Assembly: GCF_900177345.1 (NCBI RefSeq)
Contig: NZ_FWZT01000018.1
Span: 62,001-126,000 of the forward strand
Reading direction: 5' to 3'
Source of the DNA: Pseudobacteriovorax antillogorgiicola
GTDB lineage: Bacteria; Bdellovibrionota_B; Oligoflexia; Oligoflexales; Oligoflexaceae
Length of the DNA stretch: 64,000 bases
In this document: positions 1 through 64,000 of the stretch, in pieces
Position numbering within the stretch: position 1 is the stretch's first letter
How the letters are laid out: every line of letters starts with the position of its first letter
Notes under the pieces: model-generated
The model's input: only the letters and a program-made list of their open reading frames with translations
Told to the model about the DNA's origin: nothing
The model's database searches: none
Translations under genes and position numbers: made by a program

Positions 1-165
1 ACTTTTGGAAAGCCTGATAGCAACTATCTAATAGATTTAGGTAGCGGTACTGCAGGTACTCGGGGAGCTAATCATCCCGGTGGTGTTTTGGGTATCAATG
101 CAGCAGCAGTCAGGACTTGGTGGTGTGCAGAGTTCGATCCTGATGGTGTTGGAGAATGCTCCTGA
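1..165 (+). CDS. C-terminal end of an unidentified protein (partial)
   Basis: An open frame enters from the left edge and ends at TGA 163-165, giving 54 residues. The tail is rich in Gly and Ala and ends in a two-cysteine segment (WWC ... GEC) three residues before the stop. A short disulfide-type loop at the extreme C-terminus is seen in some type IV pilin-like proteins, but the piece is too short to assign. A good rho-independent terminator follows 30 bases later, so this is the last gene of its transcript. Confidence 0.55.
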   Translation, partial: TFGKPDSNYLIDLGSGTAGTRGANHPGGVLGINAAAVRTWWCAEFDPDGVGECS

Positions 166-194
166 ATTAAGTTAAATAGCTAAATATTATAATA

Positions 195-229
195 AAAAAC
201 AGCTACCCTGAGCGGTGGCTGTTTTTTAT
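195..229 (+). terminator. Rho-independent terminator
   Basis: A ten-base-pair stem (arms 198-207 and 214-223, one G-T wobble) with a six-base loop is followed directly by a T-rich tract. It closes the partial gene at the left edge and separates it from the next lipoprotein gene. Confidence 0.85.
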
Positions 230-293
230 TGCATAATTAGTCGAAATGGCCTATCAAAAGGCTCCTGATGCCTGTCTAGTCTTAGGAGTCACC

Positions 294-3200
294 TTGAAGC
301 AAGTTTCGTTTACCTGTCTTGCCTTTTGCCTCTTTTTCATGTCTTGTAACAACAAGAAGTTAAGCAATCAAGTATCTTCGAATGAATTGAATTGTGGAGT
401 AAGCAACAATCCGGCAAAAGGGATTGTAAGGCTCAAGATACTTGGTGGGGACCAGATACCACTCAGCTCCGAGGAACTCGTTGTCAAGAATGCGAATGTA
501 ATTGGTACCAAAGGCTGCATCGAATTTGAAGATCGAGCTACCAATGTCATTATTTCGCGACCATCAGCCAGAGAAGGCATCGTGCTCGATGGACAAGCTT
601 TTGGAGAGTCAAGGAATGAGGTTAGTTTATTAAGCTTCAATGACTCAACTCCAACTTTGAACTGCAAAAAAGACATTGTGCCAACTGGAATTTTGTCTGT
701 GACTAACCTGTTTGGTTTGAATACTGCAAATCCGTCCGCGTTGCTCGCAAATGTTAATATAACAAAGCGTGGTAGTAGCGTCTCTATGCAAGATGTCAAT
801 TTAGTTCCTATTGATCGAATCTTTGATATTGAAATTGAACACGATGGGTTCTACGACCTAGGAATTGAAGTATATAAAATCTATAATATCGGTACTCCTG
901 CTCTAAAGGAGCAGTGTTCTCTTCTCGTGGACAATCAAGTTCCAACCGTAAACCTAGATCCTTCAATAGTAGTGGACGAGCAGTCTGGGGCGTTACTATT
1001 GGAACCAAAGGAACTAATAAAGGTGACTTCAGATGACCTCTCTGAAGTTACTATTGAATACTGTTTCCTTGAGGGGGATGATTGTACTTTTATCACTGCT
1101 AACGAAAAAACAATACCTACTCCTATCAGTGGTTCTTACACTCTAAGAATTAAGGGGCTAGACCAAGCAGGTAATCAATCAGAGATAGTTAGCTACAGAG
1201 TTGAATCTAGTTCCCGCTCTGCAATTCAACAACTGAAGTCTTCATCAGAAGAGGCTGTTCTTGCACAGAGAAGCAATGAAAGCCTGGATTCTGTTTTAGC
1301 CTCGTTAAAGGCCTTTCAAAGCTACTTAAAGTTGGATGTTACTGAAAAGCTAACCTACGAGCCTATAGTTTGGAGGGCACTCCACAGCGGAGTACAAAAT
1401 AGGGTTCCAAAAAAGGTTATTGACTCTGGTGAGTCTTTTCTTACTTCAGCTTTGGGAAATGGCTCACTTATGCTAGGATCAGCTGACAGTTCTATGAAAT
1501 ATGATTACCTTTTATATCACGAAGATGGAAGTAATACTTCTTTTACGAGCGATACCGCCCTCGATAAGATGTGTGAAACAGGAGTCTATGGAGTCGATCT
1601 TGATACCAACATATTGACCATGATTAGACAGGATGGGAGTTTTGTTGAGTACCCCTTGAGCGCTTCTGATGTTTTAGTTCAAGTATTTAACCAATGTCGA
1701 TATGTCATTACGAGAGATAATACTGGTTTTAAACTTATCGATCTTACTAAAGATAATGTTTACCTACATTCTGATGCGACGAAGTTGTTTGCTATAAAGG
1801 ATAATAACTGGAGTCTCATTAAGCTAGTGGAAGATCAATGGTATCTTCAGAACCTTTCAGGATCGAATCCTACGCAAGTTGATCTTGCTAACTATGAGCT
1901 ATCTTTAGTATCAGGAAGTGGGAAGTCTCTTTTTGCTTATAAGGGTGATAACCTGGTCCAGTTGAGCTCAAAGTTTGAGCTACTCAATGACTTTGGCTTG
2001 GAAGGATCGAGGCGGAAGAGGGTTTACCTGAGGTCGGGAGACCTATTTAGTGTTGTTAAAGATAACCAAACGCTATTTGTTGATGATAATGGTCGTGAAC
2101 TTGCAGTGAGGTATGGGAACGATGTATCCCGAGTAGGTGTATCAAAAAGGTATCTTGCCTTCTCTCTTAAGGCTGAAGACTCGATCTACATTTACGATCG
2201 TACCAATCCTAAGGAAGTACTCACAAAGATATCTCTTCCGAGTCTAGCAGATTTGCAAAAAATTGGTATTAGTGATGATCAGATCATTCTTGATTTTAGA
2301 GGTAGGATCACAATATTTTCAATACTAGACAGAGTTGCTTATGAGCTTCATGGCAATAAAGAGTCGTTTCAAAGTTTAAATTTGATTGAAAGCTTACAAT
2401 CTATCATATTCTTAAGTTGTAGCAATAAGCCTGGATTTTGTGATTTATCTTTGAACAAGGTGCACCTTCGAACGAGAGAAATTTCAAAAATTCATCTTGG
2501 ACAAATAAGGGTAAAAAGCAGTGGTTTCTTCTCTCAAGCGAAACTTATAGATATTTTTGAATCAGACGCCGGGTCATTCGCTATAGTACCATCGTCAGAT
2601 GAGTGTATACTTGTTATAAACTTGGAGAATATGGAACCTATAGATCGATTCGATCTTAGTTCTTTCATGGTAGAAGATCAGTTTCAAAACATTGAAACGG
2701 ATGGTTCTGGTCAGTACATTCTTGTCAATACCGATACAAGATTTTTGGTCCATGATCGGTTTCATAACAAGAGTAGCTCTATCCATAAGGAATTCTTAGA
2801 GGGAAGGCAGGCTAAGTTTTTCAACGGCGGTGTTGTAACCTACCATTGGGACCAGCACGCAAGGTACTATGAACTGAATAGTACCTTCACCCAGCAAGTA
2901 GGAGTAAAGCCGATTGAGGAATTACAGGGCGTTACTTCATTCGAAGTTTCTAACCTTGGGAAAACCTTATCTTCTGTGAACTTCGAGGGTAAAATCTTAA
3001 ATTTCGACGAGCAAATGAATTATGTCGACCATTTGGTACCGGAGCGGTTTGAAGGACGCCCGCAATCGATAAGCTTTTCAAGTGATGGCCTTTCAATTTA
3101 TCTGGGCTTGGATAATGGCTATGCCCGTGTCGATCAAGAGTCTGGTAGGTATGATCAAGTAGGGGTCGGAAATTCACGGGAGTATGTTAAGTTTGTTGAA

Positions 3201-3365
3201 GAAGGGCGTTCTTATCTAGCGTGGGCATCTCAATCGAAACTCCAGGTCGTGCCTAGGGACTTCAATCAAATCGTGCAACTACTCTGTCGATCTGTTGATG
3301 GGTTGAATACTGATGACACAGACTTTAGTTCTGTAAGAGATGAAGTATGTAACTCTGTCAAGTAG
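294..3365 (+). CDS. Large lipoprotein with Ig-like and beta-propeller-like regions
   Basis: Secreted lipoprotein of about 1024 residues, function unknown. I prefer a TTG start at 294. AGGAG at 284-288 lies five bases upstream, and the protein then begins MKQVSF, runs into a short hydrophobic stretch and reaches a lipobox-like FMSC. An ATG at 246 in the same frame would add 16 residues that spoil the signal peptide. The middle, near residue 300, holds an Ig-like strand pattern ending in LDQAGNQSE. The rest is a long run of short beta-rich repeats such as SSDGLSIYLGLDNG, which suggests a WD40/YVTN-type propeller. It stands alone between a terminator and a convergent protease gene. It could be a surface adhesin or sensor; no catalytic motif is visible. 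Confidence 0.8.
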   Translation: MKQVSFTCLAFCLFFMSCNNKKLSNQVSSNELNCGVSNNPAKGIVRLKILGGDQIPLSSEELVVKNANVIGTKGCIEFEDRATNVIISRPSAREGIVLDGQAFGESRNEVSLLSFNDSTPTLNCKKDIVPTGILSVTNLFGLNTANPSALLANVNITKRGSSVSMQDVNLVPIDRIFDIEIEHDGFYDLGIEVYKIYNIGTPALKEQCSLLVDNQVPTVNLDPSIVVDEQSGALLLEPKELIKVTSDDLSEVTIEYCFLEGDDCTFITANEKTIPTPISGSYTLRIKGLDQAGNQSEIVSYRVESSSRSAIQQLKSSSEEAVLAQRSNESLDSVLASLKAFQSYLKLDVTEKLTYEPIVWRALHSGVQNRVPKKVIDSGESFLTSALGNGSLMLGSADSSMKYDYLLYHEDGSNTSFTSDTALDKMCETGVYGVDLDTNILTMIRQDGSFVEYPLSASDVLVQVFNQCRYVITRDNTGFKLIDLTKDNVYLHSDATKLFAIKDNNWSLIKLVEDQWYLQNLSGSNPTQVDLANYELSLVSGSGKSLFAYKGDNLVQLSSKFELLNDFGLEGSRRKRVYLRSGDLFSVVKDNQTLFVDDNGRELAVRYGNDVSRVGVSKRYLAFSLKAEDSIYIYDRTNPKEVLTKISLPSLADLQKIGISDDQIILDFRGRITIFSILDRVAYELHGNKESFQSLNLIESLQSIIFLSCSNKPGFCDLSLNKVHLRTREISKIHLGQIRVKSSGFFSQAKLIDIFESDAGSFAIVPSSDECILVINLENMEPIDRFDLSSFMVEDQFQNIETDGSGQYILVNTDTRFLVHDRFHNKSSSIHKEFLEGRQAKFFNGGVVTYHWDQHARYYELNSTFTQQVGVKPIEELQGVTSFEVSNLGKTLSSVNFEGKILNFDEQMNYVDHLVPERFEGRPQSISFSSDGLSIYLGLDNGYARVDQESGRYDQVGVGNSREYVKFVEEGRSYLAWASQSKLQVVPRDFNQIVQLLCRSVDGLNTDDTDFSSVRDEVCNSVK

Positions 3366-3524
3366 GTATGGTAAATGGGAGTTCTTTAGAGTTTGAAAAT
3401 AGAGGGTTCGAAGTACCGTCTCTATCCCTAGAAACATCAAGTTATGCTCGCACTTCTTGGTACCTACACGAAAAAATATTCAAGGCTCGTAAGCTAAGGT
3501 AACCTAGACTGCCAGTGAACTGCC

Positions 3525-3557
3525 GCAATATAGCCTGACTAGGCAAAAGAATATTGC
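3525..3557. terminator. Hairpin between convergent genes
   Basis: Outer arms GCAATAT (3525-3531) and ATATTGC (3551-3557) enclose a second small stem GCCT/AGGC (3533-3536 with 3541-3544). It sits between the stop of the upstream plus-strand lipoprotein gene and the stop of the minus-strand protease gene, the usual place for a shared terminator, but there is no clear T tract on either side. Confidence 0.35.
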
Positions 3558-3563
3558 AGAGGG

Positions 3564-4508
3564 TTATTGAAGGGGGGTAATAAGACGGGAAGGAACATAG
3601 GCTGGTAGTTTGACTTTGTCCCCGCTAACTGCTCCCCAAAGAAGGCCTATAACTCTTCCTTTGCTATCTAAAATGGGGCTACCGGAATCACCGCTAATTA
3701 CAACTCTTCCGTTACAAGCGTCTAAAAAACTGGTTAATCGGCAATTGGAAGATGAATCGCAAAGCACCGATGCTGCGCTACTTAAGCCATTATCAAAGGG
3801 TTTGCATTCGCTTATCAACTTTTTTTTGTCTCTTAAGGTAACAATCCAAAGGGTGTCAGAGGATCTGTATTCGAATTGAGTCGTTGCAACTTGAAGTGAC
3901 GGCTGTTTAGGGTTTTTTAGTCGATTTGAGCGAATAATTGCATAGTCGAGGTATTCACTGGTCCGAATCAATCTAAGGCATCTATACTTCTTAATTTCAC
4001 CATTACTTTGAACGGAAATTCTGATCTCAGGACAGGCAGATTTAGTACTCACTAGACAGTGATTATTTGTAATGAAATCTCTTTCATTTATAAAAAAGCC
4101 GTTACAAAATTTTTTGTCAAGACTATTCGAGCTTTCAAGAGTTCCAATGGCCCCTTGAACTTGCTCGAAAGTGAACAGTTTCTTAGTCGAGTTTATAGGC
4201 TGAGGAGAGTAGTTAGGCTCTTTCGAAAGCAAAAGGACATTAGACTTTTTATTGAACTTTGTTTTTACGATATCTGTATCAACCAATACATCTATTTTTT
4301 GTGAATTGAATCCTTTGGAAGGTGCATTTACTAGAAAAGAAAATTCAAGATCTCTTAGCTCAGGAGAAACTTTGATTGTCATATTGCTTGGAACACTATT
4401 GGCAATATTTAGTGAGTCCCTGGGCTTTATGAATACTTTGTGTTCTTTCTTCTCTATATGATTGCATGAGGTGAATAGAGTCAAGATTGCTAAGTTCCAA
4501 TATCTCAT
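3564..4508 (-). CDS. Trypsin-like serine protease lipoprotein
   Basis: Probable lipid-anchored S1-family (Trypsin_2-like) endopeptidase of 314 residues. The ATG at 4508 is preceded by GGAGG at 4514-4518 with five-base spacing, a better start than the upstream in-frame GTG at 4520. The signal peptide ends in the lipobox LFTSC. The catalytic triad is visible: His about 150 (TNNHC), Asp about 188 (LDYAII) and Ser about 275 (GDSGSP). Several cysteines around these sites could form disulfides. The roughly 110-residue segment between lipobox and protease domain is not recognised. It is convergent with the big lipoprotein gene on its left and is not in an obvious operon. Substrate unknown. Confidence 0.85.
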   Translation of the reverse strand: MRYWNLAILTLFTSCNHIEKKEHKVFIKPRDSLNIANSVPSNMTIKVSPELRDLEFSFLVNAPSKGFNSQKIDVLVDTDIVKTKFNKKSNVLLLSKEPNYSPQPINSTKKLFTFEQVQGAIGTLESSNSLDKKFCNGFFINERDFITNNHCLVSTKSACPEIRISVQSNGEIKKYRCLRLIRTSEYLDYAIIRSNRLKNPKQPSLQVATTQFEYRSSDTLWIVTLRDKKKLISECKPFDNGLSSAASVLCDSSSNCRLTSFLDACNGRVVISGDSGSPILDSKGRVIGLLWGAVSGDKVKLPAYVPSRLITPLQ

Positions 4509-4827
4509 AACAACCTCCACGACAGCAAAAATAGAAGCAGCGTTAGCCTATCTCATGGCACATCTAGCAAATGCAGTACCGTATGCAAATATTTGAAAAT
4601 ATTGAATAAATAATGTTGATAGGTTGGACAGATGAAGGTATTTGCTGCAGATGCCGAAGTTAAGCGTCTCTGATCCACCTTGGGTGGCTTTGCCAATTCC
4701 AATTTTTAAAAAATGACGATTACGATCCAAGGATCAATAAATCACGGATCCCGATTGGAATAAACTTCGACGCTATTCGGAACTTCCTTTAGCTAATGCG
4801 CTAGCAGACCCGAACCAAGCTCACAGA
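4509..4827. other. Intergenic region, nothing recognised
   Basis: About 320 bases between the protease gene start and the stop of the large Ig-domain lipoprotein gene. It must hold the protease promoter on the minus strand and possibly the terminator of the gene to the right. I see the protease Shine-Dalgarno at 4514-4518 but no clear hairpin, repeat or convincing small gene. Confidence 0.5.
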
Positions 4828-7146
4828 CTAATCAGCTACACAAGCGACACCGTTAGAACTGAAACCGTCGGGACAAACACAGCTATTGCCAACGAGGCTA
4901 GCCCCTGTTACGCACTGACAAGTATTCACCTCATCAACAGATGCAAAATTGTAAAGGGCTTGGGCGCTTCCTCCTGTTGCAGTAGGCTCAGTCAATTCAA
5001 TCCGAATTCGATGAGTTTGCGATGCACACGCAACGCCACCAGATCCGGTAACAACGTCGCCTGTACAGATGGAATTGCAGGCAGGAACCGTGACATTGAA
5101 ACTGATAGGATAACCGAATTCTTCGTTCGGATGATCGACCGCGTTAAAGTTCACTACGGCTTCAGCTCCACCATATGTTTTTAGGAAGCGTCGCGAAGGT
5201 TCGCGATAGGCGTCAATATCTGGTCTGGTGAAATTGATGATTGGTGTTCGTTCACCGTAGGCCACAGTTCCGATTAACTCAGTGCTTGCGACGAACTCTG
5301 TTCCACCTGGCACAAGATTACCGCAGATGCCGTGGGCGTAGAGAAATTTGCCAATGGTAGCGCTACCAATACGTGTTGCTGCGTTTGCTCCGATCCCAAA
5401 AAAATCATCATTAAGGATTGAACCAGCGAATAGTGTGGAGCCCGGTAAACCGGTGTTGGTAAGTGGCATGACCGAGAGGTCACCGAATATACTCTCGTGG
5501 GTTAATGAATAGTCTGAGACACCCATAAAGATTGGGTAGACTTCATTTTTCCAAATAATCGTATCAGAGTCGCGGAGGCCATTGGGTTCATTATAGGTGT
5601 CACCCATTAAGATATCGCGATTGGCTTCGTAACTACCATTTTCATCGGCGTCGACAAATGGAGTAGGCAGATCGATAAACCACTCTCCGAGGTAGTCAAA
5701 CACACCATTGTTGTTCGCATCATAGGTCAGGACATCGATACCACTGTCGAACACACCGTTCTCGTTCTTGTCCCAAAAACCATCACCACCACCGTCGTAT
5801 ATGCCGTTGCTATTCTCATCGTAATAATGCTCTTGGCCATTGATCGCGTAGGTAACGGTAGTTCTCCAGTTTTTTGAAAGATCTCGATAGGAAAAAGATA
5901 GAGCCGCGTTATTGCCAAGGCTGTCGGCAACGGCAGATGGGCTACAGCGGGCAGCAGCGTCAGGGTTGGCTGCGAACGGAAAGAGTCGATAAGCGTAGTA
6001 GTCCACCATATGAAGAGCTCGCATAGTGAAGAATGCTTCGCCGGTGGCTTCGTTGGCACGACCGCCTACCAGAAGCTCCGCCTTACCAGTTTCGGCAACC
6101 ACTTGCAGTGGGTACTCTCGGATTGCATCACCGTCTTTTCTGGTATCCACCTTTGCAGCAGTCTTAATCGTGTGAGTACTGTTGGTATTGAAATACCCTT
6201 TTAACGTTCTGGCATTTTCAGTGTCAAAGGTCAGGGAAAAATTAGCGTAGTTCGTGACACCCCCGCGGATACTGATCACAGGGCTACTCGCCGTTACCGT
6301 TTGCCCGTCTTCATCATTGAAGCTAGCAGATACAACGGCGGAGCCCAAGGTTACCCCCGAACAGAAGGGTATCGCAAAGCGACCTTCCGAAGAGCTGGTA
6401 GCATTGAAAATGGCTCGATTCTTATTGGTTTCCTCGTTGGTTTCAAAGGTGCCATCATCTTTCTTCTTGGCTAGCTTCAAGCCTCGTGGTGGATCATCCT
6501 GCGTGTAGAACTTCAATTCGCGGCCTGGAATTGCGGTTCCGTCTTTACTCAGTTCGAAAACTAAGGTCGTACAGTCTTGTGGCCCAGAATCGATTAGATT
6601 GAGGGGAATGATAGACTCTTCTACATTGCCCTCCTGGCCATTGTCGGTTTCGACAAGAGCTGGGATCGACGAGCTAACAAATGCAAACGAATAGCTGCCT
6701 TTCTTACTTACTGTAAAGGTTTCAGAGTTAGTGCGAAGTTCGTTCACCGCGGCAATGATGGTGCCCTCGCCAAGATCGAGTCCTGAACAGTAGGTGGTCG
6801 TTGCCTGGCCTCCGGCACTGGTCGTACCCAGCTCGGGATTGAGCGTGCCGCTGTCATCACCACCCGAAAATGTAACGGAAAATTCAACTTCAGCACCTTC
6901 GAGACCGGCTCCTTCTTCGTCTGCGACCGTCACTGAAAATTCAGTACAGTTATTATCAGCCGAGTCGGAACTAAAAAGCTCAGTTTCCGAAAGAGCGCTT
7001 GGACTAATGGATCGAGCGAGAGCATTTGTTGCAGACACAGCAGTGCCAATATCCGTATTGCCAATGTCCGTGCGGGTTCCTTTTTCGTCGTTACAGCTCA
7101 AGACTGCACTGAAGAGAAGAATCGTTGCGACGGTATGTTTTACCAT
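4828..7146 (-). CDS. Lipoprotein with Ig-like, Ca-binding-loop and EGF-like segments
   Basis: 772-residue secreted lipoprotein; signal peptide ends AVLSC. After a Ser/Ala-rich linker come at least two bacterial Ig-like (Big_1/invasin-like) units. The first is near residues 65-150 (EFSVTVADEEGAGLEGAEV pattern), the second near 190-295. Residues about 445-510 hold four or five copies of an acidic loop D-x-N-x-N-G-x-x-D, as in thrombospondin type 3 or EF-hand-like calcium loops. The C-terminus has a six-cysteine EGF-like pattern (CQC ... CVC ... C). The mosaic suggests a surface or extracellular adhesion or structural protein whose fold needs calcium. It is probably monocistronic, with no partner gene. 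The exact role cannot be told from sequence. Confidence 0.82.
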   Translation of the reverse strand: MVKHTVATILLFSAVLSCNDEKGTRTDIGNTDIGTAVSATNALARSISPSALSETELFSSDSADNNCTEFSVTVADEEGAGLEGAEVEFSVTFSGGDDSGTLNPELGTTSAGGQATTTYCSGLDLGEGTIIAAVNELRTNSETFTVSKKGSYSFAFVSSSIPALVETDNGQEGNVEESIIPLNLIDSGPQDCTTLVFELSKDGTAIPGRELKFYTQDDPPRGLKLAKKKDDGTFETNEETNKNRAIFNATSSSEGRFAIPFCSGVTLGSAVVSASFNDEDGQTVTASSPVISIRGGVTNYANFSLTFDTENARTLKGYFNTNSTHTIKTAAKVDTRKDGDAIREYPLQVVAETGKAELLVGGRANEATGEAFFTMRALHMVDYYAYRLFPFAANPDAAARCSPSAVADSLGNNAALSFSYRDLSKNWRTTVTYAINGQEHYYDENSNGIYDGGGDGFWDKNENGVFDSGIDVLTYDANNNGVFDYLGEWFIDLPTPFVDADENGSYEANRDILMGDTYNEPNGLRDSDTIIWKNEVYPIFMGVSDYSLTHESIFGDLSVMPLTNTGLPGSTLFAGSILNDDFFGIGANAATRIGSATIGKFLYAHGICGNLVPGGTEFVASTELIGTVAYGERTPIINFTRPDIDAYREPSRRFLKTYGGAEAVVNFNAVDHPNEEFGYPISFNVTVPACNSICTGDVVTGSGGVACASQTHRIRIELTEPTATGGSAQALYNFASVDEVNTCQCVTGASLVGNSCVCPDGFSSNGVACVAD

Positions 7147-7274
7147 GATAATTGCTCCGAAATTCGACTTTTGGCTTACAAACGTTTCGGAATTTAATAG
7201 ACAATCATCTCAGTAAATGAAAATAGCCGGTGATATCAGCTAACTGTAATGAGTTAATAAGTTTGTGGAGTTGG

Positions 7275-7293
7275 GCAGGCCCATAGGACCTGC
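7275..7293 (-). terminator. Weak hairpin after pntB
   Basis: Eight-base-pair arms (one wobble) with a three-base loop lie just beyond the pntB stop codon in the direction of transcription. No T tract follows, so termination here is only suggested. Confidence 0.3.
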
Positions 7294-7309
7294 TTCGATA
7301 GGTAAGTTT

Positions 7310-8683
7310 TTACATTTTAAATTCTGAAACTAAGGCTCCGAGGCTATGCTTCGCATCTCCGAGCAGCATTCGCGTCCCGCTACCAAAAAATAATGGGTTA
7401 TCTACCCCTGCAAAGCCCGGCTTCAAGCTTCTCTTCAGTACAAGACAAGACTTGGCACGGTCCACGTCGATGATAGGCATTCCAAAGAGAGGTGAGTGTT
7501 CATCGGTTCTCGATGCTGGATTTACCACATCGTTAGCACCCACAACGACTGTAACATCCACTTGCTCCATAAGGGGGTTTACATCTTCAGGCTCAACGAG
7601 CTTCTCGTAAGGAACACTAGCCTCTGCAAGCAGCACATTCATATGACCAGGCATTCGGCCGGCGACTGGATGGATCGCAAATCTCACATCGCAACCATTG
7701 CTCTCAAGAGCCTGAGCAAGCTCGTTGATTGTATGCTGAGCTTGTGCTACTGCCATCCCATAACCAGGAACAAAAAGAACTGATCGAGCTGCCTCTAGCA
7801 TGAGATAGGCGTCGGAAGCATTGATCGGCCGAGCTTCACCTTGAAATTCAGACTTCTTCTTGCCTGGAGCATCGCTAAGGCTAGCAAACAGAACGCTTGC
7901 CAGGGAACGGTTCATGGACTTACACATAATATTCGTCAGGATGAGGCCACTGGCTCCTACTAATGAACCGGCAACAATCAACACATTATTGCCAATAGCA
8001 AACCCCGCTGCGGAAGCTGCGATACCTGAGTAACTATTTAGTAGGGCAATAACAACCGGCATATCTGCACCACCAATCGGCAATACCAGCAGCAAACCAA
8101 AGACTAACGCGAGTGCTGTGAGCCCGAGAAATATCTCCATTGCATGAGGCAATGCTCCAACTGCAATCGCTCCCCCCACTAAGAGTAAGGTTGCGACCAA
8201 GCCATTCACATACTTCTGGCCTTTAAAGAATATGGCGCCCGTATTCATGCGTTCTGCAAGTTTTGCCCAGGCGATGATACTCCCCGTTAAAGTTACAGAT
8301 CCAATAAGAATCGCGAGATAACTTGCACTTATGGCGATGAGGCTTATGTTACCAGGGCTAAGAATCTCTCCCAGGCCAACCAGAAGACTCGCAGCACCAC
8401 CAAAGCCATTGAACAGAGCCACCATTTCAGGCATTCCAGTCATCTTTACACGAAACGCTCCGATAGCACCGATGCTTGCGCCTATGACCCCTCCTGCAAT
8501 GATCCACTGATAGGAAAGAACATTTTGATGAACAAGGGTTGCAACCACGGCCATTAGCATCCCAATGCTCGACACTAAGTTTCCTTGTCTTGCTGTTTCG
8601 GCTTTACTCAGCATCTTAAGGCCGAAAATAAAAGCGATTGCAGCTAAAATATAGATAAACTCTATGATGCTTGCTATGGTCAT
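7310..8683 (-). CDS. pntB: NAD(P) transhydrogenase subunit beta
   Basis: 457-residue inner-membrane subunit of proton-translocating transhydrogenase, which drives hydride transfer from NADH to NADP+ with the proton gradient and supplies NADPH. The N-terminal 260 residues hold many hydrophobic helices (domain II). The C-terminal 180 residues are the NADP-binding domain III, with GYGMAVAQAQH and VVGANDVVNPAS, both hallmarks of the family, and a following acidic IDVDRAKS segment. The length is typical. Its ATG overlaps the stop of pntAB by four bases (ATGA), so the two are translationally coupled. It is the last gene of a three-gene operon. NADPH supply fits with the methionine sulfoxide reductase and peroxide-related genes nearby, but that link is inference. 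Confidence 0.97.
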   Translation of the reverse strand: MTIASIIEFIYILAAIAFIFGLKMLSKAETARQGNLVSSIGMLMAVVATLVHQNVLSYQWIIAGGVIGASIGAIGAFRVKMTGMPEMVALFNGFGGAASLLVGLGEILSPGNISLIAISASYLAILIGSVTLTGSIIAWAKLAERMNTGAIFFKGQKYVNGLVATLLLVGGAIAVGALPHAMEIFLGLTALALVFGLLLVLPIGGADMPVVIALLNSYSGIAASAAGFAIGNNVLIVAGSLVGASGLILTNIMCKSMNRSLASVLFASLSDAPGKKKSEFQGEARPINASDAYLMLEAARSVLFVPGYGMAVAQAQHTINELAQALESNGCDVRFAIHPVAGRMPGHMNVLLAEASVPYEKLVEPEDVNPLMEQVDVTVVVGANDVVNPASRTDEHSPLFGMPIIDVDRAKSCLVLKRSLKPGFAGVDNPLFFGSGTRMLLGDAKHSLGALVSEFKM

Positions 8684-8964
8684 TGGGAATCCCTCCTTTC
8701 AACACGGAACATTTTTAGCATACGGTCGGTAACCAAGTAGCCGCCGACAACATTGATAGTGGCTGCAAGAACAGCAAAGAAGCCGAGGTAGGTTTTTAGA
8801 TCGGGGTTACTCGTATGACCAGCAGCGAAAATAGCGCCAACAATCGCGATACCCGATATGGCATTCGAACCCGACATTAGCGGGGTATGGAGCTGTGAAG
8901 GGACTTTTGATATGAGTTCGAAACCTAGAAAGATAGAAAGAGCGAATACAAATAGAAGAAGCAT
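8680..8964 (-). CDS. pntAB: NAD(P) transhydrogenase subunit alpha part 2
   Basis: 94-residue membrane subunit with three hydrophobic helices and the family pattern FELISKVPSQLHTPLMSGSN near residues 15-35. It supplies part of the proton channel (domain II) of the transhydrogenase. In E. coli this segment is fused to the NAD-binding domain. Here, as in Rhodospirillum rubrum, it is a separate gene between pntAA (15 bases upstream) and pntB (four-base overlap). All three are needed for one complex. Confidence 0.96.
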   Translation of the reverse strand: MLLLFVFALSIFLGFELISKVPSQLHTPLMSGSNAISGIAIVGAIFAAGHTSNPDLKTYLGFFAVLAATINVVGGYLVTDRMLKMFRVERRDSQ

Positions 8965-8979
8965 ATTTGGATCTCCATT

Positions 8980-10110
8980 TCAGTGAAGGTTAAGTCGATG
9001 GCTAACAATATTGCCCTGATGAGTCACCATACTTGCCTGAATAATTTCGTCTGCTGGGTTAAATGCAAACGCTTGTGAATCTGGGACCCAAAAATGACTC
9101 AGGAAGTTGACTAAGTTATTCGAGTGCATCTGACTGGCATCATGAGCGACGCGGCAGGCAAGGTTGCGGTAACCAATGATGGTCACGCCATGAACCTTAA
9201 CCAAGCCATCAGCAATTGAGCCCTCTACATTGCCACCAGACTCCACCGCTCCATCTACGATTACAGAACCATGGGGCATTCGCTCGATCATCTCGCGAGT
9301 GATCAGCTTTGGGGCCTTCTTCCCAAAGACTTGGGCGGTTGTGATAACGACATCAGAACTTGCGCAATATTCTGCCATAGCGATCTGTTGTTCGCGAATC
9401 TGATCAGACTTTAGGGCCTTGGCGTATCCATCTTTTGTTTGACCTGTTTCCCCAAGCTTGATCTGAATAAAGCGTGCTCCCAGAGATTTCACCTGCTCTT
9501 CTACATCTGGCCTAGGGTCGTAGGCGTCCACCCTAGCTCCTAATCGCCTCGCTGTGGCGATCGCCTGCAATCCCGCAACACCAGCCCCAAGGATGAAGAA
9601 ACGCGCTGGCTGGATGGTTCCTGAAGGAGTCATCATCATAGGGGCGAGTTTATTAAGGTTGTAGCAGGCAACGATCACGGCACTGTAACCTACGAGATTG
9701 GCTTGGGAGCTGAGAACATCCATTTTTTGAGCGATTGTGGTCCTTGGGATAAAATCGAGAGCGATCGTTGTAAAGCCCCGATCTTGCCACTCCCTCACCT
9801 GATCACCATTTTGAAAGGCGTTGAGAGAGCCGATATGAACGTGGTGAGCTTTGTAGGCTGCAGCCATATCAGGGCTTGGCGGGCCGAGACTCAGAACAAT
9901 ATCGATTTCATCAAGCACCTCGGTTGGGGCAGAAGTGATGTCACAGCCTTCTGCTTCATAATCCTCGTTTGAGATTCCGAGGGAGCTACCTAGGCCCGCT
10001 GCTACCCAAACCTTGCAGCCCAATTGGCAAAGCTTGCGAGCCTCTTCTGGGAGGAGGGGAACCCTCGGATCCTTGTCGTCTTGGCTTTTGAAAACCAGTA
10101 CTTTATTCAT
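8980..10110 (-). CDS. pntAA: NAD(P) transhydrogenase subunit alpha part 1
   Basis: 376-residue soluble NAD-binding domain I of the transhydrogenase, related to alanine dehydrogenase. The N-terminus reads KVLVFKSQDDKDPRVPLLPEEA, the alanine dehydrogenase/PNT N domain. A family-typical QKMDVLSSQANLVGYSAV segment lies near residue 130, and the Rossmann loop GAGVAGLQAIATARRLGARVDAYD near 175-200 ends in an acidic residue that favours NAD. It is the first gene of pntAA-pntAB-pntB. The promoter should lie in the 270 bases between its start and the terminator around 10372-10402; I could not pick it with confidence. Confidence 0.96.
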   Translation of the reverse strand: MNKVLVFKSQDDKDPRVPLLPEEARKLCQLGCKVWVAAGLGSSLGISNEDYEAEGCDITSAPTEVLDEIDIVLSLGPPSPDMAAAYKAHHVHIGSLNAFQNGDQVREWQDRGFTTIALDFIPRTTIAQKMDVLSSQANLVGYSAVIVACYNLNKLAPMMMTPSGTIQPARFFILGAGVAGLQAIATARRLGARVDAYDPRPDVEEQVKSLGARFIQIKLGETGQTKDGYAKALKSDQIREQQIAMAEYCASSDVVITTAQVFGKKAPKLITREMIERMPHGSVIVDGAVESGGNVEGSIADGLVKVHGVTIIGYRNLACRVAHDASQMHSNNLVNFLSHFWVPDSQAFAFNPADEIIQASMVTHQGNIVSHRLNLH

Positions 10111-10371
10111 TTGAACCTCTTATGAAAATCTGCCTGAACTTGGTCTGTGCCAACCCATATCACTCCCTATGAGAGTTAAGAAATGTATTGTGCTCAGATG
10201 ATTTCTTAAGAATAGAGTAAGAGAGCGTATTTACGAATTTAAATTCTCTCTTTTGTGGAATACTTTTGTTTTGGCCTACCGATGCGTCAGTTGAAAATGC
10301 TACATTTGATGATCGCTTTCAGGAACCTAAAGTAGATTGATTATAATTGAGGATTGTTTGAGGCTGATAAG
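10111..10371 (-). promoter_or_regulatory. Upstream region of the pnt operon
   Basis: About 260 bases of AT-rich DNA without a credible gene, bounded on the right by a terminator. The pnt promoter is expected here on the minus strand, but no -35/-10 pair stands out enough to name. Confidence 0.4.
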
Positions 10372-10402
10372 AAAAAGGGGGAGGCTGAAGCTCCCCGTTT
10401 TT
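10372..10402. terminator. Probably bidirectional rho-independent terminator
   Basis: Perfect six-base-pair GC-rich arms (10378-10383 with 10391-10396) are flanked by AAAAA on the left and GTTTTT on the right, so the stem is followed by a U tract on both strands. On the minus strand it ends the transcript that carries the two micro-ORFs and possibly the sigma/NrsF operon, insulating the pnt operon. Confidence 0.8.
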
Positions 10403-10434
10403 GGCTTTGTTCTCCTTCTAGTGGTTGGAAGATG

Positions 10435-10476
10435 AGCATGGAGGTGTGGGCTTTAAGAAGTCCTCACCTCCATGCT
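10435..10476 (-). other. Long perfect hairpin overlapping the end of a micro-ORF
   Basis: Arms AGCATGGAGGTG (10435-10446) and CACCTCCATGCT (10465-10476) pair perfectly over 12 bases. The interior can add several more pairs. In minus-strand RNA one arm holds an internal AUG-GAG-GUG of the 14-residue micro-ORF and the other lies after its stop codon, so translation of the micro-ORF would melt or block the structure. A terminator lies 33 bases beyond. This is the geometry of an attenuator or a structured small RNA. Confidence 0.6.
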
Positions 10477-10497
10477 ACTATTGTCAAAAGACGTCAT
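10453..10497 (-). CDS. Micro-ORF with an exceptionally strong ribosome binding site (14 residues)
   Basis: ATG at 10497, preceded seven bases away by AGGAGG inside GGAAAGGAGGTGAT (10501-10514), a nearly perfect complement of the 16S rRNA 3' end. It encodes MTSFDNSSMEVRTS and stops at TAA 10453-10455. The last third lies in a perfect 12-bp hairpin. It is downstream of the NrsF-like gene on the same strand, after a second micro-ORF and before a terminator. It could be a leader peptide, a small secreted or signalling peptide, or part of a small RNA. The ribosome binding site is the main evidence; the peptide resembles nothing I know. Confidence 0.4.
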   Translation of the reverse strand: MTSFDNSSMEVRTS

Positions 10498-10521
10498 AGC
10501 ATCACCTCCTTTCCAAGGCAT

Positions 10522-10575
10522 TTAGCCTTTGCCTGATTTGGCCAGGCAGCCAATAAACTTAACGGTAGGATTCAT
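10522..10575 (-). CDS. Micro-ORF (17 residues)
   Basis: ATG at 10575 with a modest AAGG about seven bases upstream. It encodes MNPTVKFIGCLAKSGKG and ends at TAA 10522-10524. It lies 40 bases after the NrsF-like stop and 24 bases before the start of the better-supported 14-residue micro-ORF. The short basic peptide has one cysteine. It may be chance; its position in a same-strand tail between a sigma/anti-sigma pair and a terminator is the only reason to list it. Confidence 0.2.
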   Translation of the reverse strand: MNPTVKFIGCLAKSGKG

Positions 10576-10615
10576 GAAAAACCTTAGTGAATCCTTATTT
10601 TATCATTAATTATAG

Positions 10616-11257
10616 TTATTTACTGAGTCGTAGGACGGTGGCGCCGATGATAATAAACGCTATGACAGGAGAAAAATGGAATTGAAGGATATGAATAGGG
10701 TCGTACATGCATGCAATGTGCATCAAGCTTGCTACAGGCAAGGATGAACTCAAGCCAAGAATGGTGCCTGTGAGCGCTGGTCGCAACGGATAGCCTCGCC
10801 TTACGAAATGGAGCCCTGCGAGAAACAAGGGAATGCTTATTAGGATAGTTTCTTGGAAGCACCACGGCCGCTTACCGATCATAGATATCTCAGCAGCTGG
10901 TGTGTAGAGGCTATACATTAGGCTAATGGTAAGTAATCCTAAGCCGATCAGCGGCCCCCAAGAGATCCAAGACTTCTGAGAGACGCGGCCTGGCCTGACT
11001 AGGAGGCAGAGGCTCACGATGCCAAGTACCGGGAGGCAAAGACCCAATAGAAGCTCCCAGGTGAATCGTGGGTGATTTAGACTAATTTGATACCAATCAG
11101 CTCGGAATGGGCCTTTTAACAGCATGATTGCAATTGCAGCAAAATAAATTAATACAGCCCACTGCATCACCATGGTCCTTGGCGTTGGGATGCTTTTTAC
11201 CTGGGAAAGATCTTTTACCAGATCGTCAATAAGTTTTTGGGAGTCCCTATGATTCAT
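10616..11257 (-). CDS. NrsF-like membrane anti-sigma factor (DUF1109 type)
   Basis: 213-residue protein with six predicted membrane helices and a short cytoplasmic N-terminus (RDSQKLIDDLVKDLSQVKSI). The start at ATG 11257 lies 11 bases inside the end of the sigma gene; a longer reading from 11299 would overlap it by 53 bases and is less likely. The layout, and the motifs KRPWCFQETILIS, a conserved LRPALTGTILGLSSSLPVASLMHIACMYDPIHILQFH-type block containing the His/Cys pair, match the NrsF/DUF1109 family, which holds an ECF sigma factor at the membrane in Caulobacter (SigF) and relatives. Translational coupling to the sigma gene supports the partnership. The inducing signal is unknown; oxidative or metal stress is likely by analogy. 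Confidence 0.75.
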   Translation of the reverse strand: MNHRDSQKLIDDLVKDLSQVKSIPTPRTMVMQWAVLIYFAAIAIMLLKGPFRADWYQISLNHPRFTWELLLGLCLPVLGIVSLCLLVRPGRVSQKSWISWGPLIGLGLLTISLMYSLYTPAAEISMIGKRPWCFQETILISIPLFLAGLHFVRRGYPLRPALTGTILGLSSSLPVASLMHIACMYDPIHILQFHFSPVIAFIIIGATVLRLSK

Positions 11258-11798
11258 GTAGAAGGTGCTCCAATTTCGTATAAAGCATTTTATAACCACG
11301 GCTGCAGCGAGTTTTTACATTGGCAATGCTCAAGTTTAGTTGCTTTGCTGCTTCCTCCACAGTGTGGCCCTTGATCTTTGTCAGCGTGATGCAGTCGCGA
11401 TACTTTGATGGTAGTTTGCTTAAAGCAGCTCTCACGAGCTCTGTTTGGTCATTATAGGAGTCCTCACGTTCAACAATCGACGGAAGCTTATCGATATCGT
11501 CAACATCCTTGAATTTTTGAGTCTGTCGTGAAGCCTTGCGTATATGGTCTACCATCTTGTAGCGGGCTATAGCAAACATCCACGCATTAAAGCTCTGCTG
11601 ACCATCATAGCTGTGTCGAGCCTTATGAACGGCCAATAGTGTTTCTTGAACAATATCATCGGTCATACCGAGAAAGCCCACACGGCTTTCTATAAACCCA
11701 GTTAGCATCGGAAGTAAATCTTTGAGTAGCATGTTGTATGCTTCTGTGTCTCCGTTCTGCGCGCGAACCATAAGAGAGCCGCGGGAGGTAGAATCCAT
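11247..11798 (-). CDS. ECF-family RNA polymerase sigma factor
   Basis: 183-residue group 4 sigma factor. Region 2 spans about residues 15-90, with DDIVQETLLAVHKARHSYDGQQSFNAWMFAIARYKMVDHIRK containing the -10 recognition helix. Region 4 is about residues 125-180, with LSKLPSKYRDCITLTKIKGHTVEEAAKQLNLSIANVKTRCSRGYK forming the HTH for the -35. An AGGA lies before the ATG. It overlaps the NrsF-like gene by 11 bases, so the pair forms a sigma/anti-sigma operon. It lies downstream of the secreted MsrBA gene on the same strand, separated by a 130-bp MITE-like element. Related SigF-NrsF systems control redox and metal defence genes; whether msrBA is a target is inference. Confidence 0.93.
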   Translation of the reverse strand: MDSTSRGSLMVRAQNGDTEAYNMLLKDLLPMLTGFIESRVGFLGMTDDIVQETLLAVHKARHSYDGQQSFNAWMFAIARYKMVDHIRKASRQTQKFKDVDDIDKLPSIVEREDSYNDQTELVRAALSKLPSKYRDCITLTKIKGHTVEEAAKQLNLSIANVKTRCSRGYKMLYTKLEHLLHES

Positions 11799-11863
11799 AA
11801 TCTTCCTGAGTTCAACATTTTATACCTCCTTATTGTAGCAGAAAGCCATCTAGGATTTGATCC

Positions 11864-11993
11864 CTAGTGCCTAGTCGATTGAAAGCCTCGGCGTTGTTGA
11901 CTTTGTCACTCGCTCGTCACCGTACCCAGCACGTACCGTCTCCTAGCTCACTCCTTGTCGCCTAGCCGAGAATTCAACTTGACTAGGCACTAG
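11864..11993. repeat. 130-bp MITE-like element, copy 1
   Basis: Bounded by perfect 13-base inverted terminal repeats CTAGTGCCTAGTC and GACTAGGCACTAG. The whole 130-bp unit recurs in opposite orientation at 45332-45461 with 14 mismatches by hand count (about 89% identity). It has no coding capacity. The right terminal repeat reaches into the msrBA gene and supplies its TAG stop (complement of 11990-11992). The pattern fits a non-autonomous, transposase-mobilised miniature element; no target-site duplication is certain. Confidence 0.85.
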
Positions 11994-13066
11994 CTTTTTA
12001 ATGCGGCCTTCCAAATCTCTTCCAATCGCTGATCACGTCCACAACTATAGCGGTAGTATTTGTAACGAACTGGATTTTTCTTATAATAGTCTTGGTGATA
12101 GGACTCAGCTGGCCAAAACTTATCCAAAGCTCGAATTTCGGTATAAATTTTAGTTCCTAGATGTTTAGCAACCTTACCTTTAGTGCTCATTGCGATCTGT
12201 TTTTGCTCGTCATCATGGTAGAAAATCGCAGTTCTGTACTGGCTACCTTTATCACAAAACTGCTGATCGTCGACAGTAGGATCGATGGTTGTCCAGAAGT
12301 AGTGGATCAAATCGCTGGTACTAACTTTTGAAGAATCATAGGTGACCTGCACCACTTCTGTGTGTCCTGTGCGCCCAGAAGATACTTGCTTGTAACTAGG
12401 GTTCTGGACACTTCCGCCAGCATAGCCAGATACAGCTTTGATAACCCCCTCTTTCTTTTCAAAGTCTTTTTCAGTGCACCAAAAACAGCCTCCTGCCACA
12501 GTTATGGTTTTTATGGAAGACTCGCTACCAGATTTTTTCATGTTCGGTGCGGGGGCAGCAGCGGGTGTATCGTTTGCCGCAAAAAGATTCGCAAACTGAC
12601 CGTAGCCACGGGACACCAGCTTTTCCTTTGGAATAAATTCCATTGCCGCAGAGTTGATGCAATACCTCAAGCCAGTGGGCTCAGGGCCATCATCGAATAC
12701 ATGTCCCAAGTGGGAATCAGCGCCTTTCGATCGCACTTCGGTGCGGGTCATAAAAAGGCTTCGATCGACCTTTTCTACAACATTATCCTTGATGAGTGGC
12801 CTTGTAAACGCAGGCCAACCGCTGCCTGACGCATACTTATCTTTCGAAGAGAATAGAGGTTCTCCAGAGACGATGTCTACGTAGATACCGTCTTTCTTGT
12901 TATCCCAGTACTTATTTTTAAAGGGCTTCTCGGTGCCATCTTCTTGAGTCACATAATACTGTAGAGGGCTCAGCTTACTGCGCAAGGTAGCGTCATCTGG
13001 CTTTTTAGCAAATACGCTTAGGCTAGTGCCTGCGAAAAGGGTTAGCAATAGATATGTTCGTAGCAT
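11990..13066 (-). CDS. msrBA: Exported methionine sulfoxide reductase, MsrB-MsrA fusion
   Basis: 358 residues. A cleavable signal peptide ([20 protein letters not shown]) sends it to the periplasm. Residues about 25-150 are MsrB: SGSGWPAF, the [10 protein letters not shown] block and the catalytic Cys in [13 protein letters not shown]. The paired CxxC zinc motifs of zinc-type MsrB are absent. Residues about 185-345 are MsrA: GGCFWC with the catalytic Cys, GYAGG, and [11 protein letters not shown]. It repairs both R and S sulfoxides of methionine in exported proteins. The domain order B-A is the reverse of the PilB-type A-B fusions. The stop codon is formed by the terminal repeat of the adjacent 130-bp element, so the original C-terminus may have been slightly different. 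The sigma/NrsF pair lies downstream. Confidence 0.94.
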
Positions 13067-13225
13067 GAATCACTCCTTATTGGTCGGGTCATCGACTGAT
13101 CACATTTAGGAGTTCGTCCGAGAGATCGTGAAGGTTACAAGAAATGTTGAATGGCGATTTATATTTAATCATCTAATATTATTGGAAGTATTGACTAAGA
13201 GGCCTTAACTTAGGCTGGAGCAGAA

Positions 13226-13258
13226 TAAAAAAACTGCCCAGCCTTAGCCTGCTGGCTG
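13226..13258 (-). terminator. Rho-independent terminator
   Basis: Short GC arms (CAGCC/GGCTG, 13239-13243 with 13254-13258) are followed in minus-strand sense by GGGCAG and a seven-base T run. It lies immediately after the stop of the small secreted-protein gene. Confidence 0.6.
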
Positions 13259-13774
13259 CTAGATTCGGCCTTTCAAGACAAAATCTACTCCAACGTGAGT
13301 GGCATCTTTACCGCAGAGACGAACAGCGTCCTCGGTTTCTACCATGAATGTGAGGTGGTGTGGACGGCCCCAGTAGAGGTAGTCATTGAATGAGAGAGCT
13401 TCGTCAAGTTTCGCCTGACCCTTGCTGCAATCTGTTCCAGCTTTAATGCTATAGGCAACTGATTCTACGATTTCAGATGTGTAAGCAGCGTTGTCTGCAA
13501 ACAACAGAGCACTGTAGCGACACTCCTCACCGTTTTCCATAAAAGTCGCCTTAAGTAGAGCATTGTCCAGGCTGTAATCTGTGGTGAGGGTTTCAAACTT
13601 CACATCAAATTGTGCAAATGGCTCAGGGGCTTCAACTAACACGTCGCGGGCGTCCTCGCAGATGTATCCAGTTGCTGCGGCTAGCCATCGCTCGCCAGGA
13701 AGGGTTAGGTCCTGAGAGGCAAGGCCGGAAACCGAAGACATTGCGAATAGGGATAGGATCACTCGTTTATACAT
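13259..13774 (-). CDS. Secreted protein of unknown function, probably iron-regulated
   Basis: About 171 residues starting at ATG 13774, which has GGAGGAG eight bases upstream; a TTG at 13789 would be a longer alternative. There is a clear Sec signal peptide (MYKRVILSLFAMSSVSGLA). The mature part contains four or five cysteines and ends in a beta-rich segment (HVGVDFVLKGRI). I do not recognise the family. A Fur-like box lies about 50-70 bases upstream, the same kind of site that precedes the HmuY-type lipoprotein at 61.8 kb. This suggests expression under iron limitation and a role in metal or haem acquisition, but that rests on the box alone. Confidence 0.8.
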   Translation of the reverse strand: MYKRVILSLFAMSSVSGLASQDLTLPGERWLAAATGYICEDARDVLVEAPEPFAQFDVKFETLTTDYSLDNALLKATFMENGEECRYSALLFADNAAYTSEIVESVAYSIKAGTDCSKGQAKLDEALSFNDYLYWGRPHHLTFMVETEDAVRLCGKDATHVGVDFVLKGRI

Positions 13775-13823
13775 GGAGAACTCCTCCAAAAAGGTTAATT
13801 ATGTAGGATGGATAATCCTAAAT

Positions 13824-13842
13824 GAAAATGATAACGACAATC
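13824..13842. promoter_or_regulatory. Candidate Fur box
   Basis: GAAAATGATAACGACAATC matches 14 of 19 positions of the Fur consensus GATAATGATAATCATTATC by direct comparison. It lies 50 bases upstream of the start of a small secreted-protein gene, where a repressor would block the promoter. Confidence 0.5.
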
Positions 13843-13942
13843 AATATTATATTCGATGAGCTGTCAATAGCTAGTTTTGTGGAGATGACGAGGGTGATGT
13901 CAAATCAAGTTGTAGCTGGGTTTTCGGGAATATTAAAGATAT

Positions 13943-13977
13943 TAAAAAGGGCTCTATGGGGGTGGCCATAGAACCCT
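13943..13977 (-). terminator. Rho-independent terminator after the porin gene
   Basis: Twelve-base-pair arms (13948-13959 with 13966-13977, one wobble) and a six-base loop are followed by CTTTTTAAT in minus-strand sense. It lies about 40 bases after the porin stop codon. Confidence 0.85.
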
Positions 13978-14018
13978 AAACTATGCAGGATTATAGCAGT
14001 TCTCTGCAGCTTAGCAGC

Positions 14019-15416
14019 TTACCAGGCAACGTCCACCTGGACGCCGTAAGTATTGCCAGAGCCTCGCTCACCGTAGAGAGCGGATCCCTTGTCGCCAGGG
14101 TAATTAGCATCTTTATCCCAGCTTGCACGGGTTGCATAGAGTCGAAACTCTGCGGCACCAGGCATAGATTTGATCTGCGGGCGGATCACTGTACCGAAGG
14201 TGCCTTTGTTCAAAGTGTGTGGCTCGGTGTAATCATCGCGTTCTTGCATGGTGTGGGCTAGATCGATTACAAAGGACCAATGCTTGTTGATGAAATACTG
14301 GGGCTTTAAACCGATGGAGTAATTGTAGCCATCGACCGCCTCATAGCCAGTTACATTGCCATCGTCATCAGTTTGCTCTTGAGCAATATCTGTGACCTCA
14401 GAATAGAGTGCGCTAATATTGAAGTTCAATTCATCTGGTATCAGTTCAAGGCCAACTTCATTGATAACACGAAAGCTTGTTGCTTCTTCTCTGGCTTCCC
14501 ATTCTGTCTGCGTCAAGCCAAAGCCAGAGTAGCTCAAGTGGCCAGCACCAATGTGGTAGTCCGCCCCTTGACCAAAAAGGCCGGTCCCATAGCCGATGTA
14601 CGCACGGTTGGAAAAGGCTCCGTAGTACTCCGAAAACAGGGCGAATAGGTTGCCTTGTGCTCGCTCGTAAGACTCATCGGAATCCCCATAGGCATCCTTG
14701 GCTCCAGTTCTTTGATGAAGGTAAATAAAATCGATCGGTAGAGCACCAATCTGAGTCGAGTAACGAGCATCAAAGGTGTTGTAACTGGGGCCCGCTTGAA
14801 CGCTCGTATTTCCAGCTTCGTCCTCCACCTCACGGTTCTCGATCCGGCGCATCACAGCAAGATGCAGCTTACCGGGGCCTACTTCGATATCATAGACGCC
14901 AAAGCCATTGCCGTTGTTATTAAGGGTGAAGATATCACTTTGATAGAACATCAGGCGTCGATACCAGCGCCGCCCGGCCCAGATAATCGAACCCCGACCA
15001 ACAACATTTCCCATTTCGACGTAGGTGTTGGGGAACTGAAAGATCGTTTCATTGCCTGTTGAAAGGCGACCAGGGTCATCGGAAGTTACCGCCTCTTCGG
15101 AACGGTCTCCAGCATAGAATAGTTGGCCAGTAACGTTCAAAGTTACCCATGGCTGGGAGTTGTTAGGGCTGCCAAACAAATAGCTTTTGCCAACAATCTC
15201 TAGAAGGTTGTCGCACTCATTGCCGAATCGGCCTGGGTTGCCGATCGCGGAGACATTTTCGCGGTAGCAAACCCCCTTGGTCATTCCCTCGCTATAGTTG
15301 GTCCCAGTTCGAAGGTAGCCATTAAACTCGAATTCACCGGCGCCCCATGCTGCAGTAGTAAGCCACAGCGCGCCAGAAAGCACGGAGAATAGACCTCTCC
15401 CCATAGAATATCTCAT
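14019..15416 (-). CDS. Maltoporin-like outer-membrane porin (LamB family)
   Basis: 465 residues with a signal peptide ending AAWGA. The mature protein opens with EFEFNGYLRTGTNYS and continues with GNPGRFGNECDNLLEI. This is the N-terminal pattern of sugar porins, including the first-strand FNGYLR and the R-x-GNE-x-D motif. The rest is alternating beta strands ending in the aromatic VQVDVAW, as expected for an outer-membrane barrel. LamB forms 18-stranded trimers for maltodextrins. Here no sugar transport or catabolic genes adjoin, so the substrate is open. GAGGGA precedes the ATG and a strong terminator follows: a single-gene unit. Confidence 0.85.
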   Translation of the reverse strand: MRYSMGRGLFSVLSGALWLTTAAWGAGEFEFNGYLRTGTNYSEGMTKGVCYRENVSAIGNPGRFGNECDNLLEIVGKSYLFGSPNNSQPWVTLNVTGQLFYAGDRSEEAVTSDDPGRLSTGNETIFQFPNTYVEMGNVVGRGSIIWAGRRWYRRLMFYQSDIFTLNNNGNGFGVYDIEVGPGKLHLAVMRRIENREVEDEAGNTSVQAGPSYNTFDARYSTQIGALPIDFIYLHQRTGAKDAYGDSDESYERAQGNLFALFSEYYGAFSNRAYIGYGTGLFGQGADYHIGAGHLSYSGFGLTQTEWEAREEATSFRVINEVGLELIPDELNFNISALYSEVTDIAQEQTDDDGNVTGYEAVDGYNYSIGLKPQYFINKHWSFVIDLAHTMQERDDYTEPHTLNKGTFGTVIRPQIKSMPGAAEFRLYATRASWDKDANYPGDKGSALYGERGSGNTYGVQVDVAW

Positions 15417-15643
15417 CTTGATCTCCCTCTTGAAAGTGTGTATCTGCTCGGTTTTGGCAGAGAACTGCCTATTTAATTTGACCTGCCGTAGGGCGTTGCA
15501 CTTTCATAGCCGGGATTGACGAGTCTAGTAAAGATAAGAGGGCGGGTGTCTAAACCAAAGCGTAGAAAAACGATCTTAAAATGTTATTTTAGCCGTAAAC
15601 CGGGCCTTGACCGACTACTCATTGTGTGCAGCGGGCTTAGGTT

Positions 15644-15685
15644 TTGCCATTTTGAATCATGTTGTCTTGGCTTCAATAATGGCAA
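15644..15685. repeat. Intergenic hairpin
   Basis: Eight-base perfect arms TTGCCATT/AATGGCAA (15644-15651 with 15678-15685) enclose a second five-base pairing TTGAA/TTCAA. It lies between the porin gene promoter and the end of the broken kinase gene. It has no T tract, so it may be an inefficient terminator or RNA 3'-end stabiliser. Confidence 0.45.
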
Positions 15686-15696
15686 AGGTCCTTGGT

Positions 15697-18546
15697 CTAA
15701 GCTGCGGTAGCGTTGCCTTGGGAGCTGATGATATCAAAATAGGTTTCAGGCAAGGTTAAAATGAACTTGCAGGGTACGAAACCAAGGGCTTTAGAGTCCG
15801 GAGCAGCATCGATCCAAAGATCAATTTGGGCATTGTGATCTTCAAGGAAGCCTCGCATGGCGTCCATCCCAACACCTCGACCCGAGATTTCTGAAACCTC
15901 TCGTTTGGTCGAGAAACCAGGGTGGAATATGAACTCGCCAATTTCAAGGGCACCATAGCTTTCATTGCCTTGGATAAGCCCCTTGCGAATGGCTGTTTTC
16001 TTGATAAGTGGCAAGTTGAGTCCAGCTCCATCATCCCAGTATTCCAGCTTTAATTGGCCATGCTCAAGGTACATCTTAATATTGAGTTGTCCTTGGGCTT
16101 CCTTGCCATGATTCTGGCGAAAATCAGGAAGCTCGATACCGTGATCCAGGGAGTTACGGAACATATGGGTAAAAACTCTGATCATAAGCTCCTGAGCAGG
16201 CTTCGTGAAAGAAATTCCAGGATCTTCGATACGAAGTATCGGATTCGCTTTTCCCAAGTCGCTGGCAATTTTACCAAGGCTGTGGATTTGCTCTTCAAGA
16301 ACTTTGTTGAGAGGGTTATATACCAAGTTATTAAACAGCTGTTTCAAATCGATAATGAGGTCTCTATCCCCATCCTGAAAGCTTTCGAGATCCATTCTAC
16401 TTAGTCTTGCCATATTCTCTTCCACGATATCGCGGTCGATAATGATAGCATCCGTCTCTTCTTGACTGCGGCCAAGTTTTTCTGCATTGATGCGAGCATA
16501 GATCTCGATCATCTTTTCTACAGCATCAAGATCTTGGAACAACTTGTCCTGATTCCAGTTGGTATCATGCTGATCACGAAGCTGCTGGTAGTAGGTTTCT
16601 GTATCATGAGCCAATGCTGCCAGTTCATCGAATGAGAATGATCGCGCTGCTCCCTTCAGGGTGTGCATGTTGCGGAACATCTTGGTCAATGCTTCGCGAT
16701 CGCCTGCAGACGACCGAGCCACTGCTTCTCTGTTTTCAGTGATAAATTCCCTACAGGAGATAATAAAGGAGTCGAACTTTGCGATGGGGACATTGATGAT
16801 CTCACTGATGAGCTTCAGTTCGTTTTGCCTCTGTAATGACTCTTCTTGTAGGGTCCGAAGGCTTGTAACATCTTTGATAGCAACCAAAAATTTATCAATC
16901 AATCCTTGATCGTCTTCAATAGGATTCCAATCGATTTCATAGGTGCGTACGCTACTTCCTATCTGGCGCTTGAACTCGTGGGTTAGGAGGTGAGCGTTGG
17001 CTTCAAAAGCGATAGGGTCCTCGCCAATTGCTGCATGAAGTGTTGAATGCATCTGACTCTTTAGATCGCTGGAAATTTGGCTATCCTGAAATATGAGGTC
17101 CACCAACCTTTGTCCTGCAATATCTTGGCTACCAGCAATCTGTTCCATATGTTTCGAGTACTCGGAACTCACCTTGACCTGCTCTCCTTCAACTAGGCAG
17201 ATCCCTTGCTGAATATGAGTCATAATCGAACGAATCTCACGAGTTTTTTCATCCACAATAGCATCGAGATTGATAATATGGTCTTCAAGCTGCCGATTCA
17301 ATCTCTTAATTTTTTTCTGGCCTATTTCTACATCACGGAAGGCTTTCGAAAAAATAGTCGCTAAAACCACAGATTGGCTAAAGACAAGAGCATAGATTCC
17401 AAAACCTATAATGTAGCTAGTATTAATCAGCCTTGCTGAGTGTAAGATATCGTTGATTACGGTTGCTGTTAGCAGGATACATCCAGCTATCATGACCAAA
17501 GCCCCAGGACGACGGTGAAATACTGCCTTTGCAAGCCCATAGAAACCAACCACGATACACAATAAAGTGAAAACTTGAAATGGAGCAACAGTTTGCGAAT
17601 AAATTTTTAAGGGCGTTGCGAGGCATATAATCCAGAAAATTGAAGATATAGCTAGGCCTGTTTGAAAAAGCTTCTTAGAAAAATCTTGTGGAAAGAGTGT
17701 ATAGAGGAACCACATGATACAAGGAACGGAAAGCTAGAAAGTTAGGTATTCAGCGAATTTTAAGGCAAAATAGTCCGCCCCAAAGTAGCGATGCATAAGC
17801 AAGCCATCATTGGTAGAAATGACACGCATAAGGACCAATGAAAGATACACACCTAAAGCTAAAGCTGAAGTGTTTTGACGTCTAAGAGCGAACAACACAA
17901 AATGATAGAGCGCCATGACAAACATACAACTTGCGAGGAACGAGTCCAGAGCGACGCGATTGATTTCGTCTGCTGCAAGAGTATCCCGTTTACCAATTAC
18001 AATTGGGTTCCAGAATCCAACATCAGAATTGAGAAAGCCAGAAAGGTTAAAGACCATCTCTAGTTCAGAGCTTGTTGTTTCAATATCAATGTTTGGGAAT
18101 CCGGCTTTTGCCACGGTGGTTGCTGCACTTTTACCAGGTATACCTTGGGACAGCAGTGCTTCACCGTTTAGCCAAAGTTTATAGGCAACCGGAACTTCCC
18201 GAGAAAAATAGCCCAGGGGAGGGTGATTTTCTGGGAGGAGAACTTTAACGCGAAATGTCGCGTAGCTATCTGGGTGCAGTTCGATTCCGTTGAATTCAAA
18301 GTTCATCACTGAAGGAATAGTAAGAAATCCTGTCGGTGTCTCCGCAGCCAAATCTTGAGGCTCTAACATCTTCATCCAATAAAACTCGAATTCACCTTTA
18401 ATATCCACGGTAGGGTTCGCCTCGAAATCCCAATGACGAAGATCAATCACGCCCTGCTTGGCGGTGGGAACGTCTTTGGCGAAAACCTGCGTTGAACCGA
18501 ATAGCAACGATAATAGAACAAGCAGCGAGCTGAAACCCCATTGCAT
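15697..18546 (-). pseudogene. 7TM sensor/CheA-like histidine kinase gene interrupted by one in-frame TAG
   Basis: One reading frame of about 949 codons is cut only by TAG at 17734-17736. Start ATG 18546 has GGGAGG seven bases upstream. The 5' part encodes a signal peptide, a 7TMR-DISM extracellular beta domain and the first membrane helices. After the stop the frame resumes with further helices, then a coiled coil, a PAS-like segment, an Hpt domain (MHTLKGAARSF) and a CheA-type ATPase (HMFRNSLDHGIE, DDGAGLN, SGRGVGMDA). It has no DHp and no CheW-like domain. The paralogue at 42.3 kb is intact with the same order. The product may be lost, made as two pieces (an ATG lies at 17715), or made by readthrough. 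A sequencing error cannot be excluded. Confidence 0.85.
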
Positions 18547-18755
18547 CAAGAAGCCTCCCATGTTTAAGACGCTTCATGTTTCGGTACTAGTGAATTAATA
18601 TTAACGCTTATTTGGGATGTAATAATCACTACGCGCGAACTGACGAGTTTTAAACTGCCTTTACTACGAAAATACGTGGCCGTAAGATTCTATTTCACGG
18701 TGAAAGCGCTGGCTTTCATTGTAAGTTGTTGCAATTAAAATCAAAAATTCGTGAT

Positions 18756-20285
18756 CTAGGGGCTGGTCCATGCAAAACCCAGGCTTGCAAAGGCTAGATT
18801 CAGAACGGGAGAATACTCTGCGCTCAGGTCCCGTGCCTGAACTTTCAATTGAACTTGGCTAGCTCCGTAACCCATGTAAAACTCTAGGCGACTGAATAGG
18901 TTGATCGTGATTTTGCCTTCGAGCATGGGCACAAGAGGGAATATTAAGGAGTAGGTACGATTCACATTACTGGGACTATCGTCATACTGGATGATAAGTT
19001 GCTGAACATCGATAAGCGCCACTCCCACTCCAATACTGATCCGATCCCAAGGCGTGGTTCGTAGCCCTGCACCAAAAGCGAGATGAAAGTATTCTGAGTT
19101 GAGCGCGTCAGGCTTGTTCAAACCAAAGTAGTCATTCATTCCGTCTGCGATCCAGTCTCCCCTTGCCATGTTAAGGGATAGGTACAGGAAATCCCAGGGG
19201 CGCACTTCGAGTTCAAGGGATCCGCCGCCGCCATAGAGCGATTTTCCATTTGTAAAGCGACCATAGAGGCCTGCGGCTCCCAGTCTGTAGCTAAAAGTTT
19301 GGTTGATAGGTGCCTTAGTGCTAGTCTTTGTTGCTGTGGGAGGAGTAGGGTCCTTTGTTGGAAGCTCATCGAGGATCGGTTGGATCTCATCCCCTAACAG
19401 CTCGTCTTGATCCGTCTGTAGGTCTAGGCCAACAACCATTTGTTCGATGTCGCCGATATCCTGGATGTAGCTCGTGAGCCTTTCAAAATCTTCACTTTGG
19501 ACAAGTTGCGCTTCGAAGGATCGACCTTTTGCGATATAGTTAGCAGCTTGTTCGGCTCCCATGACCAACTCCAGGCTTTGAATTTCGCTAGCACCTAAGT
19601 CATCTAAAACTAGCAGCTTCTGCCCTAGTTCAAGAGTGACACTTCGTTGGGGTTGAAGCTTGACTCGATCCTGCGTCAGACGAATGAGACGCTTAAATTT
19701 CTTGATTAAAAAAGCCCTAAGAGAATCCTGAAAGAGGCGCTCACCAGAGGCTGACTCTTCTTGAATTTCCAGGCTTGTTCCAAAGTTGAAAATTTCGATT
19801 TTCTTGCCCGTTTTTTGAATGAGGTAATCCACTTCGTCAGCTTCTATCAGCAAACGGCTAACTCTGCAGTCTAAAGCTCCCAAATCAGGTTGTGCGTAGA
19901 CTCTAGCTATGCCCTCATGAAGTAAGAGCCTGGGATGGATCCCCTGCTGATTCTTCATTTTTTGAAAGCTTGGGACAAACTGAACTCGGGTCTTAGGGCC
20001 GATATCAGCGAGGAGTTGATTCTGACCTTGGATTTTTACGCGACTATTCTCCTCTGTGACAACAACTTCCCCAAAGTAAATGGGTGTTCCGATCTGGATA
20101 GGGCTAGGGGTCCAGCTATAACCCTGAAACTGATTGGCTTGTATAGAGTTGGAGCTACCACCAGCTTTGGGGTAGCGTAGGATCATGGCCTGACCCTCGA
20201 TACTCTCCACGGTGGCAAAAGGCTTTGGAGCCCCGAGCAGGCATGGGGAGACGAACATGATGGCTAGCAAAATAGCGAAGTTCAT
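18756..20285 (-). CDS. FecR-domain protein with C-terminal beta-barrel-like region
   Basis: 509 residues with a signal peptide (ending LLGA). Residues about 25-200 resemble the FecR/LysM-linked beta domain: ATVESIEGQAMILR, then GTPIYFGEVVVTEENSRVKI and a DIGPKTRVQFVPSF step. A Thr/Pro-rich linker (about 300-330) leads to a C-terminal region of alternating strands ending FASLGFAWTSP, which looks like a small outer-membrane barrel. The product may connect a periplasmic sensing domain with the outer membrane. It is downstream of two divergent-looking lipoprotein genes on the same strand. No sigma factor adjoins, so it need not be a FecR-type anti-sigma. No strong Shine-Dalgarno precedes the ATG. 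Confidence 0.75.
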   Translation of the reverse strand: MNFAILLAIMFVSPCLLGAPKPFATVESIEGQAMILRYPKAGGSSNSIQANQFQGYSWTPSPIQIGTPIYFGEVVVTEENSRVKIQGQNQLLADIGPKTRVQFVPSFQKMKNQQGIHPRLLLHEGIARVYAQPDLGALDCRVSRLLIEADEVDYLIQKTGKKIEIFNFGTSLEIQEESASGERLFQDSLRAFLIKKFKRLIRLTQDRVKLQPQRSVTLELGQKLLVLDDLGASEIQSLELVMGAEQAANYIAKGRSFEAQLVQSEDFERLTSYIQDIGDIEQMVVGLDLQTDQDELLGDEIQPILDELPTKDPTPPTATKTSTKAPINQTFSYRLGAAGLYGRFTNGKSLYGGGGSLELEVRPWDFLYLSLNMARGDWIADGMNDYFGLNKPDALNSEYFHLAFGAGLRTTPWDRISIGVGVALIDVQQLIIQYDDSPSNVNRTYSLIFPLVPMLEGKITINLFSRLEFYMGYGASQVQLKVQARDLSAEYSPVLNLAFASLGFAWTSP

Positions 20286-20403
20286 GTGAAAACCAAAGTC
20301 AAGTCATCTAGATGACTGGTATCGGCAAGTTTCTCATGGCACTAAAGCTCGATCGCTGTTGATCGAACTTTTATATAATGATTATGGATGATTATAGAGG
20401 AGG

Positions 20404-20423
20404 GGAGCCGTGAATGCGGCTCC
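20404..20423 (-). terminator. Hairpin after a lipoprotein gene
   Basis: Perfect seven-base arms GGAGCCG/CGGCTCC with a six-base loop, directly after the stop of the next gene in minus-strand sense. A short C/T-rich rather than pure T tail follows. Confidence 0.5.
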
Positions 20424-20430
20424 AAACCCT

Positions 20431-20976
20431 TTAGTAAGGGCGAAGGTAGCCGATGGCAGTTGTGTAACCTTTTCGTCCCCAAGTCGCTTGGCCTGTTGCT
20501 AGGTCTAGCTCCATCCATAGTTCGGCACCTTGCCATTCCCAATTCATCCTGATAGATCCATTTTCTAGGGAATCATAGGTCATGTAGTAATCGCCTGCCT
20601 CAAGGTGCAACCAACCACTCGTCTCATTGAGATCCATGCTGCAGCTTTGCCACTCGTCGCTGCTGTCTTGAATTTCACAAGCCATGTCTTCAACTTGCTG
20701 GTCTCTACTTAAGAAGATAGGGGCAGGCTCGGCAGGCTCGGCTGCTTCCGATGGTGTGGTGAGATCATCAGGTTCTTCAATTAAATCTACTTCTTCGTTA
20801 GGAACATCTGTCGAGGGCTCTTCAAAGCCTTGATCCAATTCTGATTCGTCGTCGGTATTGGTCTGGCTTTCCACTAGTTTGTCGGCAAAGCGATTGGCAT
20901 CAAAGCCACAGGCACCGGTTACTAATGAAAGAGAGATGAGGCTGGCGATTGTAAGTACTGTTTGATGTGTCTTCAT
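20431..20976 (-). CDS. Acidic lipoprotein of unknown function
   Basis: 181 residues. The signal peptide ends in lipobox VTGAC and AAGGAG lies before the ATG. After the lipidated Cys there is a very acidic, Pro/Glu/Thr-rich linker (residues about 35-90), then a compact C-terminal domain of about 90 residues with two cysteines and many Trp and Tyr (ends TTAIGYLRPY). This is the layout of a lipid anchor, a flexible tether and a globular head. No family recognised. The acidic tether resembles that of the next lipoprotein gene upstream, and both could be surface-exposed. Confidence 0.75.
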   Translation of the reverse strand: MKTHQTVLTIASLISLSLVTGACGFDANRFADKLVESQTNTDDESELDQGFEEPSTDVPNEEVDLIEEPDDLTTPSEAAEPAEPAPIFLSRDQQVEDMACEIQDSSDEWQSCSMDLNETSGWLHLEAGDYYMTYDSLENGSIRMNWEWQGAELWMELDLATGQATWGRKGYTTAIGYLRPY

Positions 20977-21139
20977 GTCTTGACTCCTTTGTTCGTGTTG
21001 ACAAGGGAGAAACTAATGGGGACGCCTCAATCAAACCAGCATAGGAATCTATCGATTTATGATCCGAATTGACCTGAATTAGCACTAAGCTAACCAAGGC
21101 GATGAATTTCAAGTCTTTCGATATTCATCGCCCGGAGAG

Positions 21140-21700
21140 TTAGTTATTCTTAGAACACAGGAAGTTCGCTTTGAGTTGGGGAACGATATCTGAACCTGCA
21201 GCAGCAGCAACGCTCACCGCATATCCGGGATCATCAGTTCGTGGTCGCGCGCGGGCCAAGCCAATCTCTTCTCCAGAGACATACCAGTACAAGTAAGAAC
21301 CTGAAAACTCACTGTTGGTACCGTCTTCGATAACGAAACTATTATCACCTAAGGCATCCTCGGCAGCGGAACCGGCAACAAGAGTTGCGATTTCTGCTCG
21401 AAGGACACTCAGAGAAGGAAGTGCGGTACCTTCTCCACAAACAGCATTATCACTGACAACATATTTTACTGGGGTAGATTCTTGGATGACGATATCTGTT
21501 TCAGGAGGCGCATCGATTGTGTCTTCAAGCTCGGTATCTTGAACTGCGATATCGGTTTGCTCCTCTACTGGAGTATCGGAAGAAGCTTCTGAAGCTTGGC
21601 TGGTTTCTGGTACTAGCTCAAGAGCTGGGCTGCTACGGCGGCATCCGAGACTTATTGTCAGACAAAATGAAATAGTCAAAATCAAATAGTTGGGCTTCAT
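21140..21700 (-). CDS. Acidic lipoprotein of unknown function
   Basis: 186 residues. Signal peptide MKPNYLILTISFCLTISLGC with lipobox ISLGC; GAGAGG precedes the ATG. A Glu/Asp/Thr/Ser-rich tether (about 25-75) is followed by a C-terminal domain with two cysteines (NAVCGEGTALP and NFLCSKNN) that may close a disulfide. No catalytic motif, no recognised family. It is transcribed away from the TIGR02147 regulator at 21997, with which it shares a 300-base upstream region, so that regulator is a candidate for controlling it. Confidence 0.72.
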   Translation of the reverse strand: MKPNYLILTISFCLTISLGCRRSSPALELVPETSQASEASSDTPVEEQTDIAVQDTELEDTIDAPPETDIVIQESTPVKYVVSDNAVCGEGTALPSLSVLRAEIATLVAGSAAEDALGDNSFVIEDGTNSEFSGSYLYWYVSGEEIGLARARPRTDDPGYAVSVAAAAGSDIVPQLKANFLCSKNN

Positions 21701-21996
21701 GCTAACCTCTCTATATGTGCGGTGTGACTCACTCTTTCTGCTTCAGAGTCTGCAAGCCCCATTCCAAGTGGCCCGAGTTCCCAACCCTAATAATCCTAGG
21801 AGAAATATAATTAATGTATTGATATTATTAGATAATAATGACTGATCTCCCATGTGCAAGCCTGTTTGATTCATTTAAAGCCATGCCTAGAGCTTCTAGA
21901 ATTGACTAATAATCTGACACTTCACCCCATCGGAGAACTCCTGAGATCCAAAAACTCGACAGAAACGACTAGTTTTGCACGGACATTATCAATAGA

Positions 21997-22869
21997 ATGT
22001 GGGGGCAGCTGACTAAAACGAATGCGAGACATGCCTTGAATATCTATGTGGAACGGGATTACCGGACGATCCTAAAGCAATTGATTGAAGAAAAGAAGAA
22101 AATTGATAATCGAGCTAGTTTCCAAAACTTAGCTGAAACTATCAGGGTTCCAAAATCCTATGTGTCGAAGGTGATGAACGGCAGGGCCGATTTTAGTGCC
22201 GATCAAATCTTTCTTTGCTGCCACTATTTCAATTTAGACCAGACCGAATCCAGGTATTTGGATCTACTGGTTGAAATCGAACGGAGTGCATTGCAACAGA
22301 GAAAAGATTCCCTAGCAAAGCAGGCTGAGGCAGTTCGAAAGCCTTTTTTGAATACTGAGTCAAATATAGAAGTCGATTCCGCAGATCGCGAAATTGAGTC
22401 CAATATTGAGGATTATTACCTGAATCCAGTGAATCTTTTGATTCATCAATGCCTGTCCATTGATCGTTACCGATTGAACATTGCCCTCCTCTACAAGGAT
22501 ATCAATCTGCCCCCACAAACTATAGATCGCTCATTACAGGATTTGTTGAGACTAGGTATCGTGGAGAAGCAAGGAGGGCACTATAAGGCGGTTATAAATA
22601 ACATTCATCTCTCCCAAGATCATAAGTTCTACCCTGTTTGGCGAGATCAAATGAAACTGCTCACCCAGTCCAGCGTTTTTCATACGTCCCCGGAAGAGAA
22701 CCGATATTTTTCCGCTATTGCTACCTTCAATAAGGATGGGCGAGATCTACTCATAAAAGCGTTTTTTGATTTTATTAACTCGGTGAAAAGTCAAATTGAG
22801 CCGAGCCCCGACGATGATGTTTTCCAGATCAACTTTGACTTCATCCGGTGGACAGAACCGAGGTCCTAA
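21997..22869 (+). CDS. TIGR02147/DUF4423-family transcriptional regulator
   Basis: About 290 residues. Residues 15-80 form a lambda-repressor-like HTH (FQNLAETIRVPKSYVSKVMNGRADFSADQIFLCCHYF). The C-terminal 150 residues have the DUF4423 pattern with a second winged-helix segment (PQTIDRSLQDLLRLGIVEKQGGHYKA) and end in INFDFIRWTE. This family is known mainly from Bdellovibrio-like bacteria and Fibrobacter, where it is numerous, which helps place the organism. The start is uncertain: the ATG at 21997 lacks a clear Shine-Dalgarno. It diverges from a lipoprotein gene. Target genes unknown. Confidence 0.8.
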   Translation: MWGQLTKTNARHALNIYVERDYRTILKQLIEEKKKIDNRASFQNLAETIRVPKSYVSKVMNGRADFSADQIFLCCHYFNLDQTESRYLDLLVEIERSALQQRKDSLAKQAEAVRKPFLNTESNIEVDSADREIESNIEDYYLNPVNLLIHQCLSIDRYRLNIALLYKDINLPPQTIDRSLQDLLRLGIVEKQGGHYKAVINNIHLSQDHKFYPVWRDQMKLLTQSSVFHTSPEENRYFSAIATFNKDGRDLLIKAFFDFINSVKSQIEPSPDDDVFQINFDFIRWTEPRS

Positions 22870-23329
22870 AACCATCGAGAGCTATCCGGCAGGTTCGAAT
22901 GACTGTGCCGGGATTATCCCCCACTTGTCCATGATATTGTCTGTAAAGAATACTTTGAGTGTCCCACTATATCTTTCCTCTCTATCATAAATTGGTCGAT
23001 TCTCTAAAAGTTTCGAGTTTTGTGCCTCATGATGCCAAAGTGGGAAGGAGCCACCATATCCCCTTTGACGAGTGAAAAGATACCAATGGCTCATGATCGG
23101 CTCAATGAAGTCCATGAGACATAGGGGGACATGGGTTGTAAGTCATTGTAAATAAATATAAAATTGCGCTTGGTGGCGTTCCAAAGGTTTCGCTAAAGCT
23201 CCTTAGTTCTCTTGGGATGAACTATCGATTCAAGGTTCACCGGAAGTTAATTTCCTTTCAAATTGGGGCTGATAATTTGGTCTACGGGATTGTATATATG
23301 GACTAAGAGGTAGAAGAGAGGAGCCACGC
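22870..23329. other. Intergenic region with a doubtful small ORF
   Basis: 460 bases. A hairpin CCGGCA/TGCCGG (22886-22891 with 22906-22911) follows the regulator stop and may be its terminator. On the minus strand 22882-23115 is open for 77 codons (ends ... AQSFEPAG). Its composition is protein-like, with many aromatic residues, but it has no Shine-Dalgarno and no recognised family, and its stop overlaps the hairpin. I rate it at about one in four to be a real gene or a remnant of one. Confidence 0.3.
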
Positions 23330-23602
23330 TTGTATCTGAAACAAATTGAAGAACTTTTACTGGGCTTTGAGTCGACCCTGGATCGTTATGACTATGAGAA
23401 TATCAGTCATTTAGCATCATCAGGCTGTCGTCGGGAAGCTTTGGAGTGCTTGTTACAATGTATACAGGAGCAGAATATTCCAATTAACACTACAACATAT
23501 GATTCGATTTCCATGATTGCAGAAAAGTATGGTGGCTTTAGATCCGCACTGATAGGCCTGAAAACCAGACTCCACCATCCTCAAATTAGCCTTCTGCCTT
23601 AG
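23330..23602 (+). CDS. Small protein resembling MafI/CdiI-type immunity proteins
   Basis: 90 residues from a TTG start; GAGGAG lies about seven bases upstream. The all-helical pattern SSGCRREALECLLQCIQEQNIP followed by TTTYDSISMIAEKYG resembles the family of small immunity proteins of contact-dependent inhibition or Maf toxins, where an 'A-L-E-x-L-x-x-x-x-x-E-x-x-I-P-I' helix precedes 'Y-D-x-I'. No toxin gene is nearby, so it would be an orphan immunity gene that protects against neighbours' toxins, or a helical protein of other role. It is transcribed in the same direction as fetB, 62 bases away, and may be co-transcribed. Confidence 0.55.
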   Translation: MYLKQIEELLLGFESTLDRYDYENISHLASSGCRREALECLLQCIQEQNIPINTTTYDSISMIAEKYGGFRSALIGLKTRLHHPQISLLP

Positions 23603-23664
23603 CCTAGACGCCGGTCCACCATATGCTTTAAAGTGTGAGCATTCGCTAACTTTGAGAGGCAAAC

Positions 23665-24366
23665 ATGGAGCAGGTGGCTGAGATTTCATTGGATAGGCTT
23701 ATGTTGATGAGCCTGCCTTTACTAGCAGTTTGGGGCCTTTACTATAAGTTAAAACTGAAGCACTTAGATTTTTCTGGTGCCTGCCTAAGGATGCTATCGC
23801 AGCTGATAGGAATTGGTTTCGTTCTGAGCTTTCTCTTTGAGCTGAACCAACCCTGGTGGACTCTTCTAATCTTTGCTTTCATGTTGAGCATGGCAGCATG
23901 GATCGCGACTCGGCCGTTGCCAAAACGCAAATCAGCCTTTAGGGCAATGGCTGTATCTCTCTTGTTTGGCTGCGTGCCAGTTCTATTTTTAGTTGTGGGC
24001 TTTGTGCTCCCTGCCGAACCCTGGTACAAGCCAAATCACTTTATACCTCTTGCGGGAATGATTTTGTCTAATGCCATGAATGCCGTTAGTTTGGCAGCAG
24101 ACAGGCTGGAACGGGAGCTAGAACGGGGATCAGCAGATGCTACATCCCAGGCCTTCGAAACAGCGCTCATACCAACCTTAAACTCCTTCTTCGCTGTGGG
24201 CGTGGTGTCTCTGCCAGGAATGATGACCGGCCAGATTCTTTCTGGAGTCAGCCCGCTCATCGCAGTTCGATATCAGATTGTAGTCATGGCCATGGTCATG
24301 GGCGCTTCAGGTTTATCGGTCGCGCTATATATTTGGGGGTTAGAGAGGGCTAGGAGTCGTCCCTAG
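23665..24366 (+). CDS. fetB: FetB-like iron-export ABC transporter permease
   Basis: 233-residue inner-membrane protein with about seven helices, of the UPF0014/YbbM family. The signature near the C-terminus, LPGMMTGQILSGVSPLIAVRYQIVVMAM, is well conserved. FetB with the ATPase FetA exports iron in E. coli and improves resistance to peroxide stress. No FetA-type ATPase gene adjoins in this window; it may be encoded elsewhere. A strong hairpin overlaps the last codons and stop, so the gene is probably the end of its transcript. Confidence 0.85.
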   Translation: MEQVAEISLDRLMLMSLPLLAVWGLYYKLKLKHLDFSGACLRMLSQLIGIGFVLSFLFELNQPWWTLLIFAFMLSMAAWIATRPLPKRKSAFRAMAVSLLFGCVPVLFLVVGFVLPAEPWYKPNHFIPLAGMILSNAMNAVSLAADRLERELERGSADATSQAFETALIPTLNSFFAVGVVSLPGMMTGQILSGVSPLIAVRYQIVVMAMVMGASGLSVALYIWGLERARSRP

Positions 24367-24370
24367 CCCT
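24346..24370 (+). terminator. Hairpin overlapping the fetB stop
   Basis: Perfect nine-base arms AGGGCTAGG/CCTAGCCCT (24346-24354 with 24362-24370) contain the last codons and the stop of fetB. There is no long T tract; a convergent gene lies 26 bases beyond. Confidence 0.5.
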
Positions 24371-24395
24371 AAACAGGAAAGCCGAGGGCTCGCGT

Positions 24396-24812
24396 CTACA
24401 TGGCGAGATTGCGAGACTGTGGATTGGGGATGCTTTCTTCATCAAGGCCACGGGTGAAGTCGAGGACCTTCTCGAACAGCAAGTCTTGATCTTGCTTGAC
24501 TTGGATGCGGTACTCGCCCAAAAGAATCTGATCAAGCGGGATGTAGTGGTAAGGAAAGCTGTAAGGTTCTGATAGACAGTCGACAAAAGAGGCAGGTAGA
24601 TCGACTTCCACCTGGGAGCCCTGATGATCGATGCTCACCCTTGGGTCACTCAGTTGATCGCAGTAATTGAATTCTCCCGTGATAACGAGAGCCGTGCGGT
24701 TTTGTCGGTCGGTGACCGAGTAGACATCACTCACGACACTTTCTTGAGTGGCAAAGCTCTTGCCTGGTATCCCCAAAGCCAGAGCACACAAATAACCAAC
24801 GAGACGTTTCAT
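24396..24812 (-). CDS. Small secreted protein of unknown function
   Basis: 138 residues with a signal peptide (MKRLVGYLCALALGIPGKSFA) and AAAGGAG before the ATG. The mature part is about 115 residues, with two cysteines (NYCDQLSDP and VDCLSEPY) likely forming a disulfide and a beta-strand pattern. I do not recognise a family. It is downstream of hsp20 on the same strand, separated by a terminator-like hairpin, so it probably has its own promoter or reads through. Confidence 0.7.
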   Translation of the reverse strand: MKRLVGYLCALALGIPGKSFATQESVVSDVYSVTDRQNRTALVITGEFNYCDQLSDPRVSIDHQGSQVEVDLPASFVDCLSEPYSFPYHYIPLDQILLGEYRIQVKQDQDLLFEKVLDFTRGLDEESIPNPQSRNLAM

Positions 24813-24847
24813 AGTTTTTCTCCTTTAGGTCAAGGTTACCTAGGATA

Positions 24848-24865
24848 GGGGAGGTCGCCCTCCCC
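24848..24865 (-). terminator. Hairpin after hsp20
   Basis: Seven-base GC-rich arms GGGGAGG/CCTCCCC with a four-base loop, beginning five bases beyond the hsp20 stop codon. The tail is TATCC rather than T-rich, so termination may be partial. Confidence 0.5.
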
Positions 24866-24869
24866 ACGC

Positions 24870-25406
24870 TTATGAATTAATCGCCACGTCTTGCTTAGAG
24901 TCCTCCTTGTTTCCCAGTAAGTTTCGGATAAATCCTGATTTACCGGTACCGATTTCGATCTTCTTAGGCTTGGCAAGATCAGATTTCGGCAATGTCAGGT
25001 GGAGCACACCGTTATCGAAACTTGCCTGAATTTGCTCTCCGTTTACCCCATCCGGGATGCGGAACGATCGTTGTATTTTGCCAATGCGTCGCTCGACGCG
25101 ATGGGCCTTAGAGTCTTGGGTACTTGCCTCATGCTTGCGCTCGGCTGTAACCGTTAGTAAACCGTTGTTAGATTCGACATTGATGTTGTCTTTCGAAACT
25201 CCTGGCAAATCCATGCTTAAATAGAAGCCATTTTCAGACTCATGGATGTCACAAGGTGCTAGATCGGACATGTTGCCCTGGAGCATTCTTGTTGGAGCGA
25301 GAGCGCGATTCATGTCGTCGAAGATTTGATCAAACTCTCTGGTCCAGTCGGAGAAGGCGGTCCAGGGAGAGCCTAGATCGTTGTTTCGTAATGCTAAGCG
25401 AACCAT
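24870..25406 (-). CDS. Hsp20-family small heat-shock protein
   Basis: 178 residues. An alpha-crystallin domain spans about residues 50-150: PCDIHESENGFYLSMDLPGVSKDNINVE is the opening strand pattern and NGVLHLTLPKS the closing A-x-x-x-G-V-L motif. The N-terminal 45 residues are Trp/Phe-rich, as in other oligomerising sHsps. These ATP-independent chaperones bind unfolding proteins. AGGAGGT lies six bases before the ATG. The 250-base leader contains unusual interlocked inverted repeats, described separately, which could make translation or transcription conditional. It is 20-30 residues longer than the commonest bacterial Hsp20 because of a C-terminal extension. Confidence 0.95.
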   Translation of the reverse strand: MVRLALRNNDLGSPWTAFSDWTREFDQIFDDMNRALAPTRMLQGNMSDLAPCDIHESENGFYLSMDLPGVSKDNINVESNNGLLTVTAERKHEASTQDSKAHRVERRIGKIQRSFRIPDGVNGEQIQASFDNGVLHLTLPKSDLAKPKKIEIGTGKSGFIRNLLGNKEDSKQDVAINS

Positions 25407-25515
25407 AACGTACCTCCTATAAAGCTTGATGTTTCAAATCCTGAGGGGTGTTTCCCTCTCGCTCCTAATCTGAGTTTGCTTTCGAAAGAGTCAAGGGACT
25501 CACATTAATTTTTTT

Positions 25516-25612
25516 CTTGATAGAAAGAAAAGTAGCGAAAATTTCTATCAAAGTTTTCGCTACTTACTCGCAGAGAAAAAAAATTGGATTATTCCCTCTG
25601 CGAAATTTTCTC
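25516..25612 (-). promoter_or_regulatory. Interlocked inverted repeats upstream of hsp20
   Basis: Arm A TTGATAGAAA (25517-25526) pairs perfectly with A' (25542-25551). Arm B AGTAGCGAAAA (25531-25541) pairs perfectly with B' (25554-25564). The order A-B-A'-B' means the two stems cannot both form as simple hairpins; they form either alternatives or an H-type pseudoknot with almost no spacer. A third stem CGCAGAG/CTCTGCG (25569-25575 with 25596-25602) follows. In minus-strand sense B/B' is followed by a T-rich stretch, so it can also act as a terminator for the gene at 25661. The region is in the leader of hsp20. Confidence 0.65.
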
Positions 25613-25660
25613 TTAGTGTGAAGGCAAATGTTTACCTGCTCCGATTTCAGGCAAGTGATC

Positions 25661-26305
25661 CTAGCGATAGTTATCCTGTAGGGGAAACTCTTGGCAGTTG
25701 TTTTCATCATTGAAGCATAGACTCACCGAGAATATCGATGGTTCGCTTGATTCCACTAAGAAACCTTTTCGGATGGGAAGGTTTCGAGGGACAGCGATGG
25801 AGCTGCCAAGAATTGATTCGCCGAAGGCGTAGACTTGGGCGTCGCCATACTGTCTTTCTTCATAGGAGTCGTTTATATCTGCTGCGGCATCGTAGCTACT
25901 TGCTACGGATACTGTTGCCAAGCCTGCATTCATAACATTGGCGTCCCCTGTAAGCACTGCTACAAACCCGAGGCCTACCGCTGCTAATACTCCCATCTTA
26001 CGGTTATGGGTGTCTTGCTTCTTTGCTTCAGCCCAGGCGTTCATCAGGTCTTGAGACTCAGAGTTTTTTACCAGTTTGGTGCTTGGATCATCAAAGCGGA
26101 TTCCTGCAAGTTTGAAACGAATGGTTTCAGTTCCGTGGTTTTCGAAGGTGCAGACGATGCCGCGAAAGCCATCGATCTCAAGTGATTCGTTAACTGCACA
26201 GCTTGCTCCTAGAGTGGGGATAGGAGTGCTCTGCTCCGGGGTGATATGGGTGGTTGTGCACGAAACAGCTAAGGCGATTAGAGTGATGATAGAAATGGGT
26301 TTCAT
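25661..26305 (-). CDS. Lipoprotein of unknown function with a Gly/Ala membrane-like segment
   Basis: 214 residues. Lipobox ALAVSC; AGGAG lies before the ATG. The N-terminal domain (about 30-95) is beta-rich with two cysteines (ASCAVNE ... IVCTFENHGTETIRFKL). A short hydrophobic Gly/Ala stretch follows (MGVLAAVGLGFVAVLTG, about 113-130), and another beta region with two cysteines closes the protein. The fold suggests an envelope-associated lipoprotein; no family recognised. It precedes hsp20 on the same strand by 250 bases, with possible terminator stems between, so co-regulation is uncertain. Confidence 0.75.
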   Translation of the reverse strand: MKPISIITLIALAVSCTTTHITPEQSTPIPTLGASCAVNESLEIDGFRGIVCTFENHGTETIRFKLAGIRFDDPSTKLVKNSESQDLMNAWAEAKKQDTHNRKMGVLAAVGLGFVAVLTGDANVMNAGLATVSVASSYDAAADINDSYEERQYGDAQVYAFGESILGSSIAVPRNLPIRKGFLVESSEPSIFSVSLCFNDENNCQEFPLQDNYR

Positions 26306-26785
26306 CGGTATCTCCTGAAAATATTGTTTGCCATCACATGGGCAAATCCTAAAAGCAGAAAGTGTTCCAAGCCTATACCAATGATAAGACGGGTCTTTTT
26401 AAATTATTGGTCCTTGGACCCTTTGTTCTAAAGCCCTACCTTGTGCTCTCGTGAACACAGCTGTTGCTGGTTCGCTAGCTTAAAAGCCTCCTGCAATGGA
26501 AAAAAATCTACCAGATCCCAACTGTTAGCAAGCGAGTGTCAGTATTGAGCCTTAGAAACATCATGAGAAAAGCGTTGAACTTATGAAAGAATGAGTCATT
26601 CTTATCAGCTACCTTATTTGGGTTCGTTCCTGCCAACTCCGGTGAGAGCGCTCAGTGAACAATTTACCCACCCTCTTCGTGCCGAATATTTTCATTAAAA
26701 ACAGTAGGATATCGTGCACACGCAGTTCGGTATGTGTCTTGCTTTAGTTGGTTTATACAAAAACTAAGGGAACAGGAGAACGACC
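26306..26785. other. Divergent intergenic region, nothing recognised
   Basis: 480 bases between two divergent lipoprotein genes, which should hold both promoters. It contains a 12-base palindrome GGTCCTTGGACC-type sequence near 26410-26421 and the Shine-Dalgarno AGGAG of the cytochrome gene. No credible gene, repeat or named operator was found. Confidence 0.45.
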
Positions 26786-27733
26786 ATGAAAAAAGTAGGG
26801 ATTGTTTACGGCTGCGCACTGCTATTAAGTTCAATAACCGTATCATCATGTCAAAAAGATTCGAGTCAGAGTGGGGATGTTGAGGTCCAAGGGCCAAGCG
26901 AGCCAGCCCAAGGAGGTGATAGTGTTGCCGGAGGTCAAAGTCCTTCGTCAGATGGTCCAGCCTTTAGCGAATTCAAGGATCAGGTGCTAAAAGAGTGTCA
27001 AGATAGCCTTGGCTTGTTCGCAAGCGAGATTGTTTACACTGGATTTGATGGCACCAATGAATTCCAATCACCTTTGTGGACAAGCTCCTCATGTAAGATC
27101 GAAGCTGACATAGAAGCGGCTGAAGGTCGCTACACCTCAGCCCAGATGCGAGAGTTGTTTGAAGGTATCGTTGAGATTAGAGATCTTGAAACTCTTGCCG
27201 AAGGTAAAACCTTTCAAGTCAGTTTTGGAACGGCTGGGATTTTTAGCTGGGACGAGGCGGCGAGTGCCTTAGAATTTGGTGAATATGGCGCCATCCTTGA
27301 GGCCACGGCCGCTGGTGAAAGCGATGTTACAATAACTCTTGGCGAATTGAGCACAACGGTAAAAGTCATTGCTAAAGAATATCAGGCAGCTGATACCAAT
27401 GCCGGTGAGCAAATCTATGATGGAACGACAGCTGTCGATGGAGTCACTGCCTGTGCTAGTTGTCATCAATCTGCCAACGGGGTTGACCACTCGCCAAACT
27501 GGGTTTCTGTTTGTTCTGATGCCGAACTTGCTAGTGCAATCACAACTGGGGAGTATGGCAACAACGATCAGGATGAAGAAGGAATGTGCACAGGCTATAA
27601 GCTGTCCGTCGCGCATAGCTGGTCTTTGAATGCAGATCAAGCGAACCAGGTTATCGCTTACCTGAGAACGTTACCACTCCAGCCGGAAGCTGCGAACGAG
27701 GAAGAAGAAGCTGACGCTGACGCTGAGGAATAA
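26786..27733 (+). CDS. Lipoprotein with an Ig-like segment and a mono-haem cytochrome c domain
   Basis: 315 residues; lipobox VSSC, AGGAG before the ATG. After a flexible Ser/Gly/Gln linker comes an N-terminal domain. Then a Big_2-like beta unit follows (about 135-200; KTFQVSFGTAGIFSWDEAASALEFGEYGAI). The C-terminal domain carries the haem c site CASCH (Cys223, Cys226, His227). It is followed by candidate axial Met in EEGMCTGYKL and a closing helix QANQVIAYLRTLP. It would carry single electrons on the outer face of a membrane. The protein ends in an acidic tail. It is a single gene, followed by a strong hairpin; no oxidase or reductase adjoins. Confidence 0.85.
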   Translation: MKKVGIVYGCALLLSSITVSSCQKDSSQSGDVEVQGPSEPAQGGDSVAGGQSPSSDGPAFSEFKDQVLKECQDSLGLFASEIVYTGFDGTNEFQSPLWTSSSCKIEADIEAAEGRYTSAQMRELFEGIVEIRDLETLAEGKTFQVSFGTAGIFSWDEAASALEFGEYGAILEATAAGESDVTITLGELSTTVKVIAKEYQAADTNAGEQIYDGTTAVDGVTACASCHQSANGVDHSPNWVSVCSDAELASAITTGEYGNNDQDEEGMCTGYKLSVAHSWSLNADQANQVIAYLRTLPLQPEAANEEEEADADAEE

Positions 27734-27740
27734 TGAAAAT

Positions 27741-27766
27741 AGAGAGCCAGAAGACCCTGGCTCTCT
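27741..27766 (+). terminator. Terminator-like hairpin
   Basis: Perfect ten-base arms AGAGAGCCAG/CTGGCTCTCT with a six-base loop, starting eight bases after the stop codon. The T tract after it is poor, so strength is uncertain. Confidence 0.65.
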
Positions 27767-27895
27767 CATATAGTTAACTTTTCCCTAACTGTCTCAAGGC
27801 TGCATTTGTAGCTCAATCCTGGTATCCTCCGGAGTCGTTGCAAGTATTGGTCAATTCAATTTTTTAGAAATGCATTAAACGCCCTTTGGACAACC

Positions 27896-29899
27896 ATGAG
27901 ATATCTTAAATTACTGCTTATCACCCTTTCCATTTTCAGTAGCCTTGCTGTGTCACAAAGTCGCTCTAGTAAAGACCTCGTTAGTATAGATTTTCCAGAA
28001 CCGACTGATATTAAGGATGTCATTCGAACGGTAGCTCTATGGACAAACAAGAATGTCATCATGGGCCGGGGTGTCAGAGGAAAAATTCAAATGATCTCTC
28101 CCCGGAGGGTGACAAAGGTCGAGGCATATCAAGCATTTTTATCGGCACTTGAAGTTCTCAATTTGACTACGGTTGAAACGGGTAAGGTGATCAAGATTAT
28201 TCCCAGCCGCAAGGCCTACAAAGAGAATCTACAGATTTACCAAGGCACGAGCTGGGCTCCTCGAACGGATAACATGATCACTCAGATTGTCCCTTTGAAG
28301 TATATCAGCGCTCGGCAGATAAGACGTTCGTTGTCCCGGATTATTTCGTCTCGGTCGGTGGTTGCACATGAAGCCACAAACACTCTTATTATAAGCGATA
28401 CGGGGCACAAGGTACGAAAGATCTTACAGATCATTGAACTTATTGATGTGTCAAGAAAGCAGCCGACAGTAGCGCTTGTCGCGATTCGACATGCGGATGC
28501 GAAAACAGTCGCCAAGCAAGTGAACGACATTTTACAAGCTCGATCCAGCGGTAAGCGACGGCGATCCCGCTCCAGACCAAGTCACAAAGTAATGGCAGAT
28601 GAACGGACTAATTCTGTGATTGTATTTGGACCTACCCAGACTCTAAACGATATCAAAGCTTTGATTCGTAAGTTCGATATTCGCCTGGACTCTCCTGATG
28701 GTGGAGCCCAAATTCACGTTCGTTATTTAGATTATGTGGATGCCAAGAAGCTGGCAACCACACTCAGCTCGCTAGTCCAGGGCAACGATAGGAGTCGTTT
28801 GAGTCGTCTTCGAAGGAGGAGGATCAGAAGCAGAGACAAAAAAGCTAAAACTGAAAATGAAAGCTCGGTGGCAACCCTTTCATCAGACGTTAAAATTACT
28901 GCCGACGAAAGTGCAAACGCCCTAGTGATTAAGGGGACCCGTTTAGAATATCGATTGCTCAATCGTTTGATCCGACAGATTGATCAGAAACGTGCGCAAG
29001 TCTATTTGGAAATGGATATTCTCGATATAAAGGTTGGCAATAACTTGCAGTTCGGCACTTCGATTATCACTGGTGAAGGGGAAGACAATCTAGTTTCCTA
29101 CGGCTGGCAAGGGGGAAAGATCGCTCCTATTGTAGCAGCAGGCCAGGGTGAGAATACCAGTCTAGATACCAGTGCTAAACAATCGATCGCGCAGGCTTTG
29201 GGTAAAGACTTTACCCTTGGCATCCTGTCTTCAAGCGAGATAGATATCCCTGGAATCGGTAGCGTAACGCCTGGGGCCTTGATCTCCATGCTCAAGGCAG
29301 ATGGCACCACTAGGATTCTTTCGTCACCCCATATTCTCACCGTAGAGAATGAAGAGGCCAAGATTGTGGTCGGCAATAAGTTGTTCTTTAAGTCAGCACA
29401 AGATTCTGGGGTTCCTGGGGGCGGAGCTGTGGAGAAAGTTGAAGAAGAAGATGCTGATCTCAGCTTAGAAGTGACTCCAAATGTGAGTCATGATGGAAGG
29501 TACGTCACTATGAAAATTGATATCGAAGCCAATGAAGGAGCTATCGACCCCTCGACATCCTTGCCCAATATTATCAAACGGCAGACTTCGGTTGGGGTGA
29601 CGGTGAAGAATGGCCAAACAGCCGTCATCAGCGGCTTAAGGAAGCAGCGAGAGGAACAGAGTTACCAAAAGATTCCGCTCCTGGGTGACATTCCTGTGCT
29701 CGGTTGGTTATTCCGTAATACCAATGTCAGTAAGGATGAAACAAGCTTGATGATCACACTCAAACCCCATGTCATCTTTGGAGCTAATGACTTGCAGGCT
29801 GTTTATGATAAAAAGCTTGAGGAACGTGCTGATCTACTGAAGGGACTATTTGGTGATGATCCGTGGCTTGACCACCACGCTGCCCGAGAGACTCACTAG
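27896..29899 (+). CDS. gspD: Type II secretion secretin GspD
   Basis: 667 residues. Signal peptide (MRYLKLLLITLSIFSSLAVS). N-terminal periplasmic N0-N3 domains occupy about residues 25-345, with repeats TNTLIISDTG, RTNSVIVFGPTQ and SANALVIKGTRLEYRLL. The N3 units contain Lys/Arg/Ser-rich insertions (GKRRRSRSRPS, LRRRRIRSRD). The secretin core follows about 365-630, with VTPNVSHDGRYVTMKIDIE and QTAVISGLRKQREEQSYQKIPLLGDIPVLGWLFRN, both diagnostic. It forms the outer-membrane channel for folded exoproteins. It is on its own here; no other gsp genes lie in the window. A short C-terminal tail may bind a pilotin. Confidence 0.93.
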   Translation: MRYLKLLLITLSIFSSLAVSQSRSSKDLVSIDFPEPTDIKDVIRTVALWTNKNVIMGRGVRGKIQMISPRRVTKVEAYQAFLSALEVLNLTTVETGKVIKIIPSRKAYKENLQIYQGTSWAPRTDNMITQIVPLKYISARQIRRSLSRIISSRSVVAHEATNTLIISDTGHKVRKILQIIELIDVSRKQPTVALVAIRHADAKTVAKQVNDILQARSSGKRRRSRSRPSHKVMADERTNSVIVFGPTQTLNDIKALIRKFDIRLDSPDGGAQIHVRYLDYVDAKKLATTLSSLVQGNDRSRLSRLRRRRIRSRDKKAKTENESSVATLSSDVKITADESANALVIKGTRLEYRLLNRLIRQIDQKRAQVYLEMDILDIKVGNNLQFGTSIITGEGEDNLVSYGWQGGKIAPIVAAGQGENTSLDTSAKQSIAQALGKDFTLGILSSSEIDIPGIGSVTPGALISMLKADGTTRILSSPHILTVENEEAKIVVGNKLFFKSAQDSGVPGGGAVEKVEEEDADLSLEVTPNVSHDGRYVTMKIDIEANEGAIDPSTSLPNIIKRQTSVGVTVKNGQTAVISGLRKQREEQSYQKIPLLGDIPVLGWLFRNTNVSKDETSLMITLKPHVIFGANDLQAVYDKKLEERADLLKGLFGDDPWLDHHAARETH

Positions 29900-29998
29900 C
29901 CGTGCAAGGTGCAGGTTCCCCAAAATTCTCGCTTAATCATTGATTGAACCGCCCTCAATAGTCTAGATTTTCCCTAGTCTATATGGGAGGAGATAGTC

Positions 29999-32900
29999 AT
30001 GGATGTTAGGGAAGCGGGGCCAAAGGGCTGGCGAGTTTTTGCAGACCGCGGTGGCACGTTCACCGATCTAGTGGCAATCGATCCCGATGGTCACATTCAA
30101 GTGCAAAAGTTGCTTTCTCAGTCTGACCACTACGAAGACCCGATCCTAGAGGGAATCTCGCGGTTGACCAGTAGTTTTGAAAGCCGTGCTCAACTGATCG
30201 AGTTGGCTGTAGGGACTACGGTGGCCACCAATGCTTTTCTCGAAAGAAAGGGCAAGTCATGCGCTCTTGTGACAACTCTTGGCTTCCGCGATATCCTTGA
30301 AATTCGCGGCCAGAATCGGGCTGACTTGTTTGCTCTCCAGATCGATAAGCCCCAGGCTCTATGTGATACTGTTACCGAAGTTCCCGAGCGGATTTTGTCA
30401 GATGGAAGTGTCGAGCAAGCTTTAAACATGAACCTGGCTCGTTTCGAACTGAGTCGCTTGCGAGACATGGGTTACGAGAGTCTTGCTATTTCACTCATGA
30501 ACGCTTCGCAGAATCCTGCCCACGAACTGGCTCTAGGTGAGTTAGCCCGAGATATGGGATTTAAGCATGTGGCTCTAGGACACCAGCTTGCGAAACTGGA
30601 TAAGTATGTTCTACGCACGGAAACAGCCGTGTTTGATGCATATCTAACACCCGTAGTACGTAAATATACAGCCAAACTTTGCGAACAGACCGAAAGCCAA
30701 AAAGTCTTTTTCATGCAGTCCCACGGGGGATTGTGTCAGTCCTCACAGCTTACAGGCCCACATGCTCTTTTATCAGGCCCGGCAGGAGGACTCATTGCTT
30801 CCATCAAGAGTTGCCAAGCTCACGGGTATGAAAAGGTTATCACCTTCGATATGGGAGGTACTTCAACAGATGTTGCTATTTATTCGGGCAACTACACCTA
30901 CGATCACGAACCGAAGTTTCACGGTTATCAAATCCAAGTGCCCATGCTCGACATCCATACCGTGGCGGCTGGCGGTGGATCGATTCTAAAATTTGATGGC
31001 GAGCGATTTCAAGTCGGTCCCGAATCAGCGGGAGCCGATCCTGGCCCTGCCTGTTACCGCAAGGGAGGGCCACTTACTGTTACGGATGCGAACTTGTTTT
31101 TGAAGCGCATTCGAGCTGAACACTTTCCGAAAATTTTCGGCCCTTCCCAAGACCAAAGCCTCGACGAGCAGATCGTTGCTCAAAAGTTTTCTCAGTTGAG
31201 TCAGGAATTGAATCTTCCTGCCGAGGATATTGCTAAGGGCTTTTTAGATGTTGCAGTGGAAACGATGGTACGGGCCATAAAAAGTATTTCCATCCGTAAG
31301 GGGCATGATCCTCAAGACTTTGTACTTTGTTGTTTTGGGGGAGCTGGGGCGCAGCTAGCCTGCCCTGTAGCGGAGCGGCTTGGCATTAAAAAAGTTTTTA
31401 TCCATCCCCTATCTAGTGTTCTATCAGCGTTTGGTATGAGTCTTGCGGATGAGAAATCGCAGCTTCGAGATCTTGTTGATCAGCCTCTCCATTCTCTTTC
31501 TGATGAAGACTTTCATCAATTGACAAGAAAGCTTTCTAAGCACGTCAGCAACGGGATGATAAGCCAGAATTTAAAGCCATCATTTATTTTCCACTTGAAG
31601 CTTCAAGGGAGTGAAACGATATTTGATGTTGCAGCAAACGACCCTAAAGAAGCCAGTCAATTTTTTAGTCAGAATTATACCAGGATCTTTGGTCTTGAGG
31701 CTGATGCGGAAAAAATCATCTTGGAAAGCCTCAGTGTAGAAATGTCGTCACAATCGAGGGCTTATTGGTTTAAGCAGGACTTCCCAGCGTCGCCACTAGC
31801 TTACGGGCCTTGCAATATTACCTTGCCCAACTCTAGCTTATTTTTAGATGAGGGTTGGACTGGTAAGCAAGAACGAAGCGGAGAATGGCTGCTACAGCAG
31901 GCCCAAAACCGTCATGTCATCGAACGGCCCGAGGCGGTGGAATTAGAAATTTTTTATCAGAAGTTCCAGTCCCTCGCAGAGGAGATGGGAAGTGTCTTAA
32001 GGCTCACTGGTTTCTCTGTCAATATTCGCGAAAGACTGGATTTTTCCTGTGCGGTCTTTACCGCCTCAGGGGAACTCATTGCCAATGCTCCCCATATTCC
32101 GGTCCATTTGGGCTCTATGGGAGAATGTCTTAAGGTAGTGGTTCAGAAATTTGCTCATAATGCTAAACCAGGGGATAGCTTTATTAGCAACTCACCACTC
32201 TTTGGAGGAACTCACCTGCCAGACATTACTGTGATGACGCCGGTGTTTTGGCAAGGTAAGATTGTCAACTGGCTGGCCTCAAGAGGTCACCATGCGGATG
32301 TTGGTGGTAGTTCACCGGGCTCTATGCCTGCTCTATCGAAGAGTCTTTCTGAAGAAGGAGTCGTGATTGAACCACAATATCTGGTTAGAGAAGGAAAATT
32401 TCTCGGATCAAAAATCCTAGAGCTACTGACTATGGGCTCTATGCCTGCCCGCAAACCTGAGCAGAATATACTGGACTTGAAGGCTCAATTAGCAGCAAAT
32501 CGCCGTGGTTTGCAGATCTTTGAAGGCTTGCTTCAGGAGTATGGTCTAGAGCATCTTGAAAAATACAGCGAAAAATTACTGGCATACTCAGCAGATCGGA
32601 TCCTAGATGTTACACAAAAATTCGATGGTAGAACAGCACAGATAGACTTAGACGAGGGTCGTTCCCTTAAAGTTGCTCTAAAGGTAAGGCCTCAAGAAGG
32701 GTTGGACATCGATCTATCCAGTTGCTCGGATCGTGGACTTCACAACTTCAACACGCCCCAGGCAGTTGTTCGTGCGGCAGTGTTATTTTCACTCCGTTGC
32801 GTTCTAAAGGAGGATATTCCTCTCAACGACGGTATTATGCGAGTCCTCAACATCAGGATTTCAGAGGGATCGATTCTGGACCCATCTCCTACAAGTGCCA

Positions 32901-33895
32901 TCGTCGCTGGCAATGTCGAGACGAGTCAAGCTCTTTGTGACTTGCTGCTGGATGGATTCGTCGGCTTAGCTCACTGCCAAGGTACGATGAATAACGTCAG
33001 CTTTGGCAACGAACACTTCCAATATTACGAGACTCTGGGAGGGGGAAGTGGAGCTGGAGCCGGCTTCCATGGAGCATCATGCACCCAGGTGCACATGACC
33101 AATTCTGTGCTGACTGACCCCGAAGTTTTGGAGCGACGATTTCCCGTAGTGCTTCGCAACTTCGCTCGTCGGTGGGGAAGTGGCGGTCTTGGGAAGTTTT
33201 CAGGTGGGGATGGCATGTATCGACAGTTTGAATTAGCGCAAACCCTGGAATTCAACGTGTTATCCCAAAGGCGAAGCACTTGCCCTAAAGGAAGGCAAGG
33301 AGGTGACGATGGACTCGCGGGGAGAAACAGCATCGAGGTGGATCTCAAGAGTCAGGCGATGGCAGGGTGTTTTTCTATCACGTTACAAAAAGGCGATCTC
33401 GTCTCTATTGAGACACCGGGAGGAGGGGGGTATGGTAGCCCTGACTTAAACCAGAATAATCTGATTTTTGCCTATGGTTCGAATCTAGATCCTCTACAAA
33501 TTAAGGGTCGCTGCCCCTCTGCAAGAATTGTTTGTCGTGCTGTGCTACCAGAATATAGCATCGGCTTTAGTCGTTTTTCTGAAAAGCGCCAGGGGGGAGT
33601 TGCCGACATCGTTCCAAAGGCTGGAGCAGAAGTATGGGGACTTGTCTATTCCTTGAGTCCTGAAGACCTTGCTGCCCTCGATGAGATCGAGGGTCACCCC
33701 GATCACTATGAGCGGGTAGAGCTGGAAGTCAAACAGGATACACCCGAAGGGCCAAGCTTTAAAGTTTGGGCCTATCAAGTGAAGGACAAGGAGCATCACA
33801 TTCCTCCTACCGAGGAATATCTATGGTTGGTTCACAAGGGGCAGCACATCTTGAATGCCCCTCGCTATATACTTCAATCTACGGTGTGCAGCTAG
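29999..33895 (+). CDS. 5-Oxoprolinase fused to gamma-glutamylcyclotransferase
   Basis: 1298 residues; GGGAGGAG lies eight bases before the ATG. Residues about 10-510 are the HyuA half of ATP-dependent 5-oxoprolinase (ADRGGTFTDLVA; FDMGGTSTDVA; AADPGPACYRKGGPLTVTDANL). About 640-1145 are the HyuB half (GTHLPDITVMTPVF, ETPGGGGYG). Residues 1153-1298 form an added gamma-glutamylcyclotransferase-like domain: FAYGSNLDP at 1157-1165, the typical P-loop, and DEIEGHPDHYERV near 1228, with the acidic catalytic region. Cyclotransferases release 5-oxoproline from gamma-glutamyl compounds and 5-oxoprolinase turns it into glutamate, so the chain holds two successive steps of gamma-glutamyl breakdown. It is convergent with the next gene, overlapping by 17 bases. 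Confidence 0.93.
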   Translation: MDVREAGPKGWRVFADRGGTFTDLVAIDPDGHIQVQKLLSQSDHYEDPILEGISRLTSSFESRAQLIELAVGTTVATNAFLERKGKSCALVTTLGFRDILEIRGQNRADLFALQIDKPQALCDTVTEVPERILSDGSVEQALNMNLARFELSRLRDMGYESLAISLMNASQNPAHELALGELARDMGFKHVALGHQLAKLDKYVLRTETAVFDAYLTPVVRKYTAKLCEQTESQKVFFMQSHGGLCQSSQLTGPHALLSGPAGGLIASIKSCQAHGYEKVITFDMGGTSTDVAIYSGNYTYDHEPKFHGYQIQVPMLDIHTVAAGGGSILKFDGERFQVGPESAGADPGPACYRKGGPLTVTDANLFLKRIRAEHFPKIFGPSQDQSLDEQIVAQKFSQLSQELNLPAEDIAKGFLDVAVETMVRAIKSISIRKGHDPQDFVLCCFGGAGAQLACPVAERLGIKKVFIHPLSSVLSAFGMSLADEKSQLRDLVDQPLHSLSDEDFHQLTRKLSKHVSNGMISQNLKPSFIFHLKLQGSETIFDVAANDPKEASQFFSQNYTRIFGLEADAEKIILESLSVEMSSQSRAYWFKQDFPASPLAYGPCNITLPNSSLFLDEGWTGKQERSGEWLLQQAQNRHVIERPEAVELEIFYQKFQSLAEEMGSVLRLTGFSVNIRERLDFSCAVFTASGELIANAPHIPVHLGSMGECLKVVVQKFAHNAKPGDSFISNSPLFGGTHLPDITVMTPVFWQGKIVNWLASRGHHADVGGSSPGSMPALSKSLSEEGVVIEPQYLVREGKFLGSKILELLTMGSMPARKPEQNILDLKAQLAANRRGLQIFEGLLQEYGLEHLEKYSEKLLAYSADRILDVTQKFDGRTAQIDLDEGRSLKVALKVRPQEGLDIDLSSCSDRGLHNFNTPQAVVRAAVLFSLRCVLKEDIPLNDGIMRVLNIRISEGSILDPSPTSAIVAGNVETSQALCDLLLDGFVGLAHCQGTMNNVSFGNEHFQYYETLGGGSGAGAGFHGASCTQVHMTNSVLTDPEVLERRFPVVLRNFARRWGSGGLGKFSGGDGMYRQFELAQTLEFNVLSQRRSTCPKGRQGGDDGLAGRNSIEVDLKSQAMAGCFSITLQKGDLVSIETPGGGGYGSPDLNQNNLIFAYGSNLDPLQIKGRCPSARIVCRAVLPEYSIGFSRFSEKRQGGVADIVPKAGAEVWGLVYSLSPEDLAALDEIEGHPDHYERVELEVKQDTPEGPSFKVWAYQVKDKEHHIPPTEEYLWLVHKGQHILNAPRYILQSTVCS

Positions 33896-35189
33896 CAATA
33901 TCGTGATTCTTAAGCCATCGCCATGCATCTCCAGCATGGAGCAAGCCACGACCGGTCTGCTCGGGGCCAAGCTGGCCTTCCTGTACCGTGGCCTTAAGAG
34001 CTTGGGCAACTAAGTTTGGCTTTAATTTTCCATGAGCCCTTAGTTGGTGATCCAGCAACAAAGCCACGACTCCCGTTAATTGAGGAGCCGCGAACGAGCT
34101 GCCAGCTTCAAAGTTATTGGTGGACCAAGTGTAGATGCCATCAGCTGCAATACCAAACGATTGATCTTGAACCCCCGTGTGGTCGCCCGGTACTGTCGCA
34201 GTCCTTGCTGTCTGCTCTTTCGAAAGAGCAAGGTTGATTGAAAATAGCAAGTTGCTAGAAGTTTTTTGATGGGATGAAACAAACTCATCGATTAATTTAA
34301 GATCGTAGCTAAACAGACTTCCCAGTGGGGGCAGATTTAGTTCTTCCCTGATAGGGCTCAAGTTTCCCAAAAGATCAGTACCTGTATTGCCGAGAGATTT
34401 GCTAACGATCTTACTGTCGAGTACTTTCTGTAGAGCTAAGCTAAATTGTGGATCGAGTTTGCCATTTTGTTCCGCAAAGGCGCGACTCATATTGACGATG
34501 GTAATATCATCTCGAGTGCTAATCCATTGAATGGCTTGCCCGTAGTTCGATGAATCAGAGGCTATGGGTACAATGCGCGCCTTGGGAGCGATCGAAAGGA
34601 TGATGTCAATGACCGAGTTACCGTGATTGAGAGCCACTGGGTCCCCAAAGCTGACCAAGTCTTCAATGGTCCCTTGGCTATAATATCCTCTCTGCTTTGC
34701 CAAAAGATCTGGTTCGAAGACGTCAAATACGGCAATGGTGATTCCACGACCATTCAGATGGCTTGGCAGTTCGTCGATTCCCACACTTAGACCGGGGTGA
34801 TAGGTCCGTATGAACTCGTTCACAGTCCTTCGAAAACGGGCGACTGATTGGCTTGCTTGATCGAACTTGCTAGCATTCATCTCTTGAAAGTCAGGGTTTT
34901 GAAAACTGAAAAGCAGGGTTGCAAGGGAGACGAACTCCGTGATTCGATTGCCCCATTCCTGCATGCGCCATTCCTCAAAAACAGCTTTTTGGGGATCTTT
35001 TAGATTTTGGATGGCTTTCTGGTAGGTTTCGAAGGAGTCGATCAATGGTGTGACCGGATCCTCACCCGGTAGTTGAGCCAATGTTTTCAGCTCCTTGATC
35101 GCAGAGCGATACGAAGAAAGACTTTCTCCGAAGCTTGTTCCAGCACAAAACATCAAACAAATCAGAAACTTTAAGTGGATATTAAACAT
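33879..35189 (-). CDS. Secreted subtilisin-like (S8) serine protease
   Basis: About 436 residues with a signal peptide (FLICLMFCAGTSFG). The S8 catalytic residues are visible: Asp about 156 (ITIAVFDVFEPD), His about 189 (ALNHGNSVIDI) and Ser about 365 (NNFEAGSSFAAPQLTG), plus the oxyanion Asn in SLGNTG. The N-terminal 110 residues look helical and are unlike a standard I9 propeptide. The S8 core is short and the region between Asn and Ser contains an insertion. The ATG at 35189 is preceded by GAAGGG; a TTG one codon upstream is also possible. It may be for nutrient degradation in a predatory or saprophytic lifestyle. Confidence 0.85.
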   Translation of the reverse strand: MFNIHLKFLICLMFCAGTSFGESLSSYRSAIKELKTLAQLPGEDPVTPLIDSFETYQKAIQNLKDPQKAVFEEWRMQEWGNRITEFVSLATLLFSFQNPDFQEMNASKFDQASQSVARFRRTVNEFIRTYHPGLSVGIDELPSHLNGRGITIAVFDVFEPDLLAKQRGYYSQGTIEDLVSFGDPVALNHGNSVIDIILSIAPKARIVPIASDSSNYGQAIQWISTRDDITIVNMSRAFAEQNGKLDPQFSLALQKVLDSKIVSKSLGNTGTDLLGNLSPIREELNLPPLGSLFSYDLKLIDEFVSSHQKTSSNLLFSINLALSKEQTARTATVPGDHTGVQDQSFGIAADGIYTWSTNNFEAGSSFAAPQLTGVVALLLDHQLRAHGKLKPNLVAQALKATVQEGQLGPEQTGRGLLHAGDAWRWLKNHDIASCTP

Positions 35190-35533
35190 CAATGGGGTTC
35201 CCTTCTATAGATCCTAGTGGGGCGGGACCATAGCAAATTTATTTGAACTAGAACAGTGCTTACCATGACTGTTTTGATCCAGGGCAAAACCAGTTTCGCA
35301 GCTCTGCAGTGAGTGGAATATCTAGGTACTTGGGTTTTATTGAGATATCATAGCGAGCGTGCCCTGCTTTTAATGAGGAGAATCAAGGACTATACCTACC
35401 ATCTAGCAACGGCGAAGCACTTCGAGATACTTAAAAGCTTCGATCAATGGTTGCAAAAAAATCGCGATATCTTGGACAAACTTTAAAATCGTCATAATCT
35501 TTCTGCTGAAAGTTTGTGATAAGCCTCTCAATC
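35190..35533. other. Intergenic region with a possible 57-codon ORF
   Basis: Some 340 bases. Plus strand 35313-35486 is open for 57 codons from GTG, or 37 from ATG 35373 (MRRIKDYTYHLATAKHFEIL ...). The composition is protein-like, but no Shine-Dalgarno precedes either start and nothing similar is known to me, so I do not call it a gene. A hairpin GCCTCT/AGAGGC (35525-35530 with 35539-35544) overlaps the stop region of the next minus-strand gene. Confidence 0.3.
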
Positions 35534-35959
35534 TTAAGAGGCGTTTCGAACTCTTGGGGGGCTCATAAGCATGATTCGCTGCTCTGCTTCAGAAATATCC
35601 TGGCAGTAATTCATTTCAGGAAGAACTGCAATTTCGCCTAGTTTGCGCTTGAGAAACTCAAAAAAGATATTCTCAAAGTCCCTTCTTGGGGAAACAACAA
35701 AGGTGCCTTGAAGAGAGTTGATAGCAACGAGTCGAGATAGAGCCTTGATTACTGAAAAGGCCTTTTCATTGTCTACCACTGAAATATGGGTTAGGTCTGC
35801 CACAATATATCTTGGCCTGTACTTTTGAGCCAGAGAGAGGAGGTGTTGGTTGAAGTCACTCACGTGATCGTCGATATGCAGGTTTTTACTGATGTGGACG
35901 ATAGTTTCGATGTCGCCGCGATACTGAAGGGTGTAATAATCTGTTTCGATAGTGTCCAC
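35534..35959 (-). CDS. Small soluble protein, possibly STAS-like
   Basis: About 141 residues from a GTG at 35959, chosen because AAGGAG lies seven bases upstream; an ATG at 36013 has no ribosome binding site. The sequence reads as alternating strands and helices, with RPRYIVADLTHISVVDNEKAFSVIKALSRLVA and a glycine-rich turn (NSLQGTFVVSP). The pattern 'strand-D-L-(T)-x-I-S-x-V-D' resembles STAS/anti-sigma-antagonist domains, where the residue after the strand is the phosphorylated Ser; here Ser-Val-Val-Asp. This is only a guess at fold. It stands alone between the subtilase and the ankyrin gene. Confidence 0.6.
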   Translation of the reverse strand: MDTIETDYYTLQYRGDIETIVHISKNLHIDDHVSDFNQHLLSLAQKYRPRYIVADLTHISVVDNEKAFSVIKALSRLVAINSLQGTFVVSPRRDFENIFFEFLKRKLGEIAVLPEMNYCQDISEAEQRIMLMSPPRVRNAS

Positions 35960-36163
35960 GGGAGTGCTCCTTTCGTTACCAACTGAGACTTGTTTTCCTA
36001 ATAGGAGCTCCATCGGTAAGAACTGCTTAATTCGGATGGCTTAGGCCTAATGGGTGAATAATACATAATATTTTGAGCCGTATTTTTTCCATTAGAAGCC
36101 TCATCTGACGTCCTCTTGAATCTTTCCCAAGTAAGGATTGTCCGTAGCAATTTGATTGCCGCG

Positions 36164-36739
36164 CTAATTCGTTATAGAAAGTGACTCAAGCAGCTCAAGC
36201 ATTTCGCTGTTGTTCTGATCCACGGCTAAGCTCCTTGCCGTTCGGCCTTGGTTATCTTGAGCGTCGACTGCTGCGCCCTGCTTGATCAGAGCCTTAGCAA
36301 TATCTTTGCGGCCAAACAAAGTCGCAAACATCAGTGGCGTTTGATCTGCATGGTTTCTCTGTTCGATAACGCAAGGGGTTTTCATCAGCTGATAGGCTAT
36401 TTTAAGGTTGCCTTTGAATATAGCACCCATGAGGGCAGTGTTACCCCGTGTATCTTTCAAGCAAGGATCTGCCCCGTGCCCGAGAAGAAATGTTATGAGC
36501 TGCTCGTGGCCGTAGTAGGCAGCAAAAATGAGCGGGGTGTATCCCTTTTGATCTTGGACGTTAAGGGGCCCGCCTTGCTTCACATATTCCGCGAGGAGGT
36601 TTTGATTGTTGGTTTTCGCAGCGCGGTTAACCAGTTCTATGATCTTTAATCGGGTTTCGTCTTCTGTTTGGCTACTTGCTTCAGTCGCAGGTAGTATCAA
36701 ATTCAGAGCGAGGACCCAGGGTGCGAATAATCGTCTCAT
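36164..36739 (-). CDS. Periplasmic ankyrin-repeat protein, catalase partner
   Basis: About 191 residues from ATG 36739, preceded by AGGAG seven bases upstream. Signal peptide (MRRLFAPWVLALNLILPATEA). Four to five ankyrin repeats follow (GYTPLIFAAYYGHEQLITFLLGHGAD, GNTALMGAIFKGNLKIAYQLM, QTPLMFATLFGRKDIAKALIKQGA, GRTARSLAVDQNN). It lies 39 bases downstream of the periplasmic catalase gene. In Pseudomonas aeruginosa katB-ankB and Campylobacter katA-Cj1386 an ankyrin protein next to catalase is needed for full catalase activity, probably by protecting or loading haem. The same role is likely here. An intercistronic hairpin suggests that less of this gene than of catalase is made. Confidence 0.9.
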   Translation of the reverse strand: MRRLFAPWVLALNLILPATEASSQTEDETRLKIIELVNRAAKTNNQNLLAEYVKQGGPLNVQDQKGYTPLIFAAYYGHEQLITFLLGHGADPCLKDTRGNTALMGAIFKGNLKIAYQLMKTPCVIEQRNHADQTPLMFATLFGRKDIAKALIKQGAAVDAQDNQGRTARSLAVDQNNSEMLELLESLSITN

Positions 36740-36751
36740 GGTTGAACTCCT

Positions 36752-36770
36752 AGCCCCCAACAAGGGGGCC
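36752..36770 (-). other. Intercistronic hairpin between catalase and ankyrin genes
   Basis: Arms CCCCC (36754-36758) and GGGGG (36764-36768) with a five-base loop sit between the catalase stop and the ankyrin gene's Shine-Dalgarno. It may terminate part of the transcripts or stabilise the catalase mRNA. There is no T tract. Confidence 0.5.
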
Positions 36771-36777
36771 TGTTGCG

Positions 36778-38391
36778 TTAGCGATGGGCGGCCTGCTTTA
36801 CCGGAATTTTATTAAAACTTGCAGCAGTTTTCTTGGGGTCGTCCTGAATCTGAACAGCAATCTTTTTGACTTTTGAAAGCTTAGTTTTCGTAGCCTTAGC
36901 CAGTCTGGTACCATAATCAATATCGGCGGCATAGGCATAGGCTACCATTTGTTCGACTACCTTTTTATTGCGGATTTGATTGAGATCACCAGCGAAATTC
37001 ATGATCAGGTGCTTCTTGTCAAAGTCACTGTAGGAACGATAGAGTTCTCCTGCTTGACGGAAGTTAAGGGTCTTGGCGATCATCTTCTGTTGTGTTTTGC
37101 CATCTAGCCGACTCTGGCTATATCGGTACTCAGTGTTTTCCGCCAGTGTTCCTCTGTCGCGCTTCAGGCTGCCGTCGAAGCTATTGGGCTGATAGTTGAT
37201 ACTCAAATCCCTAGCAACAAGGGTAGCTCCAACACCGTCTTGGTTAAAGGTTCTGATAGGAGTTTTAGCACGATTGACGGGAAGGTACTGATAGTTGACA
37301 CCAAGGCGATACCTTTGAGTGTCTGAATAGGAGAAGAGTCGTCCCTGAAGAAGTCGATCTTCAGACGGTTCAATCCCCGGGACAAAGACGGCTGGCGAGA
37401 AAGCTGACTGCTCGGAGTACTGGAAGAAATTTTCTGGCACTCTATTGAGTGTCATTTTGCCCAAGGTCTTACATGTGACCAGCTTCATCTCGCAGTTCCA
37501 ATCCTTGGTGGCATCGAGGGGATAGAAGTCGAACTTATCGAGGTTCTTTGGGTCCATCAACAAAGCTTGCAGTTCCCAAGACGGAAATTTTTTCTTTTGG
37601 ATCGCCTGATAAAGATCATTGGTATGATGGCTGAAGTCTTTAGCCTGAATAGTAGCAGCTTCTTGAGCAGTCAGGCCCTTGTCTGCTTGCTGGGATAACC
37701 AGCGAAACTTCACGTACTGAACCATTCCGTCTTGGTTTACAAATTTGTAAGCATGCACACCGTTGCCGTCCATGCCGCGGAGAGTTCTAGGAGTACCTTT
37801 ATTCGAAAAGAGATGAGTCCACATATGAATGCTTTCTGGGTGATGTGCCATGAAGTCAAAAATGCGGTTGGGGTCCTGACGATTGGTAACGGGGTCAGAC
37901 TTCAATGAGTGGACCATGTCCGGGAATTTCATAGCATCGCGGATAAAGAATACAGGTAAGTTATTACCAACAAGATCCCAATTGCCTTGATCGGTATAAA
38001 ACTTTACGGCGAAGCCACGAGGATCGCGGAGTGTTTCTGGTGATCCTTTAGAATGAATCACGGAAGAAAATCTGACGAACACCTCTGTTTTCTTGTTTTT
38101 CTTAGCGAGTAAACTAGCTTGGGTTACATCAGAGAAGTCATCATAAGATACAAAGTAACCGTGAGCGCCCACGCCACGGGGGTGGACAACCCTTTCAGGA
38201 ATTCGCTCCCGGTCAAAGCGAGCTAGTTTCTCCAAGAGGTGAGCGTCTTCCAGTAAGGTGCCCCCCGTGGCCCCGGCTGTTTTTGAATTTTGATTGTCGC
38301 CTACGGGGGCCCCGGTCTCACGGGTGAGTGTTTCCGCGAACATGGGGTGGCTGGCCATGGCTATAGCACTAGCAAAGATCATCTTTTTCAT
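36778..38391 (-). CDS. Exported mono-functional haem catalase
   Basis: 537 residues. A cleavable signal peptide (MKKMIFASAIAMASHPMFA) marks it as periplasmic, as in KatB-type catalases. The active site is intact: distal His70 in ERVVHPRGVGAHGYF, Asn in GNNLPVFFIRD (about 143), and the haem-ligand Tyr355 in RLFSYSDTQRYRLG. The length fits small-subunit catalases. AGGAG precedes the ATG. Downstream lies its ankyrin partner. It removes hydrogen peroxide in the periplasm; together with the decayed katG at 54.9 kb this suggests that the function is now carried by this enzyme. It may be under peroxide control (OxyR), but no operator was recognised. Confidence 0.97.
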   Translation of the reverse strand: MKKMIFASAIAMASHPMFAETLTRETGAPVGDNQNSKTAGATGGTLLEDAHLLEKLARFDRERIPERVVHPRGVGAHGYFVSYDDFSDVTQASLLAKKNKKTEVFVRFSSVIHSKGSPETLRDPRGFAVKFYTDQGNWDLVGNNLPVFFIRDAMKFPDMVHSLKSDPVTNRQDPNRIFDFMAHHPESIHMWTHLFSNKGTPRTLRGMDGNGVHAYKFVNQDGMVQYVKFRWLSQQADKGLTAQEAATIQAKDFSHHTNDLYQAIQKKKFPSWELQALLMDPKNLDKFDFYPLDATKDWNCEMKLVTCKTLGKMTLNRVPENFFQYSEQSAFSPAVFVPGIEPSEDRLLQGRLFSYSDTQRYRLGVNYQYLPVNRAKTPIRTFNQDGVGATLVARDLSINYQPNSFDGSLKRDRGTLAENTEYRYSQSRLDGKTQQKMIAKTLNFRQAGELYRSYSDFDKKHLIMNFAGDLNQIRNKKVVEQMVAYAYAADIDYGTRLAKATKTKLSKVKKIAVQIQDDPKKTAASFNKIPVKQAAHR

Positions 38392-38561
38392 AATTTTCTC
38401 CTATGAGAGCAATTTCTCGATCTATAATGCTTATCGCTCGTGTGGAGAAAAATGTGAAATATCAATAATCTATCAATCGATAGGAAAATAGTATGAAAAA
38501 TATTGTGTGATAGGCTGTGAATTCAAAAGGCAGGCACGGGGCTGCTTAGGAGCAGCCAGGT

Positions 38562-40097
38562 TTACTTGAGTAAGTAGGAAAGGGTCTTTCCTGCGGCACC
38601 ATCTGGAATCCCGGACATCACTTGGTTCGAGACGCCCATGGCCTTTGCCACCGTTCGGTAGATATCAGCCCCTGGAACTCGCTGATCGCGGCCAGACGTG
38701 CCGTTGCTGATTGCGATACCCTGATCATTTGGTCGATGATAGCTGACAGTCTGATTATCAAATTTGATATCTCCATAGTAGCCTCCCTTTATCATACCAC
38801 CAGCGAGAATCACCCCGTTTTTACTATCGTAGCCCAATGAATTACGTTTGGGAGAGCGACTGCCATCGAGGGTGTACATTGCGATGAGTGTTCGATCGTA
38901 AAGCCCGGCAGCCTTTAATGAGCTTATCAAGCGAGAGAGGGGTACTGCTGATTGAATCCCTTGGGTCCTTAGCACATGCTCTCCCCGGGCTGTATGGATG
39001 TCGTTGTGGTCAAAGTCAATCGAGGCTGTTTTCACTTGCCCACTTTTAAAAAGTTTGTCCACATAGCCAAACATTTCTCCGAGGTTCATAGTTCCTGATG
39101 CTTCCGAGCAGGTGTTCATGGCAACATTTTCATCACACTGAAGTTGTCCGGGGATACCATCGGTCCAGTAAGATCTCTCATCAGGACTAAGTTGAAGTTG
39201 CCTAAGATCGGTTGCTTGCTTACCGGCTATCAGATCAATCGCCTTGAAGTGATTTTGGCTCTCCTGCGAGGCTAGTTGAAGGTCCTTTGCGAAACCTTGG
39301 TCTACTTTTTTCAGAATCTCCATCAAGCCTTCGCGGTAGGTTCCAAAGATTCCCGAAGGTGGCATGCTTTGATCCGCAAAGAATTTCAAGAACGAATCTC
39401 TGTTGAAGAAACGATCCATTTGAGCATTAGCCAGATTCGCTTCAAAATGATAGTAGGTGTGAATATTAGATCTGATGGAGCTTCTTAAAATCACACCATT
39501 GGCTAACTGAGGGTTTTTTTGTCTACTCATGTAGTTGTGAAGAATTGCTGGAGTGGGGCTAGAACTATAGTGAACCTCATTACCTCCAACACGGCCTCCT
39601 GGTCGCTTGTCTACGGTGGCCATATCCTTACGGCCAGCACCACCCTGACTGCTTCTGCCTGGTGATCGCGTAGCATTACTTGCTTCGTGACCATGAATCC
39701 CACCAATTACTAGTTCACAGGTCTCAAGCACCGCAACTGAATCTGCATGCTCACGAAGGGGCATGCTTTCAGCGGTAAGGTATAGGTTGCCAAACTTTTC
39801 AGGTGCAGAAAAAAGGGCGAGGCCATCGTCACCATCCTTCGATAAGTTAGCATATGACTGGGCGATTGATGGGGAAACAAAGGCGTGACCAAAGTCCCAC
39901 TGATCGCGAAAGTTTACCTCTAGGAATAGAATATCTTTTTCTGCGGATTGTGCCTGGGCTGTTTCACCTATGAGTCCTAGAGCGTCGCTAAGAACTCCAG
40001 ATGGTACCGCTGCACTTCCCAGCAAAAGGCTCATATTCTTTATAAAACTACGTCGTTCGATAGGTGGCATGCTTTCAAAAAAACTGGGCTTTTTCAT
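38562..40097 (-). CDS. Exported DUF1501-like protein
   Basis: 511 residues. A twin-arginine-like signal (ERRSFIKNMSLLLGSAAVPSG) suggests export by the Tat system. The body fits the DUF1501/sulfatase-like fold: DFDHNDIHTARGEH near residue 370, followed by LSRLISSLKAAGLYDRTLIAMYTLDGSRSPKRNSLGYDSKNGVILAGGMIKGGYYGD. Metal-binding Asp and His are present; the classical SEFGR is replaced by LDGSR. AGGAG precedes the ATG. It lies nine bases downstream of a di-haem cytochrome c lipoprotein gene. Pairs of DUF1501 and DUF1588/1592-type cytochromes are recurrent in Planctomycetes and myxobacteria, but the process they carry out is not known. Confidence 0.75.
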   Translation of the reverse strand: MKKPSFFESMPPIERRSFIKNMSLLLGSAAVPSGVLSDALGLIGETAQAQSAEKDILFLEVNFRDQWDFGHAFVSPSIAQSYANLSKDGDDGLALFSAPEKFGNLYLTAESMPLREHADSVAVLETCELVIGGIHGHEASNATRSPGRSSQGGAGRKDMATVDKRPGGRVGGNEVHYSSSPTPAILHNYMSRQKNPQLANGVILRSSIRSNIHTYYHFEANLANAQMDRFFNRDSFLKFFADQSMPPSGIFGTYREGLMEILKKVDQGFAKDLQLASQESQNHFKAIDLIAGKQATDLRQLQLSPDERSYWTDGIPGQLQCDENVAMNTCSEASGTMNLGEMFGYVDKLFKSGQVKTASIDFDHNDIHTARGEHVLRTQGIQSAVPLSRLISSLKAAGLYDRTLIAMYTLDGSRSPKRNSLGYDSKNGVILAGGMIKGGYYGDIKFDNQTVSYHRPNDQGIAISNGTSGRDQRVPGADIYRTVAKAMGVSNQVMSGIPDGAAGKTLSYLLK

Positions 40098-40106
40098 CGG
40101 GTACTC

Positions 40107-41969
40107 CTAATCTTCGGCAACGATCGACTGGATAACTTCGGGATGTGTAAGGGCCTCCCTCAGAATATCTTGAAAACTGGGCTGCTTATTTTTATCTCTA
40201 ATCTTTTTTGCGATAGATCCTAACAAGCGATCACTAATACTTGCTTTGGTGGTGTCTTTTAATCGAAGGTAGTAGCCTAGGACATTGCTGACGGTGCAAG
40301 TCATGAAAGACGGATCGGCAACGAGCACTTTGGCTGCATCAGAAATATTTTCAACAGATTGGCCGAAAAACTCTGAGCTTTCAGATGCCGCTCTGCTTGA
40401 GTCTTTAAAGTGAGATACAAAAGTTCCATTGGGACTGTGGCCTGAGGTTACCTCCGGGCTTGGGTCTTGAATGCCAGAGGCATCACCCTGGTAGTAACCG
40501 TTGGAATCATATTTAACAAAGAGTTGCGTGTGCTTACCAAACTGTGAATGACAGGAATAACAATTGGTGCCGTTGCCAAAACCTTCACCGAAAGTCTTGG
40601 CAAATATAGGGATCATGCTTGCTTGCTCTAGTTTCGGCTCTAGATCTTCATCAAGTGGATAGTGCTTGCAGGCAAATGATTCAAGCATGTTTCCAGCACG
40701 GCTTAAGTTAAATGGTCCCTTATTCACACTTAGGAAAGCTCTGGTGGTAAGAACTCCCGCCTCCTGAGGGCTGCCACTATCACAAGAGGTCTTCTCGCCT
40801 GATCGATTGTAGCAATCTTGTGAGGTGAGAATCTCTTCATAGGGCTTTTGGGCCTTGACAATGGCTACGGCAAGATTGCTAGGGAGACTAAAGTCGATAT
40901 CGTCGCTTGTGCCACTGGCTTTAAGGAGCTTTTCGGTATATTGCCGAACACTTTCGAGAAATTGATTCGATGTGAGCCATCGGTCCAGAGTCACCTCCAA
41001 GCCCTTTCTGGAACTTATCTTTCGCTCTTCGGCCGTCAGTGGACGCTCCATGACTGTGGAAGCAAGTAAGGATAGGTACGATTGCATACCGCCAGCAGGG
41101 GTGGCGCTTTGGGTGCGAAACTCAAGAGATCCTAAGATCAATAGGCAGCCCGCCGAAAAGCGTTCGGTATCAGTCAGGGGTAAGGCGCTCAAGTCGCTTT
41201 TGATCGATGATGTTAATTGAGTTTGGGTGGTGCCGAATGCTCTTAATTCGAACTCTTCAAGCTTGCTATTGTATCTCTGTAAAGTATTAGGACTGCTACA
41301 GAAGGACTCCAGAGATGTTAACCAAATCTCTAGCTGGGTAGCGCCCCAGGAACTTTGTTCGACGATACCTTGAGAGAAGTCATAGTCCCCGAGCAGATAA
41401 CGATTGGCTAGAAGGTCTGCAAACTCAGCTTGTGCGTCTAGGTTTTCGGGTGCAATATCTGCTAAAAATGCTAGCTTATGCAAAAGAGTCTTAAAGGGAA
41501 GTGGATTGATTCGGCTTAGCTCCGCATTGAATTGTAAGCTGTTCTCGCTGGCAGCAACAATCTCTTCAATATGAGTTATAAAGTTAGCAATGGTATTTAG
41601 GTCTTCGTTGCCAAGTTGGTCGGTAGGTGAGGGCATATCCTGAGGCTGTCCTGCCTTGCTAGCAGGAGAACCGTTTAGTCTATAGTAAAGCGAGGACTCA
41701 GAGGGGCTACCCGCTTGGATATATCGAGAGGCGAGCCAGTCCGCTGGGTTCTTGAGTTTTTCGAAATCTGATGATGAAGCAATGGAGCCTGTGCTATGAC
41801 AGGAGTTGCAGTTCTTCGCCATAAACTTGGCGAAGTCATCAAATATAGCGATTCGGGAGTCCAATTCGTCTTTAGTGGGCTTATCATTTCGATCCAAACT
41901 CAGCTTAGGTTTTTGTGTGCAAGATGTCGTTATCGATATTAGCAAGGCAGGCAAAATTCGGATCATCAT
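40107..41969 (-). CDS. Di-haem cytochrome c-like lipoprotein
   Basis: About 620 residues if started at ATG 41969, giving MMIRILPALLISITTSC with a lipobox. Upstream ATGs (41990, 42092) are open too, but the longer reading has no good ribosome binding site. An N-terminal haem c site CNSCH (near residue 55) is followed by a cytochrome-like helix region (DLNTIANFITHIEEIVAA). A second CYSCH sits near residue 480. The C-terminal part resembles the DUF1588/DUF1585 region of Planctomycete-type cytochromes (DPSFMTCTVSNVLGYYLRL). It is a probable partner of the DUF1501-like protein downstream in a two-gene operon. Substrate or electron acceptor unknown. Confidence 0.75.
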   Translation of the reverse strand: MMIRILPALLISITTSCTQKPKLSLDRNDKPTKDELDSRIAIFDDFAKFMAKNCNSCHSTGSIASSSDFEKLKNPADWLASRYIQAGSPSESSLYYRLNGSPASKAGQPQDMPSPTDQLGNEDLNTIANFITHIEEIVAASENSLQFNAELSRINPLPFKTLLHKLAFLADIAPENLDAQAEFADLLANRYLLGDYDFSQGIVEQSSWGATQLEIWLTSLESFCSSPNTLQRYNSKLEEFELRAFGTTQTQLTSSIKSDLSALPLTDTERFSAGCLLILGSLEFRTQSATPAGGMQSYLSLLASTVMERPLTAEERKISSRKGLEVTLDRWLTSNQFLESVRQYTEKLLKASGTSDDIDFSLPSNLAVAIVKAQKPYEEILTSQDCYNRSGEKTSCDSGSPQEAGVLTTRAFLSVNKGPFNLSRAGNMLESFACKHYPLDEDLEPKLEQASMIPIFAKTFGEGFGNGTNCYSCHSQFGKHTQLFVKYDSNGYYQGDASGIQDPSPEVTSGHSPNGTFVSHFKDSSRAASESSEFFGQSVENISDAAKVLVADPSFMTCTVSNVLGYYLRLKDTTKASISDRLLGSIAKKIRDKNKQPSFQDILREALTHPEVIQSIVAED

Positions 41970-42274
41970 ATTACAGCTCATAAAATCCATCTCAAACTCA
42001 GGTGTCGACAGCCTAACGCTGCAAGGCCTGTTCCCAATAGGCGGTGAGCGAGTTCCTTTGAAATCATTGCGAAAATAGTTTTGGATGGTCACAAGCCGTT
42101 AGCTATCGACGTCCAAAGCTCGTGTGGCCTTTGGCTAGAAATAGGCAGATAGTTGAGCTGATATGGTTTAACTTTCTATAACTATGAAGAAAAATTTGCT
42201 ATGTAGAAATCAAACAGGGAGTTAATCCCTGAACTCCGAGAATCTGCTAGCTATATTGTTTATTGTTGAGCTAC

Positions 42275-45088
42275 TTACGCGGAGTCTGGTAGCTGCTTAG
42301 TATCGTCGCCACTACCCTTTGCGACCAAGCCGAGAGGTAGGTCGATGATGATCTTAAATGTGACAAACTCATCCCCGTCTTGATTGGAGTAGGTGATGGA
42401 GTCGTTGTAATCAATTTTGATGTTACCACCGACTTCTAGTAGAAAGCCCTTGATGGCATCCATGCCGACTCCACGGCCTGAAATATCAGTCACCTGCTTG
42501 GCGGTGGTCACACCTGGATGGAAAATATATTCGATTACTTCCCCGTGGGAAACGCTGTTCGGATCTTCGAGTAGGTGATCGTTCACAAGCTTCTGACGAA
42601 GTCGGGTTACGTTGATTCCTTGTCCATCGTCAAAATATGTGATCCGACAATGCTTATCATCCGCCTCTTCAAGCTTGACGATGATTTTACCTCGTTCGAT
42701 TTTTCCCTTTTCCCGCCGCACTTCATTGGGCTCGATACCATGATCGAGAGAGTTTCGGAATAGGTGGACGAAGATATTTCGAAGAAATTGTTCGCCTTTC
42801 TGTGAAGTAGTAAATCCGTAATCGTCAATTACGACTTCAGGTCTCTCTTTGCCTAACTTGATCGATATATCATCAAGTGAGTCGAGAACATCTGATAAGG
42901 ATTCATGAAAGCTCGAACCGTGGGGGCTAGTTATCAGAGATCTAATCTTTGACAATCCGGCTTCTAGGTCAGGGGTTAAGCTTAGAGCGCTCATGGACTC
43001 AATAACAGATAGAATCTCTTCTTGAGATGCGCTGGTGATCACGTTGTCATCGTTCCTACCGAGTACTTCATAGTTGATGTGTTGGTAGAAATCTAAAGTG
43101 TGGCGCAGTTGGTCGAGCATCTCGTCGATAATTTTTCGATCGTAGGAATCTTTTCCCTTGCGTACACGATCGAAGTACGATTCGATATGATGGGCCTCAG
43201 ACGAAATCTCTTTTAAACCTAGGATTCTAGCTGCACCTTTGATGGTATGCATATATCTAAAGAGTTTGTTGATATCATTCTCACCAGCGCTGGTTGCGGA
43301 TAGAATTTCACGGCAGTGAAGTTCCATGTCAAGAAAGTTACGGACAAAACCATTGAATTTGTCTTCGCGGATGTGCATGATTCGATCGATAGCATTCAAT
43401 CGTTTCTTCTGCTCTTCTGCAACATGCTCAAGTGCCTTGACTTCGGTGACATCTCGAACTGTTACGAGAAGCCTTTCCACACTGTCATCGTCTTCAATAG
43501 GAGACCAGTCCACTTCAAGAATTTTATCCTCCTTGCTGTCTTCTGATTGGAATCTTAGCTCCGAAACTAGATTATGAGCGTTTGCATCAAAGTTAATAGA
43601 ATCTTCTCCAATGCAGTTGCCGATAACAGTTCGAGCTTTATCCTGCTCGTCGAGATTTAAATTACTATTCTCAAAAAGAAGCTCTAGGCCGTCGGTATCT
43701 TTTATAGAAGAACGATTGAATATTTTGGATAAAAATTGAGAATAATCTGGAAGGATCTTGTGGTCTCGGCCAATCATGAAGATACCTTGTTGGATATTCT
43801 CCATAATAGACCTGATGTCTCGTGTTTTTTCCCGTACCTGCTCCTCAACATTGGCAAGACTTGCAGCCAACCTCTCTGAAAGGTCACGGACTTCCTTTTC
43901 CTTCTTATTGCGATAATAGTTAAAACGATCACCAAGTGCAAGGGACATAAGGATGGCTCCAGCAGCAACACCGAATGAATGGGCCCAACTTGTAATCCAA
44001 TTCACTGGTAGGATGCCTTGGTATTTCATAGCGAGGATGATACTGGCTACAAGAGTAAGAGCCCAAGCTAGGGTGTAGAAGTATGCCGGACGATAGCCTG
44101 AACGCAAGCTGAACACACCCATGTAGAGCATACTGAAACAGCTTGCAGCAACATTGAAGTTTGCGATCCGAGCGCCTAGTTCGAAGCTAAAAAACTGAAC
44201 ATTGATAATGTTAATAAACGCGAGCCAGCGAATGAAAGTTAAGAATTTAGTGATCTTCGGATATCGATCTCTGGTATTCAGGAACTCGATCGCAAAATAC
44301 ACTGCAAAAATTGTAGAGATTTCAGCGAAAACAAGAAATCCTTGGTTGGAGATCCAATGGTTAGGAAAGTCATTCATGAAGTAGACAACGCTTGAACCCT
44401 GAGCAGCCCAGTTGTGGAAGAGAAAGAACACCAGATGGAGGACGTAAAAGAGATAGACTTTTGAATTGAGAGTGACATAGAGGAATAAGTTATAAAGAGC
44501 TATTGCCATGACAACGCCATAGAGGTGACCTAGAAGATGACTATCACTGACTGCATGTTTGTTGAATTCGCTTTCATCCCAAAAAACTAGGGGAATCATA
44601 GTAGTTCCTGTCGATCGAACTCTAATGTAGTACTGGGTTTGACCAGGAGGGACATCGACAAGAAACGATGGGTAGCGATTGCTCACTTTTCTCGTGTTAT
44701 AAGGTACTTTATCACCGACCTTATCGCTGACAGTTTGTCCATATTCATTCAGGTAGTAAAGATCGACCCGGTCAATCGAAGCATAACGAAACTCAATAAT
44801 GACTTTCTTGTTAGTTTCCAAATTGTTACTTAGAGTAAAACGAGCCCAGATAGCGGTGGAAGTGAAGCCAAAATTGGGGATGCTTTTCTCTGAGGCTCGA
44901 AACTGCTTACGAATACCTGGGTTGTCCATGTCTTCAAAGCTTAGCGAACCGCTACCGTCTTCCATAATTTCGAGTTCCTCGCCAAAGAACTCGCCGGTAA
45001 GTGTTTTTGTAACGTCAATAGCTGCAAGTCCGGCACCAGCTGGCAACATAGTCGTCAGCACGAGGACGAAGCGAGTAACGAAGTGCAT
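42275..45088 (-). CDS. 7TMR-DISM sensor with CheA-like Hpt and ATPase domains
   Basis: 937 residues; GAGGT precedes the ATG. Signal peptide and a 7TMR-DISM extracellular beta domain to about residue 180, seven helices to about 390, a coiled coil, and a PAS-like segment (about 440-560; EVDWSPIEDDDSVERLLVTVRDVTE). Then an Hpt domain with MHTIKGAARILGLKEI (phospho-His about 612), and a CheA-type HATPase: HLFRNSLDHGIE, FDDGQGINV and SGRGVGMDAI. There is no DHp, no CheW-like domain and no receiver. Autophosphorylation would be on the Hpt, as in CheA. It has the same architecture as the broken copy at 15.7-18.5 kb and the partial one at the right edge. No receiver gene adjoins, so the response regulator is elsewhere. 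Confidence 0.9.
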   Translation of the reverse strand: MHFVTRFVLVLTTMLPAGAGLAAIDVTKTLTGEFFGEELEIMEDGSGSLSFEDMDNPGIRKQFRASEKSIPNFGFTSTAIWARFTLSNNLETNKKVIIEFRYASIDRVDLYYLNEYGQTVSDKVGDKVPYNTRKVSNRYPSFLVDVPPGQTQYYIRVRSTGTTMIPLVFWDESEFNKHAVSDSHLLGHLYGVVMAIALYNLFLYVTLNSKVYLFYVLHLVFFLFHNWAAQGSSVVYFMNDFPNHWISNQGFLVFAEISTIFAVYFAIEFLNTRDRYPKITKFLTFIRWLAFINIINVQFFSFELGARIANFNVAASCFSMLYMGVFSLRSGYRPAYFYTLAWALTLVASIILAMKYQGILPVNWITSWAHSFGVAAGAILMSLALGDRFNYYRNKKEKEVRDLSERLAASLANVEEQVREKTRDIRSIMENIQQGIFMIGRDHKILPDYSQFLSKIFNRSSIKDTDGLELLFENSNLNLDEQDKARTVIGNCIGEDSINFDANAHNLVSELRFQSEDSKEDKILEVDWSPIEDDDSVERLLVTVRDVTEVKALEHVAEEQKKRLNAIDRIMHIREDKFNGFVRNFLDMELHCREILSATSAGENDINKLFRYMHTIKGAARILGLKEISSEAHHIESYFDRVRKGKDSYDRKIIDEMLDQLRHTLDFYQHINYEVLGRNDDNVITSASQEEILSVIESMSALSLTPDLEAGLSKIRSLITSPHGSSFHESLSDVLDSLDDISIKLGKERPEVVIDDYGFTTSQKGEQFLRNIFVHLFRNSLDHGIEPNEVRREKGKIERGKIIVKLEEADDKHCRITYFDDGQGINVTRLRQKLVNDHLLEDPNSVSHGEVIEYIFHPGVTTAKQVTDISGRGVGMDAIKGFLLEVGGNIKIDYNDSITYSNQDGDEFVTFKIIIDLPLGLVAKGSGDDTKQLPDSA

Positions 45089-45331
45089 GGACTACCTCAA
45101 ACCGTTGTTCAATCACTTTCGTTATCGGTTGGGCTTGGAGAGATCTGCAACTTTCTATTGATCTTTTGGGCCAATACGGAGCCTACTACGCAGTGAAAAA
45201 ACAAGGTATATTTGCTATTTACCTCAGATTAACGGTATCTCTTGAGCTCTGCACTTTGGTTCCCTAGATTGTGAGTTTGAACAAGTTAGGCTATTCTTTT
45301 TTGTTATTTCGCTCGCAGTAGATCGTTCGAA

Positions 45332-45461
45332 CTAGTGCCTAGTCAAGTTAATTTCTCAGCTAGGCGACAAGGATCGAGCGAGGAGACAGTACGTGTTGGG
45401 TATGGTGACGAGCGAGTGACAAAATCAACAACGCCAAGGCTTCAAATCGACTAGGCACTGG
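45332..45461. repeat. 130-bp MITE-like element, copy 2
   Basis: Opposite orientation to the copy at 11864-11993, same length, about 89% identical by hand alignment. Left terminus CTAGTGCCTAGTC is identical; the right one reads GACTAGGCACTGG, one mismatch from perfect. It sits in the 400-base gap between the kinase gene start and a small membrane protein, away from coding sequence, and encodes nothing. Flanking bases do not show an obvious target duplication. Confidence 0.85.
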
Positions 45462-45486
45462 TTTCGTGAAATCGATGGCATAGCTC

Positions 45487-45888
45487 TCAAATCTTTTCTA
45501 ATCGAGCGATGTAGATAAGGTAGGCGAGAGAGTAGATACCACTAACGATCAGAGGTAGAGACGCAGTTTGGATGGCAGTATCCTGATTGATCATGTAGTG
45601 TATTGTAATCGTTGTGATGGTAGTGAGTCCATAAACAGTACCTGCAGTAAGAATGATTCTCGTTAGCTTACTTGCTATCCACCTACGATAGATCGTAAAG
45701 AAGAACTCACGAAGCACATTCCCACTAAGTGTTACTAAGAAAGATCGAAGAAACTCAGTCACTGCTGATAGCCAAGGGCTAGCTTCCTGGCGGTTGATCA
45801 CAAATGCCCAAACACTGTATAACAATGCCCCAGCCAATGCGAAGAAAACTTGTCTATAGCGTGCTTGCTGGATTCGTGATGTCATCAA
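45487..45888 (-). CDS. Small multi-pass membrane protein
   Basis: 133 residues with four hydrophobic helices (roughly residues 14-30, 45-58, 78-98 and 108-128), short loops, and a basic N-terminus. The number of helices recalls GtrA-like or other small integral proteins, but no signature is certain. It overlaps the preceding gene by four bases (ATGA), so the two are translated together. It may anchor or assist the neighbouring soluble protein. Confidence 0.6.
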   Translation of the reverse strand: MMTSRIQQARYRQVFFALAGALLYSVWAFVINRQEASPWLSAVTEFLRSFLVTLSGNVLREFFFTIYRRWIASKLTRIILTAGTVYGLTTITTITIHYMINQDTAIQTASLPLIVSGIYSLAYLIYIARLEKI

Positions 45889-46490
45889 TGTCTAGGTCCA
45901 CTAATCAATCGATAAATCAGGCCCACAATGATACCAGGAACATGCCTCCTTTGAAGCTTGAAAATCTTGGTTGAGTGACCCCGAAAGCGTTGTGATGGTT
46001 CTTGATATATCAATGGTAGATGAAGTCCATGGTAGATTCTACTAACTTTGTCGTTATGACAGACTGCGATAAGCACAGTCATTCGGAAGTTAAAGAAGCA
46101 CTTTATCAGTGCCAAGGCAAGGACGAACACTGGATCACAATTGCGACTCAATCGCCGGGATCGCCAGAAGCAACCGATTTCTCGGGGTTTCGAAGGGAGT
46201 TGGCTCAAGATCGCTGACCTTTTTTCGTGAGGCAGGCGTTCAAGAGAACGCGTATTAGGCAGTACAGCAATACCAGCAACAAGTCTTCCCCTGCGAAAAA
46301 TTCCTATTAGCTGTGCTTCTTCGGGGTTCTTTAGGGGCGTTACACCCCCCGCTAGCAGATATGCCTCGTTAAATAGGGGGGCTTGGTGAGCCTTGAGCGT
46401 TCTGGCAAAGCGAATAGGGTAGCGACGATTCATAAGTGTCAATCGGAATCGCGATCGTTTGCTTTGGAACCTTATAAAACTATTGTCCAT
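45885..46490 (-). CDS. Basic protein, possibly GNAT/FeeM-like acyltransferase
   Basis: 201 residues, very rich in Arg and Lys, with no signal peptide. The central part (AQLIGIFRRGRLVAGIAVLPNTRSLERLP, then VFVLALALIKCFFNF, then HNDKVSRIYHGLHLPLI) has the order of strands and helices of an acyltransferase of the GNAT/N-acyl amino acid synthase type, where a long-chain acyl group is joined to an amino acid. That is only a fold guess; catalytic residues are not certain. The start could be an ATG 19 codons inside (MNRRYPIRF). It is translationally coupled to the small membrane protein downstream. Confidence 0.55.
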   Translation of the reverse strand: MDNSFIRFQSKRSRFRLTLMNRRYPIRFARTLKAHQAPLFNEAYLLAGGVTPLKNPEEAQLIGIFRRGRLVAGIAVLPNTRSLERLPHEKRSAILSQLPSKPREIGCFWRSRRLSRNCDPVFVLALALIKCFFNFRMTVLIAVCHNDKVSRIYHGLHLPLIYQEPSQRFRGHSTKIFKLQRRHVPGIIVGLIYRLISGPRH

Positions 46491-46641
46491 AAATGAATTT
46501 TTCCATTATCGACAGCTTTATTTATATAGGAACAGAAAAACGAGATAACGGCTAAGACATATCGGGAAATGGAATGATTTAGTATAGCAAAAACGTTCAG
46601 CTATACCGATTATTAATGAATCTTAGTTCTGCAATCTTTTT

Positions 46642-46689
46642 TAGGGCTGGTCTCAGAACATCTTTATTAGTTTTTCAAGACCAGCCCTA
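46642..46689 (-). terminator. Large perfect hairpin between genes
   Basis: Perfect 12-base arms TAGGGCTGGTCT/AGACCAGCCCTA with a 24-base loop, about 50 bases after the stop of the barrel-protein gene in minus-strand sense. The tail is A-rich rather than T-rich, so it may work as a 3'-end stabiliser as well as a terminator. Confidence 0.55.
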
Positions 46690-46737
46690 GTGGTGAGTAG
46701 GAAATGTTAATACGAAATGAAACTGGCTGAAAATCGA

Positions 46738-47682
46738 CTAGATTCTAATGTTTAGGCGTGCCCCAGCTTCAAGTTCACGATAGGCCACATTGTTGCTCGT
46801 ATCAAAGGCACGATGAAAGCTAGCCACCAAGCCAACAGTCATGTAGCGCCTCAAAAGGTGATGGCTTGCAAGGAAAAATGAATATCTCTGCGCCGTATCG
46901 TTGGTCATAACACTCGAATCCTTGTGAGATTCGGATTGGTAGCGCATACCCAATTCAAAGCCGTGGGTTTGTTCAATACGGTAGTCACCAATCAGAGTCA
47001 TTGCAAAGGAGTCTTGTAAGTCATTATTATCAAGACCAAGGTTATCGTAGTAATCAAAAACTGCCCCAAAATCAAACTTTGAAGATAAGCTGGTCCTGGT
47101 ATGCAAACTTGTTTTACTGGCTTCTTCAATGTCTCCGAGTTCAACTTTGGCCTTATGGGCGAGCCCTACTTCAAAGTCAGGCTGGTAATATAGAATCCCT
47201 GCAGTATAGCTAGAAGCGCTTTGGGTTTCTTCTTCGCGGCTGGCGTCGATGTTGACAATTTCTCCGTCAAGGTTGGTGCTGAGCTTTAAATCAGGAAAGT
47301 AGCTTACGCGATCTCGCTGATGTTGACTTACTTTTAGGCCAAACACCACGCTATCTAAATTCACAGCAAACTGCCCCGAGAATCGATATTGGCTGATTCT
47401 CTCGAAGCGAGACTCGGAGCCATCGTCGACCGCATCGATTGAGAAGTAGGTGTTTTTCACACGATACTGTCCATAAGCTTCAGTTTTCGTTCCGTACTGC
47501 GAAACTCGTCTTTCCTCGCCGCCTAGGGATGCATCGCTGTAAACACTTTGGAGGGCAAGGTTGCTCAAGATTCGATACGACTGTGCAGGAGAGACATATT
47601 GTTGTGAAAAAGGGCGCAAGTCGTGAGCTTGAGCAGTAAATGCGACGCTACTTAGAAGGGTAGCGCTAAGGGTTTTGTACAT
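46738..47682 (-). CDS. Outer-membrane beta-barrel protein
   Basis: 314 residues. Signal peptide (MYKTLSATLLSSVAFTAQA), GGAG before the ATG. The mature part is a series of amphipathic strands of 8-10 residues with charged loops. The end reads YRELEAGARLNIRI, a weak terminal strand for the BAM complex. It contains no known domain. I estimate 12-14 strands; role unknown (a channel or adhesin-type barrel). Confidence 0.75.
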   Translation of the reverse strand: MYKTLSATLLSSVAFTAQAHDLRPFSQQYVSPAQSYRILSNLALQSVYSDASLGGEERRVSQYGTKTEAYGQYRVKNTYFSIDAVDDGSESRFERISQYRFSGQFAVNLDSVVFGLKVSQHQRDRVSYFPDLKLSTNLDGEIVNIDASREEETQSASSYTAGILYYQPDFEVGLAHKAKVELGDIEEASKTSLHTRTSLSSKFDFGAVFDYYDNLGLDNNDLQDSFAMTLIGDYRIEQTHGFELGMRYQSESHKDSSVMTNDTAQRYSFFLASHHLLRRYMTVGLVASFHRAFDTSNNVAYRELEAGARLNIRI

Positions 47683-47922
47683 GGTTTTCTCCAGATTGAG
47701 TTCACTACTACCAGAACGAACTAATAAAGGTGCTTATCCATTAAGATTCCATGAAGTTGCTGATTTCCGGACAAAAAAACGTTCCTTTATTAGGGAACTT
47801 ACCCTGATAGGGTAGACTTCATCTTCGTCTAAACCAAATATTAACAGAAAAAATATGTGACCTTCTTGGGGATAGACATTAGAACGAGTGTTATTGTCAT
47901 TTCAATTTTGGGAAGGAAGACT

Positions 47923-48873
47923 ATGAGGACGATTGCGCTTATAGCTGCCCTTACGGCAGCAGTTGCGATTCCAGTAGGGTTATCATTGGAGCAAGGGGCT
48001 AAGGAATCAACTATTTTACCCGAGAATTATGAGGCCCTGAATGGTGACGAAAAACTCAATAGACTCTGGCAAGATGGGATCATCGCCAGTGAATACAAAG
48101 CAGGGCTACCAACATTGAAGTCAGTCAGCCCGTTCAAACTTGCGTTTCATATGCTATCCAAAAAAATGGAAAGGCCGATGGATGAAGCCGAGGCGAGCTA
48201 TGATAAACCTATTCATAAGCATGGTGTTGTCGCCAAAGTAGCCTTTGTTGCCACACAAGATAGCCCTTATACAGGGCTTTTCGAGGGGGCTTCCCAGGGT
48301 CTCTTGCGCGTTTCCGTAACAGGTGATCCTGCATCGATGACCTTTGCACCTGGTATCGCACTTAAGTTTTTTCGTGATGGCATGGTATCACAGAATGTTA
48401 GCGCTCTGTACAAGCTCAGTGGCCAAGGTGAGAACCACAATTTCTTTGCTAACGAACTATCGAATGTAATTCCCCTAGAGTTTGATATTGCTTCTATCTT
48501 TTCATCTTTGGTGTTTAAGAGAGTTGCAAAGTATCCCACCCAAATTTCTGTGGATGGTTTCGCTGATTACGACGAGCATGGTGATCAAGTATTCGAACCT
48601 AGGCAGCCAAGGCAGCTGTATTTTAGCCCTGTGGAAGAAATGAGATTTGATGAAACTGCTCATGATTTTCGCCAGGACTTTATGGACATACCTTCAGGTA
48701 CGACCCTATATAGGGTCTATGCTAGTGAAGAAAAAGGCCTCGATACTTCAGAGATAGATTGGGAGAGAAGAAAGAAGGCTTTGTTTATTGGTACTATTGA
48801 AACAAGATCGCGTTTTATCGCGTCTGAATATGGGGATCGACGACTCTTTTTTAAGCATAACAGGATGCTCTAA
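47923..48873 (+). CDS. Exported catalase-like protein (possible fatty-acid hydroperoxide enzyme)
   Basis: 316 residues from ATG 47923 (GGAAGG upstream). N-terminal signal or anchor (MRTIALIAALTAAVAIPVGLSL). It follows the pattern of short catalase-related haem proteins: YDKPIHKHGVVAKVAFVA with His, YTGLFEGASQGLLRVSVTGDPAS, PGIALKFFRDGMVSQN, and the C-terminal ASEYGDRRLFFKHNRM. The classical R-x3-Y haem-ligand motif is not visible, so haem binding is not sure. Relatives include allene oxide synthase and hydroperoxide lyase-type catalase domains that act on fatty-acid hydroperoxides. It lies 491 bases before a cyclooxygenase/alpha-dioxygenase-like gene on the same strand, which makes such a role attractive. 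This is inference. Confidence 0.7.
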   Translation: MRTIALIAALTAAVAIPVGLSLEQGAKESTILPENYEALNGDEKLNRLWQDGIIASEYKAGLPTLKSVSPFKLAFHMLSKKMERPMDEAEASYDKPIHKHGVVAKVAFVATQDSPYTGLFEGASQGLLRVSVTGDPASMTFAPGIALKFFRDGMVSQNVSALYKLSGQGENHNFFANELSNVIPLEFDIASIFSSLVFKRVAKYPTQISVDGFADYDEHGDQVFEPRQPRQLYFSPVEEMRFDETAHDFRQDFMDIPSGTTLYRVYASEEKGLDTSEIDWERRKKALFIGTIETRSRFIASEYGDRRLFFKHNRML

Positions 48874-49364
48874 GCTATTGTGTACTGGGGGTTAATGAGT
48901 ACTGTCATCGACCTGAAAAAGATAGTTCCCCAGTACCGACAGATTTTTAGGCTAAGCAAAGACTCAGATGTGAAAAGAACATATAAAAAATACCACTTGA
49001 TTGTTGTTAGGCAAATAACGTCTTATCAAATGAATTCAAATCGATTCAAAATGTCATTTATCACTTCACGAAAGGGAAATGTCTGGTTTTAAGGTTGTGA
49101 TACTTACAAGGTAACTTTTTTTTCTATGCCTTGTCATTATTGTGAGCAAGCCGTTTATGAAGTATGAATCTTTTGTTAATCGACTCAAAGATCTTAACAA
49201 GCTCATTCAAGACTGTTATACCTTTTCCAACGCCCACTAAACTTCGTCATCACCACATTGCTAAGTTCCTATATGAAGAGTCTTTCCGGGGATAGAAGAC
49301 AGTTAGTCATTGGTGAAAGCGAAATCTTTGTGTCAGTTTTTAACAATTAAGGGAGATTAGTAGG
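48874..49364. other. Intergenic region with an inverted repeat
   Basis: 490 AT-rich bases. Inverted arms GTACTGGGG/CCCCAGTAC (48882-48890 with 48928-48936) follow the stop of the catalase-like gene and could mark the end of its transcript. A 70-codon open frame at 48880-49092 begins inside this hairpin and has no Shine-Dalgarno or recognisable family; I do not call it. The promoter of the dioxygenase-like gene should be near 49270-49360; no -35/-10 pair is clear. Confidence 0.4.
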
Positions 49365-52190
49365 ATGATTGGTAATTCAGTCTGGGTGACTTGGCCAGTT
49401 ATTGGCAAAATGTTTGGTGGTATAGGCTTGATTGTATCCTTAGGAATGCTTGCTGTTGATCGCGAAGAGCTTATGGAGAATAATCTCTACGATCTTGAGT
49501 CAGAAGAATACTACGCAAACTCAATCTCTTGCTCCGATGATGACCTGAAGGCGCGAACATTAGATGGCACTTGTGTCATTCCAGAGAACCCTAAAGAAGG
49601 TTCGATCTACACAAACTTTGGTCGCAACGTTGATCCAAGGGCCAGTGTCACCGAATTAGAATCTGAGCGTCTTCTTGAGCCGAACCCAAGAGAAATCAGT
49701 AACCTTCTCATGGGTCGGGATTCATTTAAGCCAGCAACAAGCCTTAACTTTATTGCAGCAGCCTGGATTCAGTTTATGACTCATGATTGGTTTTCTCATG
49801 GCGTAAATCTTGAGTCCGACCCTATTGAGGTTCCAGTACCCACAAACGATCCAGAGTTTAGCGCTGGGTCCATGATTGAGATTAAGAGAACTCGTCCTGC
49901 AACACTTGTTCAAGATTTTCAAGTTTTCGATGAAGACACAGGGCAAGTCAAGCGTATTCCCCTAGAGAAAGCTCTTCCAGCCTATGAGAACTTAGTGACT
50001 CATTGGTGGGATGGATCCCAGATCTATGGTACAAACTCTGAAGTGAATCAACTGATCAGAACTTTTCAAGGTGGAAAACTCAAGCTCGACGATCAAGGCT
50101 ACTTGCCAACCGGGTCGAATGGAGTCCCTGTGCAGGGGTTTACAGATAACTGGTGGCTAGGATTAAGTATGCTTCATAACCTTTTCGTCAAGGAACATAA
50201 TGCCATTGCTGAAGCTCTTCAGGAAAAGTATCCGCAGATGACTGATCAGCAACTTTATGACAAGTCTCGCCTGATTAATGCTGCTCTTATGACGAAAATT
50301 CATACGGTCGAGTGGACGCCAGCAATCATTGCCAACCCAACAACAATCACAGCAATGTATGCAAACTGGTGGGGGCTACTGGGGAGTCGCGAAGCTAAGG
50401 AAGCCTATCGTGAATTGATCAAAAAATGGTTGGAAGCAGCATCGAATGCTGATGGATTTTTCCAACGAATCTTAAGAACGAATCCAGAGATGGCCGGTGT
50501 TGCAGATTTATTCAAAAATGCAGCGTCGTTGGACTATGTTATAGGGGGGCTAGCAGGTGCTACGGAAGCAAATAACTACGGTGTTCCCTATACCTTAACG
50601 GAAGAATTCGTTCAGGTTTATCGCATGCACCCCTTGATGCGGGATTCCATAGATGTTTATGACTTTGAATCTGGAAGTCTAAAGGATTCAGTATCACTAG
50701 AAGATACTACCTTTGGTGACGGTGAGGAGATGTTCCGCTCATCAAGACAGGCAGATCTTTGGTTCGGGTTCGGCATAACAAACCCTGGTGCACTAACCTT
50801 AAAAAACTACCCCAACGTCTTAAGAAATATCGAAATTCCATTTCGAGGGCCGTTGGATCTTGCAACCATCGACATTGTTCGAGATCGGGAGCGTGGCATT
50901 CCTCGATACAACGAATTCAGGCGTCAAATTGGTTTAACGCCCATTTCAAACTTCGAACAACTGTTCGAAGGGGCTGATATGAGTTTAGCTGAAAATCAGC
51001 AGCTACTAAAAGATATGAAGCGGGTCTACAAGAATGATGTTGAGCTGATTGATGCTTTTGTTGGAGAAATGGCCGAATCCGTAAGACCAGAAGGATTTGG
51101 CTTCTCTGAAACAGCCTTCCAGATCTTTATTATGAATGCTAGTCGCCGAATCCTTACTGATCGATTCTATACGTCCGACTATAATGCTGACACATACACA
51201 GAGCTTGGTATGGATTGGGTCGAAGGCACGACGATGGTTGATATTCTAAAACGTCACTATCCTGAACTCGCATCGCGAATGAACAGCACGGACAACGCGT
51301 TCAAACCATGGTCGCAACCCAGCCCTGAAACCTGTGATCTTGCTGTTGAAGAAATGGATGGAAAAGCGATTTGGGGTCATGTTGAATCCGATGGCCGTAG
51401 TCGTGAGGTGGTGACCCTATTCAATCGAATTGGCGAAGTTGAAAGTTTCTATGCAATTACTGCAGAGTATCTCGATCCTTTTGAGGAAGATAATTTTGTT
51501 TCCAAGTTCTTGCGACCAGGAAAGAGAAACTTGATCACAGGAGAGATGAATGGTTACTTACAGGAACTGTTTCATTGGATCACCATTCGAAAAATCGAGC
51601 GTGTCCCTGGTAGCAGTGAATTTTCCGTGTATCCTGTAACCGTTCAAAATGGTCGCATTATCAGTGCTAGCAATCCAAGCAAGGAGCGCTTCCAACTTGG
51701 CTGTTCTGAAAATCTTGCGATTGGGACTGAGCAGGTGATAGAGATCAACGGGTCCCAAAAGTTAGTCTCGTATTCAGATCTTGAACGCAATGCACCGTTT
51801 AGCCCCCTAAGTACCACATGGGAATATGACTATGCTCCCGGGCCGTTTAATCCAGGTTACCAGCAAGGAGATAAGATTATTCTAGACATTGAAGATCGTT
51901 TTGGGCCCAATCGAGGTCGTACCACGGCTCGATTTAATGTAGACGAGCTAAAGGGCCAAGATCTCGTTGTTCAAGGAGCTTTCACAATGGATGAAGCTCA
52001 CAGAGGCCTATATACATTCACAAGGAATGAAAGTTCTGCTACGATTGGGGCTGAGAAAGTTGAAGACAAGGTAGGAGTCTTCTTAGATGTCTACAACGCC
52101 CAGCCGATCTTCGGCACAGTCGAACTTATACTCATTGACCCATCGAATCCAATTGGGTCGCAGATGTATTTCGAAGAATACGGTAATTAA
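49365..52190 (+). CDS. Animal-haem-peroxidase/cyclooxygenase-like dioxygenase
   Basis: 941 residues with an N-terminal hydrophobic anchor (about residues 8-30). It belongs to the animal haem peroxidase superfamily: distal His140 in QFMTHDWFSHG; HWWDGSQIYG near 212; FVKEHNAIAEAL near 275; HTVEWTPA near 308; and VYRMHPLMRD with Tyr419 and His422. That last motif matches the Y-x-x-H of cyclooxygenase (Tyr385/His388), fungal linoleate diol synthase and plant alpha-dioxygenase, where the Tyr makes the radical that attacks the fatty acid. Peroxidases without dioxygenase activity lack the Tyr. So a fatty-acid dioxygenase is likely. The C-terminal 250 residues are unrecognised beta-rich sequence. A metallo-beta-lactamase-fold gene overlaps the 3' end. 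Confidence 0.88.
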   Translation: MIGNSVWVTWPVIGKMFGGIGLIVSLGMLAVDREELMENNLYDLESEEYYANSISCSDDDLKARTLDGTCVIPENPKEGSIYTNFGRNVDPRASVTELESERLLEPNPREISNLLMGRDSFKPATSLNFIAAAWIQFMTHDWFSHGVNLESDPIEVPVPTNDPEFSAGSMIEIKRTRPATLVQDFQVFDEDTGQVKRIPLEKALPAYENLVTHWWDGSQIYGTNSEVNQLIRTFQGGKLKLDDQGYLPTGSNGVPVQGFTDNWWLGLSMLHNLFVKEHNAIAEALQEKYPQMTDQQLYDKSRLINAALMTKIHTVEWTPAIIANPTTITAMYANWWGLLGSREAKEAYRELIKKWLEAASNADGFFQRILRTNPEMAGVADLFKNAASLDYVIGGLAGATEANNYGVPYTLTEEFVQVYRMHPLMRDSIDVYDFESGSLKDSVSLEDTTFGDGEEMFRSSRQADLWFGFGITNPGALTLKNYPNVLRNIEIPFRGPLDLATIDIVRDRERGIPRYNEFRRQIGLTPISNFEQLFEGADMSLAENQQLLKDMKRVYKNDVELIDAFVGEMAESVRPEGFGFSETAFQIFIMNASRRILTDRFYTSDYNADTYTELGMDWVEGTTMVDILKRHYPELASRMNSTDNAFKPWSQPSPETCDLAVEEMDGKAIWGHVESDGRSREVVTLFNRIGEVESFYAITAEYLDPFEEDNFVSKFLRPGKRNLITGEMNGYLQELFHWITIRKIERVPGSSEFSVYPVTVQNGRIISASNPSKERFQLGCSENLAIGTEQVIEINGSQKLVSYSDLERNAPFSPLSTTWEYDYAPGPFNPGYQQGDKIILDIEDRFGPNRGRTTARFNVDELKGQDLVVQGAFTMDEAHRGLYTFTRNESSATIGAEKVEDKVGVFLDVYNAQPIFGTVELILIDPSNPIGSQMYFEEYGN

Positions 52191-53100
52191 GCTAGTCAAG
52201 ACCATAAGTGTAGCTGCGGTGGCAGCTACACTTCTTACAACTGTTTCTAATGCCTCACAAGCAATGAAGATCCATTGGTTTGGAACCAGCAATATCGTCA
52301 TCGATGATGGTGAGAATGCCATTGCGTTTGATCCATTTTTTTCCCGCCCAGGCCTGTGGGACTTATTCTCTCTGTCAACATTAAAGCCAGATCCTGAGGT
52401 TATTGAACATTGGTTGAGTAAAAGCCCGATATCGAAAATCAAAGGAGTCTTCGTGAGCCATAGTCACTACGATCATATTCTAGATCTGGTGCCGTTAGCA
52501 AAGAAGTTCAGCAGCCAGGTATTTGTCGATGACAATGGTCGAACGATTGCAATGTTTCAGGGCTATCAAGAGAATCTAATCAAGATTCAGAAAGTCAACG
52601 AGATCTATTCAGTTGGAAAATTTTCGGTCGAAGTTCTTAGGTCTGGCCATGCACCCCACCTTTGGGGCAAGGTTTTCATGTCAGGGAAGATCAAGAGTCC
52701 GTTTCCCCGCGAGGCTAGCTTCTTAGACTATAAGAACCAAGACTGCTTCTCGTACCTCATTCGCCATCCTCAACTGACAATTTTGTTTGCACCTTCTAGC
52801 TTCGAGGATGTTGAGCGCAAAAACGTAACAGTTGATCTGATCATTCAAGGTATAGCGGCCCGAAAAAGCTCTGAGTCTTTACTGAAGAACTTAGTTATTC
52901 CCTACCGACCCAAAGCTGTGATGCCAGTGCATCACGACAATTTTTTTAGGAGGCTTGACGCTGGGCAAGAGGTACCTTCGGGAGTCGCTCTGGATGAATT
53001 TATTCAAACAACGAAGCAGCTTGCCCCTGAAGTCGTAGTCATACAACCACAGTATGGCAAACCAATTGAGATCGGAGCCCTGAATAAGCTTCGCCACTAA
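52087..53100 (+). CDS. Exported metallo-beta-lactamase-fold hydrolase
   Basis: Up to 337 residues. The start is uncertain: ATG 52087 has AGGAG nine bases upstream but overlaps the previous gene by 104 bases; a TTG at 52153 gives a shorter protein with a better signal peptide (IKLVKTISVAAVAATLLTTVSNA). The core begins MKIHWFGTSNIVIDD; the metal motif is HSHYDH with a downstream LRSGHAPH and PVHHDNFF supplying further ligands. This is the UlaG/NAPE-PLD-like branch, which hydrolyses phosphoesters, lactones or lipids rather than beta-lactams. Translational coupling to the dioxygenase suggests that it acts on the same substrate or product. It is convergent with the next gene, 25 bases away. Confidence 0.82.
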   Translation: MSTTPSRSSAQSNLYSLTHRIQLGRRCISKNTVIKLVKTISVAAVAATLLTTVSNASQAMKIHWFGTSNIVIDDGENAIAFDPFFSRPGLWDLFSLSTLKPDPEVIEHWLSKSPISKIKGVFVSHSHYDHILDLVPLAKKFSSQVFVDDNGRTIAMFQGYQENLIKIQKVNEIYSVGKFSVEVLRSGHAPHLWGKVFMSGKIKSPFPREASFLDYKNQDCFSYLIRHPQLTILFAPSSFEDVERKNVTVDLIIQGIAARKSSESLLKNLVIPYRPKAVMPVHHDNFFRRLDAGQEVPSGVALDEFIQTTKQLAPEVVVIQPQYGKPIEIGALNKLRH

Positions 53101-53124
53101 GGCCATTTTCGAACCTGGCTAAAG

Positions 53125-53937
53125 TTAAAGCTGAGAGCGATTCCTGCCAAAGGCTTTCATAGCGAGAAAACTAAGGGTTGCAAAGACCCCAGCTAACATG
53201 ACGAATAGTTCTATGCCAATACTTCTTTCCTGAGACTTTGCAGCCACAAGGCCAACGATTGTTGGAGCAATGTATTGATTGACAAATAGAATCGCAAAGA
53301 TCACTCGATTAGCACTACCATCCCGGAGAAATCGCCAAAGAAATAGATTTTTATTTGATAGGGCTGCAACTACAGCATAAGATGCCATGAAGGCCATTTC
53401 AAGGATGGAAATTCCGCTCCTAGGATCAATCTTTGAGCTTATATAAACGGGGTTGTCTAGAACATGACCTAGCAAACTAATACCCCCAGGGAGCAAGGCT
53501 AGGTGAAGGAGAATATCATCTATTATAAAACCCTGCCGGGGAGTATCACGTAAGATAACGAGAAGCTCGTAGCAGCAAAAGAGAATCAATCCAACCGACG
53601 TCATGATGGATGTGGGAACCAAGCTTGGAAATGAATCGAGAAGAAGGCTTGGTACTATTAGTTGCGCCATGATCGAAGAAAGGTTGCCACCAAGAGTCAG
53701 GCCAAGAGCAGCCATTGCTAGAGGTGTGGGAAATGCTTGAAGGTGTTTGAGAGCCAGGCGACTGCCAGACATCAAAGCCAGAGATAGAGATGTGAAAGGT
53801 GATAGGACTGGCGACGTTTCTGAATATAACAAGCCTTGTCCCAAAAAAATCCAAGCAGCAAGTGTTGCGATCGATCCTATTAGGATGATTCCATCGAGAA
53901 AGTTGATAATACCTTTCAGGTAGGTTCGGTAATTCAA
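53125..53937 (-). CDS. Multi-pass membrane protein of unknown function
   Basis: 270 residues from a TTG start with GGAG six bases upstream. Seven or eight hydrophobic helices of 18-22 residues with short polar loops span the whole length. No signature was recognised (not an ABC permease, no motifs of 7TM-DISM). It is convergent with the metallo-hydrolase gene and just downstream of the YkgJ-type gene on the same strand with about 80 bases between. Confidence 0.65.
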   Translation of the reverse strand: MNYRTYLKGIINFLDGIILIGSIATLAAWIFLGQGLLYSETSPVLSPFTSLSLALMSGSRLALKHLQAFPTPLAMAALGLTLGGNLSSIMAQLIVPSLLLDSFPSLVPTSIMTSVGLILFCCYELLVILRDTPRQGFIIDDILLHLALLPGGISLLGHVLDNPVYISSKIDPRSGISILEMAFMASYAVVAALSNKNLFLWRFLRDGSANRVIFAILFVNQYIAPTIVGLVAAKSQERSIGIELFVMLAGVFATLSFLAMKAFGRNRSQL

Positions 53938-54020
53938 AGCAGGCTCCCATACCAGTTCGTATGCTCTATGCTGCCAAGAATAGTTGCACTTTTGACAAAA
54001 GTCCCGCGGAAATGTTGTTT

Positions 54021-54686
54021 CTAGGACTTAAGCTTCTTTTGAACGAATGATGTGATAGATTGGCTTGGGTATTTATTCATCAAGGCGCTGAGAAAGGTGT
54101 CGCAGGGAAAGTTGCTAGAATAATCAATGAGCCCTCGATCACCTGTCTTACAGAATTTGGGCTCTGATAAAACATAATAGCGACGACATACCAAAGGCCT
54201 CTGATCATAAATCTGACAGTTATGAGCCTCATCGAGAAAAACACAGGCACGATCGGTATATTCAAGCTGCGACCAATCCCCTTTGCTGGCTGTTTGTCGA
54301 TCCAAACGGCTCTGATTGATGACGAGTTGACGATCCTCCACAGCCTGCCATATACGCTCTTCTTCCATGCTAAGGATGTCGACTCTTTGATGACAGCACG
54401 CAGAACATTGAGGGCCACAGCTAATTTTTTTAGGTTCCATCGTGAAAGCTTGTTCAATCAGTGAGATGGCCTCCTTATAGTCCTCATCTGGGTCGCTACT
54501 CTTTAGGCGCACACTGGTTTGATTGAGAAGAGTACGAAAGGCTTTCTTGTGCTCTGTGGCAACATCATCTCGGGTGAGAACTTCATAAGCAAAGCCATTC
54601 AGGCTCGCGGTCTTACTATGTTCGAGGCGTTTTTTGCGTCGCTTGATTTGGCGCAAGGCTGACTTCTTGGCTTTGGCCTTTGACAT
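54021..54686 (-). CDS. YkgJ-family cysteine-cluster protein
   Basis: About 221 residues from ATG 54686; an ATG 14 codons further upstream is possible. The N-terminus is very basic (KAKAKKSALRQIKRRKKRLEHSKTA). The C-terminal half has the zinc/iron-chelating signature of YkgJ/UPF0153 proteins: CGPQCSACCHQRVDI, DRACVFLDEAHNCQIYDQRPLVCRRYYV, SEPKFCKTG and PCDTFLSA, giving eight to nine cysteines. Members may protect or modify metal sites; exact role unknown. No signal peptide. It lies on the minus strand, divergent from the decayed katG. Confidence 0.85.
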   Translation of the reverse strand: MSKAKAKKSALRQIKRRKKRLEHSKTASLNGFAYEVLTRDDVATEHKKAFRTLLNQTSVRLKSSDPDEDYKEAISLIEQAFTMEPKKISCGPQCSACCHQRVDILSMEEERIWQAVEDRQLVINQSRLDRQTASKGDWSQLEYTDRACVFLDEAHNCQIYDQRPLVCRRYYVLSEPKFCKTGDRGLIDYSSNFPCDTFLSALMNKYPSQSITSFVQKKLKS

Positions 54687-54826
54687 GGGGACTCTTTGAC
54701 TAAAAAATGTATAGTTCAAGTTTATCATTGGTCACTTGAAAGATCTTGCCTAGTGTTATTCCCACCTCGTCCAAGCACAGTATGCAGCAGGAAAAATTGT
54801 TTTTTTTCATTATAATGCATTCATGA

Positions 54827-56246
<1,420 letters not shown>

Positions 56247-56252
56247 TGGATG

Positions 56253-56283
56253 ATTGAAAGGGAGACTTGATCTCCCTTTCAAT
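56253..56283. terminator. Perfect hairpin between convergent genes
   Basis: Thirteen-base perfect arms (56253-56265 with 56271-56283) and a five-base loop lie in the gap between the decayed katG and the nuclease gene. Neither side has a clear T tract, but its position suggests a shared terminator. Confidence 0.65.
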
Positions 56284-56295
56284 CTCTAAAATACG

Positions 56296-57429
56296 CTATT
56301 TAACTGTTATTTCAAGCCAGACAAGACCATGATCGGAAACACTGGCATCCCACTCCACAGCGCCCTGATTCACTAGGAAGTTGTCAGAAGGAAGCACATA
56401 GTCAACTCGTAAGGCCCATGAAGCCGTATCATCGTCGTCATCAGCATATCCGAAACGAGTACGATCATGATACCTGGCTAGCTTTGGCTTATAGTCTAAA
56501 ATACGAGGGTGGCTTAGCAACCAACGTTTCATCGGGTTGCCGATGCTATCTCCATCGTTTGGGTCAGCATTTAAGTCGCCTAGAATAACAAAGGCAGCAT
56601 TCTCAGGTAAACCGCCTCGACGTCCAGCATCGTCTGTGATAAATCTCTGTCCATTAATATATTCAGCCCAAAATCTAATCTCATCGTGATTGCGAGCTCC
56701 GTTTCGATCTTCTTCACCATCAAAGACAGGTGGTGTGGGGTGACTTGCTAGGACATGTAGGATAGTGTCGTCTCCTAATTGAACGGGTACATCTAAATGA
56801 GTCTTAGAACTCAATCGGAATTGAAGCCACTCCTCAGCGTTATACCAAGACTTACCTGTTTTGGGATCAACTGGCTTCATCGCTCCTGGCAGATCTTTCC
56901 AAAGAAATTTTTGAAAGCTTCTAACCTGAGACTCCAAGATCTTAAGGTCTTTCCGAACTAACACCGCAAGGGCATAATGCCCCGGAAATTCGCCAAATCC
57001 CCAGGCGTCGTTACCATACTCCCTGGGATTGATGTAAGGGTCGCTGACGATCTTACCGTTGTTGTCGAAATCAAAGCCTGAATGAACTCCGGTGTTGCTT
57101 GGAGTAGCAAGAGATCGGTAGCTGATGGGCTTAAGATTAATCCCTTGAGACTTGGCAAGGAAGCCATCAGCGAATCGCTGGCCATTATTATTCTGATCGT
57201 ATGCGATTTCATTCAAAAGAATGATATCTGGCTGCACAGATTGAATCATGGCAGCCGCTTTCTTGAGGCGAGGATCTGATCCTGACTGAAGATCTTTAGC
57301 CTGGACATCCCAAAGGTTAAACGTAGCAATACGAATTGTATTATCATTGGCAAGTGATCTTGTAGGCCACAATAGGCTTGTTGACAAGGAAAACGATATT
57401 AAATAGTAGATTGTTCTGGCGATCAGCAT
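56296..57429 (-). CDS. Secreted endonuclease/exonuclease/phosphatase-family protein
   Basis: 377 residues. Signal peptide (LISFSLSTSLLWPTRSLA); GGAG precedes the ATG. The EEP catalytic set is visible: Asn in IATFNLWDV, Glu in IILLNEIAYD, His in LASHPTPP, Asp and Asn in ILGDLNADPND, Asp in RVDYVLPSDN, and the C-terminal SDH in VSDHGLV. Such enzymes cleave phosphodiesters of DNA, RNA, or lipid phosphates; the signal peptide points to an extracellular target. The region with the calcium/loop-like DNNGKIVSDPYINP is typical of a bacterial subfamily of about 380 residues. Substrate unknown. Confidence 0.9.
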   Translation of the reverse strand: MLIARTIYYLISFSLSTSLLWPTRSLANDNTIRIATFNLWDVQAKDLQSGSDPRLKKAAAMIQSVQPDIILLNEIAYDQNNNGQRFADGFLAKSQGINLKPISYRSLATPSNTGVHSGFDFDNNGKIVSDPYINPREYGNDAWGFGEFPGHYALAVLVRKDLKILESQVRSFQKFLWKDLPGAMKPVDPKTGKSWYNAEEWLQFRLSSKTHLDVPVQLGDDTILHVLASHPTPPVFDGEEDRNGARNHDEIRFWAEYINGQRFITDDAGRRGGLPENAAFVILGDLNADPNDGDSIGNPMKRWLLSHPRILDYKPKLARYHDRTRFGYADDDDDTASWALRVDYVLPSDNFLVNQGAVEWDASVSDHGLVWLEITVK

Positions 57430-57593
57430 AGATAGTCTCCGAAAATTTTTGCTTTGTATGGGAGTACATCTTTCTTGTAAAGGGCCAGTATAGAGAGGAT
57501 GAAATGAAGACGTCAGAGTACTATGAAAACTTGAAAATAATAGAAACGTTTAGATGCATGCTAAGCTGTTCATGAAATGAAGAGCCTATCTCC

Positions 57594-57950
57594 CTAACAG
57601 GTATTCATCTGAGCCTCATCGCTCTCGCATTGATCTGCATCACATGAAGCGTTGAAGTCACGGCGATCGGAGCAGGTGCGATGAATGTGAAAGCACTGAT
57701 TGTCCCCGATTCTTATTGTGAGCCAGAAGGAATCCTGTCCTCCATTAAGACGGCATTGCCAAGCATGAGCAATGCGTACAGACGAGCTAGAGTCAACGTA
57801 ATAAGATACCTCGCGATATGCCGGTGTCACAGATATTGCCTTTCCTTCAGAATCGTCGTTACTGATAGCTAAGTAGATGACCGCTCCTTCTTTGCAATCA
57901 CGACATCCTGATATTGACACTAGAATCAGTAGAAACAGGGTGAATCTCAA
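57594..57950 (-). CDS. Cysteine-rich lipoprotein
   Basis: 118 residues from a TTG start (TTGA) that overlaps the TGA stop of the previous gene. Lipobox SISGC. The mature part has nine cysteines in 97 residues, including CDADQCESDEAQMNTC at the very C-terminus, so several disulfides are likely. Third gene of a three-gene lipoprotein operon. No family recognised. Confidence 0.75.
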   Translation of the reverse strand: MRFTLFLLILVSISGCRDCKEGAVIYLAISNDDSEGKAISVTPAYREVSYYVDSSSSVRIAHAWQCRLNGGQDSFWLTIRIGDNQCFHIHRTCSDRRDFNASCDADQCESDEAQMNTC

Positions 57951-58993
57951 AGTAAGACCCCCATCTGAAAGTAAGCGCCAACGTCTCCATAGCCGGCGTT
58001 GGAATTGAAGCCGAAGGTATCAGAGTCTTCAATTCTGATTCCTTGACCGTCATCGAGATTGGATTGAACTCCAGAGTGATTCGGGACTATGCGCGCATGA
58101 GCGACAGTAGAAATACCACCTTCATAGTACACTTGGAAGTAGGAATAGCGGTTCAAGACACCTACTCCTAGTCGGGTATAAATGAAGCTCCACTTGGCAT
58201 CCAATTCGATGGGTAGATTATCGCCAAAGATCACGTGACGCTTACCCTGACCACCATAGTAGGTCGCCCCAAGTTTGAAGTAGCTGTTAGCGTCTTGGTG
58301 ATGGATTGCTGGAAATATGAGCGCACTAAGTGAAATAGGATTGCCAATGAGGTTGCGTTTAGACTGGAAGCCATAGCCGATCTGTAGGGCATAGTTGTGC
58401 CAGCCGTAGCCGCCGCTAACACCTATTCCATGGCTAGAATGTGAGGTCCCACCGTCGACTCCAATGAACATCCCATTGAGCTTGGCAGCGACAACAGCCT
58501 TGTCTGTAATATGGGGTTCAATTTCCAGCTCAGTAGGTGGCTGAGTTGCACTCTTAGGAAAGGCAAAAGGCTCCCCTTGTTCTAAATGATCACCCCAACT
58601 CGAAATTTGATAGGTTTCTATAGCTCGTTTCAAGTGAGTATCGAGCAAGCGAGTTGAATTGATGGAATACGTGTTTGCTGAAGGATTACCTAATTTTTTC
58701 TTGAGCCTTCGATCCGATTCCTCAATGGCATAATCAGAATAGACTGATTTCAGAAACAGATAGCTCCAGCACCAGCCACCATAGGCAAAGGCAGTTATAA
58801 AACACGCTGTAGGATGAAAAATAGAGAGTTCATAATTTATCGTTTGTTCCACAGTGACATGCTTGCTTGTTACTCTAGGATCATTGATACGAAAGCTATC
58901 TGCGAAAGTCACTTCCGTTTCGATATCATAGGCTATGGTTGTACAAGCCAGGTTTAATGTCATCAAGATTGATAGGGGCAATGGGGATTTCAT
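57947..58993 (-). CDS. Lipoprotein with a beta-barrel-like C-terminal half
   Basis: 348 residues; lipobox LNLAC, ATG overlapping the previous stop by four bases. Residues about 20-125 contain a membrane-associated module FITAFAYGGWCWSYLF with a KKKLG helix, closely similar to the protein encoded just upstream. Residues about 165-348 are repeated amphipathic strands (HNYALQIGYGFQSK, SYFKLGATYYGG, ending YGDVGAYFQMGVLL), which resemble a small outer-membrane barrel or barrel-like fold. The combination of lipid anchor, hydrophobic module and strand-rich domain is unusual. Middle gene of a coupled three-gene operon. Confidence 0.7.
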   Translation of the reverse strand: MKSPLPLSILMTLNLACTTIAYDIETEVTFADSFRINDPRVTSKHVTVEQTINYELSIFHPTACFITAFAYGGWCWSYLFLKSVYSDYAIEESDRRLKKKLGNPSANTYSINSTRLLDTHLKRAIETYQISSWGDHLEQGEPFAFPKSATQPPTELEIEPHITDKAVVAAKLNGMFIGVDGGTSHSSHGIGVSGGYGWHNYALQIGYGFQSKRNLIGNPISLSALIFPAIHHQDANSYFKLGATYYGGQGKRHVIFGDNLPIELDAKWSFIYTRLGVGVLNRYSYFQVYYEGGISTVAHARIVPNHSGVQSNLDDGQGIRIEDSDTFGFNSNAGYGDVGAYFQMGVLL

Positions 58994-59358
58994 AGCTGGA
59001 TCCCTGGTTCAATAAATCGAATATCAGCGTGCTCTATATCAAAACCATCACCACCGTAGATCTGGCTCAATTTTTTCCTGATTTCGAATTCTGCATCTTC
59101 AATATCGAAATCGAAAGGAACAGCTTGATAGAGCCAGCAGGCTCCCCCGTAAGCAACAAACGTCAGACCGCAGGCCCATGCGATCCATGCTGTTGAAGTT
59201 CTGTGGGTGTAGGAAAAGATGATCTTCTTATCTCGAACTTTCTGGCTATTAGGCTTGGATACCCAAGCTTCCACGTGGTAGTGAATGCGATAGGAGATAC
59301 AGCTAGTTTGCGTACTGGCTAGGATCAGGCAGAGTATCAGACGCAGCTGGAGGTACAT
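58990..59358 (-). CDS. Small lipoprotein sharing a module with its operon neighbour
   Basis: 122 residues. GAGGA precedes the ATG; lipobox TQTSC. After a beta-rich N-terminal part comes a hydrophobic segment WIAWACGLTFVAYGGACWLYQ and a C-terminal FDIEDAEFEIRKKLSQIYGGDGFDIEH. Both segments have close counterparts in the next gene (AFAYGGWCWSY and YAIEESDRRLKKKLG). It is the first gene of a translationally coupled three-gene operon, probably encoding interacting envelope lipoproteins. Function unknown. Confidence 0.75.
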   Translation of the reverse strand: MYLQLRLILCLILASTQTSCISYRIHYHVEAWVSKPNSQKVRDKKIIFSYTHRTSTAWIAWACGLTFVAYGGACWLYQAVPFDFDIEDAEFEIRKKLSQIYGGDGFDIEHADIRFIEPGIQL

Positions 59359-59683
59359 AAGAGTTCCTCAGAGGGTTTGATGTTCGATTAGCATGGCCAA
59401 GGATACCATAAAACTGCGGGTATGTGGGGAAGTTATCTGGCTGAATTGACGTCTTTAGGACCTTAAAATTCTTTTTTAACAGTAGGTTAGGGGACTGCTT
59501 TTCCTTCAAAGTGGACCGTTGGTGGGTATGTCAAAATAATGATAGAGTAATGCAATAAACGGCGGGGGTGACTGTCCTAAAGACCTAGGCCATACCTGTG
59601 CAATAACATCAATCAGTTGTCATGGAAACTGGCTCGATAAGAAGTCAACAAATTTGTCAAATCCATCATATGGAGCCATCCCA
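59359..59683. other. Divergent intergenic region, nothing recognised
   Basis: About 325 bases between two divergent lipoprotein units. It should hold both promoters. No hairpin, repeat or convincing small gene was found. Confidence 0.45.
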
Positions 59684-60241
59684 TTGAAATTTTTTGCTGG
59701 TATTAGTTTCATCTTTCTTTGTTCTTGCGTCCATCTTAGCTACCCTCAGTATGCTGATTTAATGGAGGGAGAATCCGTTAACGTCCTTGAGAATATCGCT
59801 GATCAATGTGTCTACCAAGGGTTGGTGCATGGTACCATCCGGAATAGCGACCTAGAGTTTGCAGTGGAAAATGCCTTCCGTATGGCGCGTAACGAAGCAA
59901 CTTCTATAGGCGCTGACACAATACTATATAGCGATACCCTATACCAGCCTGCGATGGGAGATCACGCGGTTGCCATCGAGTTTGAAAGCTATCGTTGTGG
60001 GCAAACAGAAGCTAATCCATTGCATGTTTCTCAGACGCAAGCCCTAGCAAGTGGTGAAGCCCAAAGGCAAAAACTTCAAGCTGAAGCGACAGCCAGAGCA
60101 GTTCATGCAGCCCATCAAGCAGCTATGCTTTCTGCACAGCAGGCGGCTCAACAAGCTGCTATGCAAGCGGCTCAACAGGCTGCTATGCAAGCGGCTCAAC
60201 AGGCTGCCCAGGCATCTACGATGCATATGCATCACCCCTAA
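59684..60241 (+). CDS. DUF4156-like lipoprotein with a Gln/Ala repeat tail
   Basis: About 185 residues from a TTG at 59684, chosen because GGAG lies eight bases upstream and the product then begins MKFFAGISFIFLCSC with a lipobox; an upstream in-frame TTG at 59654 is weaker. The body (about 45-125) resembles DUF4156: CVYQGLVHGT, then ENAFRMARNEATSIGADTILYS. The C-terminal 60 residues are a helical Ala/Gln-rich tail with an 8-residue repeat (QAAQQAAM) and ends MHMHHP. DUF4156 lipoproteins are small stress-associated envelope proteins; the tail is probably a coiled coil or a peptidoglycan or membrane contact. Function unknown. Confidence 0.78.
   Translation: MKFFAGISFIFLCSCVHLSYPQYADLMEGESVNVLENIADQCVYQGLVHGTIRNSDLEFAVENAFRMARNEATSIGADTILYSDTLYQPAMGDHAVAIEFESYRCGQTEANPLHVSQTQALASGEAQRQKLQAEATARAVHAAHQAAMLSAQQAAQQAAMQAAQQAAMQAAQQAAQASTMHMHHP
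60140..60208 (+). repeat. 24-bp tandem repeat inside a coding region
   Basis: Three nearly identical copies of a 24-base unit (CAAGCGGCTCAACAGGCTGC plus TATG in the first two), starting at 60140, 60164 and 60188, the last one shortened. They encode the QAAQQAAM repeat of the lipoprotein tail. Slipped-strand changes in copy number keep the reading frame. Confidence 0.85.
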
Positions 60242-60441
60242 CCGGGTGCACCTGGACATCTATGAAACTTTAATTTCTCTAAAAGAAAAAAGGATCACTC
60301 GATCTGGTTACCGAGCTTTGAATGTACTAATCATGGCTACTAGAGAATAGCATTCAGGGCACGAGCTAAGCAGTGGTTCGCGTGGTTCGCGTGGTACCAA
60401 GGTACAATCAGATTCTTAGATAGCTAGGGGTCTCTGCTGTA

Positions 60442-61374
60442 TTAGATGTCTCCTACTTCGAGCTTACAACTTCTAGTATGAAGATCACTTGAAGCGTCAT
60501 GGTCACTATCACATTTTAGGACAAAGTGAGCCATGTCACTCAAACTTTCCCTCTCAACAAGTAGACTGCTGTAATCTAACTCTTCCAACTTCTTTCTTAG
60601 ACAAGAGTGAAAGAAGCTTCCAGGGATTGTGTGCCGAAATTTCTTTATAACTGGCGGCTTGCCCCGACTCACAAGAAGCTCGAAAATTTCATTTCCCTCA
60701 AGGATAACTGTACCGCCTCGATAAACTCCTGTTTCGTTAGCCATACAGCCTTGAAATCTATCGATGCGATTTCGCAGAAAAATAGCCAGTGTAGTTCTAT
60801 TTCTTATTTTAACTTCTCCAGCTTTCGGCAAGAGACTAGACAACGAGATTTTCTGTTTAGCTCTAGTCTTAGTTTTAGGATTTGGGACACCGTCCTTCCC
60901 ATTGCAATCAAACCTAGATTCGGCAGAATGCTCGAAAATCACTTTTCTATTGATAATTTTTGCCCCGTTGTAAGATATAAGGCAGGCGTTGGAACTTTTG
61001 CCAATAAAGACCAAAAGTTTCTTAAGATGTCGATCCTCAATCTTCATTTCGTTTTCGAAGTAGAAACCTTCATACTTCACACCTCCAACAATTTTTGTTC
61101 CGGCTAATTCGTTCGCACTTATGACACCGACTTGAGATATCATTCTTGAATCTTTGAAGTAGCTAAAAGTGATTGGTTTTTCTAATGTTGCCCAACTAAC
61201 TCTGACTTCGTTACCTTGGTCTTTAATCCTCAACTTAGTTTCGTAGCTTTGGGTCTTGCTGTCGAAGGTTAGAGCAACTCCTGTCCCCTTCACTACCTCA
61301 AACGGATGAGCAGCTAACCAAGTGCTCAGCGAAATCAGACAAAATACAACAACTACATGAAATCCTGGCCTCAT
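60442..61374 (-). CDS. Secreted protein with possible AgmX/TonB-C-like domain
   Basis: About 310 residues from ATG 61374 (AAGG eight bases upstream, signal peptide MRPGFHVVVVFCLISLSTWLAA); an upstream in-frame start at 61488 would add 38 non-signal residues. The middle part (about 60-150) is beta-rich. Residues about 195-290 (TLAIFLRNRIDRFQGCM, GVYRGGTVILEGNEIFELLVSRG and FFHSCLRKKLEEL) follow the strand-strand-helix pattern of the TonB C-terminal-like domain found in AgmX/PglI proteins. The pair CM ... SCL with conserved cysteines is typical of that set. The match is tentative. No operon partner. Confidence 0.65.
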   Translation of the reverse strand: MRPGFHVVVVFCLISLSTWLAAHPFEVVKGTGVALTFDSKTQSYETKLRIKDQGNEVRVSWATLEKPITFSYFKDSRMISQVGVISANELAGTKIVGGVKYEGFYFENEMKIEDRHLKKLLVFIGKSSNACLISYNGAKIINRKVIFEHSAESRFDCNGKDGVPNPKTKTRAKQKISLSSLLPKAGEVKIRNRTTLAIFLRNRIDRFQGCMANETGVYRGGTVILEGNEIFELLVSRGKPPVIKKFRHTIPGSFFHSCLRKKLEELDYSSLLVERESLSDMAHFVLKCDSDHDASSDLHTRSCKLEVGDI

Positions 61375-61747
61375 AGACAACCTTTCTTGGAAAAGACAAG
61401 TTTCTATCGGAATACAATCAGTAGCCCGACAGTGAAAAGAGTCCTTTGGGCGAAAAAAATTGCTTTGAGGTAAAAAAGTGTAGGTCAAAAAGATATTCGA
61501 TGCGATCGCCTAGTGCGGGGGACCAATATAGGAAAAAAACTGATTGGAGAGCTAGTGGGATTTGTAGTCGCTTGCTGGGCTTAGTCAAATTTAATTTAAA
61601 GTATTCAGTAAATTATTAGACGATATACTAAAATGCGTGGGTATATTCTTTATATCCCAATAATACAAGTAGTTTATACTGTAGTGTGTGACGTCTAACG
61701 ATTGTTACTATTTATCAGATTCCGCTAAAGCTTAACAGAAAAATTCC

Positions 61748-61766
61748 GATAATGAAAATGATTATC
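61748..61766. promoter_or_regulatory. Fur box
   Basis: GATAATGAAAATGATTATC matches 17 of 19 positions of the Fur consensus GATAATGATAATCATTATC. It ends 22 bases before the ATG of the HmuY-type lipoprotein, so Fur with iron would block its promoter or ribosome access, and it would be expressed under iron limitation. Confidence 0.85.
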
Positions 61767-61788
61767 AATATTATTAGAGGGACCAATC

Positions 61789-63387
61789 ATGTTTCGTATT
61801 CTATTCGTCCTCGCATTAGTAACCTCATGCGGACGCAGTTCAGATAAAAATAGCCACCATATGAGTGGTGAGGATTCAATTATTAGTGGGGATCAGGCTT
61901 CAGACGAGAGTGTACCTCAGGAAGCAAAAGAGCTAGGATTGCCTGTTGCAATCACACAGAACGGCGCGATTTATGAAGTCGAGGTTGATGCTTCGTCACG
62001 GGAAGATGCTGTTTTCTTAATCTTCAAAGACGGGAGCCTTGCATTAGGAAGTGCTGAAAGTCAGTGGGCTATCTCGGTGAAACGAACGCAGTTTCAAACC
62101 AATTCAGGAACCAGTGGTAGCCTGGGGTTTGGTACTTTCGATACCGAACAATCAGACTTTTCCGCTATCGAAAACTGCAATCCTAGTAGTATGTCCTATG
62201 ATGAAGACTTACCGATTCCAGGACCTCCAGGGGCCGGGACATTTTCAGGAAATCCAGTTCTAAATGCATGGTATAATTACGATTCAAATACTCACCAAGT
62301 TAGCTCTAAAAACCATATCTACCTGATTGCCCGTGAGGGTGAGTGCTTTAAGTTTCAGATCAATGCCTATAACGATGGAGTCTATCGTTTTACTTTAGAG
62401 GATCTCAGCCATAGCATGGAATTGCCTGGGGAAGATGAGGGTACTATCCCAGATGATGAAGGACCAGTTGTAATAGATGCATCGTCTACAGACTCAACAG
62501 TTTACCTAAAGTTTTTGGATGGCAATCTACTGATAACAGATGCAATGGATAACTGGCACCTTTCTATAAAAAGAACCCTGTTTCAAACCAACTCAGGAAC
62601 TTCCGGGTCCCTTGATTTTCGTGCCGGTGCGGCAGAGATGCCGTTCGAGGCGATGTCCGAATGTAGTGTGACAGGCCTTATCGCCGACGAGATGCTCCCG
62701 GTCCCAGGTCCTCCTGGATCAGGCGAATTCTCAGGCAACGCTATCCTCAATGATTGGTATGACTACGACGTTCAAACCCATACCGTATCTCCAAAGGATC
62801 TGGCCTTTCTATTAAGCGATAGCAAGTCGTGTTTTATGTTTCAAATTCTTAGTTATCAGGATGGAGTCTACGAATTGAAGACTACTGAGTTACCAGTTGG
62901 GAATATATCAGAGCCTGAAGATCTTAGTCAGCATCTTGGAATAGATGCCAGTTCATCTATAGAGGCAGTTTTCATCGGCTTTCACGAAGGTCAACTGACA
63001 GCTACTAGCTCTGATGGACAGTGGGTTTTGTCGGTGAAGAGAACAATGTTTCAATCAAACTCTGGTTCCAGTGGGGATGGTAGTTTCGGAGTCTATGAGT
63101 CTGCTCTTACATTCGAAGATATCATCACTTGTGATTTTGAAACTTTAAGCTTTGACGAAGCCCTACCGGTCCCAGGACCACCCGGATCTGGAACATTTTC
63201 AGGAAATCCTGTATTAAATGATTGGTATAACTACGACTCCGTAACTCACCAAGTCAGCTCGAAAGAAGCGGTATATGTAGTTTCCGATGGAGATATGATC
63301 TGTTTTAAGATTCAAGTTTTGTCGTATATAGATGGCCTTTATCAAGTTCGATCTGAGGAATTAAGTCTTCAGGAAGAACCGATCTAG
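61789..63387 (+). CDS. Lipoprotein with three HmuY-like haem-binding domains
   Basis: 532 residues; signal peptide with lipobox LVTSC, GAGGGA before the ATG. Three tandem domains of about 140 residues (66-205, 228-367, 385-525) share the HmuY pattern: D-A-S-S start, W-x-(I/L)-S-(V/I)-K-R-T, F-Q-(T/S)-N-S-G-(T/S)-S-G, PVPGPPGSG, NAxLNxWYxYD, THxVSxK and a closing YxDG(V/L)Y. HmuY lipoproteins bind haem between two strand layers through two histidines; here the His in TH-x-VS (about 169, 331, 487) is kept in each repeat. The product probably collects or stores haem at the outer surface. A near-perfect Fur box precedes it. No TonB receptor gene adjoins; it may be elsewhere. Confidence 0.93.
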   Translation: MFRILFVLALVTSCGRSSDKNSHHMSGEDSIISGDQASDESVPQEAKELGLPVAITQNGAIYEVEVDASSREDAVFLIFKDGSLALGSAESQWAISVKRTQFQTNSGTSGSLGFGTFDTEQSDFSAIENCNPSSMSYDEDLPIPGPPGAGTFSGNPVLNAWYNYDSNTHQVSSKNHIYLIAREGECFKFQINAYNDGVYRFTLEDLSHSMELPGEDEGTIPDDEGPVVIDASSTDSTVYLKFLDGNLLITDAMDNWHLSIKRTLFQTNSGTSGSLDFRAGAAEMPFEAMSECSVTGLIADEMLPVPGPPGSGEFSGNAILNDWYDYDVQTHTVSPKDLAFLLSDSKSCFMFQILSYQDGVYELKTTELPVGNISEPEDLSQHLGIDASSSIEAVFIGFHEGQLTATSSDGQWVLSVKRTMFQSNSGSSGDGSFGVYESALTFEDIITCDFETLSFDEALPVPGPPGSGTFSGNPVLNDWYNYDSVTHQVSSKEAVYVVSDGDMICFKIQVLSYIDGLYQVRSEELSLQEEPI

Positions 63388-63427
63388 ATGATATAAGCTT
63401 TCTCTCTGAGAAGGACACTAAAGAATA

Positions 63428-64000
63428 CTAGGAGCTTTTCAAGCTAAGTTGCTGCGATTCAAGAGGGAAGACAGGTATTTTAATAATAAACTCAAAATCG
63501 TAGTAGCCTGGCTTTTTTTCGAGACCTAAGACAAGTTGGATGGAGCCATCGATTTCATCTAGAAATCGCCTGACGGCCTCCATTCCAACTCCCCTCCCTG
63601 AAATCTCCGATACAGACTGAGCTGTCGAGACACCAGTATGAAAGACGCTTTCAGCAATCTCCTGCTGAGTGCTATCTTGGTTAAGAATTCCTTTCTTGAT
63701 GCCAGTCTCTTTTAGTTGATCCAGTGCCATACCTCTACCATCGTCGCTCATATGAATTTCAAGCAGACCATCAGAAACTTTTGCATGCATCTTGATAGTG
63801 CCATGGACTGACTTATTTGCTCTTTTTCGTTCATCTATCGATTCGATTCCATGATCAAGTGAGTTCCTTAACAGGTGGATCATGCATTGGTCCAACGTGA
63901 TCTTGGCTTGGCTGGGTATGCCAAGATCTGGTGCGCTGACATCGAAATTTGGCTCTTCTTTATCCAGATCTCTTGCTATCTTGATAGCTCGATTCTTATA
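63428..64000 (-). CDS. CheA-like histidine kinase, C-terminal part (partial)
   Basis: A minus-strand frame runs off the right edge, with the stop at 63428 and no stop up to 64000 (191 codons seen). It contains the ATPase signature of the same family as the two complete kinases: IHLLRNSLDHGIE, MSDDGRGMALD, FHTGVSTAQSVSEISGRGVGMEAVRRFL. Upstream residues (PNFDVSAPDLGIPSQAKITL) match the linker before the ATPase in the other copies. The 7TM sensor and Hpt domain should lie to the right of the window. It would be the third paralogue in 64 kb. Confidence 0.92.
   Translation of the reverse strand, partial: YKNRAIKIARDLDKEEPNFDVSAPDLGIPSQAKITLDQCMIHLLRNSLDHGIESIDERKRANKSVHGTIKMHAKVSDGLLEIHMSDDGRGMALDQLKETGIKKGILNQDSTQQEIAESVFHTGVSTAQSVSEISGRGVGMEAVRRFLDEIDGSIQLVLGLEKKPGYYDFEFIIKIPVFPLESQQLSLKSS

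Follow-up and report, generated by a model that had tools for sequence, protein, structure and literature searches.

To our knowledge, gamma-glutamylcyclotransferase (GGCT) and 5-oxoprolinase, which catalyse consecutive textbook steps of the gamma-glutamyl cycle, are described as separate proteins. GGCT acts on gamma-glutamyl amino acids and yields 5-oxoproline, and ChaC is the glutathione-specific cyclotransferase. The HyuA-HyuB superfamily includes caprolactamase, whose activity requires the two phosphate-site Asp residues of CapA (D11 and D295), according to mutants, and the Asp-His-Asp-His metal site of CapB (D41, H99, D102 and H124). Its activated lactim has been proposed to travel inside the protein from the HyuA site to the HyuB site (PMC8453981).

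We analysed a stretch of 64,000 nucleotides from Pseudobacteriovorax antillogorgiicola, called the window hereafter, in which one gene codes for HyuA, HyuB and GGCT domains. GGCT, HyuA and HyuB are known families; the novelty lies in their union on one chain and in the fact that no other gene for the two steps was detected beside it in the six fusion genomes checked. We found no description of a single-chain HyuA-HyuB-GGCT protein in the literature searched, which lay outside most subscription journals and the domain-architecture databases.

A single frame for HyuA, HyuB and GGCT domains

A sequence-only reading of the window had described a frame of 1298 codons encoding complete HyuA and HyuB followed by a C-terminal cyclotransferase-like domain, and Pfam analyses bore this out (Table 1). 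The frame starts with ATG and contains no internal stops. Its product matches Hydant_A_N (residues 12-186, 1.6e-46), Hydantoinase_A (residues 206-484, 1.5e-100), Hydantoinase_B (residues 646-1148, 5.9e-163), GGACT (PF06094; residues 1156-1273, 3.4e-14) and AIG2_2 (PF13772; residues 1211-1288, 8.6e-11), and all five matches exceed the curated cut-offs. The HyuB half terminates in TPGGGGYG, with the first strand of the GGCT domain about eight residues further on.

Chance or a frameshift is excluded because nine other genomes encode HyuA, HyuB and GGCT in this order within a single open frame; seven of these nine fusions are complete, and two are cut by contig ends. We similarly give practically no credence to an artefact of annotation or assembly that merged two genes, as the ten genomes carry the fusion free of stops and, in several cases, deep within long contigs.

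Table 1. Coordinates of the fusion gene, its parts and neighbours, and of other genes discussed in the text. Positions without a locus prefix are those of the window.
Feature	Coordinates	Strand	Basis or remark
Complete HyuA-HyuB-GGCT fusion gene, 1298 aa	29999-33895	+	Open frame, Pfam; same layout in nine other genomes
Ribosome-binding-like GGGAGGAG, upstream of the fusion-gene ATG	29985-29992	+	Sequence motif only
HyuA half, residues 12-484 (ATPase part)	30032-31450	+	Pfam, motifs
HyuB half, residues 646-1148 (metal-site part)	31934-33442	+	Pfam, motifs, predicted fold
HyuB end (GGYG) and short linker SPDLNQNN	33425-33460	+	Alignment; comparably short linker in other fused proteins
GGCT domain, residues ~1154-1298	33458-33892	+	Pfam, alignment, profile, predicted fold; YGSN, catalytic-type Glu E1231
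GspD-like secretin	27896-29899	+	N0, Secretin_N and Secretin domains
Weak subtilase-family (PF00082) frame	33879-35192	-	
Unfused HyuAB protein of G387	L164:2223-5594	-	Nests within the fused group
Unfused HyuAB protein L038 (Halobacteriovoraceae)	L038:4992-8435	+	Nests within the fused group
GGCT + indoleamine 2,3-dioxygenase (PF01231) + FAD/NAD reductase domains + cytochrome b5	L111:2582-7393	+	G005; domain scan of L111 only
MFS transporter-HyuA-HyuB, 1729-codon frame	L116:3003-8186	-	G024; domains scanned
MFS transporter-HyuA-HyuB, 1729-codon frame	L115:2536-7722	-	G020

The neighbours of the gene in the window are a secretin gene and a subtilase-like gene. The former stops 99 bases short of the fusion gene, and co-transcription of the two is possible; the latter lies on the opposite strand and shares the last 17 bases of the fusion gene. 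At other fusion loci, the neighbours, as read from translations, are ABC exporters, a desaturase, MscL with a nuclease, or PyrD. The neighbours thus vary among genomes, and the fusion gene has no fixed partner; at the five loci inspected, no GGT or glutathione genes were seen in an operon with it. Gene order hence lends no support to the pathway proposed below.

Catalytic residues and proposed reaction

We compared the GGCT domain with solved structures. A single-sequence search matched human GGCT at 8e-15, and a profile built from fused and stand-alone relatives gave human GGCT as the best match (4.6e-36). Entries of the GGACT (gamma-glutamylamine) type matched this profile more weakly (1e-3 to 3e-6), and it retrieved no ChaC chain at E <= 0.01. 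Similarly, Pfam gave no match to PF04752 (ChaC) in the fusion protein. The predicted fold of the domain (mean pLDDT 88.8) also has human GGCT as its best PDB matches (rmsd about 1.8, TM 0.82-0.83), with a sequence identity of ~30%. A model of HyuB together with GGCT (pLDDT 87, pTM 0.82) matches N-methylhydantoinase/CapB and GGCT structures alike.

The sequence-only reading had considered that the catalytic Glu might be missing. It is present: E1231 aligns with the Glu replaced in two human GGCT entries (by Q in 3cry and by A in 2rbh), which we take to be E98 of the human protein. This Glu and the GSN loop are invariant in the alignment of the fused proteins (10/10), the loop reading YGSN in the protein of the window and FGSN in the others. 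YGSN is found at residues 1159-1162, as had been claimed, and the D-E-I-E-G motif exists as well, at residues 1228-1232, where it had been placed near 1229-1232. Going by alignment and predicted fold, the added C-terminal domain is of the GGCT type, and neither of the GGACT nor of the ChaC type. The breakdown of glutathione suggested earlier is therefore possible only indirectly, since with a GGCT-type domain glutathione would need GGT or another step before GGCT could act.

The domain might instead be an accessory one and not a cyclotransferase, comparable to the same-fold C-terminal domain of allophanate hydrolase and urea amidolyase. Foldseek likewise matched these two enzymes (4iss, 5i8i) with this fold, and the related caprolactamase needs bicarbonate (PMC8453981), so that an auxiliary carboxy-intermediate step is conceivable for the GGCT-like domain. 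However, the 4iss and 5i8i matches are 11-15% identical, compared with 30% for GGCT, and the Glu and GSN of cyclotransferases are unchanged across the fused proteins. We consider an accessory role to be very improbable.

In the HyuA half, D16 (in DRGGTFTD) and D284 (in DMGGTSTD) are, from their motifs, the probable counterparts of the two CapA Asp residues. Mapping by motif and spacing similarly suggests that D681, H739, D742 and H764 of the HyuB half correspond to the CapB metal site, with the same spacing of 58/3/22. The nearest unfused relatives of the HyuAB part are single chains from other bacteria that resemble OPLAH (~40-48% identity per half), with caprolactamase and N-methylhydantoinase at a far greater distance. 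A segment of human OPLAH, an approximate query that serves as a lead only, shows 43.5% identity across the HyuA part.

The superfamily spans hydantoinases, caprolactamase and carboxylases, and no NCBIfam equivalog reaches its cut-off for the fusion protein, so that no curated oxoprolinase model decides on the substrate. HyuAB might then open another lactam or a hydantoin, with the GGCT domain forming some other cyclic compound from gamma-glutamyl-like amides. Nevertheless, from what is known of its family, GGCT supplies exactly 5-oxoproline, and it is the OPLAH-like chains that are closest to HyuAB; we regard a different substrate as improbable. From its sequence relationships, 5-oxoproline is the likely substrate of HyuAB.

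The earlier proposal of two successive steps, in which GGCT makes 5-oxoproline and HyuAB opens it, is thus strengthened: the fusion is confirmed, and by sequence comparison the catalytic residues of both enzymes appear to be in place. On the basis of sequences and models, we infer with good confidence that the fusion protein is bifunctional and salvages gamma-glutamyl compounds in the cytoplasm, a reading that extends to its activities, substrate, location and coupling in vivo. The C-terminal GGCT domain would cyclise gamma-glutamyl amino acids to the free amino acid and 5-oxoproline. The HyuA site would then activate this lactam using ATP, and the activated lactam would move to the HyuB metal site, where its ring would be opened to give glutamate. 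The net reaction would be gamma-Glu-X + ATP + water -> Glu + X + ADP + Pi. A single chain would fix the GGCT and HyuAB activities at 1:1, and the ATP-driven second step would drain 5-oxoproline. The gamma-glutamyl compounds might come from prey or from the turnover of the cell's own glutathione.

Distribution and history of the fusion

The HyuA-HyuB-GGCT fusion was found in ten genomes, namely that of the window, a second from its class and eight from the order of genome G363, which also contains the Halobacteriovoraceae MAG (Bdellovibrionota). Within the phylum of the window, 2/58 genomes carry it (the window's own and its class relative G056, where it is cut by a contig end), as do 8/129 genomes of the order of G363; four of those eight fusions were contained in a draw of 290 genomes from the phylum of G363. 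Only two fusions, both already known, came from 383 genomes across Bacteria. A 398-genome sample of Pseudomonadota, in which OPLAH-like genes are common, had no fusion among the matches listed, where a fused match would rank top. A scan of genome contigs yielded only five relatives, all unfused, without any named fusion. Among plasmids, tblastn found HyuAB-type matches in 973 records; the best of these matches end at or before residue 1209, and no fusion was present among the matches listed; GGCT-only matches are annotated as, or resemble, separate genes.

Five fused proteins aligned with that of the window are 45-47% identical to it in HyuAB and 43-46% in GGCT. Across the two phyla, the corresponding values for fused genes are 47-50% and 43-47%, and both halves have thus been retained to a similar degree.

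We also determined which related genes accompany the fusion. The fused domain is the sole PF06094 match in all six fusion genomes tested. PxpA (PF03746) is absent from the seven genomes tested, including those six, and ChaC (PF04752) is absent from the six, including that of the window. In contrast to ChaC and PxpA, GGT is present in 6/6 of these genomes, and so are PF02955 (GshB-like) proteins. The best PF02955 protein of the window genome has its top score against glutathione synthase models, yet this score is below their curated cut-off, and we therefore grade glutathione synthesis in this genome as likely only. Only one HyuA/HyuB homologue occurs in this same genome.

In a tree of GGCT domains, six fused domains form one clade (support 100/98) separate from the stand-alone GGCTs, which rules out an independent fusion in each genome. 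HyuAB trees place the fused proteins in a supported group that also takes in three unfused ones, those of G009, G387 and the Halobacteriovoraceae MAG, and the unfused protein of G387 is the sister of the fused protein of G273. The Halobacteriovoraceae protein was considered as the unfused ancestor and ruled out: both it and that of G387 nest within the fused rows, and no GGCT remnant is found downstream of the unfused HyuAB genes at the loci of G387, G009 and L038. Both trees are explained most simply by a single fusion event, after which the GGCT module was lost at least twice; the fusion may also have been transferred between lineages. Coupling of GGCT with HyuAB is not essential, because members of the clade (G387 and the Halobacteriovoraceae MAG) have no GGCT domain.

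These apparent losses, the nesting of unfused proteins and the AU test, which rejects the ten fused rows as a single HyuAB clade (p 4.5e-6), also suit a variant of our best explanation, in which two active domains are simply held on one chain, with no channelling or kinetic gain, the joining having been near-neutral and inherited in one lineage. Against this variant, the fusion has been kept with intact catalytic residues across a deep divergence between two phyla (HyuAB identity 45-50%), and its GGCT domain is the only gene of that family in the genomes tested. We give near-neutral joining a little less than an even chance. A stronger form of the bifunctional reading, in which the protein would be a channelling enzyme, seems rather unlikely to us. 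It would be an ATP-driven gamma-glutamyl hydrolase releasing little free 5-oxoproline, which a single fusion event would have fixed in Bdellovibrionota-like bacteria and which would regain glutamate from gamma-glutamyl peptides derived from prey or from the cell.

Yet other fusions were met in the order of the window genome. Four genomes have GGCT-first frames of ~1450-1605 aa (L111, L112, L113 and L114), whose GGCT domains form one clade in the GGCT tree. From its domains, L111 looks like a self-sufficient heme dioxygenase with a GGCT domain. In two genomes, G020 and G024, HyuAB is joined to an MFS transporter, a possible substrate supplier and likely an uptake protein. Unlike in the fusion of the window, the partner is N-terminal, and the HyuAB part falls outside the fused-GGCT group in the tree.

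Implications and comparison with known enzymes

That this natural fusion is conserved provides genetic evidence for a coupling of GGCT and 5-oxoprolinase in some bacteria, and the fusion offers a single-chain protein with which coupling or channelling can be measured. It suggests that stand-alone proteins of the GGCT family may feed OPLAH-type enzymes elsewhere, and indicates a way by which bacteria devoid of PxpA or ChaC could turn gamma-glutamyl compounds into glutamate.

PxpABC, the prokaryotic 5-oxoprolinase, carries out the same overall reaction, but its proteins are unrelated to the fusion. Caprolactamase CapAB (PDB 6YRA) and N-methylhydantoinase (9H03) share the HyuA and HyuB folds and the catalytic residues with it. 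However, they have no GGCT domain, CapAB consists of two chains with a caprolactam pocket, and, when structures are aligned over the HyuB half, both are only 22-24% identical to the fusion. Human GGCT (C7orf24; PDB 2PN7, 2I5T and 3CRY) has the fold, the YGSN loop and the catalytic Glu in common with the domain of the window; it is a small stand-alone protein, whereas the latter is fused to the enzyme that would consume its product. Finally, OPLAH/OXP1, the eukaryotic-type 5-oxoprolinase (EC 3.5.2.9), has the same HyuA-HyuB order in a single chain and the same ATP-site and metal-site motifs. In contrast to the fusion of the window, with its added GGCT domain, OPLAH-type single chains stop directly after the glycine-rich end of HyuB.

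Follow-up and report, generated by a model that had tools for sequence, protein, structure and literature searches.

The window analysed here, a 64,000-nucleotide stretch of Pseudobacteriovorax antillogorgiicola DNA, contains three consecutive plus-strand genes that a preliminary description read as a secreted oxylipin pathway, made up of an exported catalase-like protein, a cyclooxygenase-like haem enzyme and a metallo-hydrolase. The locus raises the question of which fatty-acid oxidation the haem enzyme would carry out, and whether its two neighbours take part in it. Alpha-dioxygenases (alpha-DOXs) are familiar from plants, and fragrance aldehydes are made with a few of the cyanobacterial enzymes; we know of no account of the fate of their unstable hydroperoxide in bacteria. 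We consider it probable that ORF2 is a membrane-associated fatty-acid alpha-dioxygenase and that ORF1, which is catalase-like, works with it on the peroxide side. All three open reading frames are found where they had been placed, in a genome available as a 7.3 Mb draft that looks Bdellovibrionota-like by gene content and by its closest homologues, from Bacteriovoracales, and the locus is laid out as follows.

47923 to 48873, plus strand: ORF1 (CATL), 316 residues, with a signal-peptide-like N-terminus, a putative distant relative of the catalase superfamily.
48882 to 48946, plus strand: G+C-rich hairpin with a long loop, then U5, a possible terminator in the ORF1-ORF2 gap (weak; z-score of the region -0.9).
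49365 to 52190, plus strand: ORF2 as a whole, predicted alpha-dioxygenase with an extra C-terminal domain.
49365 to 51317, plus strand: predicted alpha-dioxygenase domain of ORF2 (PF03098), with a hydrophobic N-terminal segment as in membrane-associated alpha-DOXs.
51318 to 52190, plus strand: DOX_C, the extra domain of ORF2, its last 290 residues (~651-941), without a family match.
52186 to 53100 (probable; 52087 to 53100 in the ATG-based call), plus strand: ORF3, metallo-beta-lactamase fold, probably exported.

The list of open reading frames offers two starts for ORF1, 47857 and 47923. The ATG at 47923 is preceded by GGAAGG, and the signal-peptide-like N-terminus begins there. ORF1 and ORF2 are spaced by 491 bases, and this distance, together with the hairpin and U5 on the 3′ side of ORF1, suggests that the two genes may have separate transcripts. 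The overlap between ORF2 and ORF3 is probably less extensive than first described: its 104 bases depend on taking ATG 52087 as the start of ORF3. A signal-peptide-like stretch starts just past the ORF2 stop, in frame with ATT 52186, and the homologue of ORF3 in a related genome (G001) begins directly with a signal peptide. The real overlap is therefore likely to be a few bases, and the long one is probably a start-codon artefact. The window also contains a full-length exported catalase (36778-38391, minus strand; PF00199, 541 bits) about 10 kb from ORF1. At 54869-56246 there are the remains of an exported catalase-peroxidase gene of the KatG type, read from pieces, the first of which matches PF00141; its N- and C-terminal parts are in different frames and fall far short of full length.

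ORF2 has a single Pfam domain, animal haem peroxidase (PF03098, E 2.4e-101, residues 64-636), in agreement with its earlier description as an animal-type haem enzyme. Its best matches in the PDB are the plant alpha-dioxygenases 4kvj and 4hhr (E 1e-99 to 1e-104; 4kvj at 2.3e-104), whereas cyclooxygenase (COX) structures mostly match at ~1e-6 to 1e-8 over stretches of ~50-130 residues in the PDB sequence search. We therefore reject the cyclooxygenase identity on sequence in favour of an alpha-dioxygenase. The active site of rice alpha-DOX (OsaDOX) comprises distal H157, proximal H382, radical Y379, the carboxylate residues H311 and R559, and the C2-positioning T316 (PMC8720084). All six are kept in ORF2, including the Tyr and His of the VYRMHP motif noted previously:

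49782 to 49784, plus strand: codon of distal His140, equivalent to rice H157.
50301 to 50303, plus strand: codon of carboxylate residue His313, equivalent to H311.
50316 to 50318, plus strand: codon of C2-positioning Thr318, equivalent to T316.
50619 to 50621, plus strand: codon of radical Tyr419 in VYRMHP, equivalent to Y379.
50628 to 50630, plus strand: codon of proximal His422 in VYRMHP, equivalent to H382.
51147 to 51149, plus strand: codon of carboxylate residue Arg595, equivalent to R559.

All 82 aligned DOX homologues keep equivalents of His313, Thr318, Tyr419, His422 and Arg595; for the distal His the figure is 80, with gaps in the other two. By family and active-site residues, ORF2 is a fatty-acid alpha-dioxygenase, with its activity predicted. 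Its N-terminus is hydrophobic and of the membrane type, with no clear signal peptide, so it lends no support to the word "secreted" for the dioxygenase. The same genome encodes a second PF03098 protein (C13), which we considered as a further dioxygenase and rejected: it carries FRFGH, with Phe in place of Tyr, and matches lactoperoxidase and peroxinectin. By sequence it is a true peroxidase of the lactoperoxidase type and an internal contrast to ORF2. In its own locus (L154 3166-4842 and 5312-6547), this exported lactoperoxidase-like haem peroxidase is encoded next to a cytochrome P450, with both genes on one strand.

The extra domain DOX_C exists as a separate, signal-peptide-bearing protein beside DOX and CATL in two Bacteriovoracales loci (L051, L052). 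Outside ORF2 it was found only there, with none in the remaining 57 genomes sampled from the phylum and none on plasmids. Its structure model, built from only three sequences, has a pLDDT of 50, too low for use.

To place the locus in context, we compared the closest 79 of 239 DOX loci, many of which are related to one another. A catalase-type domain lies on the same strand within 1 kb of DOX in 62 of these 79, and just five other matches occur in 1.29 Mb. Because many of the loci are related, the independent pairings are fewer, amounting to about four architectures. Of the 54 related loci with both DOX and CATL, 52 encode them as one uninterrupted reading frame, DOX first and CATL second, mostly of ~920-980 residues. 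The fusions are found mostly in gammaproteobacteria (Pseudomonas, Oceanospirillales, Moraxellaceae, Alcanivoracaceae and others) and do not represent 52 independent events, since they mostly form one clade. They are ~51-58% identical to ORF2 and 40-50% to ORF1, and in the DOX tree ORF2 is sister to the fusion clade (support 100/99). In L051 and L052, DOX, CATL and DOX_C are three adjacent genes. Fusions of a Pfam-confirmed catalase to alpha-DOX, with the catalase N-terminal, occur in Calothrix NIES-4105 and Rhizobium phaseoli; in Calothrix PCC 7103 an N-terminal catalase-related fusion is recognised by profile, and in six further loci (Halomonas, Alteromonas and relatives) a separate catalase-related gene lies just downstream. 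Within the host's own order the two parts are only loosely tied, which counts against a working pair: CATL is present in 16 of 56 genomes and DOX in 2 of 56, and G001 has two DOXs and zero CATL. Judged from these sequence comparisons, the pairing of DOX with a catalase-type partner is beyond chance and conserved well outside the host genome. Since the same two parts are fused in many Pseudomonas-type bacteria, ORF1 and ORF2 very likely work together.

Some DOX loci have further neighbours. A large regulator of the MalT/LuxR type, a candidate regulator, lies beside the fusion gene in 36 related loci (for example L038 4947-7586, minus strand). In Halomonadaceae, a few kb upstream of DOX, there is a gene for a long protein that ends in a catalase-related domain (L072 3186-5819, minus strand; also L078, L079 and L082); its N-terminal part belongs to no recognised family, with a weak DyP-peroxidase hint in L072. 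Alphaproteobacterial plasmid alpha-DOX genes (L150 4903-9400, L152) are beside or near a cytochrome c gene, and the one on the Qingshengfaniella plasmid also has an FAD-binding protein and an alpha/beta hydrolase nearby.

One plasmid cluster connects the pairing with an assayed enzyme:

L148 2743 to 10667, all on the same strand: Calothrix PCC 6303 plasmid cluster with alpha-DOX, CATL, GMC oxidoreductase and patatin-like phospholipase.

The gene order is alpha-DOX, a small ORF, a transposase, CATL (44% identical to ORF1), GMC oxidoreductase and patatin-like phospholipase. The alpha-DOX agrees with the assayed CalDOX at 16 of 16 published residue positions, and this agreement suggests that CalDOX very probably comes from this plasmid cluster; compared at the published residue numbers, the two proteins are very probably the same or near-identical. 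CalDOX converts C10-C14 acids to fatty aldehydes, and we regard the cluster as a candidate lipid alpha-oxidation cluster. Its phospholipase and GMC oxidoreductase, neither of which is seen at the locus in the window, suggest lipid release before the reaction and aldehyde or alcohol oxidation after it.

The metallo-hydrolase is a different case. The fold of ORF3 is that of metallo-beta-lactamases (PF12706, 28.8 bits against a cut-off of 27), with SHSHYDHI (HxHxDH) in its translation, so this part of the earlier assignment stands; the proposed tie to NAPE-PLD finds no PDB match at E 0.01. As a conserved partner, a metallo-beta-lactamase protein was rejected: none is matched in the closest 79 of 239 DOX loci, and the one strong relative of ORF3 in 55 related genomes, in G001, is unlinked to DOX. 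No locus in this set unites all three families, and ORF3 itself is probably a hydrolase with no tie, or a loose one, to the other two.

The relation of ORF1 to catalases is more distant than "exported catalase-like" implies, although the signal-peptide-like start is there. Searches of Pfam, NCBIfam and PDB sequences gave no worthwhile match. An AlphaFold2 model from 36 sequences (pLDDT 87, pTM 0.89) has two significant Foldseek matches in the PDB, 3e4y and 3e4w (prob 0.99, E 4e-4), with a TM of just 0.37, 14-15% identity and no detectable sequence relation. With a more diverse sequence set, the CATL profile matches the catalase-related family (p 2.3e-5, probability 76%); its match to catalase itself is not significant with the first set (p 0.41) and weak with the more diverse one (p 0.003). 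In the profile alignment with catalase, KPIH98 of ORF1 lies opposite the distal motif RVVH. Two histidines stand out:

48214 to 48216, plus strand: codon of His98 in KPIHxxG, invariant in 54 rows of the alignment.
48856 to 48858, plus strand: codon of His312 in FFxH, near-invariant.

The basic residue at -3 of the distal-type His98 (K95 in K95-P-I-H98) is as in catalases. The C-terminal RxxxY with the axial Tyr, which 26-27 of the 27 catalase-related partners of DOX elsewhere possess, was not found conserved in the CATL alignment, where the protein ends with FFxH directly after the barrel. For this reason CATL may not bind haem, and we do not class ORF1 as a catalase-related haem enzyme. The model and profile give moderate support for ORF1 as a distant relative of the catalase superfamily, which fills the place of a catalase-related protein beside the dioxygenase, with putative haem use. 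ORF1 is 41-46% identical to the fused and Calothrix CATLs versus 19-36% to most stand-alone CATLs, but its closest relative is a stand-alone copy in a related genome (G006, 52%). Longer CATL relatives of ~520-560 residues (L103, L105, L106, L107, L109, L113), mostly lipoprotein-like or exported and without a Pfam family, occur in relatives of the host, mostly without any DOX.

Under the reading we prefer, peroxide would oxidise the ORF2 haem and generate a radical on Tyr419, which would abstract hydrogen at C2 from a free fatty acid anchored by His313, Thr318 and Arg595. Addition of O2 would give a 2-hydroperoxy fatty acid, and loss of CO2 the one-carbon-shorter (Cn-1) aldehyde. We take this alpha-dioxygenase reaction from assayed relatives (PMC8720084, PMC9305512); the review literature treats the breakdown of the 2-hydroperoxide to the aldehyde as spontaneous (PMC9305512). 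ORF1 would most likely convert or degrade the 2-hydroperoxy acid, or keep peroxide at a level that activates the dioxygenase without damaging it, a role suggested by its pairing with ORF2 and by analogy with the Nostoc and coral enzymes. More tentatively, the two proteins may belong to a widespread bacterial two-part alpha-oxidation module, an alpha-DOX with a fused or adjacent catalase-fold partner, in which CATL would be a new type of hydroperoxide-handling domain, its axial Tyr perhaps replaced by His312 or its haem dispensed with, steering the fate of the 2-hydroperoxy acid.

The strongest competing explanation, which we think unlikely yet serious, is that ORF1 is haem-free and uses its catalase-fold beta-barrel as a carrier of fatty acids or hydroperoxides or as a structural subunit of the dioxygenase. 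The missing axial-Tyr motif and Pfam catalase match are consistent with this, and lipocalin-type barrels appear among the non-significant fold matches of the model, but the invariant distal-type His with its catalase-like basic residue speaks against it, as do the true catalase-related domains with RxxxY that occupy the same position beside DOX elsewhere. We are slightly more doubtful that ORF1 only tunes or protects from H2O2, leaving the fatty hydroperoxide untouched. Alpha-DOXs depend on peroxide for activation but suffer damage when it is in excess, hydrogen peroxide activates alpha-DOX (by the title of Zhu 2013, listed in PMC13049297), and catalase-type partners recur beside DOX; however, a true catalase is already encoded in the genome, at 36778-38391, and coral cAOS, itself catalase-related, is unable to scavenge H2O2 and has fatty hydroperoxides as its substrates (PMC5617202).

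We find improbable the earlier view of the locus, in which unsaturated fatty acids are turned into secreted oxylipins that serve as signals or weapons. The dioxygenase would then be COX-like or of the 10S type, its partner a hydroperoxide lyase with haem or an allene oxide synthase, and the third enzyme a hydrolase of lipids. In favour of this view, the Tyr/His motif is shared, the Nostoc 10S-dioxygenase is known with a catalase-related hydroperoxide lyase (PMC13049297), and the patatin phospholipase of the Calothrix cluster provides a link to lipid release. Against this, ORF2 follows the alpha-dioxygenases, enzymes that oxidise C2, in sequence and in its carboxylate-anchoring residues, the COX match is far weaker, ORF1 is without the axial-Tyr motif, and ORF3 is not conserved. 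That the three genes are unrelated same-strand neighbours is very improbable, given that the first two families are fused or adjacent in many genomes and several architectures and that ORF2 is sister to the fusion clade, despite the 491-base gap, the possible terminator, the unlinked ORF3 of G001 and its DOXs without CATL; a chance neighbourhood is still likely in the case of ORF3 alone.

Neither alpha-DOXs in bacteria nor dioxygenases with a catalase-type partner are new. A text search of the open-access literature, which is weak evidence, returned no pairing of an alpha-dioxygenase with a catalase domain or catalase-like protein, unrelated coral proteomics aside, and within that literature this version appears to be undescribed. 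With the partner fused to DOX across relatives of Pseudomonas and clustered with a very probable CalDOX, a second enzymatic step is open to direct test, on DOX and CATL proteins that should express easily.

Several known systems resemble the pair in part. Nostoc punctiforme has a 10S-dioxygenase and a catalase-related 10S-hydroperoxide lyase (Brash 2014, as described in PMC13049297), likewise a fatty-acid dioxygenase of the COX superfamily with a catalase-type partner from its own gene; the earlier statement that no such operon is described therefore holds for the exact trio, but not for a COX-like dioxygenase with a catalase-related partner. The Nostoc dioxygenase is closer to COX and oxidises C10, whereas ORF2 is of the alpha-DOX type. 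The partners differ too, a catalase-related lyase in Nostoc and, here, ORF1 without the axial-Tyr motif. Coral AOS-LOX and HPL-LOX and the cyanobacterial catalase-lipoxygenase also fuse a catalase-type domain to a fatty-acid dioxygenase, but this is a non-haem lipoxygenase with another regiochemistry; PMC11719350 mentions cyanobacterial fusions of catalase to a haem dioxygenase and to LOX. The one significant fold match of the model for ORF1 is to the 33 kDa catalase-related protein of Mycobacterium avium subsp. paratuberculosis (3e4w/3e4y), though at the low identity and TM given above. The closest systems are the alpha-DOXs themselves (plant PIOX/alpha-DOX 4kvj and 4hhr, CalDOX, LepDOX). Unlike them, ORF2 has a 290-residue extra C-terminal domain and a predicted activity, but it shares the same domain over ~590 residues and all of the haem, radical and carboxylate residues, and the CalDOX gene is very probably clustered with a CATL homologue, as ORF2 is with ORF1.
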